Assembly: GCA_005883615.1 (NCBI GenBank)
Contig: VBEC01000073.1
Span: 62,001 to 126,000 of the forward strand
DNA from: Chloroflexota bacterium
Lineage (GTDB): Bacteria; Chloroflexota; Limnocylindria; Limnocylindrales; CSP1-4
Length of the DNA: 64,000 bases
Direction: 5' to 3'
Numbering within the stretch: position 1 is the first letter of the stretch; every line of letters begins with the position of its first letter. Made by a program: the position numbers and the translations under genes. Under the pieces are notes generated by a model that was not told the DNA's origin, made no database searches, and was given only the letters and a program-made list of their open reading frames with translations. Shown here piece by piece: positions 1-64,000 of this stretch.

Positions 1-1
1 C

Positions 2-658
2 GGCAAGTTCGCTGACCTCGCTGCGTGCAAGGTGACGCCGACCGACCCCGGTGTCGTAGCCGGGTTCCAGTTCCTTTACGACTGGCAGAAGGCCCACGAT
101 CCGCAGGCCGTCAGCCGCTTCGTCAGCACCAACTGGCCGCCGAATGCGCCACAGGCTCAGTTCCCACTATGGACCGGCAAGTTGGGCATGACGATCAGCG
201 GTGACTGGCAGATCGCGAATGCTGCCAAGTACGCTCCTAACGGCCACTATGGCTTCACGTACATCCCGGTCCCCAAGGCTGGCGACAAGCCGTCCACGTG
301 GGCCGGCGGGTGGTCCATGGCGCTGATCCCGAAGTCCCAGGTCAGGGCCCAGGCCATCAAGTTCATGGAGTACATCACCGGGCCCGAAGGCCAGAAGGTG
401 TACACCAAGGACTCGACGCATCTTTCGACGCTCGTGGCGCTGCAGACCGACGCGTCGCTCTACGACGCGCAGCACAAGACGTTCCTCGATCTCTTGCCGT
501 CGGCACTCAACCGGCCGCCGCTGGCGGTGGGCGCCCTCTATTGGGACAAGCTCACCTCCGCTCAGGGTTCGGTCGAGCTCAACACCAAGCAGCCAATGGA
601 CGCTTTGAAGGAGGTCGAAGCGGCGGTGCAGCCTCAGCTAGCAACCGCAGGTTGCTGA
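2..658 (+). CDS. ABC transporter sugar-binding protein, C-terminal part
   Basis: This is the C-terminal ~218 residues of an extracellular solute-binding protein of the family 1 (MalE/UgpB) type; the reading frame is open at the left edge, so the N-terminus and signal peptide lie outside the window. The visible part has the usual lobe-II features: a segment around GKLGMTISGDWQIANA, a GGWSMALIPKSQ stretch, and the KFMEYITGPEGQKVYT helix common near the C-terminus of these proteins. It should bind a carbohydrate outside the membrane and deliver it to the two permeases that follow 80 bases downstream. The alpha-mannosidase further down the operon suggests a mannose-containing ligand, which is inference. 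Confidence 0.85.
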   Translation, partial: GKFADLAACKVTPTDPGVVAGFQFLYDWQKAHDPQAVSRFVSTNWPPNAPQAQFPLWTGKLGMTISGDWQIANAAKYAPNGHYGFTYIPVPKAGDKPSTWAGGWSMALIPKSQVRAQAIKFMEYITGPEGQKVYTKDSTHLSTLVALQTDASLYDAQHKTFLDLLPSALNRPPLAVGALYWDKLTSAQGSVELNTKQPMDALKEVEAAVQPQLATAGC

Positions 659-738
659 CCACGCGTTAACTCGTCGCGGGGACTGGTTCGCCGGTCCCCG
701 CGACACCTATCACCGCGGCTCGTGGGAGAAACAGCGAA

Positions 739-1695
739 ATGACCGCAGCCGCCGCATCGGTCGGCCGTTCCCGCCGCTCGCGCTTCAAGCTCGGAGCGAT
801 CGAGCGCCGCAACTTGCGCTGGGGCTTGCTGTTCATCAGCCCCTGGTTGTTCGGGTTCCTGGCCCTGGGCGTCTTCCCGATCCTGTACACGTTCTTCCTG
901 AGCCTGACGCGTTACTCCGGTTTCCGGGAGCCAGTCCTCATCGGGACCGCAAACTATTCGCGGCTGGTCGCCGATCCGGACTTCTGGAAAGCGTCCTATA
1001 ACACGCTCTACTACACGGCGCTCGCCGTCCCCGTCGGCGTGGTCGTGGCCATGCTGCTGGCGCTCGCGATGAATCAGAAGATCCGCGAAGTGTCGATTTA
1101 CCGGGCGATCTTCTACCTGCCTTCGATCCTGCCGGTCTTCGCGATCTCGTTCGTCTTCGTGGTCCTGCTCAACCCGGGCTACGGGCTGGTCAACTGGCTT
1201 CTCCAGGCCGTCGGGCTGCCCTCACCCAACTGGCTGGGTGACCCGGCCTACACCAAGCTGGCACTCGTGATGATCGCGCAGCTCGGTGCCGGGCAATGGG
1301 CCCTCGTGTTCCTGGCCGGCCTGCGTGGAATCCCGATCGAGCTCTACGAATCGGCGGAGATCGACGGTGCGGGCGCCTTCAGGAAGTTCCGCAGCATCAC
1401 GCTTCCGTTGATGACGCCCGTGATCCTGTACGACCTGATCATCGGCCTGTCCTTCGGCCTCCAGGTGTTCACCTCCGCGTACATCCTGACGGGCGGGGGC
1501 ACTAGAGGCGGCGCCGGACCGGACAATTCCTTGCTGACGTACGTCTATTACCTCTACCAGCAGGCCTTCCAGTTCGGACAGATGGGCTATGCGGCGGCGC
1601 TCTCAGTCGTGATGTTCATCGTGAGCATCGTCCTTGCAGGCGCCGTCTTCCGGTGGGCGCGCGGCTGGGTCTTTTACGGCTCCGAGGAGGCTTGA
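739..1695 (+). CDS. ABC sugar transporter permease (MalF/UgpA type)
   Basis: A 318-residue integral membrane permease with about six hydrophobic segments, the first at residues ~30-52 (LLFISPWLFGFLALGVFPILY). The EAA loop that contacts the ATPase is present near residues 200-225 (ELYESAEIDGAGAFRKFRSI). This identifies it as the MalF/UgpA/LacF half of a carbohydrate importer. The stop codon is directly followed by the GTG of the second permease, so the two are coexpressed and presumably form the heterodimeric channel. No ATPase gene is in the window; importers of this class often share a genome-encoded MsmK/UgpC-like ATPase, or the gene lies upstream. Confidence 0.93.
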   Translation: MTAAAASVGRSRRSRFKLGAIERRNLRWGLLFISPWLFGFLALGVFPILYTFFLSLTRYSGFREPVLIGTANYSRLVADPDFWKASYNTLYYTALAVPVGVVVAMLLALAMNQKIREVSIYRAIFYLPSILPVFAISFVFVVLLNPGYGLVNWLLQAVGLPSPNWLGDPAYTKLALVMIAQLGAGQWALVFLAGLRGIPIELYESAEIDGAGAFRKFRSITLPLMTPVILYDLIIGLSFGLQVFTSAYILTGGGTRGGAGPDNSLLTYVYYLYQQAFQFGQMGYAAALSVVMFIVSIVLAGAVFRWARGWVFYGSEEA

Positions 1696-2607
1696 GTGGC
1701 TACGACGGAAGCCGCCCGACCGATCGCCCTGGCCGCCCCATCCGGGCGACGGTGGCGCCGCGTCGTCACACGCTCAGTCCTGCCCAGGGTCGTCCTCATC
1801 CTCGGATGCCTGGTCTTCCTCGCGCCGTTCTACTGGATGGTCATCAGCGCCCTCAAGACGAACGCCGAGCTGACCCAATTCCCGCCCTCGCTGATCCCGG
1901 GAGCATGGGCCTGGCAGAACTTCGTCGATGCCGTCAACTACATCCCGTTCGGGCTGTACACCCTGAACTCGCTGACCATCACGGTCGGGGCGACGATTGG
2001 GGCTGTTCTGTCAAACACCCTCGTTGCCTATGGCTTCTCGAGGATCCAGTGGCCAGGCCGCAACGTGCTTTTCTACATCTGCGTCGCGACGATCTTCCTG
2101 CCATACCCGGTGATCCTGGTGGCCCTCTTCGACATTTTCGGCAAGCTGCCCTCGTTCGGGGTCCAGGGAGCGCAGCACTGGGTCAACACGTTCCTGCCCC
2201 TGATCGTGCCGGCATTCTTTGGCAATCCCTTTTACATCTTCCTGATGCGGCAGTTCATGCTCGGCATTCCGCGTGAGCTGTCGGACGCCGCCCGCGTCGA
2301 CGGGGCAAGCGAAATTCGGACCTTCTGGAACGTGATCCTGCCCCTGACCAAGCCGGCCGTCGTCGTCGTGGCCATCCTCGCCGCCGTTGCCGCTTGGAAT
2401 GAGTTCCTGCTGCCTCTTCTGTACCTGCAGGAGAACGACAAGTACCCGCTGGCCGTCGGCCTCGTGTTCTTCACCAGTGAGCACGACGTCAGCTACAACC
2501 TGCTGATGGCCGCGTCGACGCTCATCGTCCTGCCCGTCGTCATCCTGTTCATCTTCGCCCAACGCTTCTTCATCGAGGGAATTACCGTCGGCGGCGTGAA
2601 GGGCTGA
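1696..2607 (+). CDS. ABC sugar transporter permease (MalG/UgpE type)
   Basis: A 303-residue permease, the second channel subunit of the importer. It shows six likely membrane helices and the EAA motif at residues ~195-215 (LSDAARVDGASEIRTFWNVI), and ends in GGVKG as many MalG/UgpE homologues do. The GTG start touches the stop codon of the preceding permease (TGA-GTG), which indicates translational coupling. The C-terminal EGITVGGVKG segment is typical of the family. It would act with the binding protein at the left edge to import an oligosaccharide or sugar. Confidence 0.93.
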   Translation: MATTEAARPIALAAPSGRRWRRVVTRSVLPRVVLILGCLVFLAPFYWMVISALKTNAELTQFPPSLIPGAWAWQNFVDAVNYIPFGLYTLNSLTITVGATIGAVLSNTLVAYGFSRIQWPGRNVLFYICVATIFLPYPVILVALFDIFGKLPSFGVQGAQHWVNTFLPLIVPAFFGNPFYIFLMRQFMLGIPRELSDAARVDGASEIRTFWNVILPLTKPAVVVVAILAAVAAWNEFLLPLLYLQENDKYPLAVGLVFFTSEHDVSYNLLMAASTLIVLPVVILFIFAQRFFIEGITVGGVKG

Positions 2608-2615
2608 CCGACCGG

Positions 2616-3350
2616 GTGGCCGATTCGGAACCTCTCGTTGCCACGGTCGCTGGGCGGCGCATTTCCCTCGAGCACCTCCGGCAGCGGGTCGCCGAGCTGC
2701 GTCGAGGTCCTCGCGGGCGGCATATGCCTCCCGGCGACGAGCCCGATTCCCTGACCGCTCAGCGGTGGGTCGTCCAGGAGCTCGTCACCGAACAGATCCT
2801 GGCGCACGAGGCCGAGGCGGCGGGCATGGAGAACGTCGACCGGCTCGTCGAGCAGGTGATCGCTGACGTCGCGGTCGAGGAGGATGACATCAGGGCGTAC
2901 TACGAGCGCAACCGGGATCTCTTCCTGCGCCCGGAAGTCCGACTGATCACCCACTTCGTCGCGGACGACGCCAAGACAGCGCAGTCGCTTGCCAAGCGCC
3001 TGGCCGGAGCCGAAAGCCCGGGGAGCGGCGGCGAGCCGCTCGACGTCCGACGCGGTGAGCTCGCAGGTCCCCTCGAGGACGCGCTCTTCGGGGCGCAAGA
3101 GGGCAAGGTGGTCGGGCCCATCGAGACGGAGCACGGCTTTCACGTTGCCCGGCTCGAAAGCGTGATTCCGCAGTTCGTAGCACCATATGAAGACGTACGG
3201 ACCGTGATCGAAGAGGACCTCCTCGTCGCCGCGCGTGAGCGCGCATTCGACGAGTGGCTTGACGGGCGTCGTCAGGAACTGGCGACCATCGAACCCCAGT
3301 TCGAACACCCGGCCCACCCGATCCACGGGATCCCGAGCCACAGGCACTGA
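2616..3350 (+). CDS. PpiC-type peptidyl-prolyl isomerase-like protein with His-rich tail
   Basis: This 244-residue protein starts at GTG eight bases after the permease stop. The N-terminal half is a SurA/NifM-like helical region (VATVAGRRISLEHLRQRVAEL), followed by a parvulin-like domain at ~110-205 with the family pattern of a short linker, LAGPLEDALFGAQEGKVVGP and ETEHGFHVARLE. It has no signal peptide or lipobox, unlike PrsA foldases, so it is probably cytoplasmic. The C-terminus ends in the histidine-rich HPAHPIHGIPSHRH, a plausible metal-binding tail. Its place inside a sugar-uptake and mannosidase operon is unusual. The parvulin fold is recognisable; the client protein is unknown. Confidence 0.75.
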   Translation: MADSEPLVATVAGRRISLEHLRQRVAELRRGPRGRHMPPGDEPDSLTAQRWVVQELVTEQILAHEAEAAGMENVDRLVEQVIADVAVEEDDIRAYYERNRDLFLRPEVRLITHFVADDAKTAQSLAKRLAGAESPGSGGEPLDVRRGELAGPLEDALFGAQEGKVVGPIETEHGFHVARLESVIPQFVAPYEDVRTVIEEDLLVAARERAFDEWLDGRRQELATIEPQFEHPAHPIHGIPSHRH

Positions 3351-3363
3351 TCGGAGGCGTGCG

Positions 3364-4305
3364 GTGACGATGCATGTGGTCGTGACAGGCGGCAGCGGGA
3401 AGGCCGGTCGGGCCGTCGTCCGCGACCTCGTCGAACACGGCTACGACGTCGTCAACGTCGATGTCGTCCCTGCGGCCGCCCTGAGCGCTCCGTTTCTGCG
3501 GGCCGAGCTGACGGACCTCGGCGAGACGATCGAGGCGCTCCGCGGGGCTCAGACAGTCGTTCATCTGGCGGCAATTCCGGCGCCCCGGATCCGAACCGTC
3601 GAGCGCACGTTCGAGATCAACATGCTGAGCACCTACAACGTATTCAGCGCCGCGGCGCTGCTCGGCCTGGAGCGAGTTGTCTGGGCGTCGAGCGAGACCG
3701 TGCTCGGCCTGCCCTTCAGTCGGAGCGAGGCCGACAACCTGCTCGATCCAGCGGCAGCTCCGGGCCACCATCCGAGGCCCGACTACGTGCCTATCGACGA
3801 AACTCATCCGCTCCGGCCGCACTCGAGCTATTCGCTATCGAAAGTCCTCTCGGAAGAGATGGCGCGGCAGTTTGCCCGGTGGAGCGGCATCCCGTTCATC
3901 GGGCTCCGTTTTTCGGCCATCCGCGAGCCGGCCGAATACGAAGGATTTCGCGAGACCGCGCGCGACCCTCACGCGGGGCAGTGGAACGTGTGGGGCTATG
4001 TCGACGCTCGCGACGTGGCGCAAGCATGTCGGTTGAGCCTGACCGCCGACATCCGAGGCGCCGAGGCGTTCATCATCGCGGCCGGGGATACCGCGAGCGA
4101 CCGACCGAACTCGGAGCTGATGGCTGAGTGCTTCGGATCCGTCCCAATTCGCCCGGGGACGGGCGAGCACGACACTCTGCTGGCGATCGACAAGGCGCGG
4201 CGGATGCTCGGCTTTGCCCCCGGCTACTCGTGGCGCGAGGCGCTTGCCGTTGGAGCGGCTTCGGCCGCCGGCGACGGCGCGGCTCGGGGCAGGAATGGGC
4301 GGTAG
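3364..4305 (+). CDS. NAD-dependent epimerase/dehydratase (extended SDR)
   Basis: An extended short-chain dehydrogenase of 313 residues. The N-terminus carries the nucleotide-binding VVVTGGSGKAGRAV (GxxGxxG) followed by an acidic residue after the second strand (NVD), favouring NAD(H). The catalytic YxxxK is seen as SSYSLSKVLSEEM, with a serine/threonine-containing WASSETVLG upstream. I chose GTG 3364 because GGAGG lies six bases before it; ATG 3370 is an alternative, and the longer open frame to 3235 overlaps the preceding gene. The substrate is probably a sugar or sugar acid released from the imported glycan, judged from the operon only. Confidence 0.85.
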   Translation: MTMHVVVTGGSGKAGRAVVRDLVEHGYDVVNVDVVPAAALSAPFLRAELTDLGETIEALRGAQTVVHLAAIPAPRIRTVERTFEINMLSTYNVFSAAALLGLERVVWASSETVLGLPFSRSEADNLLDPAAAPGHHPRPDYVPIDETHPLRPHSSYSLSKVLSEEMARQFARWSGIPFIGLRFSAIREPAEYEGFRETARDPHAGQWNVWGYVDARDVAQACRLSLTADIRGAEAFIIAAGDTASDRPNSELMAECFGSVPIRPGTGEHDTLLAIDKARRMLGFAPGYSWREALAVGAASAAGDGAARGRNGR

Positions 4306-4309
4306 TCCG

Positions 4310-7300
4310 ATGGAAATCGTCGTCGCTGCTGCCACCAACCTGTTCGGCGGCTCGGAGTCCGAGCCGCGACAGCTCGTTCGCGTCGTGTTGCGCGGATCCG
4401 GCGCCGTGACGCAGGAGCCGGCCCGCGTTACGGTCGAGGGAGACCGCCTCCGAAGCGATGGACCGGTCATCGTCGGATCCCTCGAGGCCGGGGCCGAGGC
4501 ACGCATCGAGATCCCCGTGGAGGTCGACTCGCCGACCTTCGGCGAGACGCTTCCTGCCACCGTCGTGGTCGAGGACGGCTCCTCCCAGCCGACGCGCCAT
4601 TCCTTCGACTTCGAGGTCGCGGAGCCGGGCTGGCGAATGTTCATGATCTCGCACTTCCACTACGACCCCGTGTGGTGGAACACCCAGGCCGCGTACACCG
4701 AGACATGGGGCCGGCGACTTCAATACCGCAGCCCGTTCCAGGAGCCCGGCCTCGCCCTCGTCAAGGCTCATCTGGAGATGGCCCGCCGCGACCCGGACTA
4801 CAAGTTCGTGCTGGCCGAACTGGACTATCTCAAGCCCTACTGGGACGCCTATCCCGAGGATCGCGACTACATGCGCCAGCTGCTGGCCGACGGCCGCCTC
4901 GAGTTCATGGGTGGAACGTACAACGAGCCCAACACCAACCTGACCAGTGCCGAATCGACGATTCGCAACGCGATCTACGGGGTTGGCTACCAGCGCGACG
5001 TCCTCGGCGGCGCTCCGGCCACCGCATGGCAGCTGGATGCGTTTGGACACGACCCGCAGTTCCCGGGCATCATGGCCGATGCAGGGATCACCTCCAGCTC
5101 CTGGGCCCGCGGCCCATTCCACGAGTGGGGGCCGCGATGGGTGCGCGGCTCGATGCGGATGCCGATCCCGGACCTCGCGGCGGGCAAGACGCCCACGATG
5201 CAGTTCCCGACCGAGTTCGACTGGATCGCGCCAAGCGGCCGTGCCCTCTTGACGTCGTTCATGGCGAACCACTACTCGTCGGGCTGGTGGATGGATGCGT
5301 CCGCCACGCTCGAGGCGGCGGAAGAGGAGGTCTATCGCCTGTTCCAGGAGCTGGCCGCCGTGGCCACCACCAGGAACGTGCTGCTGCCGGTGGGTACCGA
5401 CTATTCGCCGCCGAACAAGTGGCTGACGGCCATCTATCGCGACTGGAGCAGCCGCTACGTCTGGCCGAAGTTCGTTCCGGCTATCCCGCGCGAGTTCTTC
5501 GATGCCGTCCGACGGGACCAGGCCAGCACGGGCAGGGGATTCTCCCCGCAAACCCGCGACATGAATCCCGTCTACACGGGCAAGGACGTGTCCTTCGTCG
5601 ATACCAAGCAGGCTCAGCGGATCGCCGAAAACACGCTGCTGGATGGCGAAAAGTTCGCAACAATCGCGAGCCTCCTCGGAGCACGCTTTCCGACCGAGGC
5701 GGTCGACAAGGCCTGGCGGCAGCTCCTGTTCGGGGCTCATCACGACGGGATCACCGGATCCGAGTCCGACCAGGTGTATCTCGACCTGCTGGGCGGCTGG
5801 CGCGAGGCGTTGGAGCTCGGTCGCGCGACACTCGACGGCGCCCTCGACCACGTAGCTGGCCAGATCGACACCAGCGGGGATGGGCTCGCCGTCACGATCT
5901 TCAACGCGCTGTCCTGGGCGCGCACCGACGTCGCCCGAGCGACACTCGACTGGCCGGCCGGCTCGGACACCGGCATCGAGCTGAGGGACGATGCCGGCGC
6001 GGCCGTTCCGTTCGTGCTCGAGGCGGCACGTCGGCGCGACGATGGATCGCTGGAGCGGGCGCGGCTTGCCTTCATCGCGCGTGACGTCCCGGCGCTTGGC
6101 TACCGAACCTATAGGGCCGTCGGGGTAACCGGAGCCGGGGGAGATGCCGGGTGGCACCCCGTGGATGGCACCGCGATCGAGAACGAGGCTTTCGCGGTCC
6201 GGGTCGATCCGGAGCGCGGGGGCGCGGTCGTCAGCCTGGTCGAGAAGGGCACGGGCAAGGAGCTCATCCAGCGTGGGCGGGCAGGCAACGAGCTGCTCGC
6301 CTACCGCGAATATCCCAATCACCCCCACTTTGCCGAAGGGCCGTGGCACCTGACTCCGGATGGACGCTCGACGTCGTCTGTGGCCTATCCGGCCACTGTC
6401 ACGACAGAGGAATCTCCCATCGGGCGCCGAATCCGCATCGAGGGTCCCTTCGAACGCAGCCGCCGGACCCAGGAGATCGTCCTGTGGGACGGCATCGGTC
6501 GCGTCGACTGCAGCACGCGCCTGGACGACTACTCCGGCCAGGACACGCTCTTCCGGATCCACTACCCCATCGCGCTCGAAGGCGGCCGGCCGGTCTCCGA
6601 GGTCGGCAACGCTGTGGTCGGCCGCGGCTTTGGCTTCCCGAACGTGGATGTTGCACAGGTCCCCTTCACGCTCGACAACCCGGCCTACAACTGGTTCGGT
6701 CTGGGTTCGACCGCTCGTGTGGCGCTGGTCGACAGTCAGGGGAAGGACGTCCGCGAGCGTGCCTCACGCGCCGTGGGAATCGCTGATGTGGTCGTGCCCG
6801 GTGCCCCCGCCCAGGACGAGGCCGTCCGGCGGCTTGCGGTGGCCCTGGTGCGCAGCGGCGTGACCTCGACGGTCTCGCGTCATGACGGCGATCGATATGG
6901 CGTGCTCCATATCGATTCGAATCTGCCGGACTTCCGCGTTGCGATCGGCTCGCCGGCAGAGAATCAGTTCGCTGCATCGGTGATCGAGGCGGCCGGCGAC
7001 CGCTATCGAGCCGAGCTCGACAGGCAACTTGATGGCCAGGGTTGGGCTCGGGTCTGGATCCCCCAGGAGGATCGAGCCCCGGATTCTGCCGAGGCGTTCC
7101 CGGACCTGCGCGGACCGCTCGATCTGCCCGTCCTGATCGTTGCCGGGCGAGACGAGGCCGCGACCACCGAGGCGATCGAGGCTCTCGTCGAGGACCTCGA
7201 CGACGCCGTCATCACGGTGCAGCAACCAGCCGAGCTCGACGGCGACACCGGCCGAGCGGAGAACTTTTCGGTCGCGGTCCTCAATCGCGGCGTGCCGAGC

Positions 7301-8788
7301 TTCAACATCGAGGAAGGCGGGGGCCTCTACCTCTCCTTGATGCGCTCCTGCAGCGGCTGGCCATCGGGTGTCTGGATCGACCCTCCCCGGCGGGCGGCGC
7401 CGGACGGCTCGAACTTCCAGTTCCAGCACTGGACGCATACCTTCGAATACGCGATTGCCGCGGGCGCCGGCGATTGGCGCCGCGGTCAGATCGTGCGAGC
7501 CGGGCACGACTACAACCATCCGCTCGAGGTCAGGGTCGGCCAGCCGCACGGCGGAACTCTGCCTGCCACGACGAGCCTGTTCGAGGTCCAGCCCGCTTCG
7601 GTAGTCGTCACCGCCTTGAAGCCGTCCGGGAATCCTCTCGCCCGGATGGCGTCGCCAGAAGTCGACCCAGGCGAGGGTCTCGTCGTCCGCCTGTATGAGT
7701 CGTCGGGACGGCCCACGGAGGCATCGATCCGCTCGACGTGGCCTATCGAGAGTCTCCAGGCAACCAACCTGCTGGAGGAAGGCGGGCGGCCGGTTGACGG
7801 ATCGGGCTCAGCGATCAAGGTGCGCCTCGAGCCTTTCGAGATCGTGACGCTGCGAGCCAGCCTCGCACAGGCCCCCACGGCGACCGGCGGCCGCTCGCGG
7901 CTCGCCCCGGGCTCCGACATTGCGCAGCCCGTCTTCTCGGATTACTGGATGCACAACAAAGGCGCGGCACCGATGGGCTATCAGCCCCTTTCGGTCGGCA
8001 TTCGGCCGTGGCTGCTGAGCGGCAGCGGCCCCTTCACCTTGCCTGTCAGTGTCGCCTCGGAACGCACCGACGTACCAGTGGCGGGGTCCGTCGTGCTCGA
8101 GGCGCCCCCGGGCTGGCAGGTGTCGCCGGGCGAGCGGCTGTTCCGCCTCGCACCTGGTGCCCACCTCGCCTTCGAGGCATCGGTTTCACCCGCGCCGGGT
8201 GCGGCGCCGGGCCGCTATTTCGTGGCTGCGCGCGTCGCCGACCAGGGCCAGGTCTATGAAGACGTCGTCACCATCGATTACCGGATGCCGCGGGACGGCG
8301 ACGAGCGACGACTCGATGCGAACACGCGCTCCCCGGCGCTGGCTCGCTCGGTCGATCGCGCACTGCATCTGGCGGACATGCGCGCGGAGCGAACGAGGTT
8401 CGGGCAGGCGGGCGTCCACGAGCCCGGCGGCGAGCTCAAGGCCGAACTGCTGGACGGCGAGGTCAAGCTCACGGCCGGTGCACGCGGGAGGCTCCGGGTT
8501 TCGATCGCGAACAACGCCTCGAGCGAGATCCGCGGCGAAGCCCAGCTCGTCAGTCCACACGAGACCTGGCCGCTCATCACTCCGTGGACGCAGGGGTTTG
8601 CCGTGGGACCGGCCGCCGCGACGGTACTGACCTTCGATGTCAGCCCGCCGCCCGAATTCCTGGGCGGCACGTATTGGGCTCTGGTGAAGATCATGTATTT
8701 CGGGCGTCTCCTGTACACGGCATCGATCCCCGTAGCTATTGCGCCTGCCGAAGCCGCGGTCGCCCTGAGTGCAGCCGCCCGCCGCTAG
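4310..8788 (+). CDS. Large alpha-mannosidase, glycoside hydrolase family 38
   Basis: A 1,492-residue GH38 enzyme hydrolysing alpha-mannosides. After a ~105-residue N-terminal beta-rich extension comes the catalytic domain beginning with HFHYDPVWW at 115-123 (zinc ligands His and Asp). The nucleophile region is WQLDAFGHDPQFP near residue 243, and the family motif HHDGITGSESDQVYLDL is near 477-493. The central and C-terminal parts are beta-sandwich domains, and a segment around 1,245-1,325 (SVVLEAPPGWQVSPGERLFRLAPG) resembles NEW3/CARDB-type domains. It is longer than the usual ~850-1,050 residues. No signal peptide is visible, so it probably acts on imported oligosaccharides in the cytoplasm. 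An ATG at 4295 overlapping the previous gene is an alternative start. Confidence 0.92.
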   Translation: MEIVVAAATNLFGGSESEPRQLVRVVLRGSGAVTQEPARVTVEGDRLRSDGPVIVGSLEAGAEARIEIPVEVDSPTFGETLPATVVVEDGSSQPTRHSFDFEVAEPGWRMFMISHFHYDPVWWNTQAAYTETWGRRLQYRSPFQEPGLALVKAHLEMARRDPDYKFVLAELDYLKPYWDAYPEDRDYMRQLLADGRLEFMGGTYNEPNTNLTSAESTIRNAIYGVGYQRDVLGGAPATAWQLDAFGHDPQFPGIMADAGITSSSWARGPFHEWGPRWVRGSMRMPIPDLAAGKTPTMQFPTEFDWIAPSGRALLTSFMANHYSSGWWMDASATLEAAEEEVYRLFQELAAVATTRNVLLPVGTDYSPPNKWLTAIYRDWSSRYVWPKFVPAIPREFFDAVRRDQASTGRGFSPQTRDMNPVYTGKDVSFVDTKQAQRIAENTLLDGEKFATIASLLGARFPTEAVDKAWRQLLFGAHHDGITGSESDQVYLDLLGGWREALELGRATLDGALDHVAGQIDTSGDGLAVTIFNALSWARTDVARATLDWPAGSDTGIELRDDAGAAVPFVLEAARRRDDGSLERARLAFIARDVPALGYRTYRAVGVTGAGGDAGWHPVDGTAIENEAFAVRVDPERGGAVVSLVEKGTGKELIQRGRAGNELLAYREYPNHPHFAEGPWHLTPDGRSTSSVAYPATVTTEESPIGRRIRIEGPFERSRRTQEIVLWDGIGRVDCSTRLDDYSGQDTLFRIHYPIALEGGRPVSEVGNAVVGRGFGFPNVDVAQVPFTLDNPAYNWFGLGSTARVALVDSQGKDVRERASRAVGIADVVVPGAPAQDEAVRRLAVALVRSGVTSTVSRHDGDRYGVLHIDSNLPDFRVAIGSPAENQFAASVIEAAGDRYRAELDRQLDGQGWARVWIPQEDRAPDSAEAFPDLRGPLDLPVLIVAGRDEAATTEAIEALVEDLDDAVITVQQPAELDGDTGRAENFSVAVLNRGVPSFNIEEGGGLYLSLMRSCSGWPSGVWIDPPRRAAPDGSNFQFQHWTHTFEYAIAAGAGDWRRGQIVRAGHDYNHPLEVRVGQPHGGTLPATTSLFEVQPASVVVTALKPSGNPLARMASPEVDPGEGLVVRLYESSGRPTEASIRSTWPIESLQATNLLEEGGRPVDGSGSAIKVRLEPFEIVTLRASLAQAPTATGGRSRLAPGSDIAQPVFSDYWMHNKGAAPMGYQPLSVGIRPWLLSGSGPFTLPVSVASERTDVPVAGSVVLEAPPGWQVSPGERLFRLAPGAHLAFEASVSPAPGAAPGRYFVAARVADQGQVYEDVVTIDYRMPRDGDERRLDANTRSPALARSVDRALHLADMRAERTRFGQAGVHEPGGELKAELLDGEVKLTAGARGRLRVSIANNASSEIRGEAQLVSPHETWPLITPWTQGFAVGPAAATVLTFDVSPPPEFLGGTYWALVKIMYFGRLLYTASIPVAIAPAEAAVALSAAARR

Positions 8789-8813
8789 GGCTCACCTGCC
8801 GTACGGAGAGGCG

Positions 8814-9755
8814 ATGCCAACCAGGATCAGGACAGGAGTGCTTCCGTGGGGCCAGTACACCGACTGGCCGTCACTGCAGCGCGCCGGCCGACGGACCGAC
8901 GAGCTGGGGTATGACTCGCTCTGGACGTGGGACCACCTCTACCCCATCCAGGGCGACTGGCGCGGCCCCATCTTCGAGGGCTACCTGACGCTGACGGGCT
9001 GGGCGGCGGTGACCAGCCGGGTGACGCTTGGGTTGATGGTCGGCGCCAACCCCTTCCGCAACCCGGCACTCACCGCGAAGATGGTCACGACGCTTGATCA
9101 CATCAGCGGGGGCCGGGCCGTCCTTGGCATCGGGGGCGCCTGGTTCGGGCGGGAGCACGAGGCCTACGGCATTGATTTCGGCTCGGGTTTCGGCGAGCGG
9201 CTCGACTGGCTCGACGAGGCCGTCGATCTCATGCGCCAGATGCTGCACGGGATGGACGCGACCGCACGCGGTCCGAGATACAAGGCGAAGCACGTCCGCA
9301 ACGACCCGCCGCCCCTCCAGGAGAAGCTGCCCATCCTGATCGGCGGCGACGGCGAGAAGAAGACCCTCCACACGGTCGCGAAGTACGCCGATGCCTGGAA
9401 CACCGGCGGCGACATCGACTTCGTTCGCCACAAGGACGAGGTGCTCCGGCGCTGGTGCTCGGAGGTCGGACGGGACGAGGCCGAGATCGAGCGGACGCTC
9501 GGGCTCGGCCTGGTGGTCCTTCGCGACAGTCCCGGCGAGGCGCGCCGCGCGGAGGAGGTCATCCGCGCGCAGCACCCGGGCTACGACGAGGCGGGCCGGA
9601 TCGGAACCCCACAACAGATCGCCGAGTGGCTCGTCCCCTACGTCGAGCTCGGGTTCCACCACATCTTTTTCGACCTGCCTGCGCCGTTCGACGACGAGAC
9701 GCTGGAGCGGTTCGTGGGTGAGGTCAAGCCGGCGCTCGAAAGCGCCGCTCGCTGA
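8814..9755 (+). CDS. LLM-class (F420-dependent type) oxidoreductase
   Basis: A 313-residue luciferase-like monooxygenase family protein. Typical features are the N-terminal RTGVLPWGQ strand, the helix RRTDELGYDSLWTWDHL, VTLGLMVGANPFRNPALTAKMVTTLD and the ISGGRAVLGIGGAW segment, plus LPILIGGDGEKKTLHTVAKYADAWN. This architecture corresponds to F420-dependent or FMN-dependent dehydrogenases; sequence alone does not settle the cofactor. GGAGAGG ends three bases before ATG 8814, which fixes the start; the longer open frame begins inside the mannosidase gene. It is 25 bases downstream of that gene and likely in the same transcript, perhaps oxidising a sugar lactone or an unrelated substrate. Confidence 0.85.
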   Translation: MPTRIRTGVLPWGQYTDWPSLQRAGRRTDELGYDSLWTWDHLYPIQGDWRGPIFEGYLTLTGWAAVTSRVTLGLMVGANPFRNPALTAKMVTTLDHISGGRAVLGIGGAWFGREHEAYGIDFGSGFGERLDWLDEAVDLMRQMLHGMDATARGPRYKAKHVRNDPPPLQEKLPILIGGDGEKKTLHTVAKYADAWNTGGDIDFVRHKDEVLRRWCSEVGRDEAEIERTLGLGLVVLRDSPGEARRAEEVIRAQHPGYDEAGRIGTPQQIAEWLVPYVELGFHHIFFDLPAPFDDETLERFVGEVKPALESAAR

Positions 9756-9775
9756 TCGCCCCCGCACCGGCTCCG

Positions 9776-10561
9776 ATGCCCGAGGATGGACGCCGGGTTG
9801 CGGAGCTCTCCTATTTCTTTCCGGCGCACAACGAAGAGGCGAACCTGGGGCCGCTGGTCGGTGAGGCCCTGCTCGAGCTGCCCCGGCTGGCCGAGCGCTT
9901 CGAGATCGTGATCGTCGACGACGGGTCGCGCGATGAGACGCCGGCCATCGCCGATCGGCTCGCCGCTCAGCAGCCAGATCTCGTTCGCGTCGTCCACCAT
10001 GCGACGAACCTCGGATACGGCGAGGCGTTGCGATCGGGCTTCAGAGCGGCGCGCTTCGATCTGATTGCTTTCACCGACGGGGATCGCCAGTTCCGCGTGG
10101 CCGATCTTGGGCTGCTGCTCACCCGGCTCGCGCAGGACGATCTCCCTGATGTCGTCGCGGGCTACCGGCAGAAGCGGGCCGATCCGCCAATTCGAACCGC
10201 GTACGCCCGGGCGTACCGACTGGCGAACGGGATCTTCTTCGGACTTACCGTGCGCGACGTGGACTGCGCCTGCAAAGTCTTCCGGCGCGACGTGCTGGGG
10301 AACGTTCGCGTGGAGTCGGGCGGGGCCTTCTTCTCGGCCGAGCTGTTGATCAAGCTACGGGCCCGCGGGAGCAGGCTCGTGGAGGTCGGCGTTCCGCATC
10401 ATCCGCGTACGGCGGGGTCGCCGAGTGGCGCTCGGCCGGCGGTGGTTGCCCGCGCGGTCAAGGACTTCTGGTTGCTCAGGCTGCGGCTCTGGGCAAACCG
10501 CGAAAAGGCTCTTCGCCGCGGGGTCCCACTCGTGACATCACCGGACGCGGCGACCGGCTGA
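9776..10561 (+). CDS. Family 2 glycosyltransferase
   Basis: A 261-residue GT-A fold transferase of the dolichyl-phosphate-mannose synthase/ArnC type. It has the N-terminal SYFFPAHNEEANLGPLV, the nucleotide-binding VIVDDGSRDET, and the DxD-type TDGDRQFRVADL motif. There are no long C-terminal membrane helices; a short hydrophobic DFWLLRLRLWANR helix lies near the end. It probably transfers a sugar from a nucleotide donor to a polyprenyl phosphate or another acceptor. The gene follows the LLM oxidoreductase by 20 bases and appears to be the last gene of the sugar operon; the next gene is on the other strand. Confidence 0.87.
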   Translation: MPEDGRRVAELSYFFPAHNEEANLGPLVGEALLELPRLAERFEIVIVDDGSRDETPAIADRLAAQQPDLVRVVHHATNLGYGEALRSGFRAARFDLIAFTDGDRQFRVADLGLLLTRLAQDDLPDVVAGYRQKRADPPIRTAYARAYRLANGIFFGLTVRDVDCACKVFRRDVLGNVRVESGGAFFSAELLIKLRARGSRLVEVGVPHHPRTAGSPSGARPAVVARAVKDFWLLRLRLWANREKALRRGVPLVTSPDAATG

Positions 10562-10571
10562 AGGAGCCGGG

Positions 10572-11186
10572 CTACTCGGGCGTCGGGCCTTCGCGTTTTT
10601 CACCTTCCTGGTCCACGCCCAGCGAATTCACGAACTCCCGGAACACCTCGAGTCGCGGATCGTTGAGCCGCGCCTTGCCTGGCCTCCCCTCGCGTTCCTC
10701 GGCAGGCGGCCCGCTCCGCGGTTTGGCCACCTCGCCCTCCTCCAGGATGCCGGCATCCTCGTCCTCGTCCGCCGCCTCGGGCGCCACGCCCGCTCGCTCG
10801 AGCACCTCCTCTGCCGCGTAGATCTCCGCGCCGGTACGCACCGCGAGCGCGACGGCGTCGGAGGGGCGGGAATCGATCTCCACTGGTCGCCCGCCGGCGT
10901 CGAGCAGGAGCCGGGCCCGGAACGTCTCGTCAGCCAGGTCCGCGATGACCACACGGCGGACGGTGACGCCTAGCTCCTCGAGGGTAGCGGCGAAGAGGTC
11001 GTGGGTGAGGGGCCGCTCCGGAGCGAGGCCCTGGAGCTTCATCGCGATCGCATTGGCTTCCCACGGCCCGATCCAGATGGGCAGGTACCGCTCGCGGCCG
11101 CTTTCCTTGAGGATCACAACGTGCTGACTATTGAGCATGTGAACGCGCACGCTCTCGACCATCATCTCCACGAGCCGGTCGGACAT
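10572..11186 (-). CDS. Bifunctional nuclease family protein (DUF151)
   Basis: A 204-residue protein. Residues 1-140 match the bifunctional nuclease/DUF151 domain: MVESVRVHMLNSQHVVILKE, YLPIWIGPWEANAIAMKLQG, RPLTHDLFAATLEELG and the hallmark VEIDSRPSDAVALAVRTGAEIYAAEEVL. A charged, low-complexity C-terminal tail of ~60 residues (EDEDAGILEEGEVAKPRSGPP) follows, which many actinobacterial and Chloroflexota homologues lack. The family has DNase and RNase activity in plants and a Thermotoga structure; its bacterial role is not well defined. It lies seven bases after the rhomboid gene on the same strand and is probably cotranscribed. Confidence 0.88.
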   Translation of the reverse strand: MSDRLVEMMVESVRVHMLNSQHVVILKESGRERYLPIWIGPWEANAIAMKLQGLAPERPLTHDLFAATLEELGVTVRRVVIADLADETFRARLLLDAGGRPVEIDSRPSDAVALAVRTGAEIYAAEEVLERAGVAPEAADEDEDAGILEEGEVAKPRSGPPAEEREGRPGKARLNDPRLEVFREFVNSLGVDQEGEKREGPTPE

Positions 11187-11193
11187 GCTCCGA

Positions 11194-11901
11194 TTATCCC
11201 ACGCCGTATCGTGGCTGCCGTCGAAGACGGATCAGGACGCCGACGACGAGGCCCAGCGCGAATCCGCCGATGTGGGCGAAGAAGGCTACGCCGCCGGCGT
11301 TCGCGCTCGGCCCACCAAGGCTCGTGAAGCCATCGATGATCTGCAGGACGAACCAGAAGCCCAGGACCACGAGGGCGGGAACGGGGATGAGCTGGTAGAA
11401 GAAGCCCAGGAACACGAGCGACAGGATTCGCGCGCCCGGATACAGCACGAGGTAGGCGCCGAGCACCGCGGCGATGGCACCCGAAGCGCCGATCAACGGC
11501 TGCTGCGAGCGAGGGTCGATGGCCACCTGCGCGAGCACTGCGGCCAAACCTCCGGCCAGGTAGAACAGCACGAAGCCCGGTCGACCCAGCCGGTCCTCGA
11601 TGTTGTTACCGAAGATCCACAGGTACAGCATGTTCCCTAGCAGATGCAGCACGCTGCCATGCAGGAACATGCTCGTCAGGACCGTGGCCAGCACGACCCA
11701 GTCAAGGGCCCCACGCGCGATGTCGTCCGTTAGCCGGGCGGGCACGAGGCCGTGTTCGGTCAGGAAAGCCTCGAAGCCGCCGTCGCCGCCGCTCGCCTGC
11801 AGGTACAGCTCGTAGGCGAAGACCAGGAAGCAGGCGACGATGATCGCAATCGTGACGTAGGGCGTCCGCCGGGTCGGATTGGCGTCCCGGAGGGGGATCA
11901 C
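11194..11901 (-). CDS. Rhomboid-family intramembrane serine protease
   Basis: A 235-residue membrane protein with about six helices. The rhomboid signatures are visible: SMFLHGSVLHLLGNMLYLWIFG on helix 2, catalytic Ser in PLIGASGAIAAVLGAYL, and catalytic His in AFFAHIGGFALGLVVG. It should cleave transmembrane substrates within the membrane. I take GTG 11901 (start VIPLRDANPTRRTPYVTI), which lies a few bases after the stop of the upstream gene; the open frame extends further upstream but that part overlaps the neighbouring gene. The adjacent gene encodes a single-pass membrane protein that could be a substrate or partner; this is inference. Confidence 0.9.
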   Translation of the reverse strand: MIPLRDANPTRRTPYVTIAIIVACFLVFAYELYLQASGGDGGFEAFLTEHGLVPARLTDDIARGALDWVVLATVLTSMFLHGSVLHLLGNMLYLWIFGNNIEDRLGRPGFVLFYLAGGLAAVLAQVAIDPRSQQPLIGASGAIAAVLGAYLVLYPGARILSLVFLGFFYQLIPVPALVVLGFWFVLQIIDGFTSLGGPSANAGGVAFFAHIGGFALGLVVGVLIRLRRQPRYGVG

Positions 11902-11908
11902 GTGGGCA

Positions 11909-14182
11909 TCACGGCTTGGGGCTGGCCTTCGTACCCTTCGACGGTGATGGCGACGGCTTCGGGGAGGGGGAGGGTGCCGGGCTGCCCTGGCTCTCTGTGA
12001 CGGCCTGGAGGACCGTGCTCCCCAGCCGGTTGCCGTCGATCCAGATGATCGACCCTGGGGCGCCCCCGGCACCCGGCAGGAAATAGATCCCTCGCAGGTC
12101 CTTCCAGCCGGGGTCGCCGTTCGCCAGGCGGTATTGCTCCTTGAACGTGCCGCTTGGCTCATCGAGGGCGACGATTCGGGCCGACGTGCGGTCGTACACG
12201 AAAAGCGTGCCCGAGGTGGGCTCTCCGGTCCCCGTCACGAGCGTGTACGTGGGTGCCGGACGAATAACGTCATCGCCGGGGCCGCCGTTGTGCGAGCCGG
12301 GCGGGTCGGGCTTCCAGTCGGCGGTGGGCACGACCCGGCGGATAGCGCCGCCCTGCGTGAGAAAGATGTTGAAGTCGATGTACATCGACGTGACGTCGTC
12401 CACCTTCTGGTTGGTAGGCAGGCGCCGTGTGGGCGGCGCGGGGTAGCCGCTGCCGTCGATAGCCGGGGTGTAGGTCAATACCTGCTGCTCGGATGGATCC
12501 ACCACATACAGGTTGTAGAGGCCGGCCTGCGGATCGCGAATGAAGGTGCCGATAGCGCGGACGTCTGTGCCCCAGGCTGTGGCGTTCTTGATCCGGACGC
12601 GAGTAAATGTCCCGCGGCCATGGGTGTCAGCAGGGCGCCAGCGCCAGACCGTGTTCTTGCTGTCGAGGATGAGCAGGTCACGGGCACCCGTGGCGAGCAA
12701 GCGCGGCTCGGCGGCGATCGCACCCGCGTAGCGCCCGCCAGCGCGAAGCAACGCCGTGGCCTTCTTGGTCGAGGGATCGATGCGGAAAACCGTCTTCGAC
12801 GCGTGGTCGAGGACATACGGCGCTCCGTCGGGTCCCCGCACGAGCGCCCTGAGGTCGGGCGGCGTCTTGGACTGGGGGAAGGTGAACAGGATTGTGCTGT
12901 TGACGGGCTTGACCTTGAATAGCTGGTCCAGGCCGCCCAGCACCTGCCGCCGGAGGGGCGCCAGGACGTCTTCGGACAGGCCGGCGCCCTTGGCAGCCGC
13001 CAGACGCTGGTAGGCGTCGCCCAGCAGCCTGGTGGCCGCTGCCGGGTCGGAATCGATCAGGTTGACGCCGGGTCCATAGACCTGCCTGATGTCGTTCTGT
13101 GCGGCCGCCAGCGCCTGCTGGGCCGCGCTCAGCGAATCGAGGCGGTTGATGTTCGTTGGGGGAGCCCACATCGAGACGCCGAGTCCGAGCGTCGCCGCGA
13201 ACAGCAGAAAGGCAAGCAGGGCGATCGCCGCTCGCCGCTGCGATTCTCGCCGGGAGGACAGCGGTGTCACCTGGTGACGGGCGGGCGCCCGGCGTGGAAG
13301 CAGGTCCTGCAGTCGTCGGAATCCTCCACCAAATGCGTTGCCCGCCGCGGTGCGAGCGGCGCGCGCCGAGTCTCGGGCAGCAGTAACACCCTCGGTGACC
13401 GTGTCCGCAAGCGGGATAGGCGATCGATCGGGTGCGCCGGCGAGAGGCTCGGGCGGCCTGACCGGCACCAGGGTGCGCTGTTTGCTCGTCACCGCCACCT
13501 CGGTCGCCTCGAGCGCGATCGCGCCGTCGCTGCCCGACCCGTCGGCCGCGAGGAAACGATGGTGCAGATGGTCGACGGCCGACTGCGGATGGAGAGTCAC
13601 CATCGCATCCTTGAGCTCGTCCGGGCCCAGCCGCGCCATCACGTTGGGCGAGATGAGAACGAGCGAATCGCCGACGCTCAGCTCCCCTCGCCACACGTCC
13701 GGCTCGAGCTCTGCCGCGGGCAAACCCCGATCGCGGTGTGGATCCGGCAGCGTCGACAATCGTGCGCCACGGATGAGGTACGCCTCGGCCGGCCCAACCG
13801 TGGCCACGTACAGCTCATTGCCGCGCACGACTGCGACTGCCACTCCGACCGGCCCGGCGCCGTCTTCCGCGCCACCGGACGGCAGCCGATCCCCAAGGTG
13901 GACGAGACGCTTGTTGGCCAGCCGGATGGCTTTTTCCAGGCACACCCGGATCCCGGCCGACTCGTCGTAGTAGTACTCGCTGCGGATCGTGTCGGCCACC
14001 AGGCGAGTCGCCTCGCGGATGCGTCCACCCACGGCGTTGCCCGTGATGAGCAGGTACAGGTTTCCCTTGGAGCGGGCGACCGAGCCGACATTCGGCTCGA
14101 CGACGACGAGCGTGTCGGGCGAGTCGGAGACGCGATCGGCATCGGGCACGACGCCGAGCTTCATCTGGAGCCGAACGGCCAT
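11909..14182 (-). CDS. Membrane protein with degenerate PP2C-like domain and extracytoplasmic propeller-like region
   Basis: A 757-residue protein with three parts. Residues ~25-240 resemble the PPM/PP2C phosphatase fold (LYLLITGNAVGGRI, GNELYVATVGPAEAYLIRGARL, LSVGDSLVLISPNVMARLG, GSGSDGAIALEATEV), but the acidic metal ligands expected at these motifs are replaced (TGNAVGG for DGxGG, SPNV for SDGL). One membrane helix follows at ~318-340 (AAIALLAFLLFAATLGLGVSMW). The remaining ~410 residues are extracytoplasmic with repeated beta-strand patterns (APYVLDHASKTVFRIDPSTKKA, DLLILDSKNTVWRWRP) suggesting an NHL-like propeller, ending in a Pro/Ser/Lys tail. The likely topology is a cytoplasmic pseudophosphatase linked to an outside sensor. 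Catalytic activity is doubtful. Confidence 0.6.
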   Translation of the reverse strand: MAVRLQMKLGVVPDADRVSDSPDTLVVVEPNVGSVARSKGNLYLLITGNAVGGRIREATRLVADTIRSEYYYDESAGIRVCLEKAIRLANKRLVHLGDRLPSGGAEDGAGPVGVAVAVVRGNELYVATVGPAEAYLIRGARLSTLPDPHRDRGLPAAELEPDVWRGELSVGDSLVLISPNVMARLGPDELKDAMVTLHPQSAVDHLHHRFLAADGSGSDGAIALEATEVAVTSKQRTLVPVRPPEPLAGAPDRSPIPLADTVTEGVTAARDSARAARTAAGNAFGGGFRRLQDLLPRRAPARHQVTPLSSRRESQRRAAIALLAFLLFAATLGLGVSMWAPPTNINRLDSLSAAQQALAAAQNDIRQVYGPGVNLIDSDPAAATRLLGDAYQRLAAAKGAGLSEDVLAPLRRQVLGGLDQLFKVKPVNSTILFTFPQSKTPPDLRALVRGPDGAPYVLDHASKTVFRIDPSTKKATALLRAGGRYAGAIAAEPRLLATGARDLLILDSKNTVWRWRPADTHGRGTFTRVRIKNATAWGTDVRAIGTFIRDPQAGLYNLYVVDPSEQQVLTYTPAIDGSGYPAPPTRRLPTNQKVDDVTSMYIDFNIFLTQGGAIRRVVPTADWKPDPPGSHNGGPGDDVIRPAPTYTLVTGTGEPTSGTLFVYDRTSARIVALDEPSGTFKEQYRLANGDPGWKDLRGIYFLPGAGGAPGSIIWIDGNRLGSTVLQAVTESQGSPAPSPSPKPSPSPSKGTKASPKP

Positions 14183-14289
14183 GCGGGCCTCTCGTGATCG
14201 GGCGGGCGAGGGATGGGCACGACCCGGGCGAGCGAGCGACGCCGCAGGCCGTCGACGCTCACCCCGAGGGCGGCTGGCAGGTGCCGGCG

Positions 14290-14295
14290 ATTATA
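14290..14295 (-). promoter_or_regulatory. Possible -10 element for the 14182-10572 operon
   Basis: TATAAT reads on the minus strand at 14295-14290, overlapping the stop codon of the DUF721 gene and about 110 bases before the PP2C-like gene. No good -35 is visible at the expected spacing, so this is a weak promoter call. Confidence 0.35.
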
Positions 14296-14620
14296 CGCGC
14301 GGCTCGGGCCGCCGAACCCGGATGGCCAGCTCGCCGGCCGGCAGGCCACCAGGTGCGGCGCGGAATGCGGCCAGGAGCTCCGGTGCCCGGAGGCGCAGCT
14401 CCTGGGCCACGATCGACGAGTCTGCCTCGAGCAGCAGCACGCCGCGCTCAACGCGCAGCAGCCGGCTCGAACCGGTAGCCGCGGGGACGTGCTCGGCAAC
14501 GATCGCCGTCCAGGTCCCGCCGGCACGAGCCAGGCGGAGCTCGTCCTCGAGCCCTAGGCGGCGTGCCGTTTCCGGGAGCAGGTCACCGATTCGCTGCATC
14601 GGCCGTCGGCGCATCGTCAC
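14291..14620 (-). CDS. DUF721 domain protein
   Basis: A 109-residue DUF721 protein (DciA-related in part of the family), typically found next to recF/gyrB near the origin. The N-terminal helix RIGDLLPETARRLGLEDELRLARAGGTWTAIV and the strand pair LLRVERGVLLLEADSSIVAQELRLR match the family. In other bacteria DciA-like DUF721 proteins help load the replicative helicase; whether this short version does so is inference. The GTG start overlaps the recF stop (GTGA), which indicates translational coupling with recF. Confidence 0.85.
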   Translation of the reverse strand: MTMRRRPMQRIGDLLPETARRLGLEDELRLARAGGTWTAIVAEHVPAATGSSRLLRVERGVLLLEADSSIVAQELRLRAPELLAAFRAAPGGLPAGELAIRVRRPEPRV

Positions 14621-15804
14621 GACCGGGCCTCCGGGGCGACCGGCTGCTTGGGCCCGATGAGGCGAGCCCCACGATCGAGTTCGGACGGCAGAGCGGGCTC
14701 GACCTGCCAGCTCGTCGCATGGGCACGCAGCTCGGGATCTAGGTCGGCCAGGGTCGTGGTCGTCACGACGGCCTGCGGGAGTGCCGCGATCCGGCGGACG
14801 AGGTGCGCGCGGCGCTCGAGATCGAGCTCGGAGAAGACGTCGTCGAGCAACAGCAGTGGTGGCCTCCCGTCGAGTGCGGTCAGCAGGTCGAGCTCCGCGA
14901 GCTTGAACGCCAGGATGGCCGTCCGCTGCTGGCCGCGCGAGGCAAATGTCGCCAGGTCGCGTCCGGCCTGCTCGAAGACGACGTCATCGCGGTGCGGGCC
15001 GATGAGGGTCGTCCCGTTCCAGATCTCCTTCTCGGCGGTCTCGACCAGCCGGCGGGCGAGAGCATCTCGCGGGATTTCCCCGGGCAGGGTCGGTGCGTTC
15101 GTGGCGTAGGTCAGGCTCAGACGGGCGTCGCGAGCCTCCTCGGGCGCGATCTCGGCGTGGGCGGCTCGGATCGGATCGGCAAGCTCCTCGAGCAGCGCCA
15201 GTCGCGCTGCCACGATCGCTCCGCCGGCCTCCAGTAGCGTCTCAGTCCAGAACGGGAGCTCGTCCCTGGAGGCCTGCTCTTCGCGAATCGCTCGAAGGAG
15301 GCTATTGCGCTGGGCCAGCGCCCGACCGTAGCTTGTGAGGTCGCGCACGTAGGCCGGCGACCGTTGACTGGCGATCGCATCGATCGCCGAACGGCGGAGC
15401 GCGGGAGGTCCCGTTACCAGCAACATTTCTTCGGGCGCGAACACGACCACGCGCAGCAGCCCCAGCAGTCCGCTCGCACGCCTGCCCACGCCGTTCACAC
15501 GGATCCGCTTGCGGCCCGGGGTGCCCTGAGCTGGGCCGGCCACGCCGGGCCGCACGATTGCGACCTCGATGGCGGTCCCATCACCGAGGGCACCCTCGAC
15601 TCTGGCCAGATCCGCTCCCCATCTGACGAGCTCCGTGTCGGTCGTCGTCCGGTGCGATCGGCCAACCGCCAGCAGGACCACGGCCTCGACCAGGCTCGTC
15701 TTTCCGGCGGCGTTCGGCCCCCACACGATGTGCGGTCCCCGTCCGAACGCGACCTCAAGCGTCCCGTACCCCCGCAGGTTACGGATCGTCAGTGAGTCCA
15801 GCAC
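14617..15804 (-). CDS. recF: DNA replication and repair protein RecF
   Basis: A 395-residue SMC-like ATPase that helps load RecA at single-strand gaps. Walker A is GPNAAGKT at residues 29-36, and Walker B with the D-loop is LLLLDDVFSELD near the C-terminus, preceded by the ABC-type signature region ASRGQQRTAIL. The start is taken at GTG 15804, giving VLDSLTIRNLRGYG, which aligns with the usual RecF beginning; the open frame continues upstream into dnaN but lacks family similarity there. The order dnaA-dnaN-recF-DUF721 is the classical origin arrangement; gyrB, its usual next neighbour, has moved to 44-46 kb. Confidence 0.95.
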   Translation of the reverse strand: MLDSLTIRNLRGYGTLEVAFGRGPHIVWGPNAAGKTSLVEAVVLLAVGRSHRTTTDTELVRWGADLARVEGALGDGTAIEVAIVRPGVAGPAQGTPGRKRIRVNGVGRRASGLLGLLRVVVFAPEEMLLVTGPPALRRSAIDAIASQRSPAYVRDLTSYGRALAQRNSLLRAIREEQASRDELPFWTETLLEAGGAIVAARLALLEELADPIRAAHAEIAPEEARDARLSLTYATNAPTLPGEIPRDALARRLVETAEKEIWNGTTLIGPHRDDVVFEQAGRDLATFASRGQQRTAILAFKLAELDLLTALDGRPPLLLLDDVFSELDLERRAHLVRRIAALPQAVVTTTTLADLDPELRAHATSWQVEPALPSELDRGARLIGPKQPVAPEARS

Positions 15805-15877
15805 CTGCCCAACCGAAATGACACTCGCGCTCGGAGGTCCGAGGCGCAGCTCCCCGACGCCATCGGCCCGAGGATTT

Positions 15878-16996
15878 TCAGGAAGTCGTCCGGACGGGCA
15901 TGACCACGTGGACGTACTGGTCGTCCCCGACCGGTTTGAACACACCCGGCGAGAGAGGACCGTTCAGCTCGAGCGCAAACTGCTCTGCATCGACGTACTG
16001 CAGGACGTCCGACAGGTAGCGCGCGTTGAAGGCGATCGTGGTCCCATCTCCCTCCAGCGCTGCCTCGACGCCACCCTCGTAATCCCCGATCTCCGCGTTG
16101 GCGCTCACGGTCACCTCCGCCTCGCCGTTGCCACCGATCTGGAGCTTCACGATGTTTGCGGCATTGCTCGCGATGAAGGCCGCGGGGCGCAGTGCTTTGA
16201 GCAGCTCCTCGCGCTCGAGGACCGCGCGGGTCGTGTGGGACTCGGGCAGCACCTGTTGGTAGTTGGGGAACTGCCCGTCGATCAGTCGGCTGACGAGGTC
16301 GATCCCCTCGAGGTGGAACAGCACCTGGTTGCGGGCGGGCGCGAGGACCACGTCGACCGGATCATCGGTGTCGCCCAGGATCCGGACCAGCTCGGTCAAG
16401 GAGCGGGCGGGAATCACCAGGCGAGTGTCCTCGACCGCATCAAGGACGGGAATGGTCTTCACGGCTATCCGGTAGTTGTCGGCGGCCGCCAGGGTTACAC
16501 GGTCGCCCTCGAAGTGGACCAGCACGCCGGTCAGAATCGGGCGTGCCTCGTCGCTGGCTGCCGCGAAAGCTGTCTCCGACAGCGCCCGGCGAAGGACCTT
16601 CTGGCTGATTCGGGTTGTCGGTCGTTCTCCCGCCGTAGGAATAGCCGGGAACTCGTCCGCGTCGATGCCGCGAAGGTGCGCGGTGAACCGTCCAGCGCGT
16701 AGGAGGAGGGTATCCGGAGCCTGCACCTCGAGCTCCACTCGCTCGCTGCCGCCCAGTGACGACACGATGTCCGACAGCAGCTTGGCGGGCACGGTCGTGG
16801 ATCCGTCAACGTCGATCTTGCCCGGGACCCAGACGGTGATACCGATCTCGAGGTTCGTCGCAGTGAGCTTGAGGCCGGCGTCCTCGGTTCGAAGCAGCAC
16901 GTTCGCCAGGACGGGCAGCGTGCTGCGTGTCGATACGGCTCGGCTGACGACCGCCAGCCCGCGCGCCAGGTTCTCCTGCATGACCGAGAGTTTCAC
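15878..16996 (-). CDS. dnaN: DNA polymerase III beta sliding clamp
   Basis: A 372-residue sliding clamp of normal length, made of three similar domains. The N-terminus MKLSVMQENLARGLAVVSRAVSTR, the segments LPVLANVLL, LFHLEGIDLVSRLIDGQFPNYQQVLP and FNARYLSDVLQYVDAEQFALELNG, and the C-terminal HVVMPVRTTS are diagnostic. It encircles DNA as a dimer and tethers the replicative polymerase. ATG 16996 is the natural start. It is separated from dnaA by 493 bases that contain the candidate replication origin. Confidence 0.97.
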   Translation of the reverse strand: MKLSVMQENLARGLAVVSRAVSTRSTLPVLANVLLRTEDAGLKLTATNLEIGITVWVPGKIDVDGSTTVPAKLLSDIVSSLGGSERVELEVQAPDTLLLRAGRFTAHLRGIDADEFPAIPTAGERPTTRISQKVLRRALSETAFAAASDEARPILTGVLVHFEGDRVTLAAADNYRIAVKTIPVLDAVEDTRLVIPARSLTELVRILGDTDDPVDVVLAPARNQVLFHLEGIDLVSRLIDGQFPNYQQVLPESHTTRAVLEREELLKALRPAAFIASNAANIVKLQIGGNGEAEVTVSANAEIGDYEGGVEAALEGDGTTIAFNARYLSDVLQYVDAEQFALELNGPLSPGVFKPVGDDQYVHVVMPVRTTS

Positions 16997-17076
16997 GTCG
17001 GATTCACTCCAGTGACGAGTGCGCCCTCGAAAGTGCCGGTGCGGATCGGGAGGTTCGAGGCGGGCAGGTGCCCGGA

Positions 17077-17402
17077 TCCACGCGACCGGTGGGTGGATTG
17101 TCTCTCTATCTTCTCACTCCGTCATCACCGTAATCATGGCGTGGACGGAGTGGACATCCCTGCGTGGCCCTGATTGCCAGCTTGGTGGATGGGCCCATCG
17201 CCGGAGTGGACGATTCAACCCGGAAATGACGCGAGCCTGTGAGCCCTCTGTGGACGGCCGGCGTGTCTGCCAGCCCGGAGCCTCGGTCCGCTCATCGGAC
17301 CTCCACAGCCAAGCCGCGATTCTCAACCGAACCCGCCCAGACGTAGCGCGCCGTTGTCCACAACCGCCAGGGGTTCTCCACCGAATCGGGCGTTTTTTCC
17401 AC
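17077..17402. other. Candidate chromosomal origin oriC in the dnaA-dnaN spacer
   Basis: The 493-base gap between dnaN and dnaA holds eleven copies of the DnaA-box core TCCAC/GTGGA: 17077, 17093, 17141, 17150, 17185, 17206, 17250, 17302, 17357, 17377 and 17398. The best full box is TTGTCCACA at 17354-17362. Six consecutive GTGGA copies on the left (17093-17254) face four TCCAC copies on the right (17302-17402), giving two opposed arrays. A relatively A+T-richer stretch lies at 17097-17137. Chance would give fewer than one copy of such a five-base core on both strands in this length. The call as oriC is inference from the cluster and location. Confidence 0.75.
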
Positions 17403-17489
17403 CCAGGAGGCGTCGGGATCATCCGGGTGCTGGCCAGATCGTTGCGGTGGCGTTGCAGCCGAGCCAGGCCTTGGGGCTGGGCCAAACCC

Positions 17490-18899
17490 TCAGTCGGCGT
17501 AGATCAGCTCGCGCACCGCTGCGATCTCCCGGCGCAGCTCGTCGTTCTGGGATGCCTCGCGAGTGATCTTGTCGCAAGCATGGAGCACGGTGGAATGGTC
17601 CCGTCCGCCCAGCTCGGCACCGATCCGCAGCAGCGAGACGTCGGTCTCTTCGCGCATCAGGAACATGGCGATCTGACGGGGAACGACGATAGCCTTGTCG
17701 CGTTTCTGACCCTGGAGCGCATCCATGGGCACGCCGTAGTAGTCGGACACCGCTTTGGCGATGCGCTCCGGAGTGACCTGCCGCTTCTTCGGGTTGTACA
17801 TGACGTTCGAGAGGACCGACTGGGCAAGGTCGATCGAGATCGGGATGGCGCCCATGCTCGCGTAGGCCACGATCCGGTTGAGAGCGCCCTCGAGCTCGCG
17901 GATGTTGCTGACGACCTTGCGGGCGATGAACTCCATGACGTCCGAGGTAATGGGAACGCCGCCCTCCTCGGCCTTGGCGCGAAGAATCGCGATCCGGGTC
18001 TCCAGGTCGGGCGCCGTCAGGTCCGCGATGAGGCCCCATTCGAACCGGCTGCGCAGGCGTTCCTCGAGCGTCACGATCTGCTTGGGCGGCCGATCGGACG
18101 ACAGGACGATCTGCTTGCCGTCGTCATGAATCGCATTGAACGTGTGGAAGAACTCTTCCTGGGTGCGCTCCTTGTCCGCGATGAACTGGATGTCGTCGAT
18201 CAGGAGCAGGTCGATCCGGCGGTAGCGGCTGCGGAAATCGTCGACCTTGCCCTGCTGGATGCTCGTGATGAATTCGTTGGTGAATTTCTCGCTGGTCGCA
18301 TACACGACCTTCTTGCGCGGGAACTTGGCCACGACCTGGTTTCCGATGGCATGCATCAGGTGGGTCTTGCCGAGCCCCACTCCGCCGTACAGGAAGAGCG
18401 GGTTATAAGCATGACCGGGTCGCTCGGCCACGGACAGGCTCGCGGCATGGGCCAGCCGGTTGGCCGACCCGACAATGAAGTTCGCGAACGTGTAGCGCGC
18501 GTTCAGGTTGGCCGCGCCGCCCTCGCCACCACCAACCCGGCCGGGCTCCAGACGGACGCCCTGCCCGAGCCCGTTGCCGCCCGCGCCCATGCCGGTGCCG
18601 ATGCCGGCGCCACTACCGTTGCCATTCGTGCCCGCCACGCCATCGGTGCTGGGCATTGGCGCCATCACGAATTCGACCTGGACGCTGTAGCCGACCACGC
18701 GGGCAAGTGTCTGGCTGATCAGCGACCGATAACGGGTCTCGAGCCAGTCCTTGGCGAAACCGTTCGGAACGGCGATGCGGAAGTGGCTGTCGTCGACGTC
18801 GACCAGCTCGGTGTCACGCAGCCAGGTCTCGAAGTTGGCCGCCGACAGCGAAACCTGCAGCTCCCCGAGCGCGGCGCGCCAGACTTGTTTGGCATCCAT
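17490..18899 (-). CDS. dnaA: Chromosomal replication initiator DnaA
   Basis: A 469-residue initiator. Domain I is residues 1-85 (VWRAALGELQVSLSAANFETWLRD). Domain II is a glycine/asparagine-rich linker of ~45 residues. The AAA+ domain has Walker A GGVGLGKTHLMHAIG near residue 171 and Walker B LLLIDDIQFIADK. Domain IV ends with the DNA-binding signature GGRDHSTVLHACDKI. It binds the boxes in the adjacent dnaN spacer to open the origin. I chose ATG 18899 (MDAKQVW); the open frame continues upstream to 19712 but without homology, and no strong Shine-Dalgarno is seen. It is transcribed toward dnaN and divergently from rpmH. Confidence 0.97.
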   Translation of the reverse strand: MDAKQVWRAALGELQVSLSAANFETWLRDTELVDVDDSHFRIAVPNGFAKDWLETRYRSLISQTLARVVGYSVQVEFVMAPMPSTDGVAGTNGNGSGAGIGTGMGAGGNGLGQGVRLEPGRVGGGEGGAANLNARYTFANFIVGSANRLAHAASLSVAERPGHAYNPLFLYGGVGLGKTHLMHAIGNQVVAKFPRKKVVYATSEKFTNEFITSIQQGKVDDFRSRYRRIDLLLIDDIQFIADKERTQEEFFHTFNAIHDDGKQIVLSSDRPPKQIVTLEERLRSRFEWGLIADLTAPDLETRIAILRAKAEEGGVPITSDVMEFIARKVVSNIRELEGALNRIVAYASMGAIPISIDLAQSVLSNVMYNPKKRQVTPERIAKAVSDYYGVPMDALQGQKRDKAIVVPRQIAMFLMREETDVSLLRIGAELGGRDHSTVLHACDKITREASQNDELRREIAAVRELIYAD

Positions 18900-19278
18900 C
18901 GATCGAACCCGACTGGAGGTGGCTGATGGGCAGCCTCGGCAAAGGACCGAGGCCTGGGGACCAAGGCGCGATGGGTCGGCGGAGGGCTTCGCGAACGCTC
19001 CGACGGTCTGTTGAAGGCGCCCCCTCGGCAGAGAGGAGGATCGCCCCCGACCAGCGTCCCGGCGCCGCGGGAGGCGAAGGATAGCACCGCCCAGCAGGCC
19101 GCCGCAAGGAAATTGTGCAGCGCACCGCCGATACTCCCTGGGAGTATAAGCTGCCCAGCCGTGGCCTCCGCTCAGCCGCCTAACCGCGCCCATCGGGTTA
19201 CGTGTCATGGCCGGCGGCTCGCGGCGAGTCGGGAGACCACCACGGTGCCGCGACGGCGGCGAGCCCGTGTTCGCGCGT
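18900..19278. other. Non-coding spacer upstream of dnaA
   Basis: No gene is supported in this ~380-base stretch between dnaA and the rpmH promoter. It holds a perfect inverted repeat at 19131-19147 and, on the minus strand, two candidate -10 elements for dnaA (TATACT at 19148-19143 and TATCCT at 19083-19078), both with weak -35 matches. No DnaA-box cluster is seen here, in contrast to the other side of dnaA. Confidence 0.5.
19131..19147. repeat. Perfect inverted repeat, probable operator of the dnaA promoter
   Basis: The sequence ATACTCCCTGGGAGTAT has two perfect eight-base arms around one central base. It overlaps TATACT on the minus strand, which would be a -10 element for dnaA 244 bases upstream of its start. 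Such a position fits a dimeric repressor site. The ATAC-C-run/G-run-GTAT shape is loosely like CsoR-family operators, but no regulator is identified here. Confidence 0.5.
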
Positions 19279-19308
19279 TTGACACTCGTTTCTGGCGCTT
19301 CATATAAT
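19279..19308 (+). promoter_or_regulatory. Near-consensus sigma-70-type promoter of rpmH operon
   Basis: TTGACA at 19279-19284 and TATAAT at 19303-19308 are both perfect consensus hexamers separated by 18 bases. Transcription should start near 19315, about 107 bases before rpmH, driving rpmH-rnpA-yidD-yidC-jag. This is the strongest promoter seen in the window. Confidence 0.88.
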
Positions 19309-19421
19309 TCGCCGGACGACGACGCGCCAAGCGCTTTCGGGCGCCGGCGCGTTTGCGTGCCTCTAGGGGTCGAATCGAACAAGTCCCCGAGGCCGGATGG
19401 AGAGGATCGCGCGGACTCCTG

Positions 19422-19556
19422 ATGAAGCAGACCTACCAGCCCAAGAAGCGCCATCGCGCCAAGGAGCACGGCTTCCGGGCCCGAATGAAGACCTCTGGCG
19501 GTCGTCGCGTGCTGGCTGCTCGGCGGGCTCGAGGTCGAAAGCGACTGACGGCCTGA
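19422..19556 (+). CDS. rpmH: 50S ribosomal protein L34
   Basis: A 44-residue basic protein with the full L34 signature: [18 protein letters not shown], then [22 protein letters not shown]. It is an intrinsic component of the large subunit. ATG 19422 gives exactly the usual N-terminus; the open frame extends upstream without relevance. It is the first gene of the conserved rpmH-rnpA-yidD-yidC-jag group and lies behind the strong promoter at 19279. Confidence 0.96.
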
Positions 19557-19591
19557 CGCTCGACCGCGACCGACCCCGGCCGCGGCTCGTG

Positions 19592-19927
19592 ATGCTCTCC
19601 CGTCCTCAGGATTTCGTGACGCTCCAGGGCAGTGGGACGATTCGGTCCCATCAGCTTCTCCTCGCACGCTTCGTGCGGACGGACCTCGAAACATCACGCT
19701 TCGGGCTGGCAACCGGGCGCAAGCTGGGAGGCGCGGTGGTTCGAAACCGCGTCCGGCGTCGACTCCGCGAGGCGCTAAGGGTGATGGCGCCCTCGTTCCA
19801 GCCCGGCTGGGACGTCCTCATCATCGCCCGGCCTGCGCTCATCGAGGCCGACCACGAGGCGCTGGTCGGGGCATTAGGCCGGGTCCTCCACCGAGGCGGT
19901 GTACTTGGAGGTCAGACCAGTACGTGA
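19592..19927 (+). CDS. rnpA: Ribonuclease P protein component
   Basis: The protein subunit of RNase P, which matures tRNA 5' ends and also trims tmRNA. The family motif [13 protein letters not shown] (the RNR box) and the [12 protein letters not shown] strand before it are clear. ATG 19592 gives 111 residues beginning [11 protein letters not shown] 19589 is adjacent. Relatives normally have about eight basic residues before the DF pair, and here the upstream in-frame codons encode [10 protein letters not shown] with no ATG/GTG/TTG, so initiation at CTG 19553, overlapping the rpmH stop, is possible. It overlaps yidD by four bases (GTGA). Confidence 0.92.
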
Positions 19928-20130
19928 AGCGGATCGGGATTGGGCTTATCCAGCTCTACCGGCTGCTGTTCGGCTGGCTGCCTGCGTCCTGTCGCTACGA
20001 GCCGAGCTGCTCCAGATACGCCGAGCAGGCCATCCAGAAGTACGGCCTCCTGAAGGGTGGTTGGATGGGGGCCCGGCGGATTGCCCGCTGCCATCCCTGG
20101 AGCCCCGGCGGCTATGACCCTGTTCGATAA
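19924..20130 (+). CDS. yidD: Membrane protein insertion efficiency factor YidD
   Basis: A 68-residue member of the YidD (Hlp) family. The complete signature is present: [15 protein letters not shown], then [19 protein letters not shown], and [23 protein letters not shown] with conserved cysteines. It assists YidC-dependent insertion at the inner face of the membrane. The GTG start overlaps the rnpA stop, and yidC begins 15 bases later, the standard order. Confidence 0.95.
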
Positions 20131-20145
20131 CCGCGAGCCGGCGGC

Positions 20146-21327
20146 GTGACGCGAAGCCCCCGTCTTCGCCGGCTCGGGCAGGCGCTTGCGCCGCTGCTCT
20201 TCCTGGGCGCGGCGAGCCTGATCGTTGCCGCCTGCGCCGCGGCTGGCCCGGGCGCCTCGCCTGGTGCGAGTGGGGCTCCCGCGCCCTCGCCTACGCCGGT
20301 TCTTCCCCTGACCCCATCGCAACCCAGCGCGGATCCGATCGCCTTCCTGGCGTTCATCTTCACGCCGCTCTTCCAGGCGCTGTTCATCCTGCTCGCAGGC
20401 TTCTACAAGGTGACCGGCGACATCGGCATCGCGATCGTCCTGCTGACGATCGTCATCCGGGTTCTCCTGGTGCCCCTCTACCGGCAGCAGCTTGTCTCCC
20501 AACGACGCATGCAGCTCCTCCAGCCGGAGCTCAAGGAGCTCGGAAAACGGTACAAGGGCGATCGGCAGCGTCAGATGGCCGCACAACAGGAGATTTACCG
20601 GGAGCGCGGCGTCAATCCGCTGTCAGGCTGCCTGCCGCTGCTCCTCCAGATGCCGCTCCTGTACATCATGTACCAGGTCATTCGCGACGGGCTGACCAAC
20701 TACAACGTCAACCCGATGCTGAACGTGTTCGGCGTCCAGCTGTTCAGTCTCAACTGCCCGGCCTCCCCGGAGTTCCTCGACGCCGCGCACCAGCACGTCA
20801 GGGCATGTATCGAGACCACCGTCCCCTGGCTCCTGGGCATCAACGCGGGCCAGCCGCACGTGGACGCGGCCCTCCTGGGCGTGACGAGCATTCTCGCCCT
20901 GGCGTCGGCGGCGCTCCAGATCGTGCAAACAAAGATGACCCTGCCGGCGACGGACCCCAAGAACGACGACCCCAGCACCCGGACACAACGCCAGATGCTC
21001 GTCATCCTGCCGGCGATCTTCGTCTTCCTGGCGAATGCGTTGCCGGCGGGCTTGTACATCTACTACATCGTGTCCACGCTCTTCGGCATCGCGCAGCAGT
21101 ACCTCATCCTCGGCTGGGGGTCGATGTTCCCGCTCTTCGGCTGGACACCGTCCTTCGCCGCCAACCACACCCCGCGCTTCCCGGTCGCCTATCCGGCGCC
21201 GATCAACCCCACGCGTTCGGCGGGAGCGCCGGCGCAAATCACGCCCGCGGACCGGGCGGCAGCCGCGGCCAGGACCGTCCGCCCCACCTCACGGGGCCGC
21301 CAGGGCCGACGAGGGAGACGTCGTTGA
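20146..21327 (+). CDS. yidC: Membrane protein insertase YidC/Oxa1
   Basis: A 393-residue insertase of the short Gram-positive (Oxa1/SpoIIIJ) type. The N-terminus has a basic region, a hydrophobic stretch and LIVAACAAAG, a possible lipobox with Cys ~26, so the mature protein may be a lipoprotein as in Bacillus. The core has helix TGDIGIAIVLLTIVIRVLLVPL with the conserved hydrophilic-groove Arg, the cytoplasmic hairpin QLVSQRRMQLLQPELKELGKRYKGD, LSGCLPLLLQMPLLYIMYQVIRDG, and the last helices near YIYYIVSTLFGIAQQYLI. The C-terminal ~75 residues are Pro/Arg-rich and basic, suited to ribosome contact. The start is GTG 20146. Confidence 0.95.
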   Translation: MTRSPRLRRLGQALAPLLFLGAASLIVAACAAAGPGASPGASGAPAPSPTPVLPLTPSQPSADPIAFLAFIFTPLFQALFILLAGFYKVTGDIGIAIVLLTIVIRVLLVPLYRQQLVSQRRMQLLQPELKELGKRYKGDRQRQMAAQQEIYRERGVNPLSGCLPLLLQMPLLYIMYQVIRDGLTNYNVNPMLNVFGVQLFSLNCPASPEFLDAAHQHVRACIETTVPWLLGINAGQPHVDAALLGVTSILALASAALQIVQTKMTLPATDPKNDDPSTRTQRQMLVILPAIFVFLANALPAGLYIYYIVSTLFGIAQQYLILGWGSMFPLFGWTPSFAANHTPRFPVAYPAPINPTRSAGAPAQITPADRAAAAARTVRPTSRGRQGRRGRRR

Positions 21328-21328
21328 C

Positions 21329-22468
21329 ATGAGTGCCTACCGAGAATTCACCGGCAAGTCCGTCGAAGAGGCGTTGCGCAACGCGCGCGAAGCATTCGGA
21401 GCCGACCTCGACGACCTGGACTTCGAAATCCTCACACCCGGCAGCCGCGGCGTCCTGGGTATGGGCGCCGAACCGGCACGGATCGTGGCCGCACCGCGTT
21501 CCGCGCTGGGCGGGGCGGCGCCGAAGCGAGAGGCAGCTGCCTCCGTTCCCCTTCCGCCGCCTCCTCCACGCGAGGAACGCGGCAGTTTCGGCGACCGAGG
21601 TCGTCCTGGCTTTGGCGACCGGGGGCGCGGTGGCTTCGGCGATCGAGGTCGGGATCGCGGCCCGCGACGGGACGATCGCGGCGATCGAGGCTTCCGGCGG
21701 GATGAGCGCAGTGCTCCGGAGCAAGCCCCTTCGGATGCCCGGGTCCAGGAACCCGTCCGCGAATCGGCCGATGTCGTGCCTGGGCCGGCTCCCGACCGCG
21801 GGTTCGTGGGCGAGCGGCCTCCACGGCGGGAGGGGCGACCGGAGCGCGGGCCCCGACGTGACCGACCCGATCGTGGTCCACGGCGTGAGCCGGGATCCGG
21901 TCCGGGGCAGTCAGGCCTCTCCGCGAGTGAAGAGGCGGAAGTCACCGCTGCTCGCGGCTCTCTGGCAGCGGAACGCGCGGATCTCGAGGCGGCCGAAGCG
22001 TCGCCCGAAGCACTCGCGGCTGGGAAAGCCATCCTAGAGGAGCTGATGACGCACCTTGGCTTCGCCGTCCAGGTAGAAGTCGAGACCGGCGAGACGAGCA
22101 GGCTGAACGTCGTCGGGGCGGGTGAGGAGCGCGAGGCGCTTGGCGCGCTCATCGGTCGCAAAGGCGAACGCCTCTCCGCCCTGCAGCACCTCGTCAACCT
22201 GATGCTTTCGCGGCGCATGGGGGACTGGACGCGGGTCCTGGTCGACGTCGAGGACTATCGGGGTCGCCGCGAGCGACAGCTGCGTGATCTTGCGGTACGC
22301 GCCGCAGAACGCGTCGTGGAGACCGGCAAGATGCTGCAGCTCGAGCCCATGCCGGCACTCGAACGGCGCTGGATCCACATCGCCCTGCGCGATCACGCGG
22401 GTGTTGGCACCCAGTCGATCGGCGAGGAGCCCAATCGCCGAATAGTCATATTGCCTCGCGACGTCTGA
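21329..22468 (+). CDS. jag: Jag/KhpB-like RNA-binding protein with long RG-rich linker
   Basis: A 379-residue protein with a Jag N-terminal domain (residues 1-55, YREFTGKSVEEALRNAREAFG), a long disordered linker (~60-220), then a KH domain (ALGALIGRKGERLSALQHLVNLML) and a C-terminal R3H domain (ERQLRDLAVRAAERV, ending in NRRIVILPRDV). The linker contains repeated FGDRGR-type units and alternating Arg/Asp/Gly like RGG boxes, far longer than in Bacillus Jag (~208 residues). In firmicutes the protein binds RNA and controls cell elongation. ATG 21329 follows yidC directly. Confidence 0.92.
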   Translation: MSAYREFTGKSVEEALRNAREAFGADLDDLDFEILTPGSRGVLGMGAEPARIVAAPRSALGGAAPKREAAASVPLPPPPPREERGSFGDRGRPGFGDRGRGGFGDRGRDRGPRRDDRGDRGFRRDERSAPEQAPSDARVQEPVRESADVVPGPAPDRGFVGERPPRREGRPERGPRRDRPDRGPRREPGSGPGQSGLSASEEAEVTAARGSLAAERADLEAAEASPEALAAGKAILEELMTHLGFAVQVEVETGETSRLNVVGAGEEREALGALIGRKGERLSALQHLVNLMLSRRMGDWTRVLVDVEDYRGRRERQLRDLAVRAAERVVETGKMLQLEPMPALERRWIHIALRDHAGVGTQSIGEEPNRRIVILPRDV

Positions 22469-22477
22469 TGCGGCATG

Positions 22478-22508
22478 GTTACGCCCCACGTCACGTGGGG
22501 CGCGTAAC
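22478..22508 (+). terminator. Hairpin after jag, probable terminator
   Basis: Ten bases after the jag stop, GTTACG-CCCCACGT and ACGTGGGG-(CG)-CGTAAC form a 14-pair stem with one-base loop and a two-base bulge. There is no T-run, so it may stop transcription inefficiently or protect the mRNA end. The inner part is a near-perfect palindrome and could alternatively be a protein-binding site. Confidence 0.5.
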
Positions 22509-22601
22509 GATGCGCACCTGAGAGACGTCTCCACCCCGCCGTCACGATTATTTCCGGGCCGGCACCCAGAATCAGGGGAGCTCACATAGGATGACGCGCG
22601 C

Positions 22602-24443
22602 ATGACCACCACGACCGAAACGATCCCCGCTACGGGCGCTGCCGGCCGTCGGCTTCCACGCCTGCGGACCATCGTGCTTGCGTTCGTGGTCGGGATCATT
22701 CTCGCGAGCATCAGCGCGGCCGTTGGACTTGCCGCGTACACGCAGATGCAGCAGGGTCGCGTCCTGCCCGGCGTCCGAGTTGGTACCGTCGACATCTCCG
22801 GGCTCGATCGGGCCGCTGCCGCCGACCGCCTCCACGCCGCCTACGGCTCGTACGGACAAGGGCATGTCCTCGTCACGATCGGGACGACGACCCACGAGAT
22901 CCCGTACTCCGAAGTCGATCGCCGGGCGGATGTGGACGCCATGCTCGACGCAGCCTTCGCGGTCGGTCGAGGCGGGTCGGCTGTTGATCAGGCGTTGGGG
23001 ACCGTCCGCGCGTTGACGAAGGGCACGGATATCCAGCCACGCGTGTCACTCGATACCTCCGCCCTCTCGAGCCAGCTGGCCGCGATCGCAGAATCAAGCG
23101 ACCGCCCGCCGGTCGATGCGCAGATCAAGGTCACCTCGCGGGGATTCGCAGCAACCCCCGCGGTCAACGGCTCTTCGTTCGATTACCAGTCGTCCACGTC
23201 CGAGATAGCCGCCCGACTCGGCCAGCTCGACGCCCCGGCGGAGCTCAAGGTCACCGTCACGCCCACCGTCCTGGTGCCCTCGATCACGGACGCCGCCGCT
23301 GCCCAGGCCGCGTCGGCCGCCGCTTCGATGAGCAAGCCCATCGTTCTGCAGGACGGCAAGGAGACCTGGACGATCAAGAGCGCCACGATCCGTGGCTGGA
23401 TCGACTTCGCCGTCGTCGGCGGGGTCTACGCGCCGCAGGTTGACCCAACGGCCGTCCGCGCATCGCTCAAGACGCTGGCCAAGCAAGTCGATCGCCAGCC
23501 AAAGGACGCGAAGTTCCTGTTCAGCAACGACAACAAGGTCGTCGGGATCACAGCCTCGGTCAGCGGCCGCGCGCTCGACGTACCCAACACCGCATCGCGC
23601 GTCCTCGAGGTGCTCACCGCACGCGCCACTACGGGTCTGTCCACGAGCGAGGCCGTGACAGCCTCGCTCATCACGAAGGCGCCGAAGTTGACGACGGAGG
23701 TGGCCCAGAAGTCCGCTCCGCTCATGAAGCCGATCTCCTCGTGGACCACCTACTACCAGTCCGGGCTGCACAACGGGTTCGGCACGAATATCACCTTGCC
23801 GTCGATGACGATCAGCGGGACGGTGGTGGCACCTGGCGAGTGGTTCAGCTACCTGACGACCATCGGCCCGATCACCCAGGCTCGCGGGTACAAGCTCGGC
23901 GGCGCGATCATCGATGGCCATTCGGTCGAAGGCAAGACGATCGGCGGGGGCATGTGCTCCTCATCGACGACTCTCTTCAATGCGGCGCTCCGCGGTGGTT
24001 ACCAGATCGGCGCGCGGCGCAACCACTACTACTACATCGCACGCTACCCGCTCGGCCTCGACGCGACAGTCGTCGAGACAAATGACGGCGGGATCGCCCA
24101 GGACATGAGCTGGCGGAACGACACGCCCTACCCCGTCCTGATCCGGGCATACGCTCGGCCCGGGATCGTTCGTTTCACGCTCTACAGCGTTCCGAACGGA
24201 CGGCATGTCTCGCTCTCCCGCCCGACGGTAAAGAACTTCAGCCGGGGTTACACGGTCGTCCAGAAGACGACGAGCATTCCGGCGGGGTCGAGGCAGCAGG
24301 TCGAGTACCAGGCCAATGGCCAGGACGTGTGGGTCACGCGCGTCGTGCGCGACTCGAGCGGATCGATCGTCCACCAGGAGACCTACTACTCCCACTACAC
24401 CCGGATGATCGGCATCGTCCTGCTGGGCGTCGCGAAGAGCTGA
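22602..24443 (+). CDS. VanW-domain cell-wall protein
   Basis: A 613-residue envelope protein. After a cytoplasmic N-terminus a single helix lies at ~24-47 (TIVLAFVVGIILASISAAVGLAAYT). Two PG-binding-4-like modules follow (GVRVGTVDISGLDRAAAADRL at ~58-78, and a second around 250-330). The VanW domain occupies ~390-510 with LPSMTISGTVVAPGEWFSYL, GGAIIDGHSVEGKTIGGGMCSSSTTLFNAA and RRNHYYYIARYPLGLDATV, and a G5-like beta region ends the protein. VanW proteins occur in Gram-positive-type envelopes; the biochemical role is not established. The gene stands alone after the jag hairpin. Confidence 0.88.
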   Translation: MTTTTETIPATGAAGRRLPRLRTIVLAFVVGIILASISAAVGLAAYTQMQQGRVLPGVRVGTVDISGLDRAAAADRLHAAYGSYGQGHVLVTIGTTTHEIPYSEVDRRADVDAMLDAAFAVGRGGSAVDQALGTVRALTKGTDIQPRVSLDTSALSSQLAAIAESSDRPPVDAQIKVTSRGFAATPAVNGSSFDYQSSTSEIAARLGQLDAPAELKVTVTPTVLVPSITDAAAAQAASAAASMSKPIVLQDGKETWTIKSATIRGWIDFAVVGGVYAPQVDPTAVRASLKTLAKQVDRQPKDAKFLFSNDNKVVGITASVSGRALDVPNTASRVLEVLTARATTGLSTSEAVTASLITKAPKLTTEVAQKSAPLMKPISSWTTYYQSGLHNGFGTNITLPSMTISGTVVAPGEWFSYLTTIGPITQARGYKLGGAIIDGHSVEGKTIGGGMCSSSTTLFNAALRGGYQIGARRNHYYYIARYPLGLDATVVETNDGGIAQDMSWRNDTPYPVLIRAYARPGIVRFTLYSVPNGRHVSLSRPTVKNFSRGYTVVQKTTSIPAGSRQQVEYQANGQDVWVTRVVRDSSGSIVHQETYYSHYTRMIGIVLLGVAKS

Positions 24444-24686
24444 CAGGGGCGGGGTACCCGCGCATACCCCCCAGCGTCGCTCCGGGTCACTGGCGGCCAA
24501 GACGGGCAGCCTTCGTGACTCTGGGGTAGCTCGAGGTGTCCCTCGACGAGACCCGCGGGGTCCTCTCGTCGGGCGATCCCGCGACGCAGGCCTCCAGGCT
24601 GGCCGCCAACCGCGCGTTGCATCGAAGCGAGAACCGGTCGATTTCAGCGCGTTCTTCATCACGTCTGCCAGGTTGTCTGAGACTGG
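24444..24686. other. Convergent spacer without recognised gene
   Basis: This 243-base stretch lies between two convergent genes. I see no ORF with codon bias like its neighbours, no RNA gene signature and no clear terminator. Confidence 0.4.
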
Positions 24687-25382
24687 TCAGTAGGGTTCAA
24701 GGAGGGGCACCAGATCGGCCAGGGTTCTCACCACCAGCACCGCGCCTGCGCCGTTCAGGACTTTGGCGTCCACGGCTGACCCGGCGGTTACCCCGATTGC
24801 GATCATTCCGGCAGCTACGGCAGCCACCATGTCCCACGTCGAGTCACCGACATACCAGCATCTACCGGGGTCGACCTCGAGTCGCTGGGCGGCGAGGAGC
24901 AGGAGATCCGGCTCCGGCTTGGCGTGCTCTACGTGGCTGCCATCGACGATGCTCGGCTCTCTCGACAGGCCCAGAGCCTCCACCGACGCTGCGACCTGCT
25001 CCTTCCGGCTGGAAGTAGCGATTGCCCATCGGATCCCGCGCTGTTCGAGCGCATCGACCAGCTCGCGGACCCCGGGCAGTGGGCTAGGGGACCGGTTCAG
25101 TCGTTCGAATATCTCGCCGCAGGTTCGGTCGATCTCCTCGGCCATATGGTCGTCGATTGGCTTCCCGGCCGCCGCCGCAACCTGTCGCGCAAGTCGCTTC
25201 CCGTCGACGCCGATGAGCGGCGCCAGCTGCTCTCGCGAGACGGGGAACCCGGCCTCTCCGAGGGCCTGCCGCCACGCATCGATCCGTGCCTGGACCGTGT
25301 CCACGAGGGTTCCGTCGAGGTCAAAGATCAGGGCCTCGGGGCGTGGGGGGCGCCCTGCACGCTCGGGCATGCTGCCTACCAT
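24687..25382 (-). CDS. HAD-family phosphatase
   Basis: A 231-residue HAD hydrolase of subfamily IA, like phosphoglycolate phosphatase or beta-phosphoglucomutase. Motif I is LIFDLDGTLVDTVQARID, motif II is WAIATSSRKEQ, a Lys is present in HAKPEPDLLLLAAQRL, and motif IV is CWYVGDSTWDMVAAVAAGMIAIGV. A helical cap sits at ~30-95. The physiological substrate cannot be told from sequence. ATG 25382 and ATG 25370 are both possible starts. Downstream of tmRNA on the same strand, 32 bases from its 3' end. Confidence 0.88.
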   Translation of the reverse strand: MVGSMPERAGRPPRPEALIFDLDGTLVDTVQARIDAWRQALGEAGFPVSREQLAPLIGVDGKRLARQVAAAAGKPIDDHMAEEIDRTCGEIFERLNRSPSPLPGVRELVDALEQRGIRWAIATSSRKEQVAASVEALGLSREPSIVDGSHVEHAKPEPDLLLLAAQRLEVDPGRCWYVGDSTWDMVAAVAAGMIAIGVTAGSAVDAKVLNGAGAVLVVRTLADLVPLLEPY

Positions 25383-25413
25383 ACCGGGAGTGCAGGCGCA
25401 CCCGAGTGCAGTG

Positions 25414-25788
25414 TGGTGGAGATGGGGGAGAGTCGAACTCCCCGTCCAGAGCCCTTCGCCAGAGACCTGCTACGAGCGTGTCCGATGGTTTGTCGTCGAC
25501 CGGGCGAGCGGCCATCGGCAGCCTACCGTCCGGTCCAGTCACGTGCCCCTAAATCGGGCTTTGCTCCGGACTACGCGACGCTACTCCAGAGCGCATCCCC
25601 GCTGAATGACGCTTCCACGACCCGCGGGGATGAGGTCGCTTCCACGCTCACCTTACTGCCTAAGCAGCGAGGGCGAGAGCAGTCTGGCGGTTGCCAGTTA
25701 CTTCGTTTTGCCGCCTGTTTAACGAGGCCTGACGGCACCTCGGCTCGCGTTCCCTGACAGCTGAACCCTGTCGAGACCACACATCCCC
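25414..25788 (-). ncRNA. ssrA: Transfer-messenger RNA (tmRNA)
   Basis: A 375-nt tmRNA that rescues stalled ribosomes. The mature 5' end GGGGATG (25788-25782) pairs with CATCTCC before the encoded ACCA 3' end (one G-U pair), forming the seven-pair acceptor stem. The TCGACAGGG sequence after the 5' stem and a T-arm with TTCGACT loop flanked by GGGAG/CTCCC are typical. The tag frame on the minus strand at 25695-25660 reads GNRQTALALAA then TAG; ALALAA matches the degradation-tag ending in Chloroflexus. The resume codon is taken as GGC after AGTAACT; a different upstream start of the same frame is possible. Its partner smpB is 1.8 kb away. Confidence 0.93.
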
Positions 25789-25821
25789 ACAGAGTCGAAC
25801 GCCTGTTCGGCATTCATCAAT

Positions 25822-25850
25822 AGTTTAGCGGAAGATCGGATGGTGGCCAA
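25822..25850 (-). promoter_or_regulatory. Probable ssrA promoter
   Basis: On the minus strand TTGGCC (25850-25845) and TAAACT (25827-25822) are separated by 17 bases. Initiation near 25815 would give a ~27-nt leader removed by RNase P to make the mature tmRNA 5' end at 25788. Confidence 0.55.
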
Positions 25851-25888
25851 TGCCCGGGCTGACGACCACCCTCTGCTACCGTCGCGCC

Positions 25889-26269
25889 ATGGCGTCGGAG
25901 AGCACGGCATCGAGGATTGAAGCCGAGCTCCTGGCATTCGCCCTCGGCTACCCGGAGGCGACCGAGGAATTCCCATGGGGGGATCGTGTCGTCAAGGTCA
26001 AGGGCAAGGTCTTCGTGTTCATGGGCAGCGGTGGCGATGCGGTCGGTATCTCGGTCAAGCTCCCGCTATCCGCCGAGGACGTTCTCGCTCTGTCCTTCAC
26101 CGAACGGACCCGCTATGGTCTCGGCCAGCACGGCTGGGTCACCGCCAGATTTGAGCCCGATGCGGTGGTCCCGATCGAGCTCCTCAAGACATGGATCGAC
26201 GAGAGTTACCGGGCGGTCGCGCCGAAACGGCTGGTGGCACAGCTGCCAGCGGGACCGCGCCTTCGCTGA
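25889..26269 (+). CDS. YjbR/MmcQ-like protein
   Basis: A 126-residue MmcQ/YjbR-family protein (CyaY-like fold). Features are the N-terminal helix IEAELLAFALGYPEATEEFPWGDRVVKVKGKVFVFMG, a KLPLSAEDVLAL strand, and the C-terminal YGLGQHGWVTARF followed by LLKTWIDESYRAVAPKRLVAQL. The family is widespread and described as DNA-binding-like, but its function is unknown. ATG 25889 (MASESTAS) is preferred; an in-frame ATG at 25850 lies inside the ssrA promoter. It is divergent from ssrA. Confidence 0.85.
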   Translation: MASESTASRIEAELLAFALGYPEATEEFPWGDRVVKVKGKVFVFMGSGGDAVGISVKLPLSAEDVLALSFTERTRYGLGQHGWVTARFEPDAVVPIELLKTWIDESYRAVAPKRLVAQLPAGPRLR

Positions 26270-26537
26270 CCTGCATCCTGAACGGACCAGAGGGCGGGCG
26301 TATGTCCACCAAACCTGGAGTGAAAGTTAGGCGGGCTGTTGGGTTCGAAGTGCAGGCTGTGCTGCCGAAGCTGGGTTGCTTTCTGCCGAGCTGAACGTGC
26401 CGCAGGATGACGTGCCGGCCCACCAAGGCCTGCCGGCCGCGGGGAGGTGGCCAACGACCCCTGGGTGATCATTCGTCATGGTGTGGACCGCTGCCGCCAA
26501 GCCACGAGTCGCCGGCCGCCGGAGCACGGCCCAGCCG
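26270..26537. other. Convergent spacer without recognised gene
   Basis: Between two convergent genes. A 30-codon frame from ATG 26302 exists but has codon use unlike the neighbours and no Shine-Dalgarno; nothing else was recognised. Confidence 0.4.
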
Positions 26538-27590
26538 CTACCAGATATCGCCCACGGTGAAGCCGTCCGGATAGGGATCCTCGGGATCGACGACGTACGA
26601 GGCGAAGCCCGTGATCCAGGCTCGCCCGGTAAGAGTGGGAATGACGGCCCCCCGGTCGCCGATGGTCGTCTCCTCGACGAGGCGTCCGGTGAACACCGTG
26701 CCAAGGATGCCCTCGTGCCGGAAGTCCTCGTTCAGCCCGAGTCGGCCCTTCGCGTGCAGCACGGCCATCCTGGCACAGGTGCCCGTGCCACAGGGCGACC
26801 GATCGATAATGCCCGTCCAGGTCGAGGGCCGGTCCCAGTCGAGCTTCCCGGTCGAAACGGTGACGACATTGCGGCCGTGATTGTTCGGATCGTGGGGAGA
26901 TCCCGCCAGCTGGGCGATGGTGATGCCACCGAAGCCCGGTTGATCGGGGTGACTCACGGGCAGTTGTTCGGCGGCCGCGGCCTTGATCATCTCGCTCACG
27001 CGGACGATGTCGCGCCCTTCGTCGGGCGTCAGTCGAAAGCCAAGCGGCCCGGCGTCGGCAATGACGTAGAACATGCCGCCGTACGCGACATCCACGCTGA
27101 GCGTGCCCAGCTGCGGCACCTCGATCGCCGCGTCCAGGTAGGTCGCGAATGCCGGAACGTTCCGGAACGTCACGCCGCGCACCTTTCCGCCCACGCAATC
27201 CGCGCGGATGCGGATGAGGCCGGCGGGCGCCTCCAGCGTCAGCTCGGTGACCGGTTCGGTCATGGTTACCATGCCCGTCTCGAGGAGCGTCGTAACGACG
27301 CAGATCGTGTTGGTGCCCGACATGCCGGGGTATTCGACCTGCTCCATGATCACGTAGCCCGCGTCGGCATCGGGGCGTGTCGGCGGGAGGATGAGGTTGC
27401 AATTGGCGGCCGGGTAGCCGCGCGGCTCGCGCAGCATCCGCAGGCGCAGGTCGTCGGCGTGTTCCCGTAGCCAGCACATCTTGTCGAACATCGAGCCGCC
27501 CGGAACGTCCAGCACCCCGCCCACGATCACCCGGCCGGGCTCGCCAGCCGCGTGCAGGTCAACCGCCTGGATCATCCGGGCCAGCTGCAC
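26538..27590 (-). CDS. Proline racemase superfamily protein (Ser/Cys active site)
   Basis: A 350-residue member of the proline racemase superfamily, which includes 4-hydroxyproline 2-epimerases and trans-3-hydroxyproline dehydratases. The start GTG 27590 gives MQLARMIQAVDLHAAGEPGRV, matching the family start. The first catalytic position, Cys in classic MCGH racemases, is Ser here (YPGMSGTNTICV), while the second Cys is present in DRSPCGTGTCARMAVLH. Ser/Cys pairs are known among hydroxyproline-acting members, so true proline racemase activity is less likely; the exact reaction is inference. It begins five bases after the smpB stop and may be cotranscribed, though no functional link is evident. 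Confidence 0.88.
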   Translation of the reverse strand: MQLARMIQAVDLHAAGEPGRVIVGGVLDVPGGSMFDKMCWLREHADDLRLRMLREPRGYPAANCNLILPPTRPDADAGYVIMEQVEYPGMSGTNTICVVTTLLETGMVTMTEPVTELTLEAPAGLIRIRADCVGGKVRGVTFRNVPAFATYLDAAIEVPQLGTLSVDVAYGGMFYVIADAGPLGFRLTPDEGRDIVRVSEMIKAAAAEQLPVSHPDQPGFGGITIAQLAGSPHDPNNHGRNVVTVSTGKLDWDRPSTWTGIIDRSPCGTGTCARMAVLHAKGRLGLNEDFRHEGILGTVFTGRLVEETTIGDRGAVIPTLTGRAWITGFASYVVDPEDPYPDGFTVGDIW

Positions 27591-27595
27591 TGCGC

Positions 27596-28060
27596 TTACC
27601 GGCCCCGGCGGACGTCCGCGAGTTCGCGCGCGACCTCGCGGCGAGCGTCTCGCTCGGCGATGTCCCGGCGCTTGTCGTGAAGCTGCTTGCCGCGGGCGAG
27701 AGCCAGCTCCACCTTGGCGCGTCCACGATCGCTGATGTACAGGCGAAGCGGGACGATCGTCTGGCCCTTTTGCTTGGCACGGCCCAGCAGCTCATCGATC
27801 TGGGACCGGTGGAGGAGGAGCTTCCGCGTTCGCTTCGGTTCGTGATTGACGCGGTTGCCGCCCTCGAATGGCGCGATGTGGGCCCCGATGAGCCACGCCT
27901 CGCCGTGCTCGACGCGTGCGAATGCGTCGGACAGGTTGACCTTGCCACCCCGAACCGACTTGATCTCGGTTCCGGTCAGGACCAGCCCGGCCTCGAACGT
28001 CTCATCGATCGTGTATTCGTGCCGGGCTCGGCGGTTGAGGGCGATGGTGCGCTCGCCCAT
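27596..28060 (-). CDS. smpB: SsrA-binding protein SmpB
   Basis: A 154-residue tmRNA-binding protein required for trans-translation. The conserved LNRRARHEYTIDETFEAGLVLTGTEIKSVR, the GGNRVNHEPKRTRKLLLHR segment and PLRLYISDRGRAKVELALARGKQLHDKR are all present, as is the basic C-terminal tail (DARREVARELADVRRGR) that enters the mRNA channel. Length is normal. The tmRNA gene is 1.8 kb downstream in the same orientation, so both halves of the rescue system are close together. Confidence 0.96.
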   Translation of the reverse strand: MGERTIALNRRARHEYTIDETFEAGLVLTGTEIKSVRGGKVNLSDAFARVEHGEAWLIGAHIAPFEGGNRVNHEPKRTRKLLLHRSQIDELLGRAKQKGQTIVPLRLYISDRGRAKVELALARGKQLHDKRRDIAERDARREVARELADVRRGR

Positions 28061-28114
28061 CGATGACGGCTCCTCGCTACAGGACGGGGCTCAGGATGAC
28101 AGGCTTCCGGACGC

Positions 28115-28147
28115 ACGAACGCCGGTCCGTTGCGGACCGGCGTTCGT
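28115..28147 (-). terminator. Perfect 15-bp GC-rich hairpin, terminator-like
   Basis: ACGAACGCCGGTCCG (28115-28129) and its exact complement (28133-28147) form a 15-pair stem with a three-base TTG loop. It lies between the end of the candidate microgene and smpB. No T-run follows on either strand, so termination efficiency is uncertain; it could also stabilise an RNA 3' end. Confidence 0.6.
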
Positions 28148-28175
28148 TAGCGTTGCCACCACACAGGGTGTCCGC

Positions 28176-28226
28176 CTAAACGGCCATCTCCTGTGAGGTG
28201 GTGCAGCTACGCGAACTATCGATCAC
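28176..28226 (-). CDS. Candidate 16-residue microgene behind a perfect Shine-Dalgarno
   Basis: GTG 28226 opens a frame encoding MIDSSRSCTTSQEMAV, ended by TAG. Six bases before the GTG is AAAGGAGGTGA (28243-28233), a full-length complement of the usual 16S rRNA 3' end and the best ribosome-binding site in the window. A possible promoter lies upstream at 28284-28256 and a strong hairpin downstream at 28147-28115. An ATG within the SD (28234) would give only five codons. The peptide is unlike anything I recognise; it could be a leader, a secreted or modified peptide precursor, or simply an mRNA-binding element. Translation is unproven. Confidence 0.35.
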   Translation of the reverse strand: MIDSSRSCTTSQEMAV

Positions 28227-28255
28227 TGCACATCACCTCCTTTCGCTCGTATCGA

Positions 28256-28284
28256 ACCCTACCCGAAGCCCGATCAGGGTGCAA
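28256..28284 (-). promoter_or_regulatory. Possible promoter of the microgene/smpB region
   Basis: Minus-strand TTGCAC (28284-28279) and TAGGGT (28261-28256) are 17 bases apart, directly after the ctpA stop. Each matches consensus at three of six positions, so this is a tentative call supported mainly by the SD located just downstream. Confidence 0.35.
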
Positions 28285-28301
28285 GCCACCCGCCGGGGGC
28301 G

Positions 28302-29663
28302 TCACGCTGCCTCGAGCAGTCCGGACAGCGACGCGGACGATGCGTTGAGGGCCTTGAGAGCGGCGTCCAGGACCGCGTCCGAGCCCGCGGGCTGGTTGGC
28401 GGGGACCGTCACTGGGACGTCGGGCGTGAGCCCGACCTTGTTGATCCAGCGCTGCTTTGGCGTCAGCCATTTCGCAATGGTCAGGCGGAAGCCGCCGTTG
28501 TTGTCGTCGAGCGTTTGCCATTCCTGGATGGTTCCCTTGCCGTACGAGGTCTGTCCGACGAGCTTTGCCCGGCCGGTGTCCTGGAGGGCGCCGGCGACTA
28601 TCTCGCTTGCCGAGGCGCTGCCTTTGTCGATCAGGACGACCACCTGGATGGAGGGATCGGTGGCCACCCCACCTGGTTCGGCGGCCGTTGCCAGCGGATC
28701 GCTGTGGGCGCCCTGCTCCCACAGGATCGGGCCCGAGGCGATGAACTGGCTGGCGATCCGCCTGGCAGCCGTCACATAGCCGCCGGGGTTGCCACGAAGG
28801 TCGACGACGAGCTTCTTCTCGCCCGCCGCGATATCCCGCTTGAGCGCCGTTTCGAAGTCGCTCGCAGCCTGGTCGCTGAAGCCCGTGATCCGGACATAGC
28901 CCACCGTGCCCCCGGCCAGGTCCCGGGCGATGACCTCCTTCTCGACGATGACCTCGCGCGTGATCTTGAGTACGAAGGCGGGCGCGCTGCCGCGGGCAAT
29001 CGTGAGCGAGACTGCGCTACCCTTCGGTCCGCGCACCTTGGCGACCGCGGCGTCGACCGTGAGGCCGTCCACCGGTACGGCGTCGATGCTGGTGATGCGG
29101 TCACCCGCGCGGAGGCCCGCCTTGTCGGCGGGGGAGCCCGCGATCGGCTCGATGATCGTCAGGCCGCACGTGGGGCCAAGAGTCGCACAGTCGGTGTTCC
29201 TGCCGTCCGTCGACTTGCCACCGACGCTGGCGCCGATCCCTTCGAACTGGCCGGACAGGCCCTGCAGGCTCTTTGCGAAGTCGTCGGGAGTCATGTACCC
29301 CGAGTACGGGTCGCCGAGGGCATCGATCATGCCCTTGATGGCCCCGTCGATGACCGCCTTGCGATCGACGTCGCCGCCCGCGTAGTGGTCCGTGATGGCG
29401 CGATAGGTGTCCCAGAAGGGCTGGAATGCGCGTTCCTCGCTGACGGGCGTGCCGGGCGTCGTTGCGGCGCTGCGGCCGATGCTGTACCCGGACATGAAGA
29501 GCGTCCCGCCGGCGAGCAGGATCACGGCCAGGATCGCGACCCGGAACGGCAAGGCGAGTCTCCCGCTTCGTGCGACCGGGGGCACGGTTCCTGCGGCTGC
29601 AGGCTCTGCGGGAGACTGGTCGGAGGTCGGTTGGCTGGTCGGATCGAGATCTGCGACGGACAT
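28302..29663 (-). CDS. ctpA: S41-family C-terminal processing peptidase
   Basis: A 453-residue CtpA/Prc-type serine protease. A single N-terminal helix (FRVAILAVILLAGGTLFMSGYSIG, ~43-66) anchors it outside the membrane. A PDZ domain (~150-235, GLTIIEPIAGSPADKAGLRAGDRI) precedes the protease domain, whose Ser lies in VLIDKGSASASEIVAGAL and Lys in QTSYGKGTIQEW. The start ATG 29663 has AGGA nine bases before it; the longer frame to 29726 is not supported. In other bacteria such proteases process cell-wall hydrolases and their regulators, which fits its place next to ftsEX. Confidence 0.93.
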   Translation of the reverse strand: MSVADLDPTSQPTSDQSPAEPAAAGTVPPVARSGRLALPFRVAILAVILLAGGTLFMSGYSIGRSAATTPGTPVSEERAFQPFWDTYRAITDHYAGGDVDRKAVIDGAIKGMIDALGDPYSGYMTPDDFAKSLQGLSGQFEGIGASVGGKSTDGRNTDCATLGPTCGLTIIEPIAGSPADKAGLRAGDRITSIDAVPVDGLTVDAAVAKVRGPKGSAVSLTIARGSAPAFVLKITREVIVEKEVIARDLAGGTVGYVRITGFSDQAASDFETALKRDIAAGEKKLVVDLRGNPGGYVTAARRIASQFIASGPILWEQGAHSDPLATAAEPGGVATDPSIQVVVLIDKGSASASEIVAGALQDTGRAKLVGQTSYGKGTIQEWQTLDDNNGGFRLTIAKWLTPKQRWINKVGLTPDVPVTVPANQPAGSDAVLDAALKALNASSASLSGLLEAA

Positions 29664-29814
29664 GGCGCTTTGTTCCTGCGGGCATGGTTGGACCTTCGAA
29701 GGTCGAGCGGGGCGGTGAGCGTACACCGCCGCCCACCGATGCTACGCGGGCGCGCGTTGGATCGGATGTTCGATCAAGAGAACTTTATCGGCCTCGCGCG
29801 GGGCCTCGGCAGAG

Positions 29815-30708
29815 CTAGCGCCCCAGGTAGCTCCGCACGGACAGCCATGAGCCGAACATGCCCAGCCCCACGCCCGTGCCAACCGTGATGAGAACGAGAT
29901 CCCGGGTGAGCGAGCCGAGCTGGAGTGGCAGAACCTCGAAAAAGCCCGTCATCACCTGGCTGAGCGGCTGTCCCACTACGGCCAGGAGGCCGAGCGTCAG
30001 CGCGGCACCGAGGACACCCACGAGCGCGCCTTCGAAGATGAACGGCCAGCGGACGAAGGCGTCAGACGCGCCTACGAGGCGCATGATCTCGATCTCCTCG
30101 CGGCGCGCCACGACCGCAAGCTTGATCGTGTTCACGATGATGAACAGCACCGTCAGGCCGACCAGGCCCAGGACGACGAGGCCGCCGGAGCGCAGGACGC
30201 TCGTGATCGTAAGGAGCCGGTCGACGTAGCTCTCGACCGGATCCACCTTGGCCACGGCGTATGACTGGTCGGGTGAGCGCAGGAACGTGACGACGTTGCC
30301 GTAGATCTTCGCATCCTTGAGCCGGATCTGGAGGCTTGCCGGCAGCGGATTCGTATCGAGGACCTTCGTCAGATCCTCGTGACCGAGCTGCGTTTGGCGA
30401 TCGCGGAAGCGTTGGAGCGCCTCATCCTTGCTCACGTACTCGACGCTCAGGACCTCGGGCTGTGCCTCGACATCCCTGATGAGGTTGTCGATGTTGGACT
30501 GGGGCAGCCCATCGTGGAGCTCGGCCACGACCTGGACCTTCTGCTCGACGAACTCCAGGCCCGCCGCTAGGCCGGTCTGGAGGACCCAGAAGCCGGCCAG
30601 CAGCACCAGCATCAGGATCATCGTGGCAGTTGCGGCGAGGCTCATGACCTTGTTCCGCCAGAAGCCCTGCCAGGCGCGCTTGAAGCTGAACGCGACGAAG
30701 GTGATCAT
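29815..30708 (-). CDS. ftsX: Cell division protein FtsX
   Basis: A 297-residue permease-like protein with four membrane helices: one at ~25-45, an extracytoplasmic domain (~50-170), then three C-terminal helices with the FtsX/MacB-type loop containing EEIEIMRLVGASDAFVRWPF. With FtsE it activates extracytoplasmic peptidoglycan hydrolases during division. Its start overlaps the ftsE stop by one base (TGATG). ctpA follows downstream, a frequent arrangement (ftsE-ftsX-ctp) in Gram-positive-type genomes. Confidence 0.95.
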   Translation of the reverse strand: MITFVAFSFKRAWQGFWRNKVMSLAATATMILMLVLLAGFWVLQTGLAAGLEFVEQKVQVVAELHDGLPQSNIDNLIRDVEAQPEVLSVEYVSKDEALQRFRDRQTQLGHEDLTKVLDTNPLPASLQIRLKDAKIYGNVVTFLRSPDQSYAVAKVDPVESYVDRLLTITSVLRSGGLVVLGLVGLTVLFIIVNTIKLAVVARREEIEIMRLVGASDAFVRWPFIFEGALVGVLGAALTLGLLAVVGQPLSQVMTGFFEVLPLQLGSLTRDLVLITVGTGVGLGMFGSWLSVRSYLGR

Positions 30709-31493
30709 CAGTCCTCGCGGTGGTAGGCTCCGCCGACCTCGTCGCGGACGATCCGCCCCTCCTCGAGCGCGACCACGCGCTTGCGAAGGGCCGTAACGAC
30801 TTCGGCGTTGTGGGTGGCCATGAGGACCGTGACCCCCAGCTCGTTGATCCGGAGCAGGAGCTGGATGATCTCCCAGCTGATGAGGGGGTCCAGGTTGCCC
30901 GTCGGCTCATCGGCAATGATGATCCGGGGGTCGTGGACCAGCGCGCGGGCTATGGCAGTTCGTTGCTGCTCCCCGCCCGATAGCTGGGCCGGCGTCTGGC
31001 GAGCCTGCGCGGAGAGCCCAACGAGAGCGAGGACTCGATCCACGGCGGGCCGGATCTGGCGTCCGGGCGTTCCCGTGACTTCCAGAGCGAAGGCGACGTT
31101 CTCCCAGACACTCTTGGTCTGCAGGAGCTTGAAGTCCTGGAAGACGATGCCGATCTTGCGGCGCACTTTCGGGATATGACGCCTGCGCAAATGAGCCAGA
31201 TCCTGGCCGTCGACCAGGACCTTGCCCTTGGTCGCCAACTCGTCACGGATGAGCAGCTTGATCAGCGTCGACTTGCCCGCGCCGGACGGGCCAACGAGGA
31301 AGACGAAATCGCCCTCCGGCACCAGGAGATCGACCTCGCGCAGGGCGATGTTGCCGTTGGGATAGGCCTTCGTGACGTCATGCAGCAGCACGACCGCCCG
31401 ATCAGGCGGTCGGTCGTCAGTCGTTCCGGTTGGCCCGGACCCGGGCCCGGTAACGCGGGCGCCTTCGGCGGGGCGGGAGGGGGCGATGGTCAT
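30708..31493 (-). CDS. ftsE: Cell division ATP-binding protein FtsE
   Basis: A 261-residue ABC ATPase. After a ~30-residue Pro/Gly-rich N-terminus come YPNGNIALREVDLLVPEGDFVF, Walker A GPSGAGKST, the Q-loop VFQDFKLLQTKSVWENVA, signature LSGGEQQRTAIARAL and Walker B IIIADEPTGNLD, with H-switch MATHNAEV. The pattern PNG...AL and DFKLL is specific for FtsE. ATG 31493 is preferred, with GGAG just before it; the frame extends upstream to 31697 but overlaps the neighbouring gene. It acts with FtsX. Confidence 0.94.
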   Translation of the reverse strand: MTIAPSRPAEGARVTGPGSGPTGTTDDRPPDRAVVLLHDVTKAYPNGNIALREVDLLVPEGDFVFLVGPSGAGKSTLIKLLIRDELATKGKVLVDGQDLAHLRRRHIPKVRRKIGIVFQDFKLLQTKSVWENVAFALEVTGTPGRQIRPAVDRVLALVGLSAQARQTPAQLSGGEQQRTAIARALVHDPRIIIADEPTGNLDPLISWEIIQLLLRINELGVTVLMATHNAEVVTALRKRVVALEEGRIVRDEVGGAYHRED

Positions 31494-31633
31494 CTGCTCC
31501 GCACGTGATGAATCGGCGATGCGACGCCGAACGGCGTCCTCTCGTGTCTCACCGCGGGCAGGTTGGGAGAGCCACGTCGCGGCGAGGCTACCATCCGGCC
31601 TCCTCGCGGGCAAAACGCGGTGGGCAGGATCGT

Positions 31634-32710
31634 TCAGATCAAAGCCAGGGAGTTGGGGACGTAGCGAGCGAAATCGGCGAATGGGCGCGTCCAGCACAGG
31701 AGCGCCGGAAATTCGTCGATCCGGAACCCGGCCCGCAAGAGACCCGAGAAGAGGGCCGTCGAAGCCCCGCTGACCCGCAGGCTGCTGGCGCCTCGCGGCA
31801 GGATCGCGTCGAGGGCGTGGCCTGCAATGGCCGGCAACAGCTCGTCGTCCAGTACCGCAATCGGACCGACGCGACCAACAGCCGACGTGTAGGCGTAGCC
31901 GATCGGCCGGCTCCCCGCCCCGCGGCCGGCGTGGTAGACGAACCCCTGGCGCCCGCCAAGGCGCAGCCAGTGGTGGTCGAGGGGATGCTCGTAGCCAAGG
32001 ATCTCTCGATCGATCGCGTTCACCGCGCGGAGCCAGCCGGCGTCATGTTGGGCGCCGTCATGTTGCGCGCCGTTAGGCTGCACCCGGCCATCGCGCACGG
32101 CGCCCTCGAGCGGCATGTCTTCGAAGCGGGTCGCCGTCACGCCCGACGGCAGGCCGGGCAGGATGCCTCTACGCGGGCGGCCGACGAGCTGGAAGACCGG
32201 CAACCGCGGGACCATCCCATACTGGGCGTACAGGCCATTGGAGATCGGTTGGGTGCTGTCCGTGGCCGTCCCTAGCACCACCGGGCCCTCGGGATCCGGG
32301 GCCGAGCCGCCCGGAAACGTCCGAATCAGGAGCTCCCGCCCGAGACCGCGTGCCTGCTCGTCAGGATCTACGAACAGCATGGCCAGGAACCACACCGCTC
32401 CGCGCAGATACGCGGCCCCGAAACCGACGACACGATCGCGTTTGTCCCCCGCCTGCTGATCGCGAGTCGCCACCCAGAACATTTCCGGGTCGGTCGATCG
32501 GATGTGAGCCAGCAGCCGGCGCAGCGGCTCGAGGTCCAGGGGAAAGGCGGGTTGGTTCAGGCGGCCCTGATAATCGCTGAGGCTGCGGTGCCATAGCTCA
32601 GTGCAGGTCGGCAGATCCCCCTCGGTCGCAAGGCGGTAGGCGATCGCGCTGATGCGCTCGGCAGCGGTGCCCTCGCTCACGGCGATGCGTTCACGCGACG
32701 GATTCGTCAC
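31634..32710 (-). CDS. GNAT-family acetyltransferase, tandem domains
   Basis: A 358-residue protein with an N-terminal GNAT-like domain (IAYRLATEGDLPTCTELWHRSL, then LAMLFVDPDEQARGLGRELLIRTF with an R/Q-x-x-G-x-G/A-type acetyl-CoA loop at DEQARGLGRELL) and a second, more degenerate GNAT half (~180-358, GYAYTSAVGRVGPIAVLD). A short imperfect duplication (NGAQHDGAQHDAG) sits in the linker near residue 215. Substrate unknown. ATG 32710 overlaps the prfB end by 20 bases; GTG 32680, after the prfB stop, is an alternative. Confidence 0.75.
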   Translation of the reverse strand: MTNPSRERIAVSEGTAAERISAIAYRLATEGDLPTCTELWHRSLSDYQGRLNQPAFPLDLEPLRRLLAHIRSTDPEMFWVATRDQQAGDKRDRVVGFGAAYLRGAVWFLAMLFVDPDEQARGLGRELLIRTFPGGSAPDPEGPVVLGTATDSTQPISNGLYAQYGMVPRLPVFQLVGRPRRGILPGLPSGVTATRFEDMPLEGAVRDGRVQPNGAQHDGAQHDAGWLRAVNAIDREILGYEHPLDHHWLRLGGRQGFVYHAGRGAGSRPIGYAYTSAVGRVGPIAVLDDELLPAIAGHALDAILPRGASSLRVSGASTALFSGLLRAGFRIDEFPALLCWTRPFADFARYVPNSLALI

Positions 32711-33804
32711 CAGGCTCGGTCGCCCCGCGCTCGAGCTCGGCTTTCATGAAGGCGTCCAGGTCGCCGTCGAGGATCGCGCCCGTGTTGGACGTCTCGTAGC
32801 CGGTCCGCAGGTCCTTCACCATTTGATACGGGTGCAGAACGTAGCTCCTGATCTGGTTCCCCCAGCCGGCGACAACGTGCTCACCGCGCAGCTGCCGTAG
32901 CTCCGCTTCTTTCTCTTCGAGGGCACGCTCCAGCAGCCGTGCCTTGAGCACCTTGATGGCGGTCTCCTTGTTCTGGGTTTGGCTGCGCTCGTTCTGGCTC
33001 TGGGCAACGATCCCCGTGGGAACATGGGTCAGCCGCACGGCGGAGTCGGTCTTGTTGACGTGCTGCCCGCCGGCTCCCTGCGATCGGAAGGTATCGACCC
33101 GGATCTGGTCCCAATCCAGCTCGATGTTCACGTCGTCCTCCACCTCGGGGAGCACCTCCACCAGCGCGAAGGTGGTCTGACGGCGCTTCTGCGAGTCGAA
33201 CGGGCTGATACGGACGAGGCGATGGACCCCCCGCTCGGCCCGGAGGAAGCCGTAGGCGTAGCGCCCTTCGACCGAGAAGGTCACGCTCTTGAGACCGGCT
33301 TGCTCGCCCTCGAGCTGGTCCACGATCTCGGTCGCGAAGCGATGACGTTCGGCCCAGCGCAAGTACATCCGCAGGAGCATCTCCGCCCAATCTGTTGCCT
33401 CGGTACCGCCCGCACCGGCGCTGATCGACACGAGAGCGGAGCCCTCGTCATATTCGCCCGAAAACAGGAGGGCCGTCCGCTCTCGCTCGTAGGCCTTCGA
33501 GAGGGCGTCCCCGTCGCGCTCGATCTCGGCGTCGAGCTCGGGATCGTCGGAGCCCTCGAGCAGCTCGAGCAGTTCGATCAGGTCGGATGCGCGCTTGTCG
33601 AGGTCCGACCAGAGATCGACCTCGGAACGGAGGCCGTCGGCCTGGCGAAGGATCCGCTGGGCGGCTCGTTGATCATCCCAGAAGCCCGGAGCCTGGGTCA
33701 GCGCCTCGAGTTCGGCGAGGCGGGCCTGTTTGGCCGGAAGGTCAAAGACGCCCCGATGTCGACCGGATGCGCGCAGCCAGGTCTCGGATGGCGGCGGCTT
33801 CCAA
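32691..33804 (-). CDS. prfB: Peptide chain release factor 2, with programmed +1 frameshift
   Basis: RF2 ends translation at UGA/UAA. It is encoded in two frames: 33804-33745 (20 codons from TTG, ending CTT) and, after skipping T 33744, 33743-32691. The join is CTT-TGA-C, preceded by a G-run (TCGGGG), the classical autoregulatory site where low RF2 favours +1 slippage. The product is 370 residues, with the tripeptide SPF in RISPFDSQKRRQ and the catalytic GGQ in SQGAGGQHVNKTD. Zero-frame residues EAAAIRDLAARIRSTSGRL align with other RF2 N-termini. No ATG/GTG is in frame upstream, so TTG 33804, one base after the previous gene's stop, is the probable start. Confidence 0.93.
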
Positions 33805-33805
33805 C

Positions 33806-34030
33806 CTAATTCCGCTCCCGGAGGTCCTGGAGCAGGATTGGGCGGAGCTCGATGAGCCGAAGGGCGGACTTGCTCCGGGCGACGACGGGGTTCACGCAGG
33901 GGCAGTAGCTGTTGTGCGGGCAGACGCCGCAGTTGCCATCGCAGTCGAGGGCGGCGGCGTAACTACAGGTGCGGCAATCTCGCTCGCAGGCGATCAGATC
34001 GACGAAAGATGCTTCCTCGGCCTGCTTCAC
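33806..34030 (-). CDS. Cys-rich microprotein upstream of prfB
   Basis: A 74-residue protein from GTG 34030 whose TAG stop is one base before the prfB start. The middle has eight cysteines spaced C-x3-C-x2-C-x9-C-x3-C-x2-C-x5-C-x-C, suggesting two metal (zinc or Fe-S) sites, followed by a helix SALRLIELRPILLQDLRERN. Codon third positions are mostly G/C as in real genes. The frame is open to 34222, but the good promoter at 34165-34137 would place transcription start inside that part, favouring the GTG. It is not a family I recognise. Close coupling suggests it is coexpressed with RF2. Confidence 0.6.
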   Translation of the reverse strand: MKQAEEASFVDLIACERDCRTCSYAAALDCDGNCGVCPHNSYCPCVNPVVARSKSALRLIELRPILLQDLRERN

Positions 34031-34136
34031 GGCTCCCTCTCGCTTGTGGGGCAGGGTCGGTCGGCGGGTGGTCGAAGGTGGGGGTTCGGGCAGGCAGGAT
34101 CCTGGCCGATCCTTCGCCCCAGGGGGTTTTGCCGAG

Positions 34137-34165
34137 AGTATAGGGACTCGAACCGCCCGCGCCAA
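34137..34165 (-). promoter_or_regulatory. Promoter of the Cys-rich gene and prfB
   Basis: Minus-strand TTGGCG (34165-34160) and TATACT (34142-34137) have a 17-base spacer. Transcription would start near 34130, leaving a ~100-base leader before GTG 34030 that includes a small AGGATC/GATCCT hairpin. Confidence 0.7.
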
Positions 34166-34253
34166 GAGGAAGAATTTCCGAATCATCCCGGAATATCGTC
34201 CCGTCGGCTCGCGCCCTTGCAAACGCCAGCGATGGGGGCGCCTCCCCGAACCC

Positions 34254-34907
34254 TCAGCGAGTGTCGCTGGTCAGGTCTCCGGCCGGCGCCTCACGGGCAA
34301 GGAAATAGAGACCCAGTGCGGCCAGCTCGTGGACGGTCGCGTCGAGGCGCCTCGGTGGGTCCGCCTCGATCACGCTCGTCGGTGTGGGTGAACCGTACGC
34401 GTTGATGCCCAGGTCCTCGGCGATCCGCAGGACCCGGAGCATGTGGGTCGGGTCCGATACGAAGATCGCGTCCGGGATGCGCCGAGCGCGCAGGATGCCG
34501 GCCACCGCATCCAGCGAATCGAGGGTGTTCCGGCCACGATCCTCCACCAGGATCGCCGAATCGGGGACACCGAGGGACAGGGCGTACTCGCGGCCCGTGG
34601 CGGCTTCGGTCGTGCGGTCCCCCTCGGCCTTGCCGCCGGTCACCACGAGGTACTTGGCCTCGCCGTGCAGGAAGAGCTCGATGGCGTGATCCAGGCGCGC
34701 CGCAAACACGGGCGACGGCCGCCCGTCGAACTGGGCTGCGCCCAGGACCACGATCGCCCCGGCAGGCCGCTGCTCGTCGCGGGCGCCCTGCTCCCAGATC
34801 CTGTACGTCGTATACAGCGCGACGAGCCCGAGCGCGAGAAGTCCCGCCAGGCCTAGCCGGACGAGATCACCCACGATGGGACGCCCTCGGTCGGCACCGT
34901 CGTACAC
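34254..34907 (-). CDS. YdcF/ElyC-like membrane-anchored protein (DUF218)
   Basis: A 217-residue DUF218 protein. An N-terminal helix (LVRLGLAGLLALGLVALYTTY) is followed by the typical GAIVVLGAAQFDGRPSPVFAARLDHAIELF, YLVVTGGKAEGDRTTEAATGREYALSLGVPDSAILVEDRGRNT and FVSDPTHMLRVLRIAEDLG. Relatives (YdcF, SanA, ElyC) affect envelope integrity and vancomycin sensitivity; the chemistry is not defined. GTG 34907 sits seven bases after the secA stop and has GAGG before it; GTG 34874 is an alternative. Longer upstream frame lies inside secA. Confidence 0.88.
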   Translation of the reverse strand: MYDGADRGRPIVGDLVRLGLAGLLALGLVALYTTYRIWEQGARDEQRPAGAIVVLGAAQFDGRPSPVFAARLDHAIELFLHGEAKYLVVTGGKAEGDRTTEAATGREYALSLGVPDSAILVEDRGRNTLDSLDAVAGILRARRIPDAIFVSDPTHMLRVLRIAEDLGINAYGSPTPTSVIEADPPRRLDATVHELAALGLYFLAREAPAGDLTSDTR

Positions 34908-34914
34908 GACCGCC

Positions 34915-37935
<3,021 letters not shown>

Positions 37936-37943
37936 GGGTGACG

Positions 37944-37949
37944 AGTATA
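37944..37949 (-). promoter_or_regulatory. -10 element of secA, possibly leaderless
   Basis: TATACT on the minus strand ends eight bases before the secA ATG. Initiation seven to eight bases downstream would put the 5' end at or next to the ATG, and no Shine-Dalgarno is present. No -35 match is seen. Confidence 0.5.
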
Positions 37950-38220
37950 GGCGAGGGTCGTTCGGTGCCCGCCCCGTGGACGGTCGCCTCAGCCGAGGCC
38001 ACTCCTCCCATCCTGCCGGATATTCACCCGGCGACGTGTTGGCGAGCCACTGGGCTGGACCGCCCACAAATCCGTCCCGCCGCAAAGGTCGCGCGGGATG
38101 ATATGCAACTCTCGCCGTGACTGGACGGCTCAACTTCCCGCCTACCAGTCCGGGGGCGAGTCGACGGCGGGAACGCGACGCGCGCCTCGATCGCGGGGCT
38201 CCCCCTCGCGCCTCGGGGAG

Positions 38221-38325
38221 TCAGTGCCAGAAGCCCGTCCCGTAACCCAAGAGGAGGACCACAAAAGTTCCGAAGCCGAGGCCCGCCCAGAAGAGGACCG
38301 CGAGGGCGACCGGCGTGGGGTTCAT
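38221..38325 (-). CDS. Possible small single-helix membrane protein
   Basis: ATG 38325 opens a 34-codon frame beginning MNPTPVALAVLFWAGLGFG and continuing as one hydrophobic helix to ...GYGTGFWH. It lies between prs and secA in the same orientation. The composition is that of a genuine single-pass membrane miniprotein, but there is no clear Shine-Dalgarno and I recognise no family. It may be a real small protein or a chance frame. Confidence 0.35.
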   Translation of the reverse strand: MNPTPVALAVLFWAGLGFGTFVVLLLGYGTGFWH

Positions 38326-38471
38326 CTCGGGGTTGCCCAGCCGTGGCAGCCGGCCGCCGGACAATGCGGCGCCCCAGCGAGGCGAACGCAGCTGCGATCG
38401 ATGGTCGCGCTCGACGACTATTTTGGGCTCCAGGCCGGTGCCGGTCCGATCCGGCCGATGGTGCTGGAGGG

Positions 38472-39602
38472 TCACGAATTGCCCCGCTCAACGGCCGAAC
38501 CTGCGAGGATGGCTCGAGGCGGCGGCTCCTCGGGGTCGCCAGGGGATTCCTCGGTCCGGCGCGACGCCTCCTCGTCCCAGAACATCAGATTTTGGGTGAA
38601 GGACTGCTCGCTACTGAACAACGCACCGACGGACTCGCCGCGATGTATGCGCTTGATCGCCTCTCCGATCAGGGGCGCGATCGAGAGCGTCTTGATCTTC
38701 GGCAGGCGCTTTGCGGGCGGCAGCGGGATCGTGTCGGTGACAACGACCTCGCGGAGGCGCGAAGCCCGGATTCGGTCCACAGCCGGATCGGACAGGACGC
38801 CATGCGTGGCGCAGGCATAGATCTCGTCTACGCCTTCCCGTTCCAGCGCGTTCACGATCTCGATCAATGTGCTGGCCGTGTCTATCTCGTCGTCGACGAT
38901 GACTGCTCGACGGCCGCGCACCTCGCCGATGACATTCATCAGCTCCGCCTTGTCGAGATTGCCCTGGCGCCGCTTCTCGATGATGGCCAGCGGCGCGCCC
39001 AGCGCTTCCGCGAAGGCCCGGGCCCGCTTGGCGAAGCCAAGATCCGTGACCACGACCGGGTGTTCGAGGCCCTTGTTGACGAAGTACCCCGACAGAATCT
39101 GCACCGCGGTCAGCTCGTCGACCGGGATGTTGAAGAAGCCCTGGATCTGGCCCTGGTGGAGATCCATGGTCAGAACTCGGTCGGCCCCCGCCACGGTGAT
39201 CATGTCGGCGATCAGGCGAGCCGTGATGGGCACACGGGGCTGGTCCTTCTTGTCCGAGCGGCCGTAGGCGTAGAACGGGACCACGGCCGTGATCCGGCCG
39301 GCGCTGGCCCGTTTGAACGCGTCGATCATGATCAGCAGCTCCATGATCGACTGGTTGACGGGATGGGACGTTGGCTGGACCAGGAAGACGTCCTTTTCGC
39401 GGACGTTGTCGAGGATCTTGACGAAGATGTTCTCGTTCGCGAACTGGAAGACCTCGGCCTTGCCCGGCTCGACCCCCAGATAGAGGCAGATCTTCCGGGC
39501 CAGATCCGGGTTCGCGTTGCCGTGGTAGATCTCGAACTGGTCCGCGTACACCGGCGCCTCCAGGTTGCGGGAGCCCGTTCCCGATCGAGCCGCCGCCCTC
39601 AT
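38472..39602 (-). CDS. prs: Ribose-phosphate pyrophosphokinase
   Basis: A 376-residue PRPP synthase making phosphoribosyl pyrophosphate for nucleotide, His and Trp synthesis. Features: EIYHGNANPDLARKICLYLGV, FVKILDNVREKDVFLVQPTSHPVNQSIMELLIMIDA, FYAYGRSDKKDQPRVPITARLIADM, and the PRPP loop VIVDDEIDTASTLIEIV. Family length is ~310-320, so there is an extra N-terminal ~18 residues and a ~35-residue acidic C-terminal tail. It begins 14 bases after the gyrA stop and is probably in the same transcript. Confidence 0.95.
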   Translation of the reverse strand: MRAAARSGTGSRNLEAPVYADQFEIYHGNANPDLARKICLYLGVEPGKAEVFQFANENIFVKILDNVREKDVFLVQPTSHPVNQSIMELLIMIDAFKRASAGRITAVVPFYAYGRSDKKDQPRVPITARLIADMITVAGADRVLTMDLHQGQIQGFFNIPVDELTAVQILSGYFVNKGLEHPVVVTDLGFAKRARAFAEALGAPLAIIEKRRQGNLDKAELMNVIGEVRGRRAVIVDDEIDTASTLIEIVNALEREGVDEIYACATHGVLSDPAVDRIRASRLREVVVTDTIPLPPAKRLPKIKTLSIAPLIGEAIKRIHRGESVGALFSSEQSFTQNLMFWDEEASRRTEESPGDPEEPPPRAILAGSAVERGNS

Positions 39603-39616
39603 CTCGACGGATGCGG

Positions 39617-42178
39617 CTAGGCGGTGGATCCCCCGCCGGGGCCGCCCTCCGGCTCGTCGGGGCCGCCATTGTCGCCGATGGCATCCCGGTCTGCCAGCCC
39701 TGGGCGGAACGCAGCGATGCCGACGACCCGGTCACCCTCCGCGAGCCGCATGACGATCACCCCACGTGCGCTCGGGGAGTAGCGATTGATCGAGTTCGTA
39801 TCGGTTCGGATCACCTGCCCGCCGGCGCTGATGAGGAACAACTCCTCGTCGGCCTCGGTCACCTGTTGGACCGCGGCAACATCGCCCGTCTTGCGCCCCT
39901 CGAGGGCGATGAGCATGACCCCCTGCCCACCGCGGTGTTTGCGCCGGAAATCGCTCAACGGAACGCGCTTGCCATAGCCGGTCTGTGTGAGCACGAGCAG
40001 ATCCGCATCGGGCTGGACGACACGCATCCGCACGACACCGTCGCCCGCACGTGCGAGCCGGATGCCGATGACGCCTGACGCATCGCGGCCCATCGGCCGC
40101 ACCTCGGCCTCAGAGAAGCGCGCGATCTTGCCTTTGGCCGTCGCGATGATCACGTCGTCGGCGCCAGAGCTCACGTCCACCCACGCCAGCTCGTCGTCGT
40201 CGTTGAGGGTGATGGCCCGGATGCCGGTCGAGCGCACCCGCTCGAATTGCTCGAGCGGGGTCTTCTTGACGATGCCCTTGCGAGTGGCCAGCACGAGGTA
40301 GTGCCCGGGCTCGAAGTCGGGCAGGACGATCGTCGCCATGGGCACCTCGCCGGCATCGACCTGGACCCCAGGCAGATTGATGATCGGGATCCCCTTGGCT
40401 TGGCGGCTGGCATCCGGAACCTGGTGGACCTTGGCACTGAACACGCGACCTCGATTGGTGAAGAAGAGCGCCCAGTCGTGCGTGTTTGCGACCAGGAGGT
40501 GCTCGACCGCGTCCTCTTCGCGCGTGACGTGGCCGATGATGCCCTTGCCGCCGCGGTGCTGGCGGCGGTAGGTCGCCACGGGTTGACGCTTGATGTAGCC
40601 TCGCCCACTGATCGTCACGACCACGTCCTCGTCGGCGATCAGGTCCTCGTCGGTCATCTCGCGGGCCACGCTGTCGGCGAGGCGCGTTCGACGCTCGCCG
40701 GCGTACTTGCGCTTCATCTCGGCAAGCTCTTCCTTGATGATGCCGAGAACCCGACCGGGATTGGCGAGGATGTCCTCCAGCTCGGCAATGAGCTGGATGA
40801 CCGACAGGTACTCGTCCTCGATCTTCTTTCGCTCTAGGGCTGCCAGGCGGGCCAGGCGCATGTCGAGGATGGCCTGAGCCTGGGCTTCGCTGAGCTCGAA
40901 ACGAGCCATAAGGTTCGTTCGAGCCACATCGACGTCGGCCGACTCGCGAATCGTCTTGATGACCGCGTCGAGGTGGTCGAGGGCGATCTTGAGGCCCTCG
41001 AGGATGTGCGCCCGCGCCCGCGCCTTCTCGAGGTCGTACTCGGTCCGCCGCCGGACGACCTCCCGGCGGTGGTCGACGTAGTGCTGGAGGACGGACTTCA
41101 GGGACAGCGTCTGGGGCTGGCCGTCGACGAGGGCGAGCATGTTGAGGTTGAAGGCCAGCTGCATCGGCGTGTGCTTGAAGAGGTTGTTCAGGACCGTGTG
41201 CGGGTTGATATCGCGCTTGAGCTCGATGTAGATGCGCATCCCATCGCGGTCCGACTCGTCGCGGAGATCGGCGATGCCCTCGATGCGCCGCTCCTTGACG
41301 AGATCGGCGATCTTCTCGAGCAGGGTGGCCTTGTTCACCTGGTAGGGCAGCTCACTGACGATGATCGCGAGGCGGTCGGCGCGCGCCTCCTCGAAGGCGA
41401 CCTGGGCTCGCATCATCACGCGGCCGTGACCGTGGGCGTACATCTCGCGAATGGCGTCGACCGTTTCCCATTCGCCGGTTATCGGACTTCGGCGCGTCTC
41501 CTGTCGGTAGATCGTGCCGCCGGTCGGAAAGTCTGGCCCCAGGACGACGGCGCACAGATCGTCGGTGGTGATCTCCGGGTCGTCGATCAGGGCCGTCGTC
41601 GCGTCGACGATCTCGCCAAGGTGATGTGGCGGGATATTGGTGGCCATGCCGACCGCGATCCCGGAAGAGCCGTTGATCAGCAGGTTGGGCAACTTGGCGG
41701 GCAGGACCTCGGGCTGTTTCTGCGTGCCGTCGTAGTTGTCGACGAAGTCGACTGTTGCCTTGTCGATGTCCGCCAGCATCTCGCCCGCGATCGCCGTGAG
41801 CCGCGCCTCGGTGTAGCGCATCGCGGCCGCCGCGTCGCCGTCTACCGAGCCGAAGTTGCCCTGCCCGTCCACCAGCGGGTAGCGCATCGAGAAGTCCTGC
41901 GCCAGGCGGACGAGGGCGTCGTAGAGCGCGACGTCGCCATGAGGGTGGTACTTGCCCATCACCTCGCCCACGATGGCCGCGCACTTGCGGTACGAGCTCG
42001 TGGCCGACAGGCCCATCTCGCCCATCGTGAACAGGATTCGGCGGTGCACGGGCTTGAGGCCGTCGCGCACGTCAGGGAGAGCACGGGCGACGATGACGCT
42101 CATGGCGTAATCGAGATAGCTCGTGCGCATCTCGTCCTCGATGCGCACGCCGCGAATCCGGCCCATGTTGTCCGTCAT
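39617..42178 (-). CDS. gyrA: DNA gyrase subunit A
   Basis: An 853-residue gyrase A. The catalytic tyrosine is Tyr122 (AMRYTEARL), and numbering coincides with E. coli through the quinolone region: [13 protein letters not shown] places Val at position 83 and Asp at 87, so the Ser83 used in the drug-water-metal bridge is absent. A GyrA-box-like QHRGGKG lies near residue 540, indicating gyrase rather than topoisomerase IV, and the C-terminal pinwheel is complete. With GyrB (44-46 kb) it introduces negative supercoils. Confidence 0.95.
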
Positions 42179-42227
42179 GTTCGGGCTACTCCGCCAATCG
42201 TCCCCATCCTGCCCGCCGGGATTCCAG

Positions 42228-43204
42228 TCATGTCAGGGGAGGCTCGGGCATCACGACACCGCTGAGCGCATCGCCGAATCCAGACGCGGCCCGCGAGGCG
42301 CGCGACGTCGACGGGACCCCAGGCTTGCGCCTGATGCCGGCAAGGCGATCGCGTATCCGGGCGGCGCGATCCTCCGCGAGCTTCGGCAGCGCATCTCGTA
42401 CGACCCACGCCCGGTTCCCGTCCGCGGTCTCGGCAGCACGGACGGCCTCCCGCTCGCAAAGGGCCGTCACGGCCTCCCCGTCGACGAGCGTAAGCGACCG
42501 GAGGGCCCAGGCGAGGGCCTTCTGGACGTCGGGCTCGTCGTCCCCGATCAAACTCGCGATCAGCTCCAGTCCATGCTGGGCCACCGCAGGTGCGCGCCCG
42601 AGGCGATGATCGACGAAGGGCATCGTGGCCACGGTCGAGCCAACCAGTCGGCGCTCCCAACGAGACGGCGAATAGACCAGCTGCTCCAGCTCTGCCCAGC
42701 GGTACGGCTCCCGAAGGACGCCCTTGCCGCATGGGTGGGCCAGCGAGTCGACCGTTATCCAGTCCGCCGCGTCGCGCGATGCCCGGCGGAGGAGCTGCCA
42801 GGAACGCTCGGGATCGTCGATCACGAGCCGCTCGAGCAAGCCAAAGGCGAACCAGCGAAACTCCTGCTCCGGCTCACGGAACAGGCGATCCACGAGGAAG
42901 AGCCAGGCCGTGGTGCGTTCGCGCCGCGTTTCTTCGCGGAAGCCACGCTTGATCGCCTCCATCAGCGGCCAACGCACCCCAAGGACGGGCCCGATGCCGG
43001 GAGCTACCCGTCGTTGTCCCTCGATGTATGCCGGGTCGCCGAGATCGATGAATCCCGCGCGCAAGCCGGCGACGAATGCCTCGGGATCGCCGGCCATCTC
43101 CGCCAGCTGCCTCCCGACGAGCTCAGCCCTTGGTCGACGATCTGCGACGAGAGCGGCCGCTCGCTCGCTCACCGGGCTCGGCGCCCGAGTTCCCACAAGG
43201 TCGG

Positions 43205-43208
<4 letters not shown>
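42228..43208 (-). CDS. AlkD-like DNA alkylation repair protein (HEAT-like)
   Basis: A 326-residue all-helical protein resembling the DNA alkylation repair family. Diagnostic stretches are [56 protein letters not shown] and [12 protein letters not shown], resembling the AlkD pattern of Trp/Arg residues lining the DNA groove. AlkD relatives excise N3- and N7-alkylpurines. The N-terminal ~80 residues are less typical. The ATG overlaps the thioesterase stop (ATGA), so the two are coupled between gyrB and gyrA. The exact activity is inferred. Confidence 0.72.
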
Positions 43209-46599
<3,391 letters not shown>

Positions 46600-46603
<4 letters not shown>

Positions 46604-47460
46604 CGGGCACCGACGACGTCGGCGACCGCTTCGCCGAGCCGCCTGCCGGGCGACGGGGCCTGGCTGCTTTCCGGCCGCTCGAAGGCCGACGACGGACGAT
46701 CGTCACGCTTGCGCACCTCAGCTGCCAGGGCTCGGTAGGCCTCGGCCCCCTTTGAATCAGGTCGATAGAACTCGATTGGGAGGCCGTGGCTTGGTGCCTC
46801 CGACAGGCGGACGCTGCGAGGGATCACCGAATCGAAGACCGCTCCTCCGAGATGGCGGCGCACTTCGCTGCCGACCTGGGCCGAGAGGTTCGTGCGCGGG
46901 TCGTACATCGTGAGGAGGACGCCCTTGACGGTCAGTTTCGGATTCAGGTGGTCGCGAACGAGATTGACGGTGGCGATCAGTTGGGTCAGCCCCTCCAGCG
47001 CGTAGTACTCACATTGAATCGGAATCAACACCGCATCGGCCGCGGTCAACGCGTTGACCGCCAGGAGCCCGAGCGACGGTGGGCAATCGATCAGGACGTA
47101 GTCGTACTCGTCCGTCGCGCCATCGATGAGGCGCGCCAACTGTCGCTCTCGCTGTGACACGGATGCCAGCTCGACCTCGGCCCCTGCCAGGGCTATTGCC
47201 GAGGGCACCAGATCGAGGCCGTCAACCGAGGTCGAGCGCCGAAGCTCCATCAGGCCGGCCTCGCCGGCGATTCCGTCGTAGATCGAGCGATCGATCGTCG
47301 ACCGGTCGAGCCCAAACCCGCTCGTTGCGTTTCCCTGGGGGTCGAGATCGATGACCAGGACCCGTTCGGTCGAGAGGGCGAGATAGGTGCCGAGATTGAC
47401 CACCGTGGTGGTTTTCCCGACGCCGCCTTTCTGGTTCGCGCAGGCGACGATTTGGGCCAC
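46600..47460 (-). CDS. parA: Chromosome partitioning ATPase ParA
   Basis: A 286-residue deviant-Walker ATPase. The P-loop KGGVGKTTTVVNLGTYLA, switch I VLVIDLDPQGNATSGFG and switch II YVLIDCPPSLGLLAVNAL are intact, and the C-terminal region carries VKGVLLTMYDPRTNLSAQV. It moves ParB-parS complexes. A ~30-residue Ser/Pro/Arg tail extends the C-terminus. The start is GTG 47460; a TAAGAT -10-like element on the minus strand at 47501-47496 may drive the operon. Confidence 0.96.
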
Positions 47461-47635
47461 TCAGTGTCCAGTTCGGAATGCGCTCACAGGTTCACATCTT
47501 ACCATCCGGGGGGCGTTCTTTCGGTCGCGACGGGACCTCCGTCAGTGCCACGCGAGCATCGCTCCTTGCTCTCACCGGTGGCTTTCCGATGCCTCTCCAG
47601 GGACTCTCCTGAGGCTCTCCGCAAACGCCCCACGA

Positions 47636-47651
47636 AGTTTCACGTGAAACG
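47636..47651. other. parS centromere site
   Basis: AGTTTCACGTGAAACG contains the perfect 14-base palindrome GTTTCACGTGAAAC, matching the bacterial parS consensus TGTTTCACGTGAAACA at all but the two outer bases. It lies 176 bases upstream of parA, so ParB bound here could also influence parAB and mreD expression. Confidence 0.93.
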
Positions 47652-47708
47652 TTCATGGACTATGGCGACCAGCCGCGCGGCAGGGATGGACCGGCGATCG
47701 CAGATGAA

Positions 47709-47722
47709 GCTTCATTTGAAAC
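47709..47722. other. Degenerate parS-like sequence
   Basis: GCTTCATTTGAAAC matches 11 of 14 positions of the parS palindrome, 58 bases from the perfect site. Both central CG bases are altered, so affinity for ParB is likely low. Confidence 0.35.
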
Positions 47723-47754
47723 GTTCGGGTCATCCCGACCAGCCACTGGGTCCA

Positions 47755-47784
47755 TTGCCCAGGGGTTTCAGGCGTCGGTATACT
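47755..47784 (+). promoter_or_regulatory. Promoter of mreD-mrdA-rodA
   Basis: TTGCCC (47755-47760) and TATACT (47779-47784) have an 18-base spacer. Transcription should begin near 47791, about 77 bases before mreD. Confidence 0.6.
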
Positions 47785-47867
47785 CCCTGCTGACGTGCCG
47801 CCAACACCGGTCGTCGCCGCACGGTTTTGAGCGGGCGACCCAGGCCTGACGCCGAGGATCGGCCGCC

Positions 47868-48368
47868 ATGATCATCGCGATTGCTGCGATCGGGGCGATC
47901 GCAGTTGCAACGCTTCAGTCGACAGTCGCACCCTACCTCAGGATCGGTGGGGCTCAACCTGATCTCATCTTCGTGGCAGCGGTCGTATGGACCGTGGTCG
48001 CCGGCATCGACGGTGGTCTCGCCCTGGCTTTCGTTGGAGGGCTCACCATCGATCTGTTGGCTCCGCGCCCGCTCGGCTCGACTGCTTTCACGCTCATCCT
48101 CGCCGTCGGGGCAGCGGCACTCATGGCCCGAGCCGCGACGCGAGGCCGATATCTGGCACCGATTGCCATCGTTTTCGTCCTTAGCGTTCTTAATTCCATC
48201 ATCTATTCGGCGGTCTACGGTGCTTTGCGCAGTCCGATCGCACTTTCCGATCCGATGAACGTCCTCATTCCAGCGGCGGTCTACGACGCTTTCCTGGCGG
48301 CCCTGATCGGACCGCTTGCGATTGCCATCCGCGCACGGCGAGAGGAAGAGGAAAGGGTCGGGTGGTGA
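47868..48368 (+). CDS. mreD: Rod shape-determining protein MreD
   Basis: A 166-residue membrane protein with about five helices. LQSTVAPYLRIGGAQPDLIFVAAVVW, FVGGLTIDLLAPRPLGSTAFTLIL and the C-terminal region match MreD of the elongasome. GAGGA is nine bases before ATG 47868. MreB and MreC genes, which normally precede it, are not in the window; the parA spacer lies upstream instead. Confidence 0.85.
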   Translation: MIIAIAAIGAIAVATLQSTVAPYLRIGGAQPDLIFVAAVVWTVVAGIDGGLALAFVGGLTIDLLAPRPLGSTAFTLILAVGAAALMARAATRGRYLAPIAIVFVLSVLNSIIYSAVYGALRSPIALSDPMNVLIPAAVYDAFLAALIGPLAIAIRARREEEERVGW

Positions 48369-50251
48369 CCTCCAGCCTCAAGGACCCGCCCGTTCGCGAT
48401 CGCCGCCCGCTGCGCTTCATCGCATTCGGAATCGCGGTGCTGATCGGCGTCAGCGGGCTCACTGCGCGTCTGTTCTATCTGCAGGTCACCAGGGGTGTCC
48501 AGTACGCGCAGATCGCGACCCAGAACCGCACCGTGCAGCAGGCCATTCCCTCGACTAGGGGGCTGATCTACGACCGCAAGGGTCGTGCGCTCGTCCAGAA
48601 CGAGCCCAGCTTCGCCGTCAAGATCAGACCCGCCGACCTGTCCCTCTCCGCCAGGGACGGCGTCGTCGGTCGGCTCGCGTCTCTGCTCGCGCTGGACCCC
48701 GCCGACATCAATGCGGCTATCGACGAAAACCCAGGCTCACGCTTCGATCTCGTCCGAATCGCGCAAGACGTACCCCGGGACATCGCAAACATCATCGCCG
48801 AGGAAACCCTCGCGCTGCCCGGCGTCGAGGTGGACGTCGAAACGCAGCGACGCTATCTCGACGGATCGTTGTTGTCCCAGGTCCTGGGCTACACGGGAGC
48901 GATCGACGCAGCAGGCTTGGCCAAGCTGAAGGATCAGGGCTACCAATCCGACGATCTGCTCGGCAAAGCGGGAGTCGAATCCGTGTACGAGCAACAGCTG
49001 CGCGGCACCTACGGAATCGAAACCGTCGAGCGCGACGCGTCTGGCCGCAAGCTCCAGGTTCTGGAGACGAACCAGCAGCCCGTCGCCGGGGATTCGCTGG
49101 CGCTCACCATCGACACGCATGAACAGCAACTGGCACTCAAGGCGGTGACGTGGGCGATGAAGACCGCTCACCTCAAGAGCGGCGTCATGGTCGTGATGAA
49201 TCCCCAGACCGGCGAGGTCCTGGCAATGGTCAGCGTGCCGACGTACGACAGCAATGCCTTCGCGACCGGGATCAGCCAGAAGGAATTCCAGAAGTACCTG
49301 AAGAATCCAGACCAGCCGCTCTTGAACCATGCCATCAACGAGCAGTACCCGCCCGGTTCAACCTACAAGCTGGTGACGGGGACGGGTGCGCTGGCGGACG
49401 GCAGGATCAGTCCGACTACCGTCATTGCAACGCATCCCTACATCTCGATCGGTGCTACCCGATTCTGGGATTGGAATCGCGCCGGCTTTGGCCCGCAGAC
49501 CATCCGCACCGGGTTTGCACACTCCAGCGACACGTTCTTCTATCAGGTCACCCAACGCCTCGGGATCACTCGACTGGCGTATTGGGCTCACCAGTACGGC
49601 TTCGGTGCGCCGACTGGGATCGATCTGCCGGGTGAAGCTTCGGGAATCGTCCCCTCCGACACGTGGAAGCAGAACACGTTCGGCCAGCCGATGTTCGAAG
49701 GCGAAACGGTACAGGCCGGGATCGGGCAGGGCTACGATGTCGCGACACCCCTGCAGGTGCTCAACGCCTACTGCGCCCTGGCGAACGGCGGCAAGTTGCT
49801 TCAGCCGCAGGTGGTGCGGCAGATCGTCGGCCCGGACGGGAAGGTGGTCCGACCCTTCAAGCCGATCCTGATCCGAAAGCTCGCGGCCCCGGCCGGCGAC
49901 CTGGTCGTGATGCGGGAGGCTGCTCGGATGGTGGTCACGAGTCACCACACCTACAACCTCGTGGAGGTACCCCTGCCGATCGCAGGTAAGACCGGCACCG
50001 CCCAGTTCGGAGTGAAGGACTCGAAGGGCAGGCTCCCGTATCACGAGTGGTTCGTTGCGTTCGTGTCGAAGAGCGGCGACTTCAGCAAGCACGATTCGCA
50101 GCTCGCCGTCCTCGGCTTTGCAGAGAACGCGAACACAGTCGGCAACGTCGCAACCGAGATGGTGAAGTACTACATCCAGCTGCACTTCAACCTCAAGGTC
50201 GACAAGCGCCTGCCGAACCTGCTACGCAAGGGCAACTTCTATGGCAACTGA
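48362..50251 (+). CDS. mrdA: Penicillin-binding protein 2 (elongation transpeptidase)
   Basis: A 629-residue class B PBP. An N-terminal membrane helix (FIAFGIAVLIGVSGLTARLFYLQV) is followed by the dimerisation domain (STRGLIYDRKGRALVQNEPSF) and the transpeptidase. Catalytic motifs are STYK in YPPGSTYKLVTG, the SxN-equivalent SSD in HSSDTFFYQ as in other PBP2s, and KTGTAQ. It cross-links peptidoglycan with RodA during elongation. GTG 48362 or 48365 (the latter as a GTGA overlap) is the start, coupled with mreD. Confidence 0.94.
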   Translation: MVTSSLKDPPVRDRRPLRFIAFGIAVLIGVSGLTARLFYLQVTRGVQYAQIATQNRTVQQAIPSTRGLIYDRKGRALVQNEPSFAVKIRPADLSLSARDGVVGRLASLLALDPADINAAIDENPGSRFDLVRIAQDVPRDIANIIAEETLALPGVEVDVETQRRYLDGSLLSQVLGYTGAIDAAGLAKLKDQGYQSDDLLGKAGVESVYEQQLRGTYGIETVERDASGRKLQVLETNQQPVAGDSLALTIDTHEQQLALKAVTWAMKTAHLKSGVMVVMNPQTGEVLAMVSVPTYDSNAFATGISQKEFQKYLKNPDQPLLNHAINEQYPPGSTYKLVTGTGALADGRISPTTVIATHPYISIGATRFWDWNRAGFGPQTIRTGFAHSSDTFFYQVTQRLGITRLAYWAHQYGFGAPTGIDLPGEASGIVPSDTWKQNTFGQPMFEGETVQAGIGQGYDVATPLQVLNAYCALANGGKLLQPQVVRQIVGPDGKVVRPFKPILIRKLAAPAGDLVVMREAARMVVTSHHTYNLVEVPLPIAGKTGTAQFGVKDSKGRLPYHEWFVAFVSKSGDFSKHDSQLAVLGFAENANTVGNVATEMVKYYIQLHFNLKVDKRLPNLLRKGNFYGN

Positions 50252-50281
50252 TCCCCTCCGCGATCGCGGGAGCCGCTGCTG

Positions 50282-51442
50282 ATGGGTGTGCTGCGCATCG
50301 AACCGGCGCGCGCCCAGGCGTGGAGCCCGAAGTCGCTCGCGACCATCTGGCGCTCGTTCGATCTCCAGCTCACGATCTACGCGCTGTTGCTCGCCTCGAT
50401 CGGGCTGGCCATGGCTTACAGCAACAGCGTCGAATCGGGGAGCTCGCCGCTGGCCCGCGATTCGACGTTCCTGCGCGGACTGATGTGGGCCGGGCTGTCC
50501 GTCCTTGTCTTCGGCCTCGCCACGATCTTCGATTACTCATGGCTGAAGACGTTTGCCTGGCCGATTTACTTCGCCAACCTGGGCCTTCTGGCATCAACGC
50601 TCGTGCTTGGCCGGGGCATCGGCGGTACGGCTCGCTGGATCTCGGTTCTCGGCCTTCAATTCCAGTTCAGCGAGCTCGCGAAGATCCTGATGATCGTGGT
50701 GCTGGCGAACTACCTCGCAGCGCGCCAGAGCAAGCTCGACTCGTTGTGGTCGATCCTAGGGGCCTGCTTGCTCGTTGGCCCGGCACTCGTTCTCGTCCTG
50801 CTCCAGCCCGACCTGGGGACTTCGCTCGTATTCGGCGCGATCCTGGCGGGGATGCTGTTCATGTCGGGGGCCAGCCTTCGCTGGCTGGGAATCCTTGCCG
50901 CAGCCGCCATTCCGGCGTCCTACGGGGCCTGGACCTACCTGCTTCGGGACTACCAGAAGGCTCGGCTGCTGAGCTTCCTCGACCCGTCCCAGGACATCCA
51001 GGGAGCGGGCTATCAGCTCTACCAATCCCAGATCGCGGTGGGATCCGGCGGAGTGTTCGGCAAGGGACTGACCAATGGAACGCAGGACAGCCTCAACTTC
51101 CTGCCCGTGCAAACGACCGACTTCGTCTTCGCAAAGCTCTCGGAAGAGCTGGGTTTCCTGGGCGCACTGGTCGTGTTTGTCCTGTTCGTCGCCCTGCTCT
51201 GGCGGTTGCTGGTGTGCGCCTGGCGCTCACGCGACCCGTTCGGGCTTCTCATGGCGAGCGGGATGGCTTCGCTGGTGCTATTCCAGCTCGTGATCAACGT
51301 GGGCATGGTCATCGGGGTGATGCCCATCACCGGCATTCCTCTGCCGTTCGTGACCCATGGCGGCGCATCGCTGATCAGCCTGGCGCTGGGGTTGGGGATC
51401 CTCCAGAGCATCAACATGCACCAGGCTCGAGCCGAGTGGTAG
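50282..51442 (+). CDS. rodA: Rod shape glycosyltransferase RodA (SEDS)
   Basis: A 386-residue polytopic SEDS glycosyltransferase with about ten helices. Diagnostic parts are GIGGTARWISVLGLQFQFSELAKI, ALVLVLLQPDLGTSLVFGAI with the catalytic Asp, GYQLYQSQIAVGSGGVFGKGL, TDFVFAKLSEELGFLGALVV and PFVTHGGASLISLALGLGIL. It polymerises glycan strands, partnered with the PBP2 encoded just upstream. ATG 50282 has GGGAG about eight bases before it. A terminator follows its stop. Confidence 0.95.
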   Translation: MGVLRIEPARAQAWSPKSLATIWRSFDLQLTIYALLLASIGLAMAYSNSVESGSSPLARDSTFLRGLMWAGLSVLVFGLATIFDYSWLKTFAWPIYFANLGLLASTLVLGRGIGGTARWISVLGLQFQFSELAKILMIVVLANYLAARQSKLDSLWSILGACLLVGPALVLVLLQPDLGTSLVFGAILAGMLFMSGASLRWLGILAAAAIPASYGAWTYLLRDYQKARLLSFLDPSQDIQGAGYQLYQSQIAVGSGGVFGKGLTNGTQDSLNFLPVQTTDFVFAKLSEELGFLGALVVFVLFVALLWRLLVCAWRSRDPFGLLMASGMASLVLFQLVINVGMVIGVMPITGIPLPFVTHGGASLISLALGLGILQSINMHQARAEW

Positions 51443-51461
51443 CGCCGCTCGGCTCCTTTTT
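51429..51461 (+). terminator. Intrinsic terminator of the mreD-mrdA-rodA operon
   Basis: GAGCCGAG (51429-51436) and CTCGGCTC (51448-51455) form an eight-pair stem with an 11-base loop containing the rodA stop codon, followed by CTTTTT (51456-51461). Confidence 0.82.
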
Positions 51462-51609
51462 GACACTTGGCAGCGGCGGTGCTTGCCGATAAGCCCGGTT
51501 CCGTGGACGCGATCGGCAGATAGCTCGCCCGATTGATGCGGCGCCCGGTCGGAGGCCCCGAACCGGGTACGGTCGCCTGCTAATCCCGCGTCCGCCCCGG
51601 CCGGGCGGC

Positions 51610-52284
51610 TCAGCGGCGGCGGAAGAGGCCCCGGCGCTCGGAGGCCTCGACGTTCGGGGCACGCCGGCGGCCGCTGGCCCGGAGGAGAGTGTCGATCTCT
51701 TCGCGATACGGTCTGCCGATGGGCGTGCGGTCGAGCCACTCGATGTACTCGAGATCGCGTCGCGCAACTTCGCCAAGTGACCAGCCCGAATAGCGGCCGA
51801 AGTTCAGGACGCTGCCCGACGGGTTGCCGGGGGGCGCTCCCGCCGCGCCGGTACCCTGCGCCATCCCCATCGAGGCCGGATCGTAGCCTCCCCCGACGTT
51901 GGAACGGCCGGACGTCCAGTTGCCGGACACTTCCTCGACCGGCGCCGAAGAACCGCTCCCCGGACGCTTTCCCGCGCGACCGCCCGAAGGTCGTGTGGGC
52001 TCGCCGGCGCCGCTCTGGCTCCCTGCAGACGCAGCTCCGGTCTCCCGGCTGATGGTCGAGCGTCGGCTCGCCTGGCGCTCGAGGTCGTAGGCTGCCCGTC
52101 GCCCCGGGTCGCGCAGGATTTCCCAGGCCCGATTGATGGCGGTCATCCGCTCGCCACCCGGTACGTCGGGGGTGAGGTCGGGATGATATTTCTGCGCAAG
52201 CCGGCGATAGGCGGCCTGGATGACCTCGGGATCGGCCTCCGGATCGACCTGCAGCGTCTTGTACGCATCGAAGCTGTCAGGCAT
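51610..52284 (-). CDS. J-domain protein
   Basis: A 224-residue protein with an N-terminal J domain (DAYKTLQVDPEADPEVIQAAYRRLAQKYHPD, including HPD, residues ~5-65), a glycine/serine-rich linker, and a C-terminal module LNFGRYSGWSLGEVARRDLEYIEWL at ~165-190. The latter resembles the F-G-K/R-Y-x-G-x-S-L-x-E-V segment found as a small module in exonuclease-like and quorum-regulated proteins. It would recruit Hsp70 to an unknown client. ATG 52284 overlaps the preceding transporter stop by eight bases. Confidence 0.8.
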   Translation of the reverse strand: MPDSFDAYKTLQVDPEADPEVIQAAYRRLAQKYHPDLTPDVPGGERMTAINRAWEILRDPGRRAAYDLERQASRRSTISRETGAASAGSQSGAGEPTRPSGGRAGKRPGSGSSAPVEEVSGNWTSGRSNVGGGYDPASMGMAQGTGAAGAPPGNPSGSVLNFGRYSGWSLGEVARRDLEYIEWLDRTPIGRPYREEIDTLLRASGRRRAPNVEASERRGLFRRR

Positions 52285-53620
52285 CGATCGCCGCCCCTTC
52301 GGCGGCACTCGACTCGGCTGCGGCCCGAGCCACGGGCGCCCGCTCGGGCACGATGGACAACCGCCGGAACAGGTAGCGATAGAGATCGCGCGCCGCAGCC
52401 GTGACGGGCAGCGACAGAATGGCTCCCAGCAGGCCGGCGATGGCCGCGCCCATGATCAGCGCGAACATCACCGCACTCGGGTGCAGCCGCACGGCGTCAC
52501 CCTGGATCTTGGGTACGAGCAGGTAGTTCTCGAGCTGCTGGATGACGAACGCGAGCACGATCGCCGAGATCACGGCCTCGCCGGAGGCCGTGGCCGCCAG
52601 AAGCACAAGGGGCACAGCGGCCAGGATCGGCCCGATGATGGGCAGCAACTCCAGGAGCCCGGCGAGGATGGCGAGGAGCACGGCGAAGCGGCCGAACACG
52701 GGATCCACCAGGCTGTTCAGCAGGAGCAGGCCGACGTAGGTCGCCACGCCTACCGTCACGCTCAGGATCAGCTGGCCGCGAACCCACTGCCCGAAGACGT
52801 CGCGGACGATGCCGAAAATCGCCCACACGTCCGAGCGCCACTCGGCCGGCAACGATCGATCGAACGCAGCCGTCAGGCTTGGCCGATCCTTGAGCAGGTA
52901 GAACACCCACACCGGGATGATCAGATAGCCGAAGATCGAGAGGATCAGGCCGAACACCGAGCCGAACACCGGCACGAGTACGCCGGGGTCGAACTGGCCT
53001 GCGTTCTTCGAGGCGTCCGCGAGCGCACGATCGATTGCGGTTCGCAGCGCCGGTGGCAGGTCGAGGCCCCGATAGACCTCGGTCAGGCTCCGAAGCTGAA
53101 GGTCCAGGGCATGGACGAGGGAGGGCAGGTCCTTCACGAACCGGCTGGCTTGGTCCACCAGCGGCGGCAACGTGAGGTTGACGGCCTCGACCACGACCAG
53201 CAGGACGATTCCGTACACGGCCAGGACGGCGATGGTCCTCGGGAAGCCGATTCGGCCCAGCCATTCGACCGGCGGATCGAGCAGGTAGACGAGCAGCAGC
53301 CCGACGATGAACGGGCTTAGCGCGTCGCGGCCCAGGTACAGGACGAAGCCGATGACCGCGGCAGCAGCCAGTACCAGGCCGACGCGCGGAGTCGGCGACT
53401 GAAGTCGCCTGGCGTCGTAGACGGCGCCTTCTGCTATCGACGCCGGTTCTGGTTCGCCCGGAGTCTGCAGATACTCGTCCCCCGGCGGACCTGGCGGTTC
53501 GGAGGCGCCGCTGTCGACCGAAATGCCGCGGCTCTTCTCGGGCGTGACGGCTCGACCCGATGCCTGGACCGACCCGGCGCTCGGGGCCACCCTGGGATTG
53601 GGCTGGCCGACCCGCTCCAT
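52277..53620 (-). CDS. AI-2E/PerM-family permease
   Basis: A ~447-residue membrane protein of the AI-2E transporter (YdiK/TqsA/PerM) family. After a disordered N-terminal region of ~75 residues there are seven or eight helices (VGLVLAAAAVIGFVLYLGRDALSPFIVGLLLVYLLDPPVEWL at the beginning of the core), a helical extracytoplasmic domain, and the family motifs FGYLIIPVWVFYLLKDRPSL, LLELLPIIGPILAAVP and LVPKIQGDAVRLHPSAVMFALIMG. Many such proteins are now linked to Na+/H+ antiport or stress; the substrate is uncertain. The start is ambiguous (ATG 53665 would overlap the divergent gene; ATG 53620 is chosen). Confidence 0.85.
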   Translation of the reverse strand: MERVGQPNPRVAPSAGSVQASGRAVTPEKSRGISVDSGASEPPGPPGDEYLQTPGEPEPASIAEGAVYDARRLQSPTPRVGLVLAAAAVIGFVLYLGRDALSPFIVGLLLVYLLDPPVEWLGRIGFPRTIAVLAVYGIVLLVVVEAVNLTLPPLVDQASRFVKDLPSLVHALDLQLRSLTEVYRGLDLPPALRTAIDRALADASKNAGQFDPGVLVPVFGSVFGLILSIFGYLIIPVWVFYLLKDRPSLTAAFDRSLPAEWRSDVWAIFGIVRDVFGQWVRGQLILSVTVGVATYVGLLLLNSLVDPVFGRFAVLLAILAGLLELLPIIGPILAAVPLVLLAATASGEAVISAIVLAFVIQQLENYLLVPKIQGDAVRLHPSAVMFALIMGAAIAGLLGAILSLPVTAAARDLYRYLFRRLSIVPERAPVARAAAESSAAEGAAIDA

Positions 53621-53663
53621 CGTCGGGCAGACTACCAGACGTGCGTTGCGCTCCCGCGGGCCC

Positions 53664-54353
53664 ATGATCGAGCCGCGCCAGCGGTGGCGGGTGTTCTTCC
53701 AGCGAGGTCCGGAAGCCCGAGATCTGGCGCATAGTCAGGTCGTCGAGCGTTGGGAGGCGGCGCTGGCAGGGTCGGCCCTGCCGGTTGCAGCGGGAGCGGG
53801 TCAACGAGGACGCGTGCGCCTCGCGTTCGCGGCCCCGGTGCCACTCGGTATGACCGCCGAGCGTGAGATCCTCGAGTTTCTGCTCGAGCAGCCTCTGCCG
53901 ATCACCGAGGTCCGGGCGGCTCTCAGGGCCCACCTCCCTTCCGGCCACGGCCTGCTCGACCTCCACGATGTCTGGCTTGGGGCGCCGTCGGTGGCCAGTC
54001 TGCTGGTCGCGATGGACTACCGGGTCCAGGTGCACTCCGAGGTCGGAGCCGCGCAACGGACCGAGCTGAGCCAGCTTGCGACCGGCGTGAGCCGGATCCT
54101 GGCCGCCCCGCGCCTCGATCGCCCGCACCTGAAGGGAGGTGGGCCGACCACCCGCGACCTGCGTCCGTTGATCGAGTCGCTTACGGTCGCGGACAGCCCT
54201 CCCGCGCTGCTCGCGATGCGGCTGCGCACCGACCCCTCCATTGGGTTCGCGCGCCCGGAGGACGTCCTGCTGGCGCTCTCGGACGAGATCGGGCGCGAGA
54301 TCGTGGCCGAATCGATCGTTCGCGAACGGCTGATCCTGGCGGACGAGGTTTGA
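53664..54353 (+). CDS. DUF2344 radical-SAM-linked protein
   Basis: A 229-residue protein of the DUF2344/TIGR03936 family. Seen features are the N-terminal MIEPRQRWRVFFQRG, the ERWEAALAGSALPVAAGAGQRGRVRLAFAAPVPLGMTAEREILEFLLE block, and SLLVAMDYRVQV. In many bacteria this domain is fused to or next to a TIGR03960 radical-SAM protein upstream of rne/rplU; here it is immediately before rplU but no radical-SAM gene is in the window. The function is unknown. ATG 53664 fits the domain; the longer frame is not supported. Confidence 0.82.
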   Translation: MIEPRQRWRVFFQRGPEARDLAHSQVVERWEAALAGSALPVAAGAGQRGRVRLAFAAPVPLGMTAEREILEFLLEQPLPITEVRAALRAHLPSGHGLLDLHDVWLGAPSVASLLVAMDYRVQVHSEVGAAQRTELSQLATGVSRILAAPRLDRPHLKGGGPTTRDLRPLIESLTVADSPPALLAMRLRTDPSIGFARPEDVLLALSDEIGREIVAESIVRERLILADEV

Positions 54354-54378
54354 CGCTCGTTAAGGGCGCCGGTACACT
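54350..54378 (+). promoter_or_regulatory. Promoter of rplU-rpmA-rpmE
   Basis: TTGACG (54350-54355) and TACACT (54373-54378) have a 17-base spacer. The -35 overlaps the DUF2344 stop codon. Transcription would start near 54385, leaving a ~73-base leader that could host autoregulation by a ribosomal protein. Confidence 0.75.
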
Positions 54379-54457
54379 CCGGCTCCCGCGCCGGAGCAGA
54401 TCGGGCGCATCACTGTGCCTTTCGAGCGATCAGCCCGATCGCATTTTCCGAGGATCC

Positions 54458-55219
54458 ATGTACGCAGTCATCGAGACGGGCGGAAAGCAATACCGCGTCG
54501 AGGTCGGGACCGAGCTCGAGGTTGAGCGCCTGGAGGCCGAAGCCGGACAATCCGTGACGCTCGGCCGGGTGCTCCTGGTCGCCGATGGCGATCGGGCCGC
54601 AATCGGCAGGCCGCTGGTCGCGGAGGCGCAGGTGAGCGCGGAAGTGGTGCGCCAGGGCCGCGGTGAAAAGCTGATCGTCTTCAAGTACCGGCCCAAGGCA
54701 CGCCGGCGTGTCAAGAAGGGCCATCGCCAGGAGCTCACGCTGCTGCGCATCAGCGACATCGTGTTGGACGGCAGGAGTGCTGCTGAGGATGCTCGCAAGG
54801 CGGAGGAGGCGGCCAAGACCGAGCGCCAGAGGCTCGAGGAGGCGGCGGCTCGCCAGGCAGCGGAGGACGCGGCCGTCGCCGCGAAGCTTGCGGCCCGCAC
54901 AGCGCCAAAGGCTGAAGGAAAGGCCGATGGAAAGGCCGAAGCGTCGCCGCGGTCGAAGGCGGCCACGGCCGAACAGAAGGCTGCGACGGGCACGCGGGCC
55001 AGGCGCGGTGCGGCCAAGGCCGATGACGCGGGATCAACGAAGACTGGGTCGCCCAGGCCGCGCTCCGCGAAGGCCGGGACCGCCAAGGCATCGGCGGGCG
55101 ACGCGAAGGCTTCTGCGCCAAAGACGGCCCCCGCGAAAGGCAGGACGACCGACTCGAAGGGCGACGACACCGCCGGAGGCGCCAGCCCGAAGCGCCAACG
55201 AACCAAGAAGGACCAATAG
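54458..55219 (+). CDS. rplU: 50S ribosomal protein L21 with long Lys/Ala-rich tail
   Basis: Residues 1-102 are a complete L21 (MYAVIETGGKQYRVEVGTELEVERL, VFKYRPKARRRVKKGHRQELTLLRI). They are followed by an unusual ~150-residue tail rich in Lys, Ala, Ser, Thr and Gly, starting with a predicted charged helix (AAEDARKAEEAAKTERQRLEE-type heptads) and ending KRQRTKKDQ. The typical L21 has 100-110 residues. ATG 54458 has GAGGA just before it. The tail should be disordered and basic, perhaps binding rRNA or polyphosphate; this is inference. Confidence 0.94.
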   Translation: MYAVIETGGKQYRVEVGTELEVERLEAEAGQSVTLGRVLLVADGDRAAIGRPLVAEAQVSAEVVRQGRGEKLIVFKYRPKARRRVKKGHRQELTLLRISDIVLDGRSAAEDARKAEEAAKTERQRLEEAAARQAAEDAAVAAKLAARTAPKAEGKADGKAEASPRSKAATAEQKAATGTRARRGAAKADDAGSTKTGSPRPRSAKAGTAKASAGDAKASAPKTAPAKGRTTDSKGDDTAGGASPKRQRTKKDQ

Positions 55220-55222
55220 GCC

Positions 55223-55558
55223 ATGGCCCACAAGAAAGCAGGATCAAGCTCGAAGAACGGCCGCGACAGCGTCGGCCAGCGGTTGGGCGTGAAGGCCGGC
55301 GATGGCCAGCTCGTCTCAGCAGGCTCGATCATCGTGCGCCAGCGTGGCATGACGTTCCTGGCCGGCACGAACACCGGGCTCGGCAGGGACTACACCGTAT
55401 TCGCCACGGCCGATGGCCGGGTCAGGTTCGAACACGCAAGGAAAGACAAGAAACGAATCCGCGTCGAGGCGCAGGCCGCACAAGCGGTGGCCAAGAGCGA
55501 AGAGGCGAAGCCCCGCAAGGCCGGTCGGAAGGCCGCCCCGGCAGAGGCGAGCGCCTAG
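55223..55558 (+). CDS. rpmA: 50S ribosomal protein L27, C-terminally extended
   Basis: A 111-residue L27 with the intact N-terminus [24 protein letters not shown], which reaches the peptidyl-transferase centre, so no processed N-terminal extension is present. [37 protein letters not shown] completes the domain at ~85 residues. The last ~26 residues are a Lys/Ala-rich tail ([22 protein letters not shown]), similar in composition to the L21 tail. It starts three bases after the rplU stop. Confidence 0.96.
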
Positions 55559-55623
55559 GAAACCGATACGGGCGACCACCGGCGGGGCATGGACCCGGCA
55601 CGGAAGGCGTCCAGGAGAAACAC

Positions 55624-55836
55624 GTGAAACCCGAAATCCATCCCAAGTACTACCAGGCCGAGGTGCATTGCGCCTCGTGCGGCACCACCTTCACCGTCGG
55701 GTCGACCCGTCCGGAGTTGCGCGTCGACGTCTGCAGCAATTGCCACCCGTTCTTCACCGGCAAGCAGACGATCATCGACACCGCCGGGCAGGTGGAGCGC
55801 TTCCAGAAGCGCCTGGAGCGTTCCGTTCGAAGCTAG
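55624..55836 (+). CDS. rpmE: 50S ribosomal protein L31, zinc type
   Basis: A 70-residue L31 of the C+ type: MKPEIHPKYYQAEVHCASCGTTF with the first CxxC, and VDVCSNCHPFFTGKQ with the second, giving a four-Cys zinc site. The start GTG 55624 has AGGAG six bases before it. It is 65 bases after rpmA and probably in the same transcript. Confidence 0.96.
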   Translation: MKPEIHPKYYQAEVHCASCGTTFTVGSTRPELRVDVCSNCHPFFTGKQTIIDTAGQVERFQKRLERSVRS

Positions 55837-55921
55837 CGGTCGGGCTGTGGGCCGGGACGCGCTCGACGAGGTTCGACGAGGGCCTCGGCGGCTTCACCGG
55901 CCCGAGGTCTAGACTTTGGCG

Positions 55922-56968
55922 ATGCCGAAATACACGTACGGCGGCCAGGCATTGATCGAGGGCGTGCTGATGCGCGGCCGCGATGCCATTGCGGTCGCTC
56001 TCCGCCATCCCGATGGCTCAATCGTCTGGGCGACCGAACGACTCGACTCCGGGTTTCACGGCTCGCGGACGTCGCGCCTTCCATTCGTGCGGGGCCTCGT
56101 GGTGCTCTACGAGACTCTGATCGTGGGCACCCGCTGGCTCGTCCGATCGGCCAGCGTTGCGGCATCGGGGGAGGGGATCGAGATCGGCCGGGGTGCCATC
56201 GCCCTCATGCTCGGCATCACCCTGACCATCGGCATCGGCGTGTTCTTCTTGGTGCCGCTGCTCTTCGCGAGCGCCACGGTCGGCAACGTCCAGAACGGGC
56301 TCGTCCAGCATCTCGTCGAGGGGCTTATCCGGGTCGGCCTGTTCATGGGCTATCTCGTGCTGATTTCCTTCGCGCCTGACATCCGACGCGTCTTCCAGTA
56401 CCACGGCGCCGAGCACATGACGATCCATGCACTGGAGGCGGGCGACCCGCTGACCACGGATGAGGTTCGCAAGTACCCGACCGCGCACCAGCGCTGCGGC
56501 ACGGAATTCCTGGTCGTGGTGATCGCACTGTCGATCGTCGCCTTTGCCCTTGTCGGCAAGCAAAGCGCCATCGTGATGGTCGGCAGCCGCATCGTGCTGA
56601 TCCCGGTCATCGCGTCCGTTGGCTACGAGATCCTGCGCGCAGGGGCTCGATACCGTCGCAATCGCCTGGTACATGCCATTCTTCTGCCGGGACTGTGGGT
56701 CCAGATGATCACGACGAAGCGACCGACCGATGACATGATCCGCGTGGCCATCGTGTCGATGGAGGAAGCGCTCGTTGCCGATGGGGAGGCCGTCCCTGCG
56801 GGCAGTGAGCCCATCAGGCGCGAGCCGATGGTTCTGGGCACCCCCGCGGCCGCTGCGCCGCAGGTTGCGACAGCGGCGATACCCGGCGCGACGATGGCCG
56901 ACGAGGTCCAGGCGGGCCCGACGGTCGGCGGCTCCGAGGACACCATCGAGGCACCCCCGCTGTCATGA
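55922..56968 (+). CDS. DUF1385 (YqhQ-like) membrane protein
   Basis: A ~348-residue DUF1385 protein. The domain shows YTYGGQALIEGVLMRGRDAIAVALRHPDG, PFVRGLVVLYETLIVGTRWLVRSA, FQYHGAEHMTIHALEAGD and HQRCGTEFLVVVIALS, with membrane helices around 95-120, 140-160, 200-220 and 225-245. The C-terminal ~80 residues are a disordered Ala/Pro-rich extension. DUF1385 genes commonly precede prfA and prmC, as here, and function is unknown. ATG 55922 is chosen over TTG 55916. Confidence 0.88.
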   Translation: MPKYTYGGQALIEGVLMRGRDAIAVALRHPDGSIVWATERLDSGFHGSRTSRLPFVRGLVVLYETLIVGTRWLVRSASVAASGEGIEIGRGAIALMLGITLTIGIGVFFLVPLLFASATVGNVQNGLVQHLVEGLIRVGLFMGYLVLISFAPDIRRVFQYHGAEHMTIHALEAGDPLTTDEVRKYPTAHQRCGTEFLVVVIALSIVAFALVGKQSAIVMVGSRIVLIPVIASVGYEILRAGARYRRNRLVHAILLPGLWVQMITTKRPTDDMIRVAIVSMEEALVADGEAVPAGSEPIRREPMVLGTPAAAAPQVATAAIPGATMADEVQAGPTVGGSEDTIEAPPLS

Positions 56969-58080
56969 CCGATCTCGACGCCAAGCTCGTCGAGGTCAGC
57001 CGCCAGTACGACAGCCTTCAATCCGAGCTGGCCGATCCGGCGAACTCGTCCGAGCCGAACGCCATCCGTCGCCTGGGCAAGGAAATGGCGCGCCTCGAGC
57101 CCGTCGTGGACACCTTCCGCCAGCTCCAGACGACTCGTCGGGAGCTCGCCGGAGCGCGCGAGATGCGTGACAAGGAGGCCGACGAGGAGCTGCGTTCGAT
57201 GGCCCGCGACGAGGTGACCCGCCTCGAGGCTGACGAGGCTCGCCAGGTGGACAACCTGCGAGTCCTGCTCCTGCCGCACGATCCCAACGACGAGCGCAAC
57301 GTGATCATGGAGGTGCGTGCCGGCGCGGGCGGGGAGGAGGCAGCTCTGTTTGCAGCCGAACTGCTCAGGATGTACCTGCGCTACGCGGAGCGGCACCGCT
57401 TCCGGTCGGAAGTGCTGAGCCTCAACGAAACCGGCATCGGCGGCGTCAAGGAGGCCATCGTCGAGATCGGCGGCGACGGAGCATACAGCCGCTTGAAGTT
57501 CGAGGGTGGCGTGCACCGCGTCCAGCGCGTACCCGAGACCGAGTCATCGGGGCGGATCCACACGTCCACTGCCACGGTCGTCGTGATGCCGGAAGCAGAG
57601 GAGCTGGAAGTCCAGATCGACGAAGATCGCGATCTGCGGATCGACGTCAAGCGCTCCTCCGGGCCGGGCGGACAATCCGTGAACACCACCGATTCGGCTG
57701 TCCGGATCACCCACCTGCCGACCGGCCTCGTGGTCGAGATCCAGGACGAGAAGAGCCAGCACAAGAACAAGGCCAAGGCGCTGGCGGTCCTCCGCTCGCG
57801 GCTGTACGACCTCCAGCTGGCGGAGCAACGCGACGCCGATTCCGCTGTGCGGCGGAGCATGATCGGAGCCGGCGACCGATCGGGCAAGGTGCGGACCTAC
57901 AACTTCCCGCAGGATCGGCTGACTGATCACCGGATCAAGCTCGACCTGCACGACCTGTCCAAGGTGATGGACGGCGATCTGGACAGGCTGATGGACGCCC
58001 TGGTCACGACCGATCAAGCCGAGCGCCTCCGCGCGGTCCTGGGGAGCGACAATGGGACGAGTGATGGCACGGCATCCTGA
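56965..58080 (+). CDS. prfA: Peptide chain release factor 1
   Basis: A 371-residue RF1 decoding UAA/UAG. Features are [26 protein letters not shown], the codon-recognition loop [20 protein letters not shown] (PET in place of PAT/PVT, as in Bacillus), the catalytic GGQ in [24 protein letters not shown], and [17 protein letters not shown]. The ATG overlaps the DUF1385 stop (ATGA). prmC, which methylates the GGQ glutamine, is 2.5 kb downstream. Confidence 0.97.
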
Positions 58081-60523
58081 TCGCCAGGCGCTCGCGGGGC
58101 CAGCCTCGATCGCGCGCGACGAGCTCAGCGAGATCACCCCGGCGGCGGGCGGCACCCCGGCCGTGCCTCCGGCTGCCGCCAGGCGATCGCCGAGACGGTC
58201 CGTCGGGGAGGTCCGATTCGTCGACCCTCGGCCAGTCGAGATCGTCAAGGCCACCGACCTCGGTTACGTGCAGGTCCTCAAGCATGGCAACCTGTACCTG
58301 CTGACCGATCCGTTCGGCGACATCCATCCCGACTCGCGCGGTCTCGGCCTGTACTTCGAGGACACCCGCATCCTGAGCTCCTCGATCGTGCGCGTCGACG
58401 GGACTCGTCCCACGCTTTTGCAGGCGGACGCCGGCCAGAACTACCAGGGCACGATCCAACTTACCAACCCGGACCTGCTGCGCAACCCGGACGACAAGAT
58501 ATCCCCCAGCGTGTCCCTCGCTCGCCAGTCATTCGGCATCACGCGTGAGCGAGTCCTGTCGGGCGGACTCGAGGAGCGGCTCTCGATCGCGAACTTCACG
58601 GAGCATCCCGAGACGGTGAAGATCGAGCTCGACCTCGATTTCGACGCAGCCGACATCTTCGAGGTCCGTGGCTATCCAAGGGAAGGGCGAGGCACCCTGC
58701 TGCCGATCGCCCTCATGGACGATCGCGTGACGTTCAGCTACGTCGGACTGGACGGGAGCCTGTGCCGCACGTTCGTGGCATTCTCCGAGCCCGCCGAGAT
58801 CGGGCCGACCGAGAGGGCCCACAGGGATGGCAAGCGACCATCGGACGATGGCAACTCGGGCCCGGTCATGATCGTTCCGGGGCATCCGCCGGGAGTCGTT
58901 CGGGCGACCTGGCGCTGGGATCTCGGGCCGGGCGAGCGGCGCGACGTGTCGTGGATCGTGTGGCCGAACCAATCACCGGGGGTGCGACGCCCGAAGGCCG
59001 ATGCCCGGCTGATGGCCGAGCAGTCTGCGGATCCATCCGAGCTCTTCCCGCCGCCGCCGCGGATCGCGGATGACGAGAGCGCGGGTGCCTACCGAGCCTG
59101 GACGAGCGGCACGGCGAGCGTCGAGACCGACAATGAGCTGCTCGATCTCACGGTCCGCCGCAGCCTTGCGGACCTGCGCCTCTTGATGAACGACGGTCCG
59201 AGCCATGGCGAGCGATACGTGGCTGCCGGCGTGCCGTGGTTCGCGACGCTGTTCGGCCGCGACGCGATCCTCACGGCCTACCAGGTTGCCGCCTTCCGGC
59301 CCCAGCTGGCGATCGAGACGCTCCAGGTCCTGGCCGCTCGCCAGGCAACCGAGATCGACGAGTGGCGTGACGCGGAGCCGGGCAAGATCATGCACGAGCT
59401 TCGCACCGGCGAAATGGCCCGGGCCGGCGAGCTGCCCCACACGCCCTACTACGGCTCGATCGATGGAACGCCGCTGTGGCTGATCTTGTTGGGCGAGACG
59501 TTCGACTGGACCGGTGACCGGGAGCTGCTCGATTCGCTGTGGCCACATGCGCTGGCCGCACTGGAGTGGATCGACCGGTATGGCGACCGGGACGGCGACC
59601 TCTTCGTCGAGTACGAGCGGCGGTCCCCACGAGGCCTGCTCAACCAGGGCTGGAAGGATTCACGCGACGGCATCCGGGACCGCTACGGCAAGCAGGCAGA
59701 GACGCCGGTTGCCCTGGCGGAGGTGCAGGGCTACGTCTACGAGGCGAAGCTGCGGATGGCGGGTCTGGCAAGGCTGCGTGGCGAAATTCCGCTGGCCGAT
59801 CACCTCGAGGCGGAGGCGGGTGCCCTGCGCGAGCGCTTCGAAAGCGCCTTCTGGATCGACGACCAGGCCTACTACGCGATGGCCCTGGACGGCGAAAAAC
59901 GGCCCGTCGACGCCATTGCCTCGAATGCCGGCCAGTGCCTGTGGACGGGGATTGTCAGCCCCGAGCGGGCGCGCCTCGTAGCGGAGCGACTGATGGCGCC
60001 GGGTCTCTTCTCCGGTTGGGGGATCCGCACGTATGCCGCTGGCCAGCCCGGTTACAACCCGATCGGCTATCACACCGGCACCGTGTGGCCGCACGACACC
60101 TCACTGATCGTCGCGGGCCTCAAGCGCTACGGCTTCTACGAAGAGTCGAACCTGCTCGTCGGGCGAATGCTCGAAGCTGCCCAGCACTTCCCGGACTTCC
60201 GCCTGCCGGAGTTGTTCTGCGGCTTCGACCGCGGCGGTGCGGCAGTTCCCGTTCCCTATCCGGTGGCCTGCACCCCGCAGGCCTGGGCCGCGGGCTCCGT
60301 GTTCCTGTTCCTGCGCGCGATGCTGGGCCTGCGGCCCCATGCGGAGCGCCGCGAGCTCGAGCTCGCGCGGCCAGAGCTTCCGGACTGGCTGGGCAAGGTG
60401 ACCGTCTCCAACCTGCGGGTCGGCGACGCCACGGTCGACCTGCTGTTCCATCGCTGGCGCGGAACGACCAGCGCCGAGGTGCTGCGTAAGACGGGCGACA
60501 TCGCGGTCACGATCCGGCTCTGA
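58052..60523 (+). CDS. Glycogen-debranching-type amylo-alpha-1,6-glucosidase
   Basis: An 823-residue two-domain enzyme. Residues ~65-265 form the GDE_N_bis-type N-terminal domain (LKHGNLYLLTDPFGDIHPDSRGLGLYFEDTRILSS). The C-terminal (alpha/alpha)6 domain has RYVAAGVPWFATLFGRDAILTAYQ, YYGSIDGTPLWLILLGE, LNQGWKDSRDGI, and YNPIGYHTGTVWPHDTSLIVAGL, characteristic of amylo-1,6-glucosidases. The likely substrate is glycogen branch points or a related oligosaccharide. ATG 58052 has GGGGAG five bases before it; it overlaps the prfA end by 29 bases. It interrupts the usual prfA-prmC pair. Confidence 0.9.
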   Translation: MGRVMARHPDRQALAGPASIARDELSEITPAAGGTPAVPPAAARRSPRRSVGEVRFVDPRPVEIVKATDLGYVQVLKHGNLYLLTDPFGDIHPDSRGLGLYFEDTRILSSSIVRVDGTRPTLLQADAGQNYQGTIQLTNPDLLRNPDDKISPSVSLARQSFGITRERVLSGGLEERLSIANFTEHPETVKIELDLDFDAADIFEVRGYPREGRGTLLPIALMDDRVTFSYVGLDGSLCRTFVAFSEPAEIGPTERAHRDGKRPSDDGNSGPVMIVPGHPPGVVRATWRWDLGPGERRDVSWIVWPNQSPGVRRPKADARLMAEQSADPSELFPPPPRIADDESAGAYRAWTSGTASVETDNELLDLTVRRSLADLRLLMNDGPSHGERYVAAGVPWFATLFGRDAILTAYQVAAFRPQLAIETLQVLAARQATEIDEWRDAEPGKIMHELRTGEMARAGELPHTPYYGSIDGTPLWLILLGETFDWTGDRELLDSLWPHALAALEWIDRYGDRDGDLFVEYERRSPRGLLNQGWKDSRDGIRDRYGKQAETPVALAEVQGYVYEAKLRMAGLARLRGEIPLADHLEAEAGALRERFESAFWIDDQAYYAMALDGEKRPVDAIASNAGQCLWTGIVSPERARLVAERLMAPGLFSGWGIRTYAAGQPGYNPIGYHTGTVWPHDTSLIVAGLKRYGFYEESNLLVGRMLEAAQHFPDFRLPELFCGFDRGGAAVPVPYPVACTPQAWAAGSVFLFLRAMLGLRPHAERRELELARPELPDWLGKVTVSNLRVGDATVDLLFHRWRGTTSAEVLRKTGDIAVTIRL

Positions 60524-60530
60524 CTCGGAC

Positions 60531-61442
60531 GTGGCGACCGTCGAGGAGCTCCTCAGGGCCGGGGTCGAACTGCTGCGTGCGGCCGGCTCCGAGACACCTC
60601 GCCTGGACGCCGAGCTCCTGCTGGCACGGGCGGTTGGCGTCGATCGCACTGTCGTGCTGGCCCATCCCGAAGCGCCGGTGACGGCCGGGTCGGAGGCGTC
60701 TTTCGCGGCTGAGCTGGAGCGGCGCGCCGATGGCGAGCCCGTTGCCTACATTCGAGGCTTCAAGGAATTCTTCGGGCTGGCCCTCGCGTCGGATCCGAGG
60801 GCCCTCATCCCGCGACCGGAGACCGAGCGGTTGGTCGAACTCGCCGAACGTGAGGTCGTCGCGCGATTGAGCGCGGCAGCTCGCCCGGTCGGAACCGCGC
60901 CTCTGCGGATCGCCGACGTGGGCAGCGGGAGCGGAACCGTCGCCATCGCGCTGGCGGTTCTCCTGCGGCGTCGCAAGATGCTGTCCGAGGTCGAGATCCT
61001 GGGCACCGACATCTCCCGCGAGGCCCTCAATCTCGCCCAGGAGAACGCAGTTGGCCATGGCGTCGCCGACCGTGTCCGGTTCATGGAGGCCGACCTGCTT
61101 CCGCCGGTGATCGCAACCCCCTTCGCGATCGTCCTCGCGAACCTGCCCTACGTCCGCACCGACGCGTTGCCCCGACTCCCGATCGCCGCCTCGTTCGAGC
61201 CGGCGATCGCGCTCGACGGTGGGCCGCAGGGCCTGTCGCTCATCCACGGCCTGATGGGCCGACTCCCCGACGCGCTGGAGGAAGGTGGTGTCGCGCTGCT
61301 CGAGATCGGCGCGGATCAGGCGGACGCGATCGAGGCTCTCGCCCATGAAACGCTGCCCGGCTGGCGCACCGAGGTCGCCCTCGACCTCGCGGGGCAGCCC
61401 CGGGTCGCTCGACTGGAGCCGCCGCGGCGGGCAGGATCTTGA
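60531..61442 (+). CDS. prmC: Release-factor glutamine methyltransferase PrmC (HemK)
   Basis: A 303-residue SAM methyltransferase modifying the GGQ motif of RF1/RF2. The N-terminal helical domain contains PRLDAELLLARAVGVDRTVVLAHPE and PVAYIRGFKEFFGLAL; the SAM site is IADVGSGSGTVAIALAV; the substrate-binding NPPY motif appears as NLPYVRTDALP. That second-position change (Pro to Leu) is seen in some homologues and might alter activity. It is 2.5 kb downstream of prfA. Confidence 0.93.
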   Translation: MATVEELLRAGVELLRAAGSETPRLDAELLLARAVGVDRTVVLAHPEAPVTAGSEASFAAELERRADGEPVAYIRGFKEFFGLALASDPRALIPRPETERLVELAEREVVARLSAAARPVGTAPLRIADVGSGSGTVAIALAVLLRRRKMLSEVEILGTDISREALNLAQENAVGHGVADRVRFMEADLLPPVIATPFAIVLANLPYVRTDALPRLPIAASFEPAIALDGGPQGLSLIHGLMGRLPDALEEGGVALLEIGADQADAIEALAHETLPGWRTEVALDLAGQPRVARLEPPRRAGS

Positions 61443-62116
61443 CCGCACGGCTGGTCGCCGATGGGCTGGCCGGCCAGCGCGAGGCCATCGCGGTCCTCCA
61501 GGCGGGAGGGATCATCGGGCTGCCGACCGACACGGTCTACGGCATCGCGGTGGCACTCACGACGCCGGGTGGAATCGAGCGCCTCTTCGCGGTCAAGGAA
61601 CGACCGCCGGACAAGGCAATCGTGGTCCTCGCCGATTCGCTCGAGCAGGTCGAGGTCTTGGTCGAGGTGCCGGATCTTGGCCGCCGCCTGGCGTACCGCT
61701 ATTGGCCCGGTGCACTCACCCTCGTGCTCCCCGTCCGACCGGACGCGCGGCTCCCGCTCGCGCTGACGGCCGGAACGCGGACTCTGGGCGTCCGAGTGCC
61801 TGGCCACCCAACGCCGCGTTCCCTGGCACGGGCGGTCGGCCCGTTGCCCACGTCGTCCGCGAATCGTTCCGGCAACGCGGACTGCCGGGACGCGGGTTCG
61901 GTCGCAGCGGCCCTCGGGCAGCACCTCGATCTGATCCTGGATGGCGGAGCTTCCCCGGGCGGGGTCCCGTCGACCGTGGTCGATTGCACCGGCCCCGAGC
62001 CGCGGGTGCTGCGCGAGGGGGCAATCCCGGGGAGCGAGATAGCTCGTGCGGCCGGGATGGCTGAGGGCTCGTCGGCCGGAGGGGCCGGAGGGGCCGAAGA
62101 GGCTGAGCTGCGATAG
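61439..62116 (+). CDS. tsaC: L-threonylcarbamoyladenylate synthase (TsaC/Sua5)
   Basis: A 225-residue YrdC/TsaC-type enzyme forming threonylcarbamoyl-AMP for tRNA t6A37. The diagnostic parts are IGLPTDTVYGIAVAL, FAVKERPPDKAIVVLADSLEQ, YWPGALTLVLPVRP and RVPGHPTPRSLARAVGPLPTSSANRSG. TTG 61439 overlaps the prmC stop (TTGA), so initiation is coupled. There is no Sua5 C-terminal domain, so it is the TsaC/YwlC type. The prmC-tsaC-glyA order is common. Confidence 0.93.
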   Translation: MTARLVADGLAGQREAIAVLQAGGIIGLPTDTVYGIAVALTTPGGIERLFAVKERPPDKAIVVLADSLEQVEVLVEVPDLGRRLAYRYWPGALTLVLPVRPDARLPLALTAGTRTLGVRVPGHPTPRSLARAVGPLPTSSANRSGNADCRDAGSVAAALGQHLDLILDGGASPGGVPSTVVDCTGPEPRVLREGAIPGSEIARAAGMAEGSSAGGAGGAEEAELR

Positions 62117-62188
62117 CCGGACCTCGGTTGTGGGACGATACCGGCCGACACGCAGGATGACGGAGGAGGGCCGTTGAAAGGAGCCAAT

Positions 62189-63517
62189 GTGACGATCGCG
62201 CGCGCCTCAGGATTGGGCTGGGCGAGCGTCGCCGATGTCGATCCGGAGCTGTGGGCGGCGATGGAGGGTGAGCGGCACCGACAGCACGACAAGATCGAGC
62301 TGATCGCCAGCGAGAACTACACTTTCGGCGCCGTCATGGAGGCCCAGGGGTCGTGGCTCACCAACAAGTACGCGGAGGGCCTGCCCGGCAAGCGCTACTA
62401 CGGCGGCTGCGAGTTCGTCGACGTGGCCGAGCGGCTGGCGCAGGAACGCGCTCTCGCGCTTTTCCCGGGAGCGGAACACGTGAACGTCCAGGCGCACAGC
62501 GGCGCCCAGGCCAACATGGTGGCCTATTTCTCTGTGCTCCAGCCCGGTGACCGCATCCTTGGCATGAACCTCGCCCACGGCGGCCACCTCACTCATGGAT
62601 CGCCCGTGAACTTCTCCGGTCGGATGTACGAGGTCCACGCCTACGGCGTTCGGCGCGAGGACGAGCGCATCGACTACGAGGCGCTGGACGCCCAGGCTCG
62701 TGAGGTTCGCCCGAAGCTGATCGTGGCCGGGGCGTCGGCCTACCCGCGGATCATCGACTTCGAGCGGATGGCCGACATCGCACACCGCGCCGGCGCCTTG
62801 CTCTTCGTGGACATGGCCCACATTGCCGGGCTGATCGCCGCCGGGGTGCACCCCTCGCCGTTTCCTCATGCCGAGATCGTGACGACGACGACCCACAAGA
62901 CCCTGAGAGGCCCGCGCGGGGGAATGGTCTTCAGCCGGACCGAGCTGCCACCGGCCGTCGACGCTGCCGACTTCCCGACGGTCAAGGCCAGCCTTGCCCA
63001 GGCCATCGACAAGACCAATTTTCCAGGGGTCCAGGGCGGCCCGCTCATGCACGTCATCGCCGCCAAGGCCGTTGCCCTGAAGCTCGCGGCGACTGACGAC
63101 TTTCGGCGGGACATGCGGCGGACCGTCGAGAACGCGCAGGTCCTTGCCGAGACATTGGGGGCGCAGGGCGCGAGGGTCGTTTCGGGCGGGACCGACAACC
63201 ACCTCATGCTCGTCGACGTGACGCCGTTGGGGGTGACCGGCAAGGAAGCCGAGCGTCTGCTCGATGACATCGGGGTGACGGTGAACAAGAACGCTATCCC
63301 GTTCGACCAGCACCCGCCCAACATCGCTTCCGGCATCAGGGTTGGGACGCCGGCGACCACGACGCGCGGCTTCGGCCCGCCCGAGATGCGTGAGATCGGG
63401 CGCATCATCATTTCGGCGATCGCCTCGCGCGACGACCCGGCCGTGCAGCGCAAGCTGACGGGGCAGGTGCGCGAGATCGTCGCGCGGTTCCCCGTGCCCG
63501 GCTTGTCCGAAGCGTGA
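62189..63517 (+). CDS. glyA: Serine hydroxymethyltransferase
   Basis: A 442-residue PLP enzyme interconverting serine and glycine with tetrahydrofolate. Conserved parts are [74 protein letters not shown] and the PLP-Lys motif [18 protein letters not shown] 62189 is preceded by AAAGGAG with five-base spacing; TTG 62174 also has a good Shine-Dalgarno (GGAGGAGGG), so two starts are possible. Confidence 0.96.
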
Positions 63518-63567
63518 CGGTCGCGACCATCTGAGACGCTGGGAGGACGGGTGAGGCCGAGCGTTCC

Positions 63568-64000
63568 GTGAGGCGGCCCGTCCCGCTGCAATCCATCGAC
63601 CCGCTGCTGCTGATGGCCATTGCCTTTGTCGCCGCCGCCCTGCTCGCCCTGGTCCTCACGCCGCTGGTGCGACGGATCGCGCAGCGCTATGGGATCATCG
63701 ACCGGCCGAATCAACGCCGCGTCAACGTCGTGCCGGTGCCCCGAGCCGGTGGCGTCGCCGTCGCACTCGCATTCCTCGCCGTCGCGGTCGTGTTCGTGGC
63801 GATCAATGACAGGGCGCCCGTGGTCCGGCTGCCCACCTCGATCGGCCAGGGCGAGCTCATCGCCTTGCTGGCCGGAGGTGCCGCTGCGGCGGCCATCGGC
63901 GCCCTGGACGACTACTTCCAGCTGCGTGCTCGCTGGCAGCTGGTGGGCCAGATCGTGCTGGCGATGGTGGCGGTCGTCCTCGGTGTGGAGGTCGGATCGC
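63568..64000 (+). CDS. WecA/MraY-like phosphoglycosyltransferase, N-terminal part
   Basis: The first ~144 residues of a polyprenyl-phosphate N-acetylhexosamine-1-phosphate transferase, continuing past the right edge. Seen are helix LLMAIAFVAAALLALVLTPLVRRIA, then YGIIDRPNQRRVNVVPVPRAGGVAVALAFLAV and GALDDYFQLRARWQL, the acidic motif of this family. It fits WecA/TagO-type enzymes (cell wall polymer initiation) rather than MraY, judged on the IDRPN-RRVN pattern. GTG 63568 is the only in-frame start after the preceding stop at 63532. Confidence 0.88.
   Translation, partial: MRRPVPLQSIDPLLLMAIAFVAAALLALVLTPLVRRIAQRYGIIDRPNQRRVNVVPVPRAGGVAVALAFLAVAVVFVAINDRAPVVRLPTSIGQGELIALLAGGAAAAAIGALDDYFQLRARWQLVGQIVLAMVAVVLGVEVGS

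Follow-up and report, generated by a model that had tools for sequence, protein, structure and literature searches.

The RNA rnTrpL of Sinorhizobium meliloti is an attenuator RNA which encodes a 14-amino-acid leader peptide (peTrpL) and is also a dual-function small RNA (sRNA), and Spot 42 RNA encodes a 15-amino-acid protein (PMC10117765). The unit described here, located between ctpA and smpB on the minus strand (28115-28284) of a 64,000-nucleotide stretch of DNA from an uncultivated Chloroflexota bacterium (the window), appears to resemble these dual-function sRNAs in its working principle. Similar to rnTrpL, it is predicted to yield a very short transcript with a frame at or near the 5' end; similar to Spot 42, which has known mRNA targets, it would be an sRNA in its own right and at the same time the message for a peptide of about 15 residues. 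In contrast to rnTrpL, which is a leaderless trp attenuator, the unit carries a full Shine-Dalgarno (SD) sequence before its frame, and it lacks an amino-acid run, an overlap between its alternative helices P1 and P2 and the terminator, and a target gene fixed throughout the phylum. It differs from Spot 42 in the predicted SD-occluding switch that spans the frame.

Comparison of the window with the 4227 families of Rfam 15 gave no gathering-score match over the unit, the only match being the tmRNA elsewhere in the window, and none over the unit was obtained for 19 loci that carry it. The tmRNA gene (25414-25788, minus strand; tag GNRQTALALAA) lies 1.8 kb downstream of smpB, with a gene of the proline racemase family (26538-27590) in between; being a separate gene, it eliminates tmRNA as an identity for the unit. 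A weak match to CC2171 of Caulobacter (RF01867) was found at 28119-28252 on the minus strand, whose score of 23.9 bits, versus a gathering score of 75, is 51 bits below the cut-off and marks CC2171 as a look-alike and not as a family assignment; none of six genomes searched with the CC2171 model exceeded the cut-off. The two share a 5' block, GAAAGGAGGUGAU, followed by CAGUG, as well as a 3' GC hairpin, whereas the middle of CC2171 does not align and this RNA comes from Alphaproteobacteria. In the CC2171 consensus, too, a GTG and what may be a short frame (MSHC...) come after a full-length SD, and judging from these features this sRNA may be translated as well. Our literature search found no paper on the element described here, nor on CC2171 in Caulobacter. 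The unit, absent from both Rfam and Pfam, is probably an undescribed gene.

The initial annotation of the window had listed, in minus-strand order, TTGCAC, 17 nt, TAGGGT, AGCGAAAGGAGGTGATGTGCAGTG, a 16-codon frame and a perfect 15-bp hairpin. The promoter was located exactly as claimed, with the -35 box TTGCAC at 28279-28284 and the -10 box TAGGGT at 28256-28261, and the predicted RNA would begin near 28247-28250, about 8 nt downstream of the latter. The SD, the frame and the hairpin were likewise found in their annotated places: the full-length SD GAAAGGAGGTGAT occupies 28232-28244, the open reading frame MIDSSRSCTTSQEMAV extends from a GTG start codon (28224-28226) to a TAG stop (28176-28226 as a whole, the stop being at 28176-28178), and the GC-rich, terminator-like hairpin, here named P3, is found at 28115-28147. 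The SD had been called the best in 64 kb, and its core AAAGGAGGTGA (28233-28243) is indeed the sole match in the window, even when one mismatch is allowed; 0.45 such matches are expected by chance. What this account lacked are the two helices P1 (SD with the CTTS codons of the frame) and P2 (the same codons with RNA beyond the stop). The unit is flanked upstream by ctpA (S41 protease; 28302-29663, minus strand, start codon inferred; Pfam PF03572, E 1.5e-46) and downstream by smpB (27596-28060, minus strand; PF01668, E 1e-59).

The smpB gene was found in 96 of 107 genomes of the window's own family, labelled f1 (f-labels are those of the search tool), and the unit is present at 90 of the 91 smpB loci examined, which represent 27 genera; the sole locus without it is a contig stretch that ends too early. 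This comparison of the spacer in relatives, proposed by the initial annotation, found both SD and frame to be conserved, and the lack of conservation that would have spoken against the unit was not encountered. The f1 units were found via the position of smpB, and those of families f2 and f5 with a covariance model built from 60 units. Run on the order, this model located the unit in 35 of the 37 good genomes, and in f5, another family of the class, it found the unit in 19 genomes, again before smpB. The model together with pattern searches recovered the unit in four more Limnocylindria families and in further Chloroflexota families, among them some of Ktedonobacteria type. When approximately 85,000 genomes were scanned for an exact 20-base sequence, the matches listed (80 of 97 stretches) came almost only from Chloroflexota bins, mostly from Chloroflexi and from bins of Candidatus Limnocylindrales (class Candidatus Limnocylindria). 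A pattern allowing one mismatch matched 83 of 400 genomes of the phylum, versus none for its reversal. The extra matches of a looser SD pattern, also run over the phylum, are probably ordinary genes with strong SDs and were left out of the counts. Peptides and contexts were tabulated for 166 units in twelve family groups, among which f3, f6, f8/18, f17, f13 and f50 contribute one to three units each. Because the distant families were retrieved by patterns built on the SD, their SD statistics are biased, and it is the SD block and the general layout that suggest homology between the Limnocylindria units and those of the most distant families. The unit is normally single-copy, and the search for phage relatives gave none of substance.

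The promoter holds a fixed position. Among the 90 family units, TTG is found at -35 in 85, TANNNT at -10 in all 90 and a spacing of 17 nt in 77, and the -10 box is always located 8-9 nt 5' of the block AACGAAAGG. In every family group this box precedes by 7-11 nt the near-invariant AACGAAAGGAGGTGRTGTG, which is the 13-nt full-length SD, so that the RNA should start almost at the SD. The predicted transcript is about 135 nt long here and roughly 115-260 nt across the phylum. Promoter and hairpin are both conserved by sequence; a dual-function sRNA would be a stand-alone transcript with a promoter and a terminator of its own. The SD, nearly invariant in the 90 family units, is complementary over 13 nt to the canonical 3' end of 16S rRNA, the sequence used because this 3' end was not found in the assembly. 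Its bases A6, A7 and G8 are invariant although they lie outside P1, for which pairing with 16S rRNA is the simplest reason. In most families a second SD-like sequence, GAGGTG, is found a few codons before the stop of the mini-ORF (f4, f6, f18 and f50: L300, L308, L312, L314).

The frame itself is kept in all 90 family units, with a length of 14-17 codons (13-28 across families), and its stop codons occur at one aligned site (56 TAG, 25 TAA, 9 TGA). Start codon and CACCACC core are 17, 20, 23 or 26 nt apart, a distance that always equals 2 modulo 3, and core and stop are 22 or 25 nt apart, while the spacing from stop to P3 is mixed modulo 3. Mapped on the SmpB tree, at least 15 independent length changes fall within the frame, none of them off-frame, versus at least 32 phase changes after the stop. 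In f5 the start codon varies in type and position and the frame is kept. The in-frame length changes and the shared stop site support translation well, and this strong evolutionary evidence argues that the mini-ORF is a translated short frame of the kind carried by dual-function sRNAs.

Covarying base pairs were sought, as the initial annotation had advised, and all three helices gained from this: P3 covaries, P1 is supported and P2 shows compensatory changes. P1 (28195-28239) pairs the arm GAGGUG[AU]GUGCAG (28226-28239), that is GAGGUG, a 2-nt bulge and GUGCAG, with the codons CUGCACCACCUC (28195-28206) and thereby hides the SD. In 60 relatives 98.9% of its cells are paired, and the ATG-start variant L056 carries the matching compensatory change; P1 barely varies, so its covariation rests on few changes. 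The duplex of SD and ORF scores a z of about -3 versus shuffles in f1, f2 and f5, and is no better than shuffles outside Limnocylindria. P2 (28156-28202) joins ACCACCUCACAGG (28190-28202) to the post-stop sequence CCUGUGUGGUGG (28156-28167); it is present in the units of f1, f2 and f5, the latter two families having different sequences, and its compensatory changes include CGCAGG/CCTGCG, CACAGG/CCTGTG, CGGAGG/CCTTCG and CACCATC/GATGGTG. P1 and P2 use the same ORF codons and are mutually exclusive; their mean energies in f1 are about -21 and -23 kcal/mol, respectively, and the predicted minimum fold switches between them with the length folded. The Limnocylindria unit thus appears, from these predicted folds, to be a bistable SD switch which P1 closes and P2 opens. 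For the Ktedonobacteria-type units (f21), pairing between the ORF and the 3' region is better than in shuffles (z -3.7). Pairing of the SD with post-stop RNA, considered as a lock for the whole phylum, was no better than shuffles. P3, whose bases take part in neither P1 nor P2, has an energy of -29.6 kcal/mol (z -7.7) in the window and is 100% paired in 60 relatives, and in 5 of the 11 pairs counted both partners have changed. A U-rich tail follows it in most families outside f1; the f1 hairpin lacks this tail and is there only a putative terminator.

Isolated features of the unit are weak by themselves, since 36% of shuffles contain an SD match within one mismatch. What sets the unit beyond chance is its occurrence at 90 of 91 loci, the in-frame length changes, the covariation of P3, the support for P1, the compensation in P2 and the fixed position of the promoter. 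We consider it probable that the unit is an independent, translated, switch-like RNA gene, and that this RNA has a ribosome-sensing role is a tentative extension. The three options of the initial annotation, a leader peptide for smpB, a microprotein and a ribosome-capturing small RNA, fared differently, and it is the last, taken as a putative small RNA that engages ribosomes, for which the support is strongest.

The first rival holds that the unit is a cis-acting leader of smpB, in which read-through of P3 into smpB by RNA polymerase would depend on the translation of the mini-ORF. Throughout Limnocylindria the unit is directly upstream of smpB and co-directional with it, and in some f1 genomes the gap between P3, there devoid of a U tail, and smpB is only 20-30 nt; this leaves no room for a promoter, and co-transcription with smpB is likely in these genomes. 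Such adjacency is lost outside the class, where birA, greA or lysS follows, or a gene in convergent orientation, although in most cases the downstream gene is still co-directional, which together with the constancy of smpB in Limnocylindria leaves room for a cis role. Since the downstream gene varies to this extent, the unit has no dedicated target operon, and since P3 overlaps neither P1 nor P2, the switch comes without an antiterminator; on both counts the unit departs from a classical leader-peptide attenuator. Furthermore, smpB in f2 and f4 has its own promoter-like box 3' of the hairpin (GTTGGCGCGTACCCT; TAGTCT 6-7 nt before the start codon). The varied downstream genes, the smpB boxes and the U-tailed hairpins indicate that the unit behaves as its own gene, one that seems, from its genomic contexts, to lie before translation-related or housekeeping genes. 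A dedicated leader for smpB is thus not supported as a general role, and we regard this rival as unlikely.

Two observations concern these neighbouring genes. At the f4 loci L299-L306, TAGNCT-like -10 boxes are located 6-7 nt before the smpB start and directly after the unit's terminator, and f4 smpB looks leaderless from this spacing. In f6 (L308 and L309), an N-terminal frame resembling lysS is followed by a second, overlapping frame, alike in both genomes, which in L308 carries lysyl-tRNA synthetase domains; a split, duplicated or frameshifted gene is possible.

A second rival takes the product to be a functional microprotein, the RNA folds merely regulating its synthesis. The part of this option that stood is translation: frame, start and stop are maintained over several families. 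Some features of the peptide also agree with it, residue 3 being retained as D/E through GAC, GAT and GAA, and the Ktedonobacteria-type set having the motif RCTGS...HTFQxRG in common. The peptides of different families are, however, almost entirely different, and most conserved positions of the weakly conserved peptide, the CTTS core among them, follow the paired RNA. The C-T-T codons of this core are nearly without synonymous variation (TGC in 88, ACC in 86 and ACC in 87 of the 90 family units), which indicates that nucleotides and not the peptide are conserved and that RNA pairing explains the core. In addition, one f4 member (L299) is frame-shifted, in bins that may contain errors, and a Pfam search with four of the longer peptides gave no match. 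A microprotein is, in our estimation, rather doubtful.

A type I toxin-antitoxin-like mRNA of the hok kind, whose SD is kept inaccessible by a metastable fold, would share with the unit its SD-locking fold-back helix and two exclusive structures, but this is very improbable, since the translations are by inspection short and hydrophilic (rich in Ser, Thr, Cys and Arg) where a hydrophobic, membrane-spanning peptide is expected, the unit is near-universal at one site of the family, unlike mobile toxin loci, and an unsystematic look noticed no antisense RNA gene.

For the favoured reading, a switch-like RNA gene, the following working order can be proposed. A small structured RNA gene would carry the translated mini-ORF and be closed by the terminator-like hairpin. 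During transcription P1 would form first, and the 13-nt SD would let 30S subunits compete with it; a ribosome traversing the frame would clear the shared strand, and its exit would let P1 or P2 reform. The output would then lie in how the RNA folds, how stable it is or how it binds ribosomes, not in the peptide, and the RNA may in this way report or adjust the state of the ribosomes. In f1, read-through into smpB may add an effect in cis. A role in translation homeostasis is likely as our best guess, held with modest confidence.

A more specific and quite speculative version invokes 6S RNA, which mimics a promoter for RNA polymerase. The unit's RNA would be its ribosomal counterpart, with a 5' end that amounts to a near-perfect ribosome-binding site, the state of P1 and P2 setting the capture and release of 30S subunits and thereby tuning translation capacity. 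The likeness, which holds for this 30S-capture version only, lies in an RNA that imitates a nucleic acid on which a core machine works; the mimicked site would here be that of the 30S subunit, and unlike 6S RNA this RNA would also be translated.

Some carriers of the unit belong to lineages with cultured members (Ktedonobacteria-like), which makes experiments feasible. A full-length SD at the very 5' end of an RNA, codons of a translated frame that double as the lock of this SD, and a rival helix formed with post-stop RNA provide a clear and testable model of mutual control between translation and folding. If the 30S-capture version is true, such an RNA tunes translation capacity across much of Chloroflexota. 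More generally, if the unit is so widely kept, at one site in almost all genomes of a family and recognizably in several classes of Chloroflexota, and yet uncatalogued, it would represent a basic part of gene expression in bacteria whose RNA biology has received very little study.
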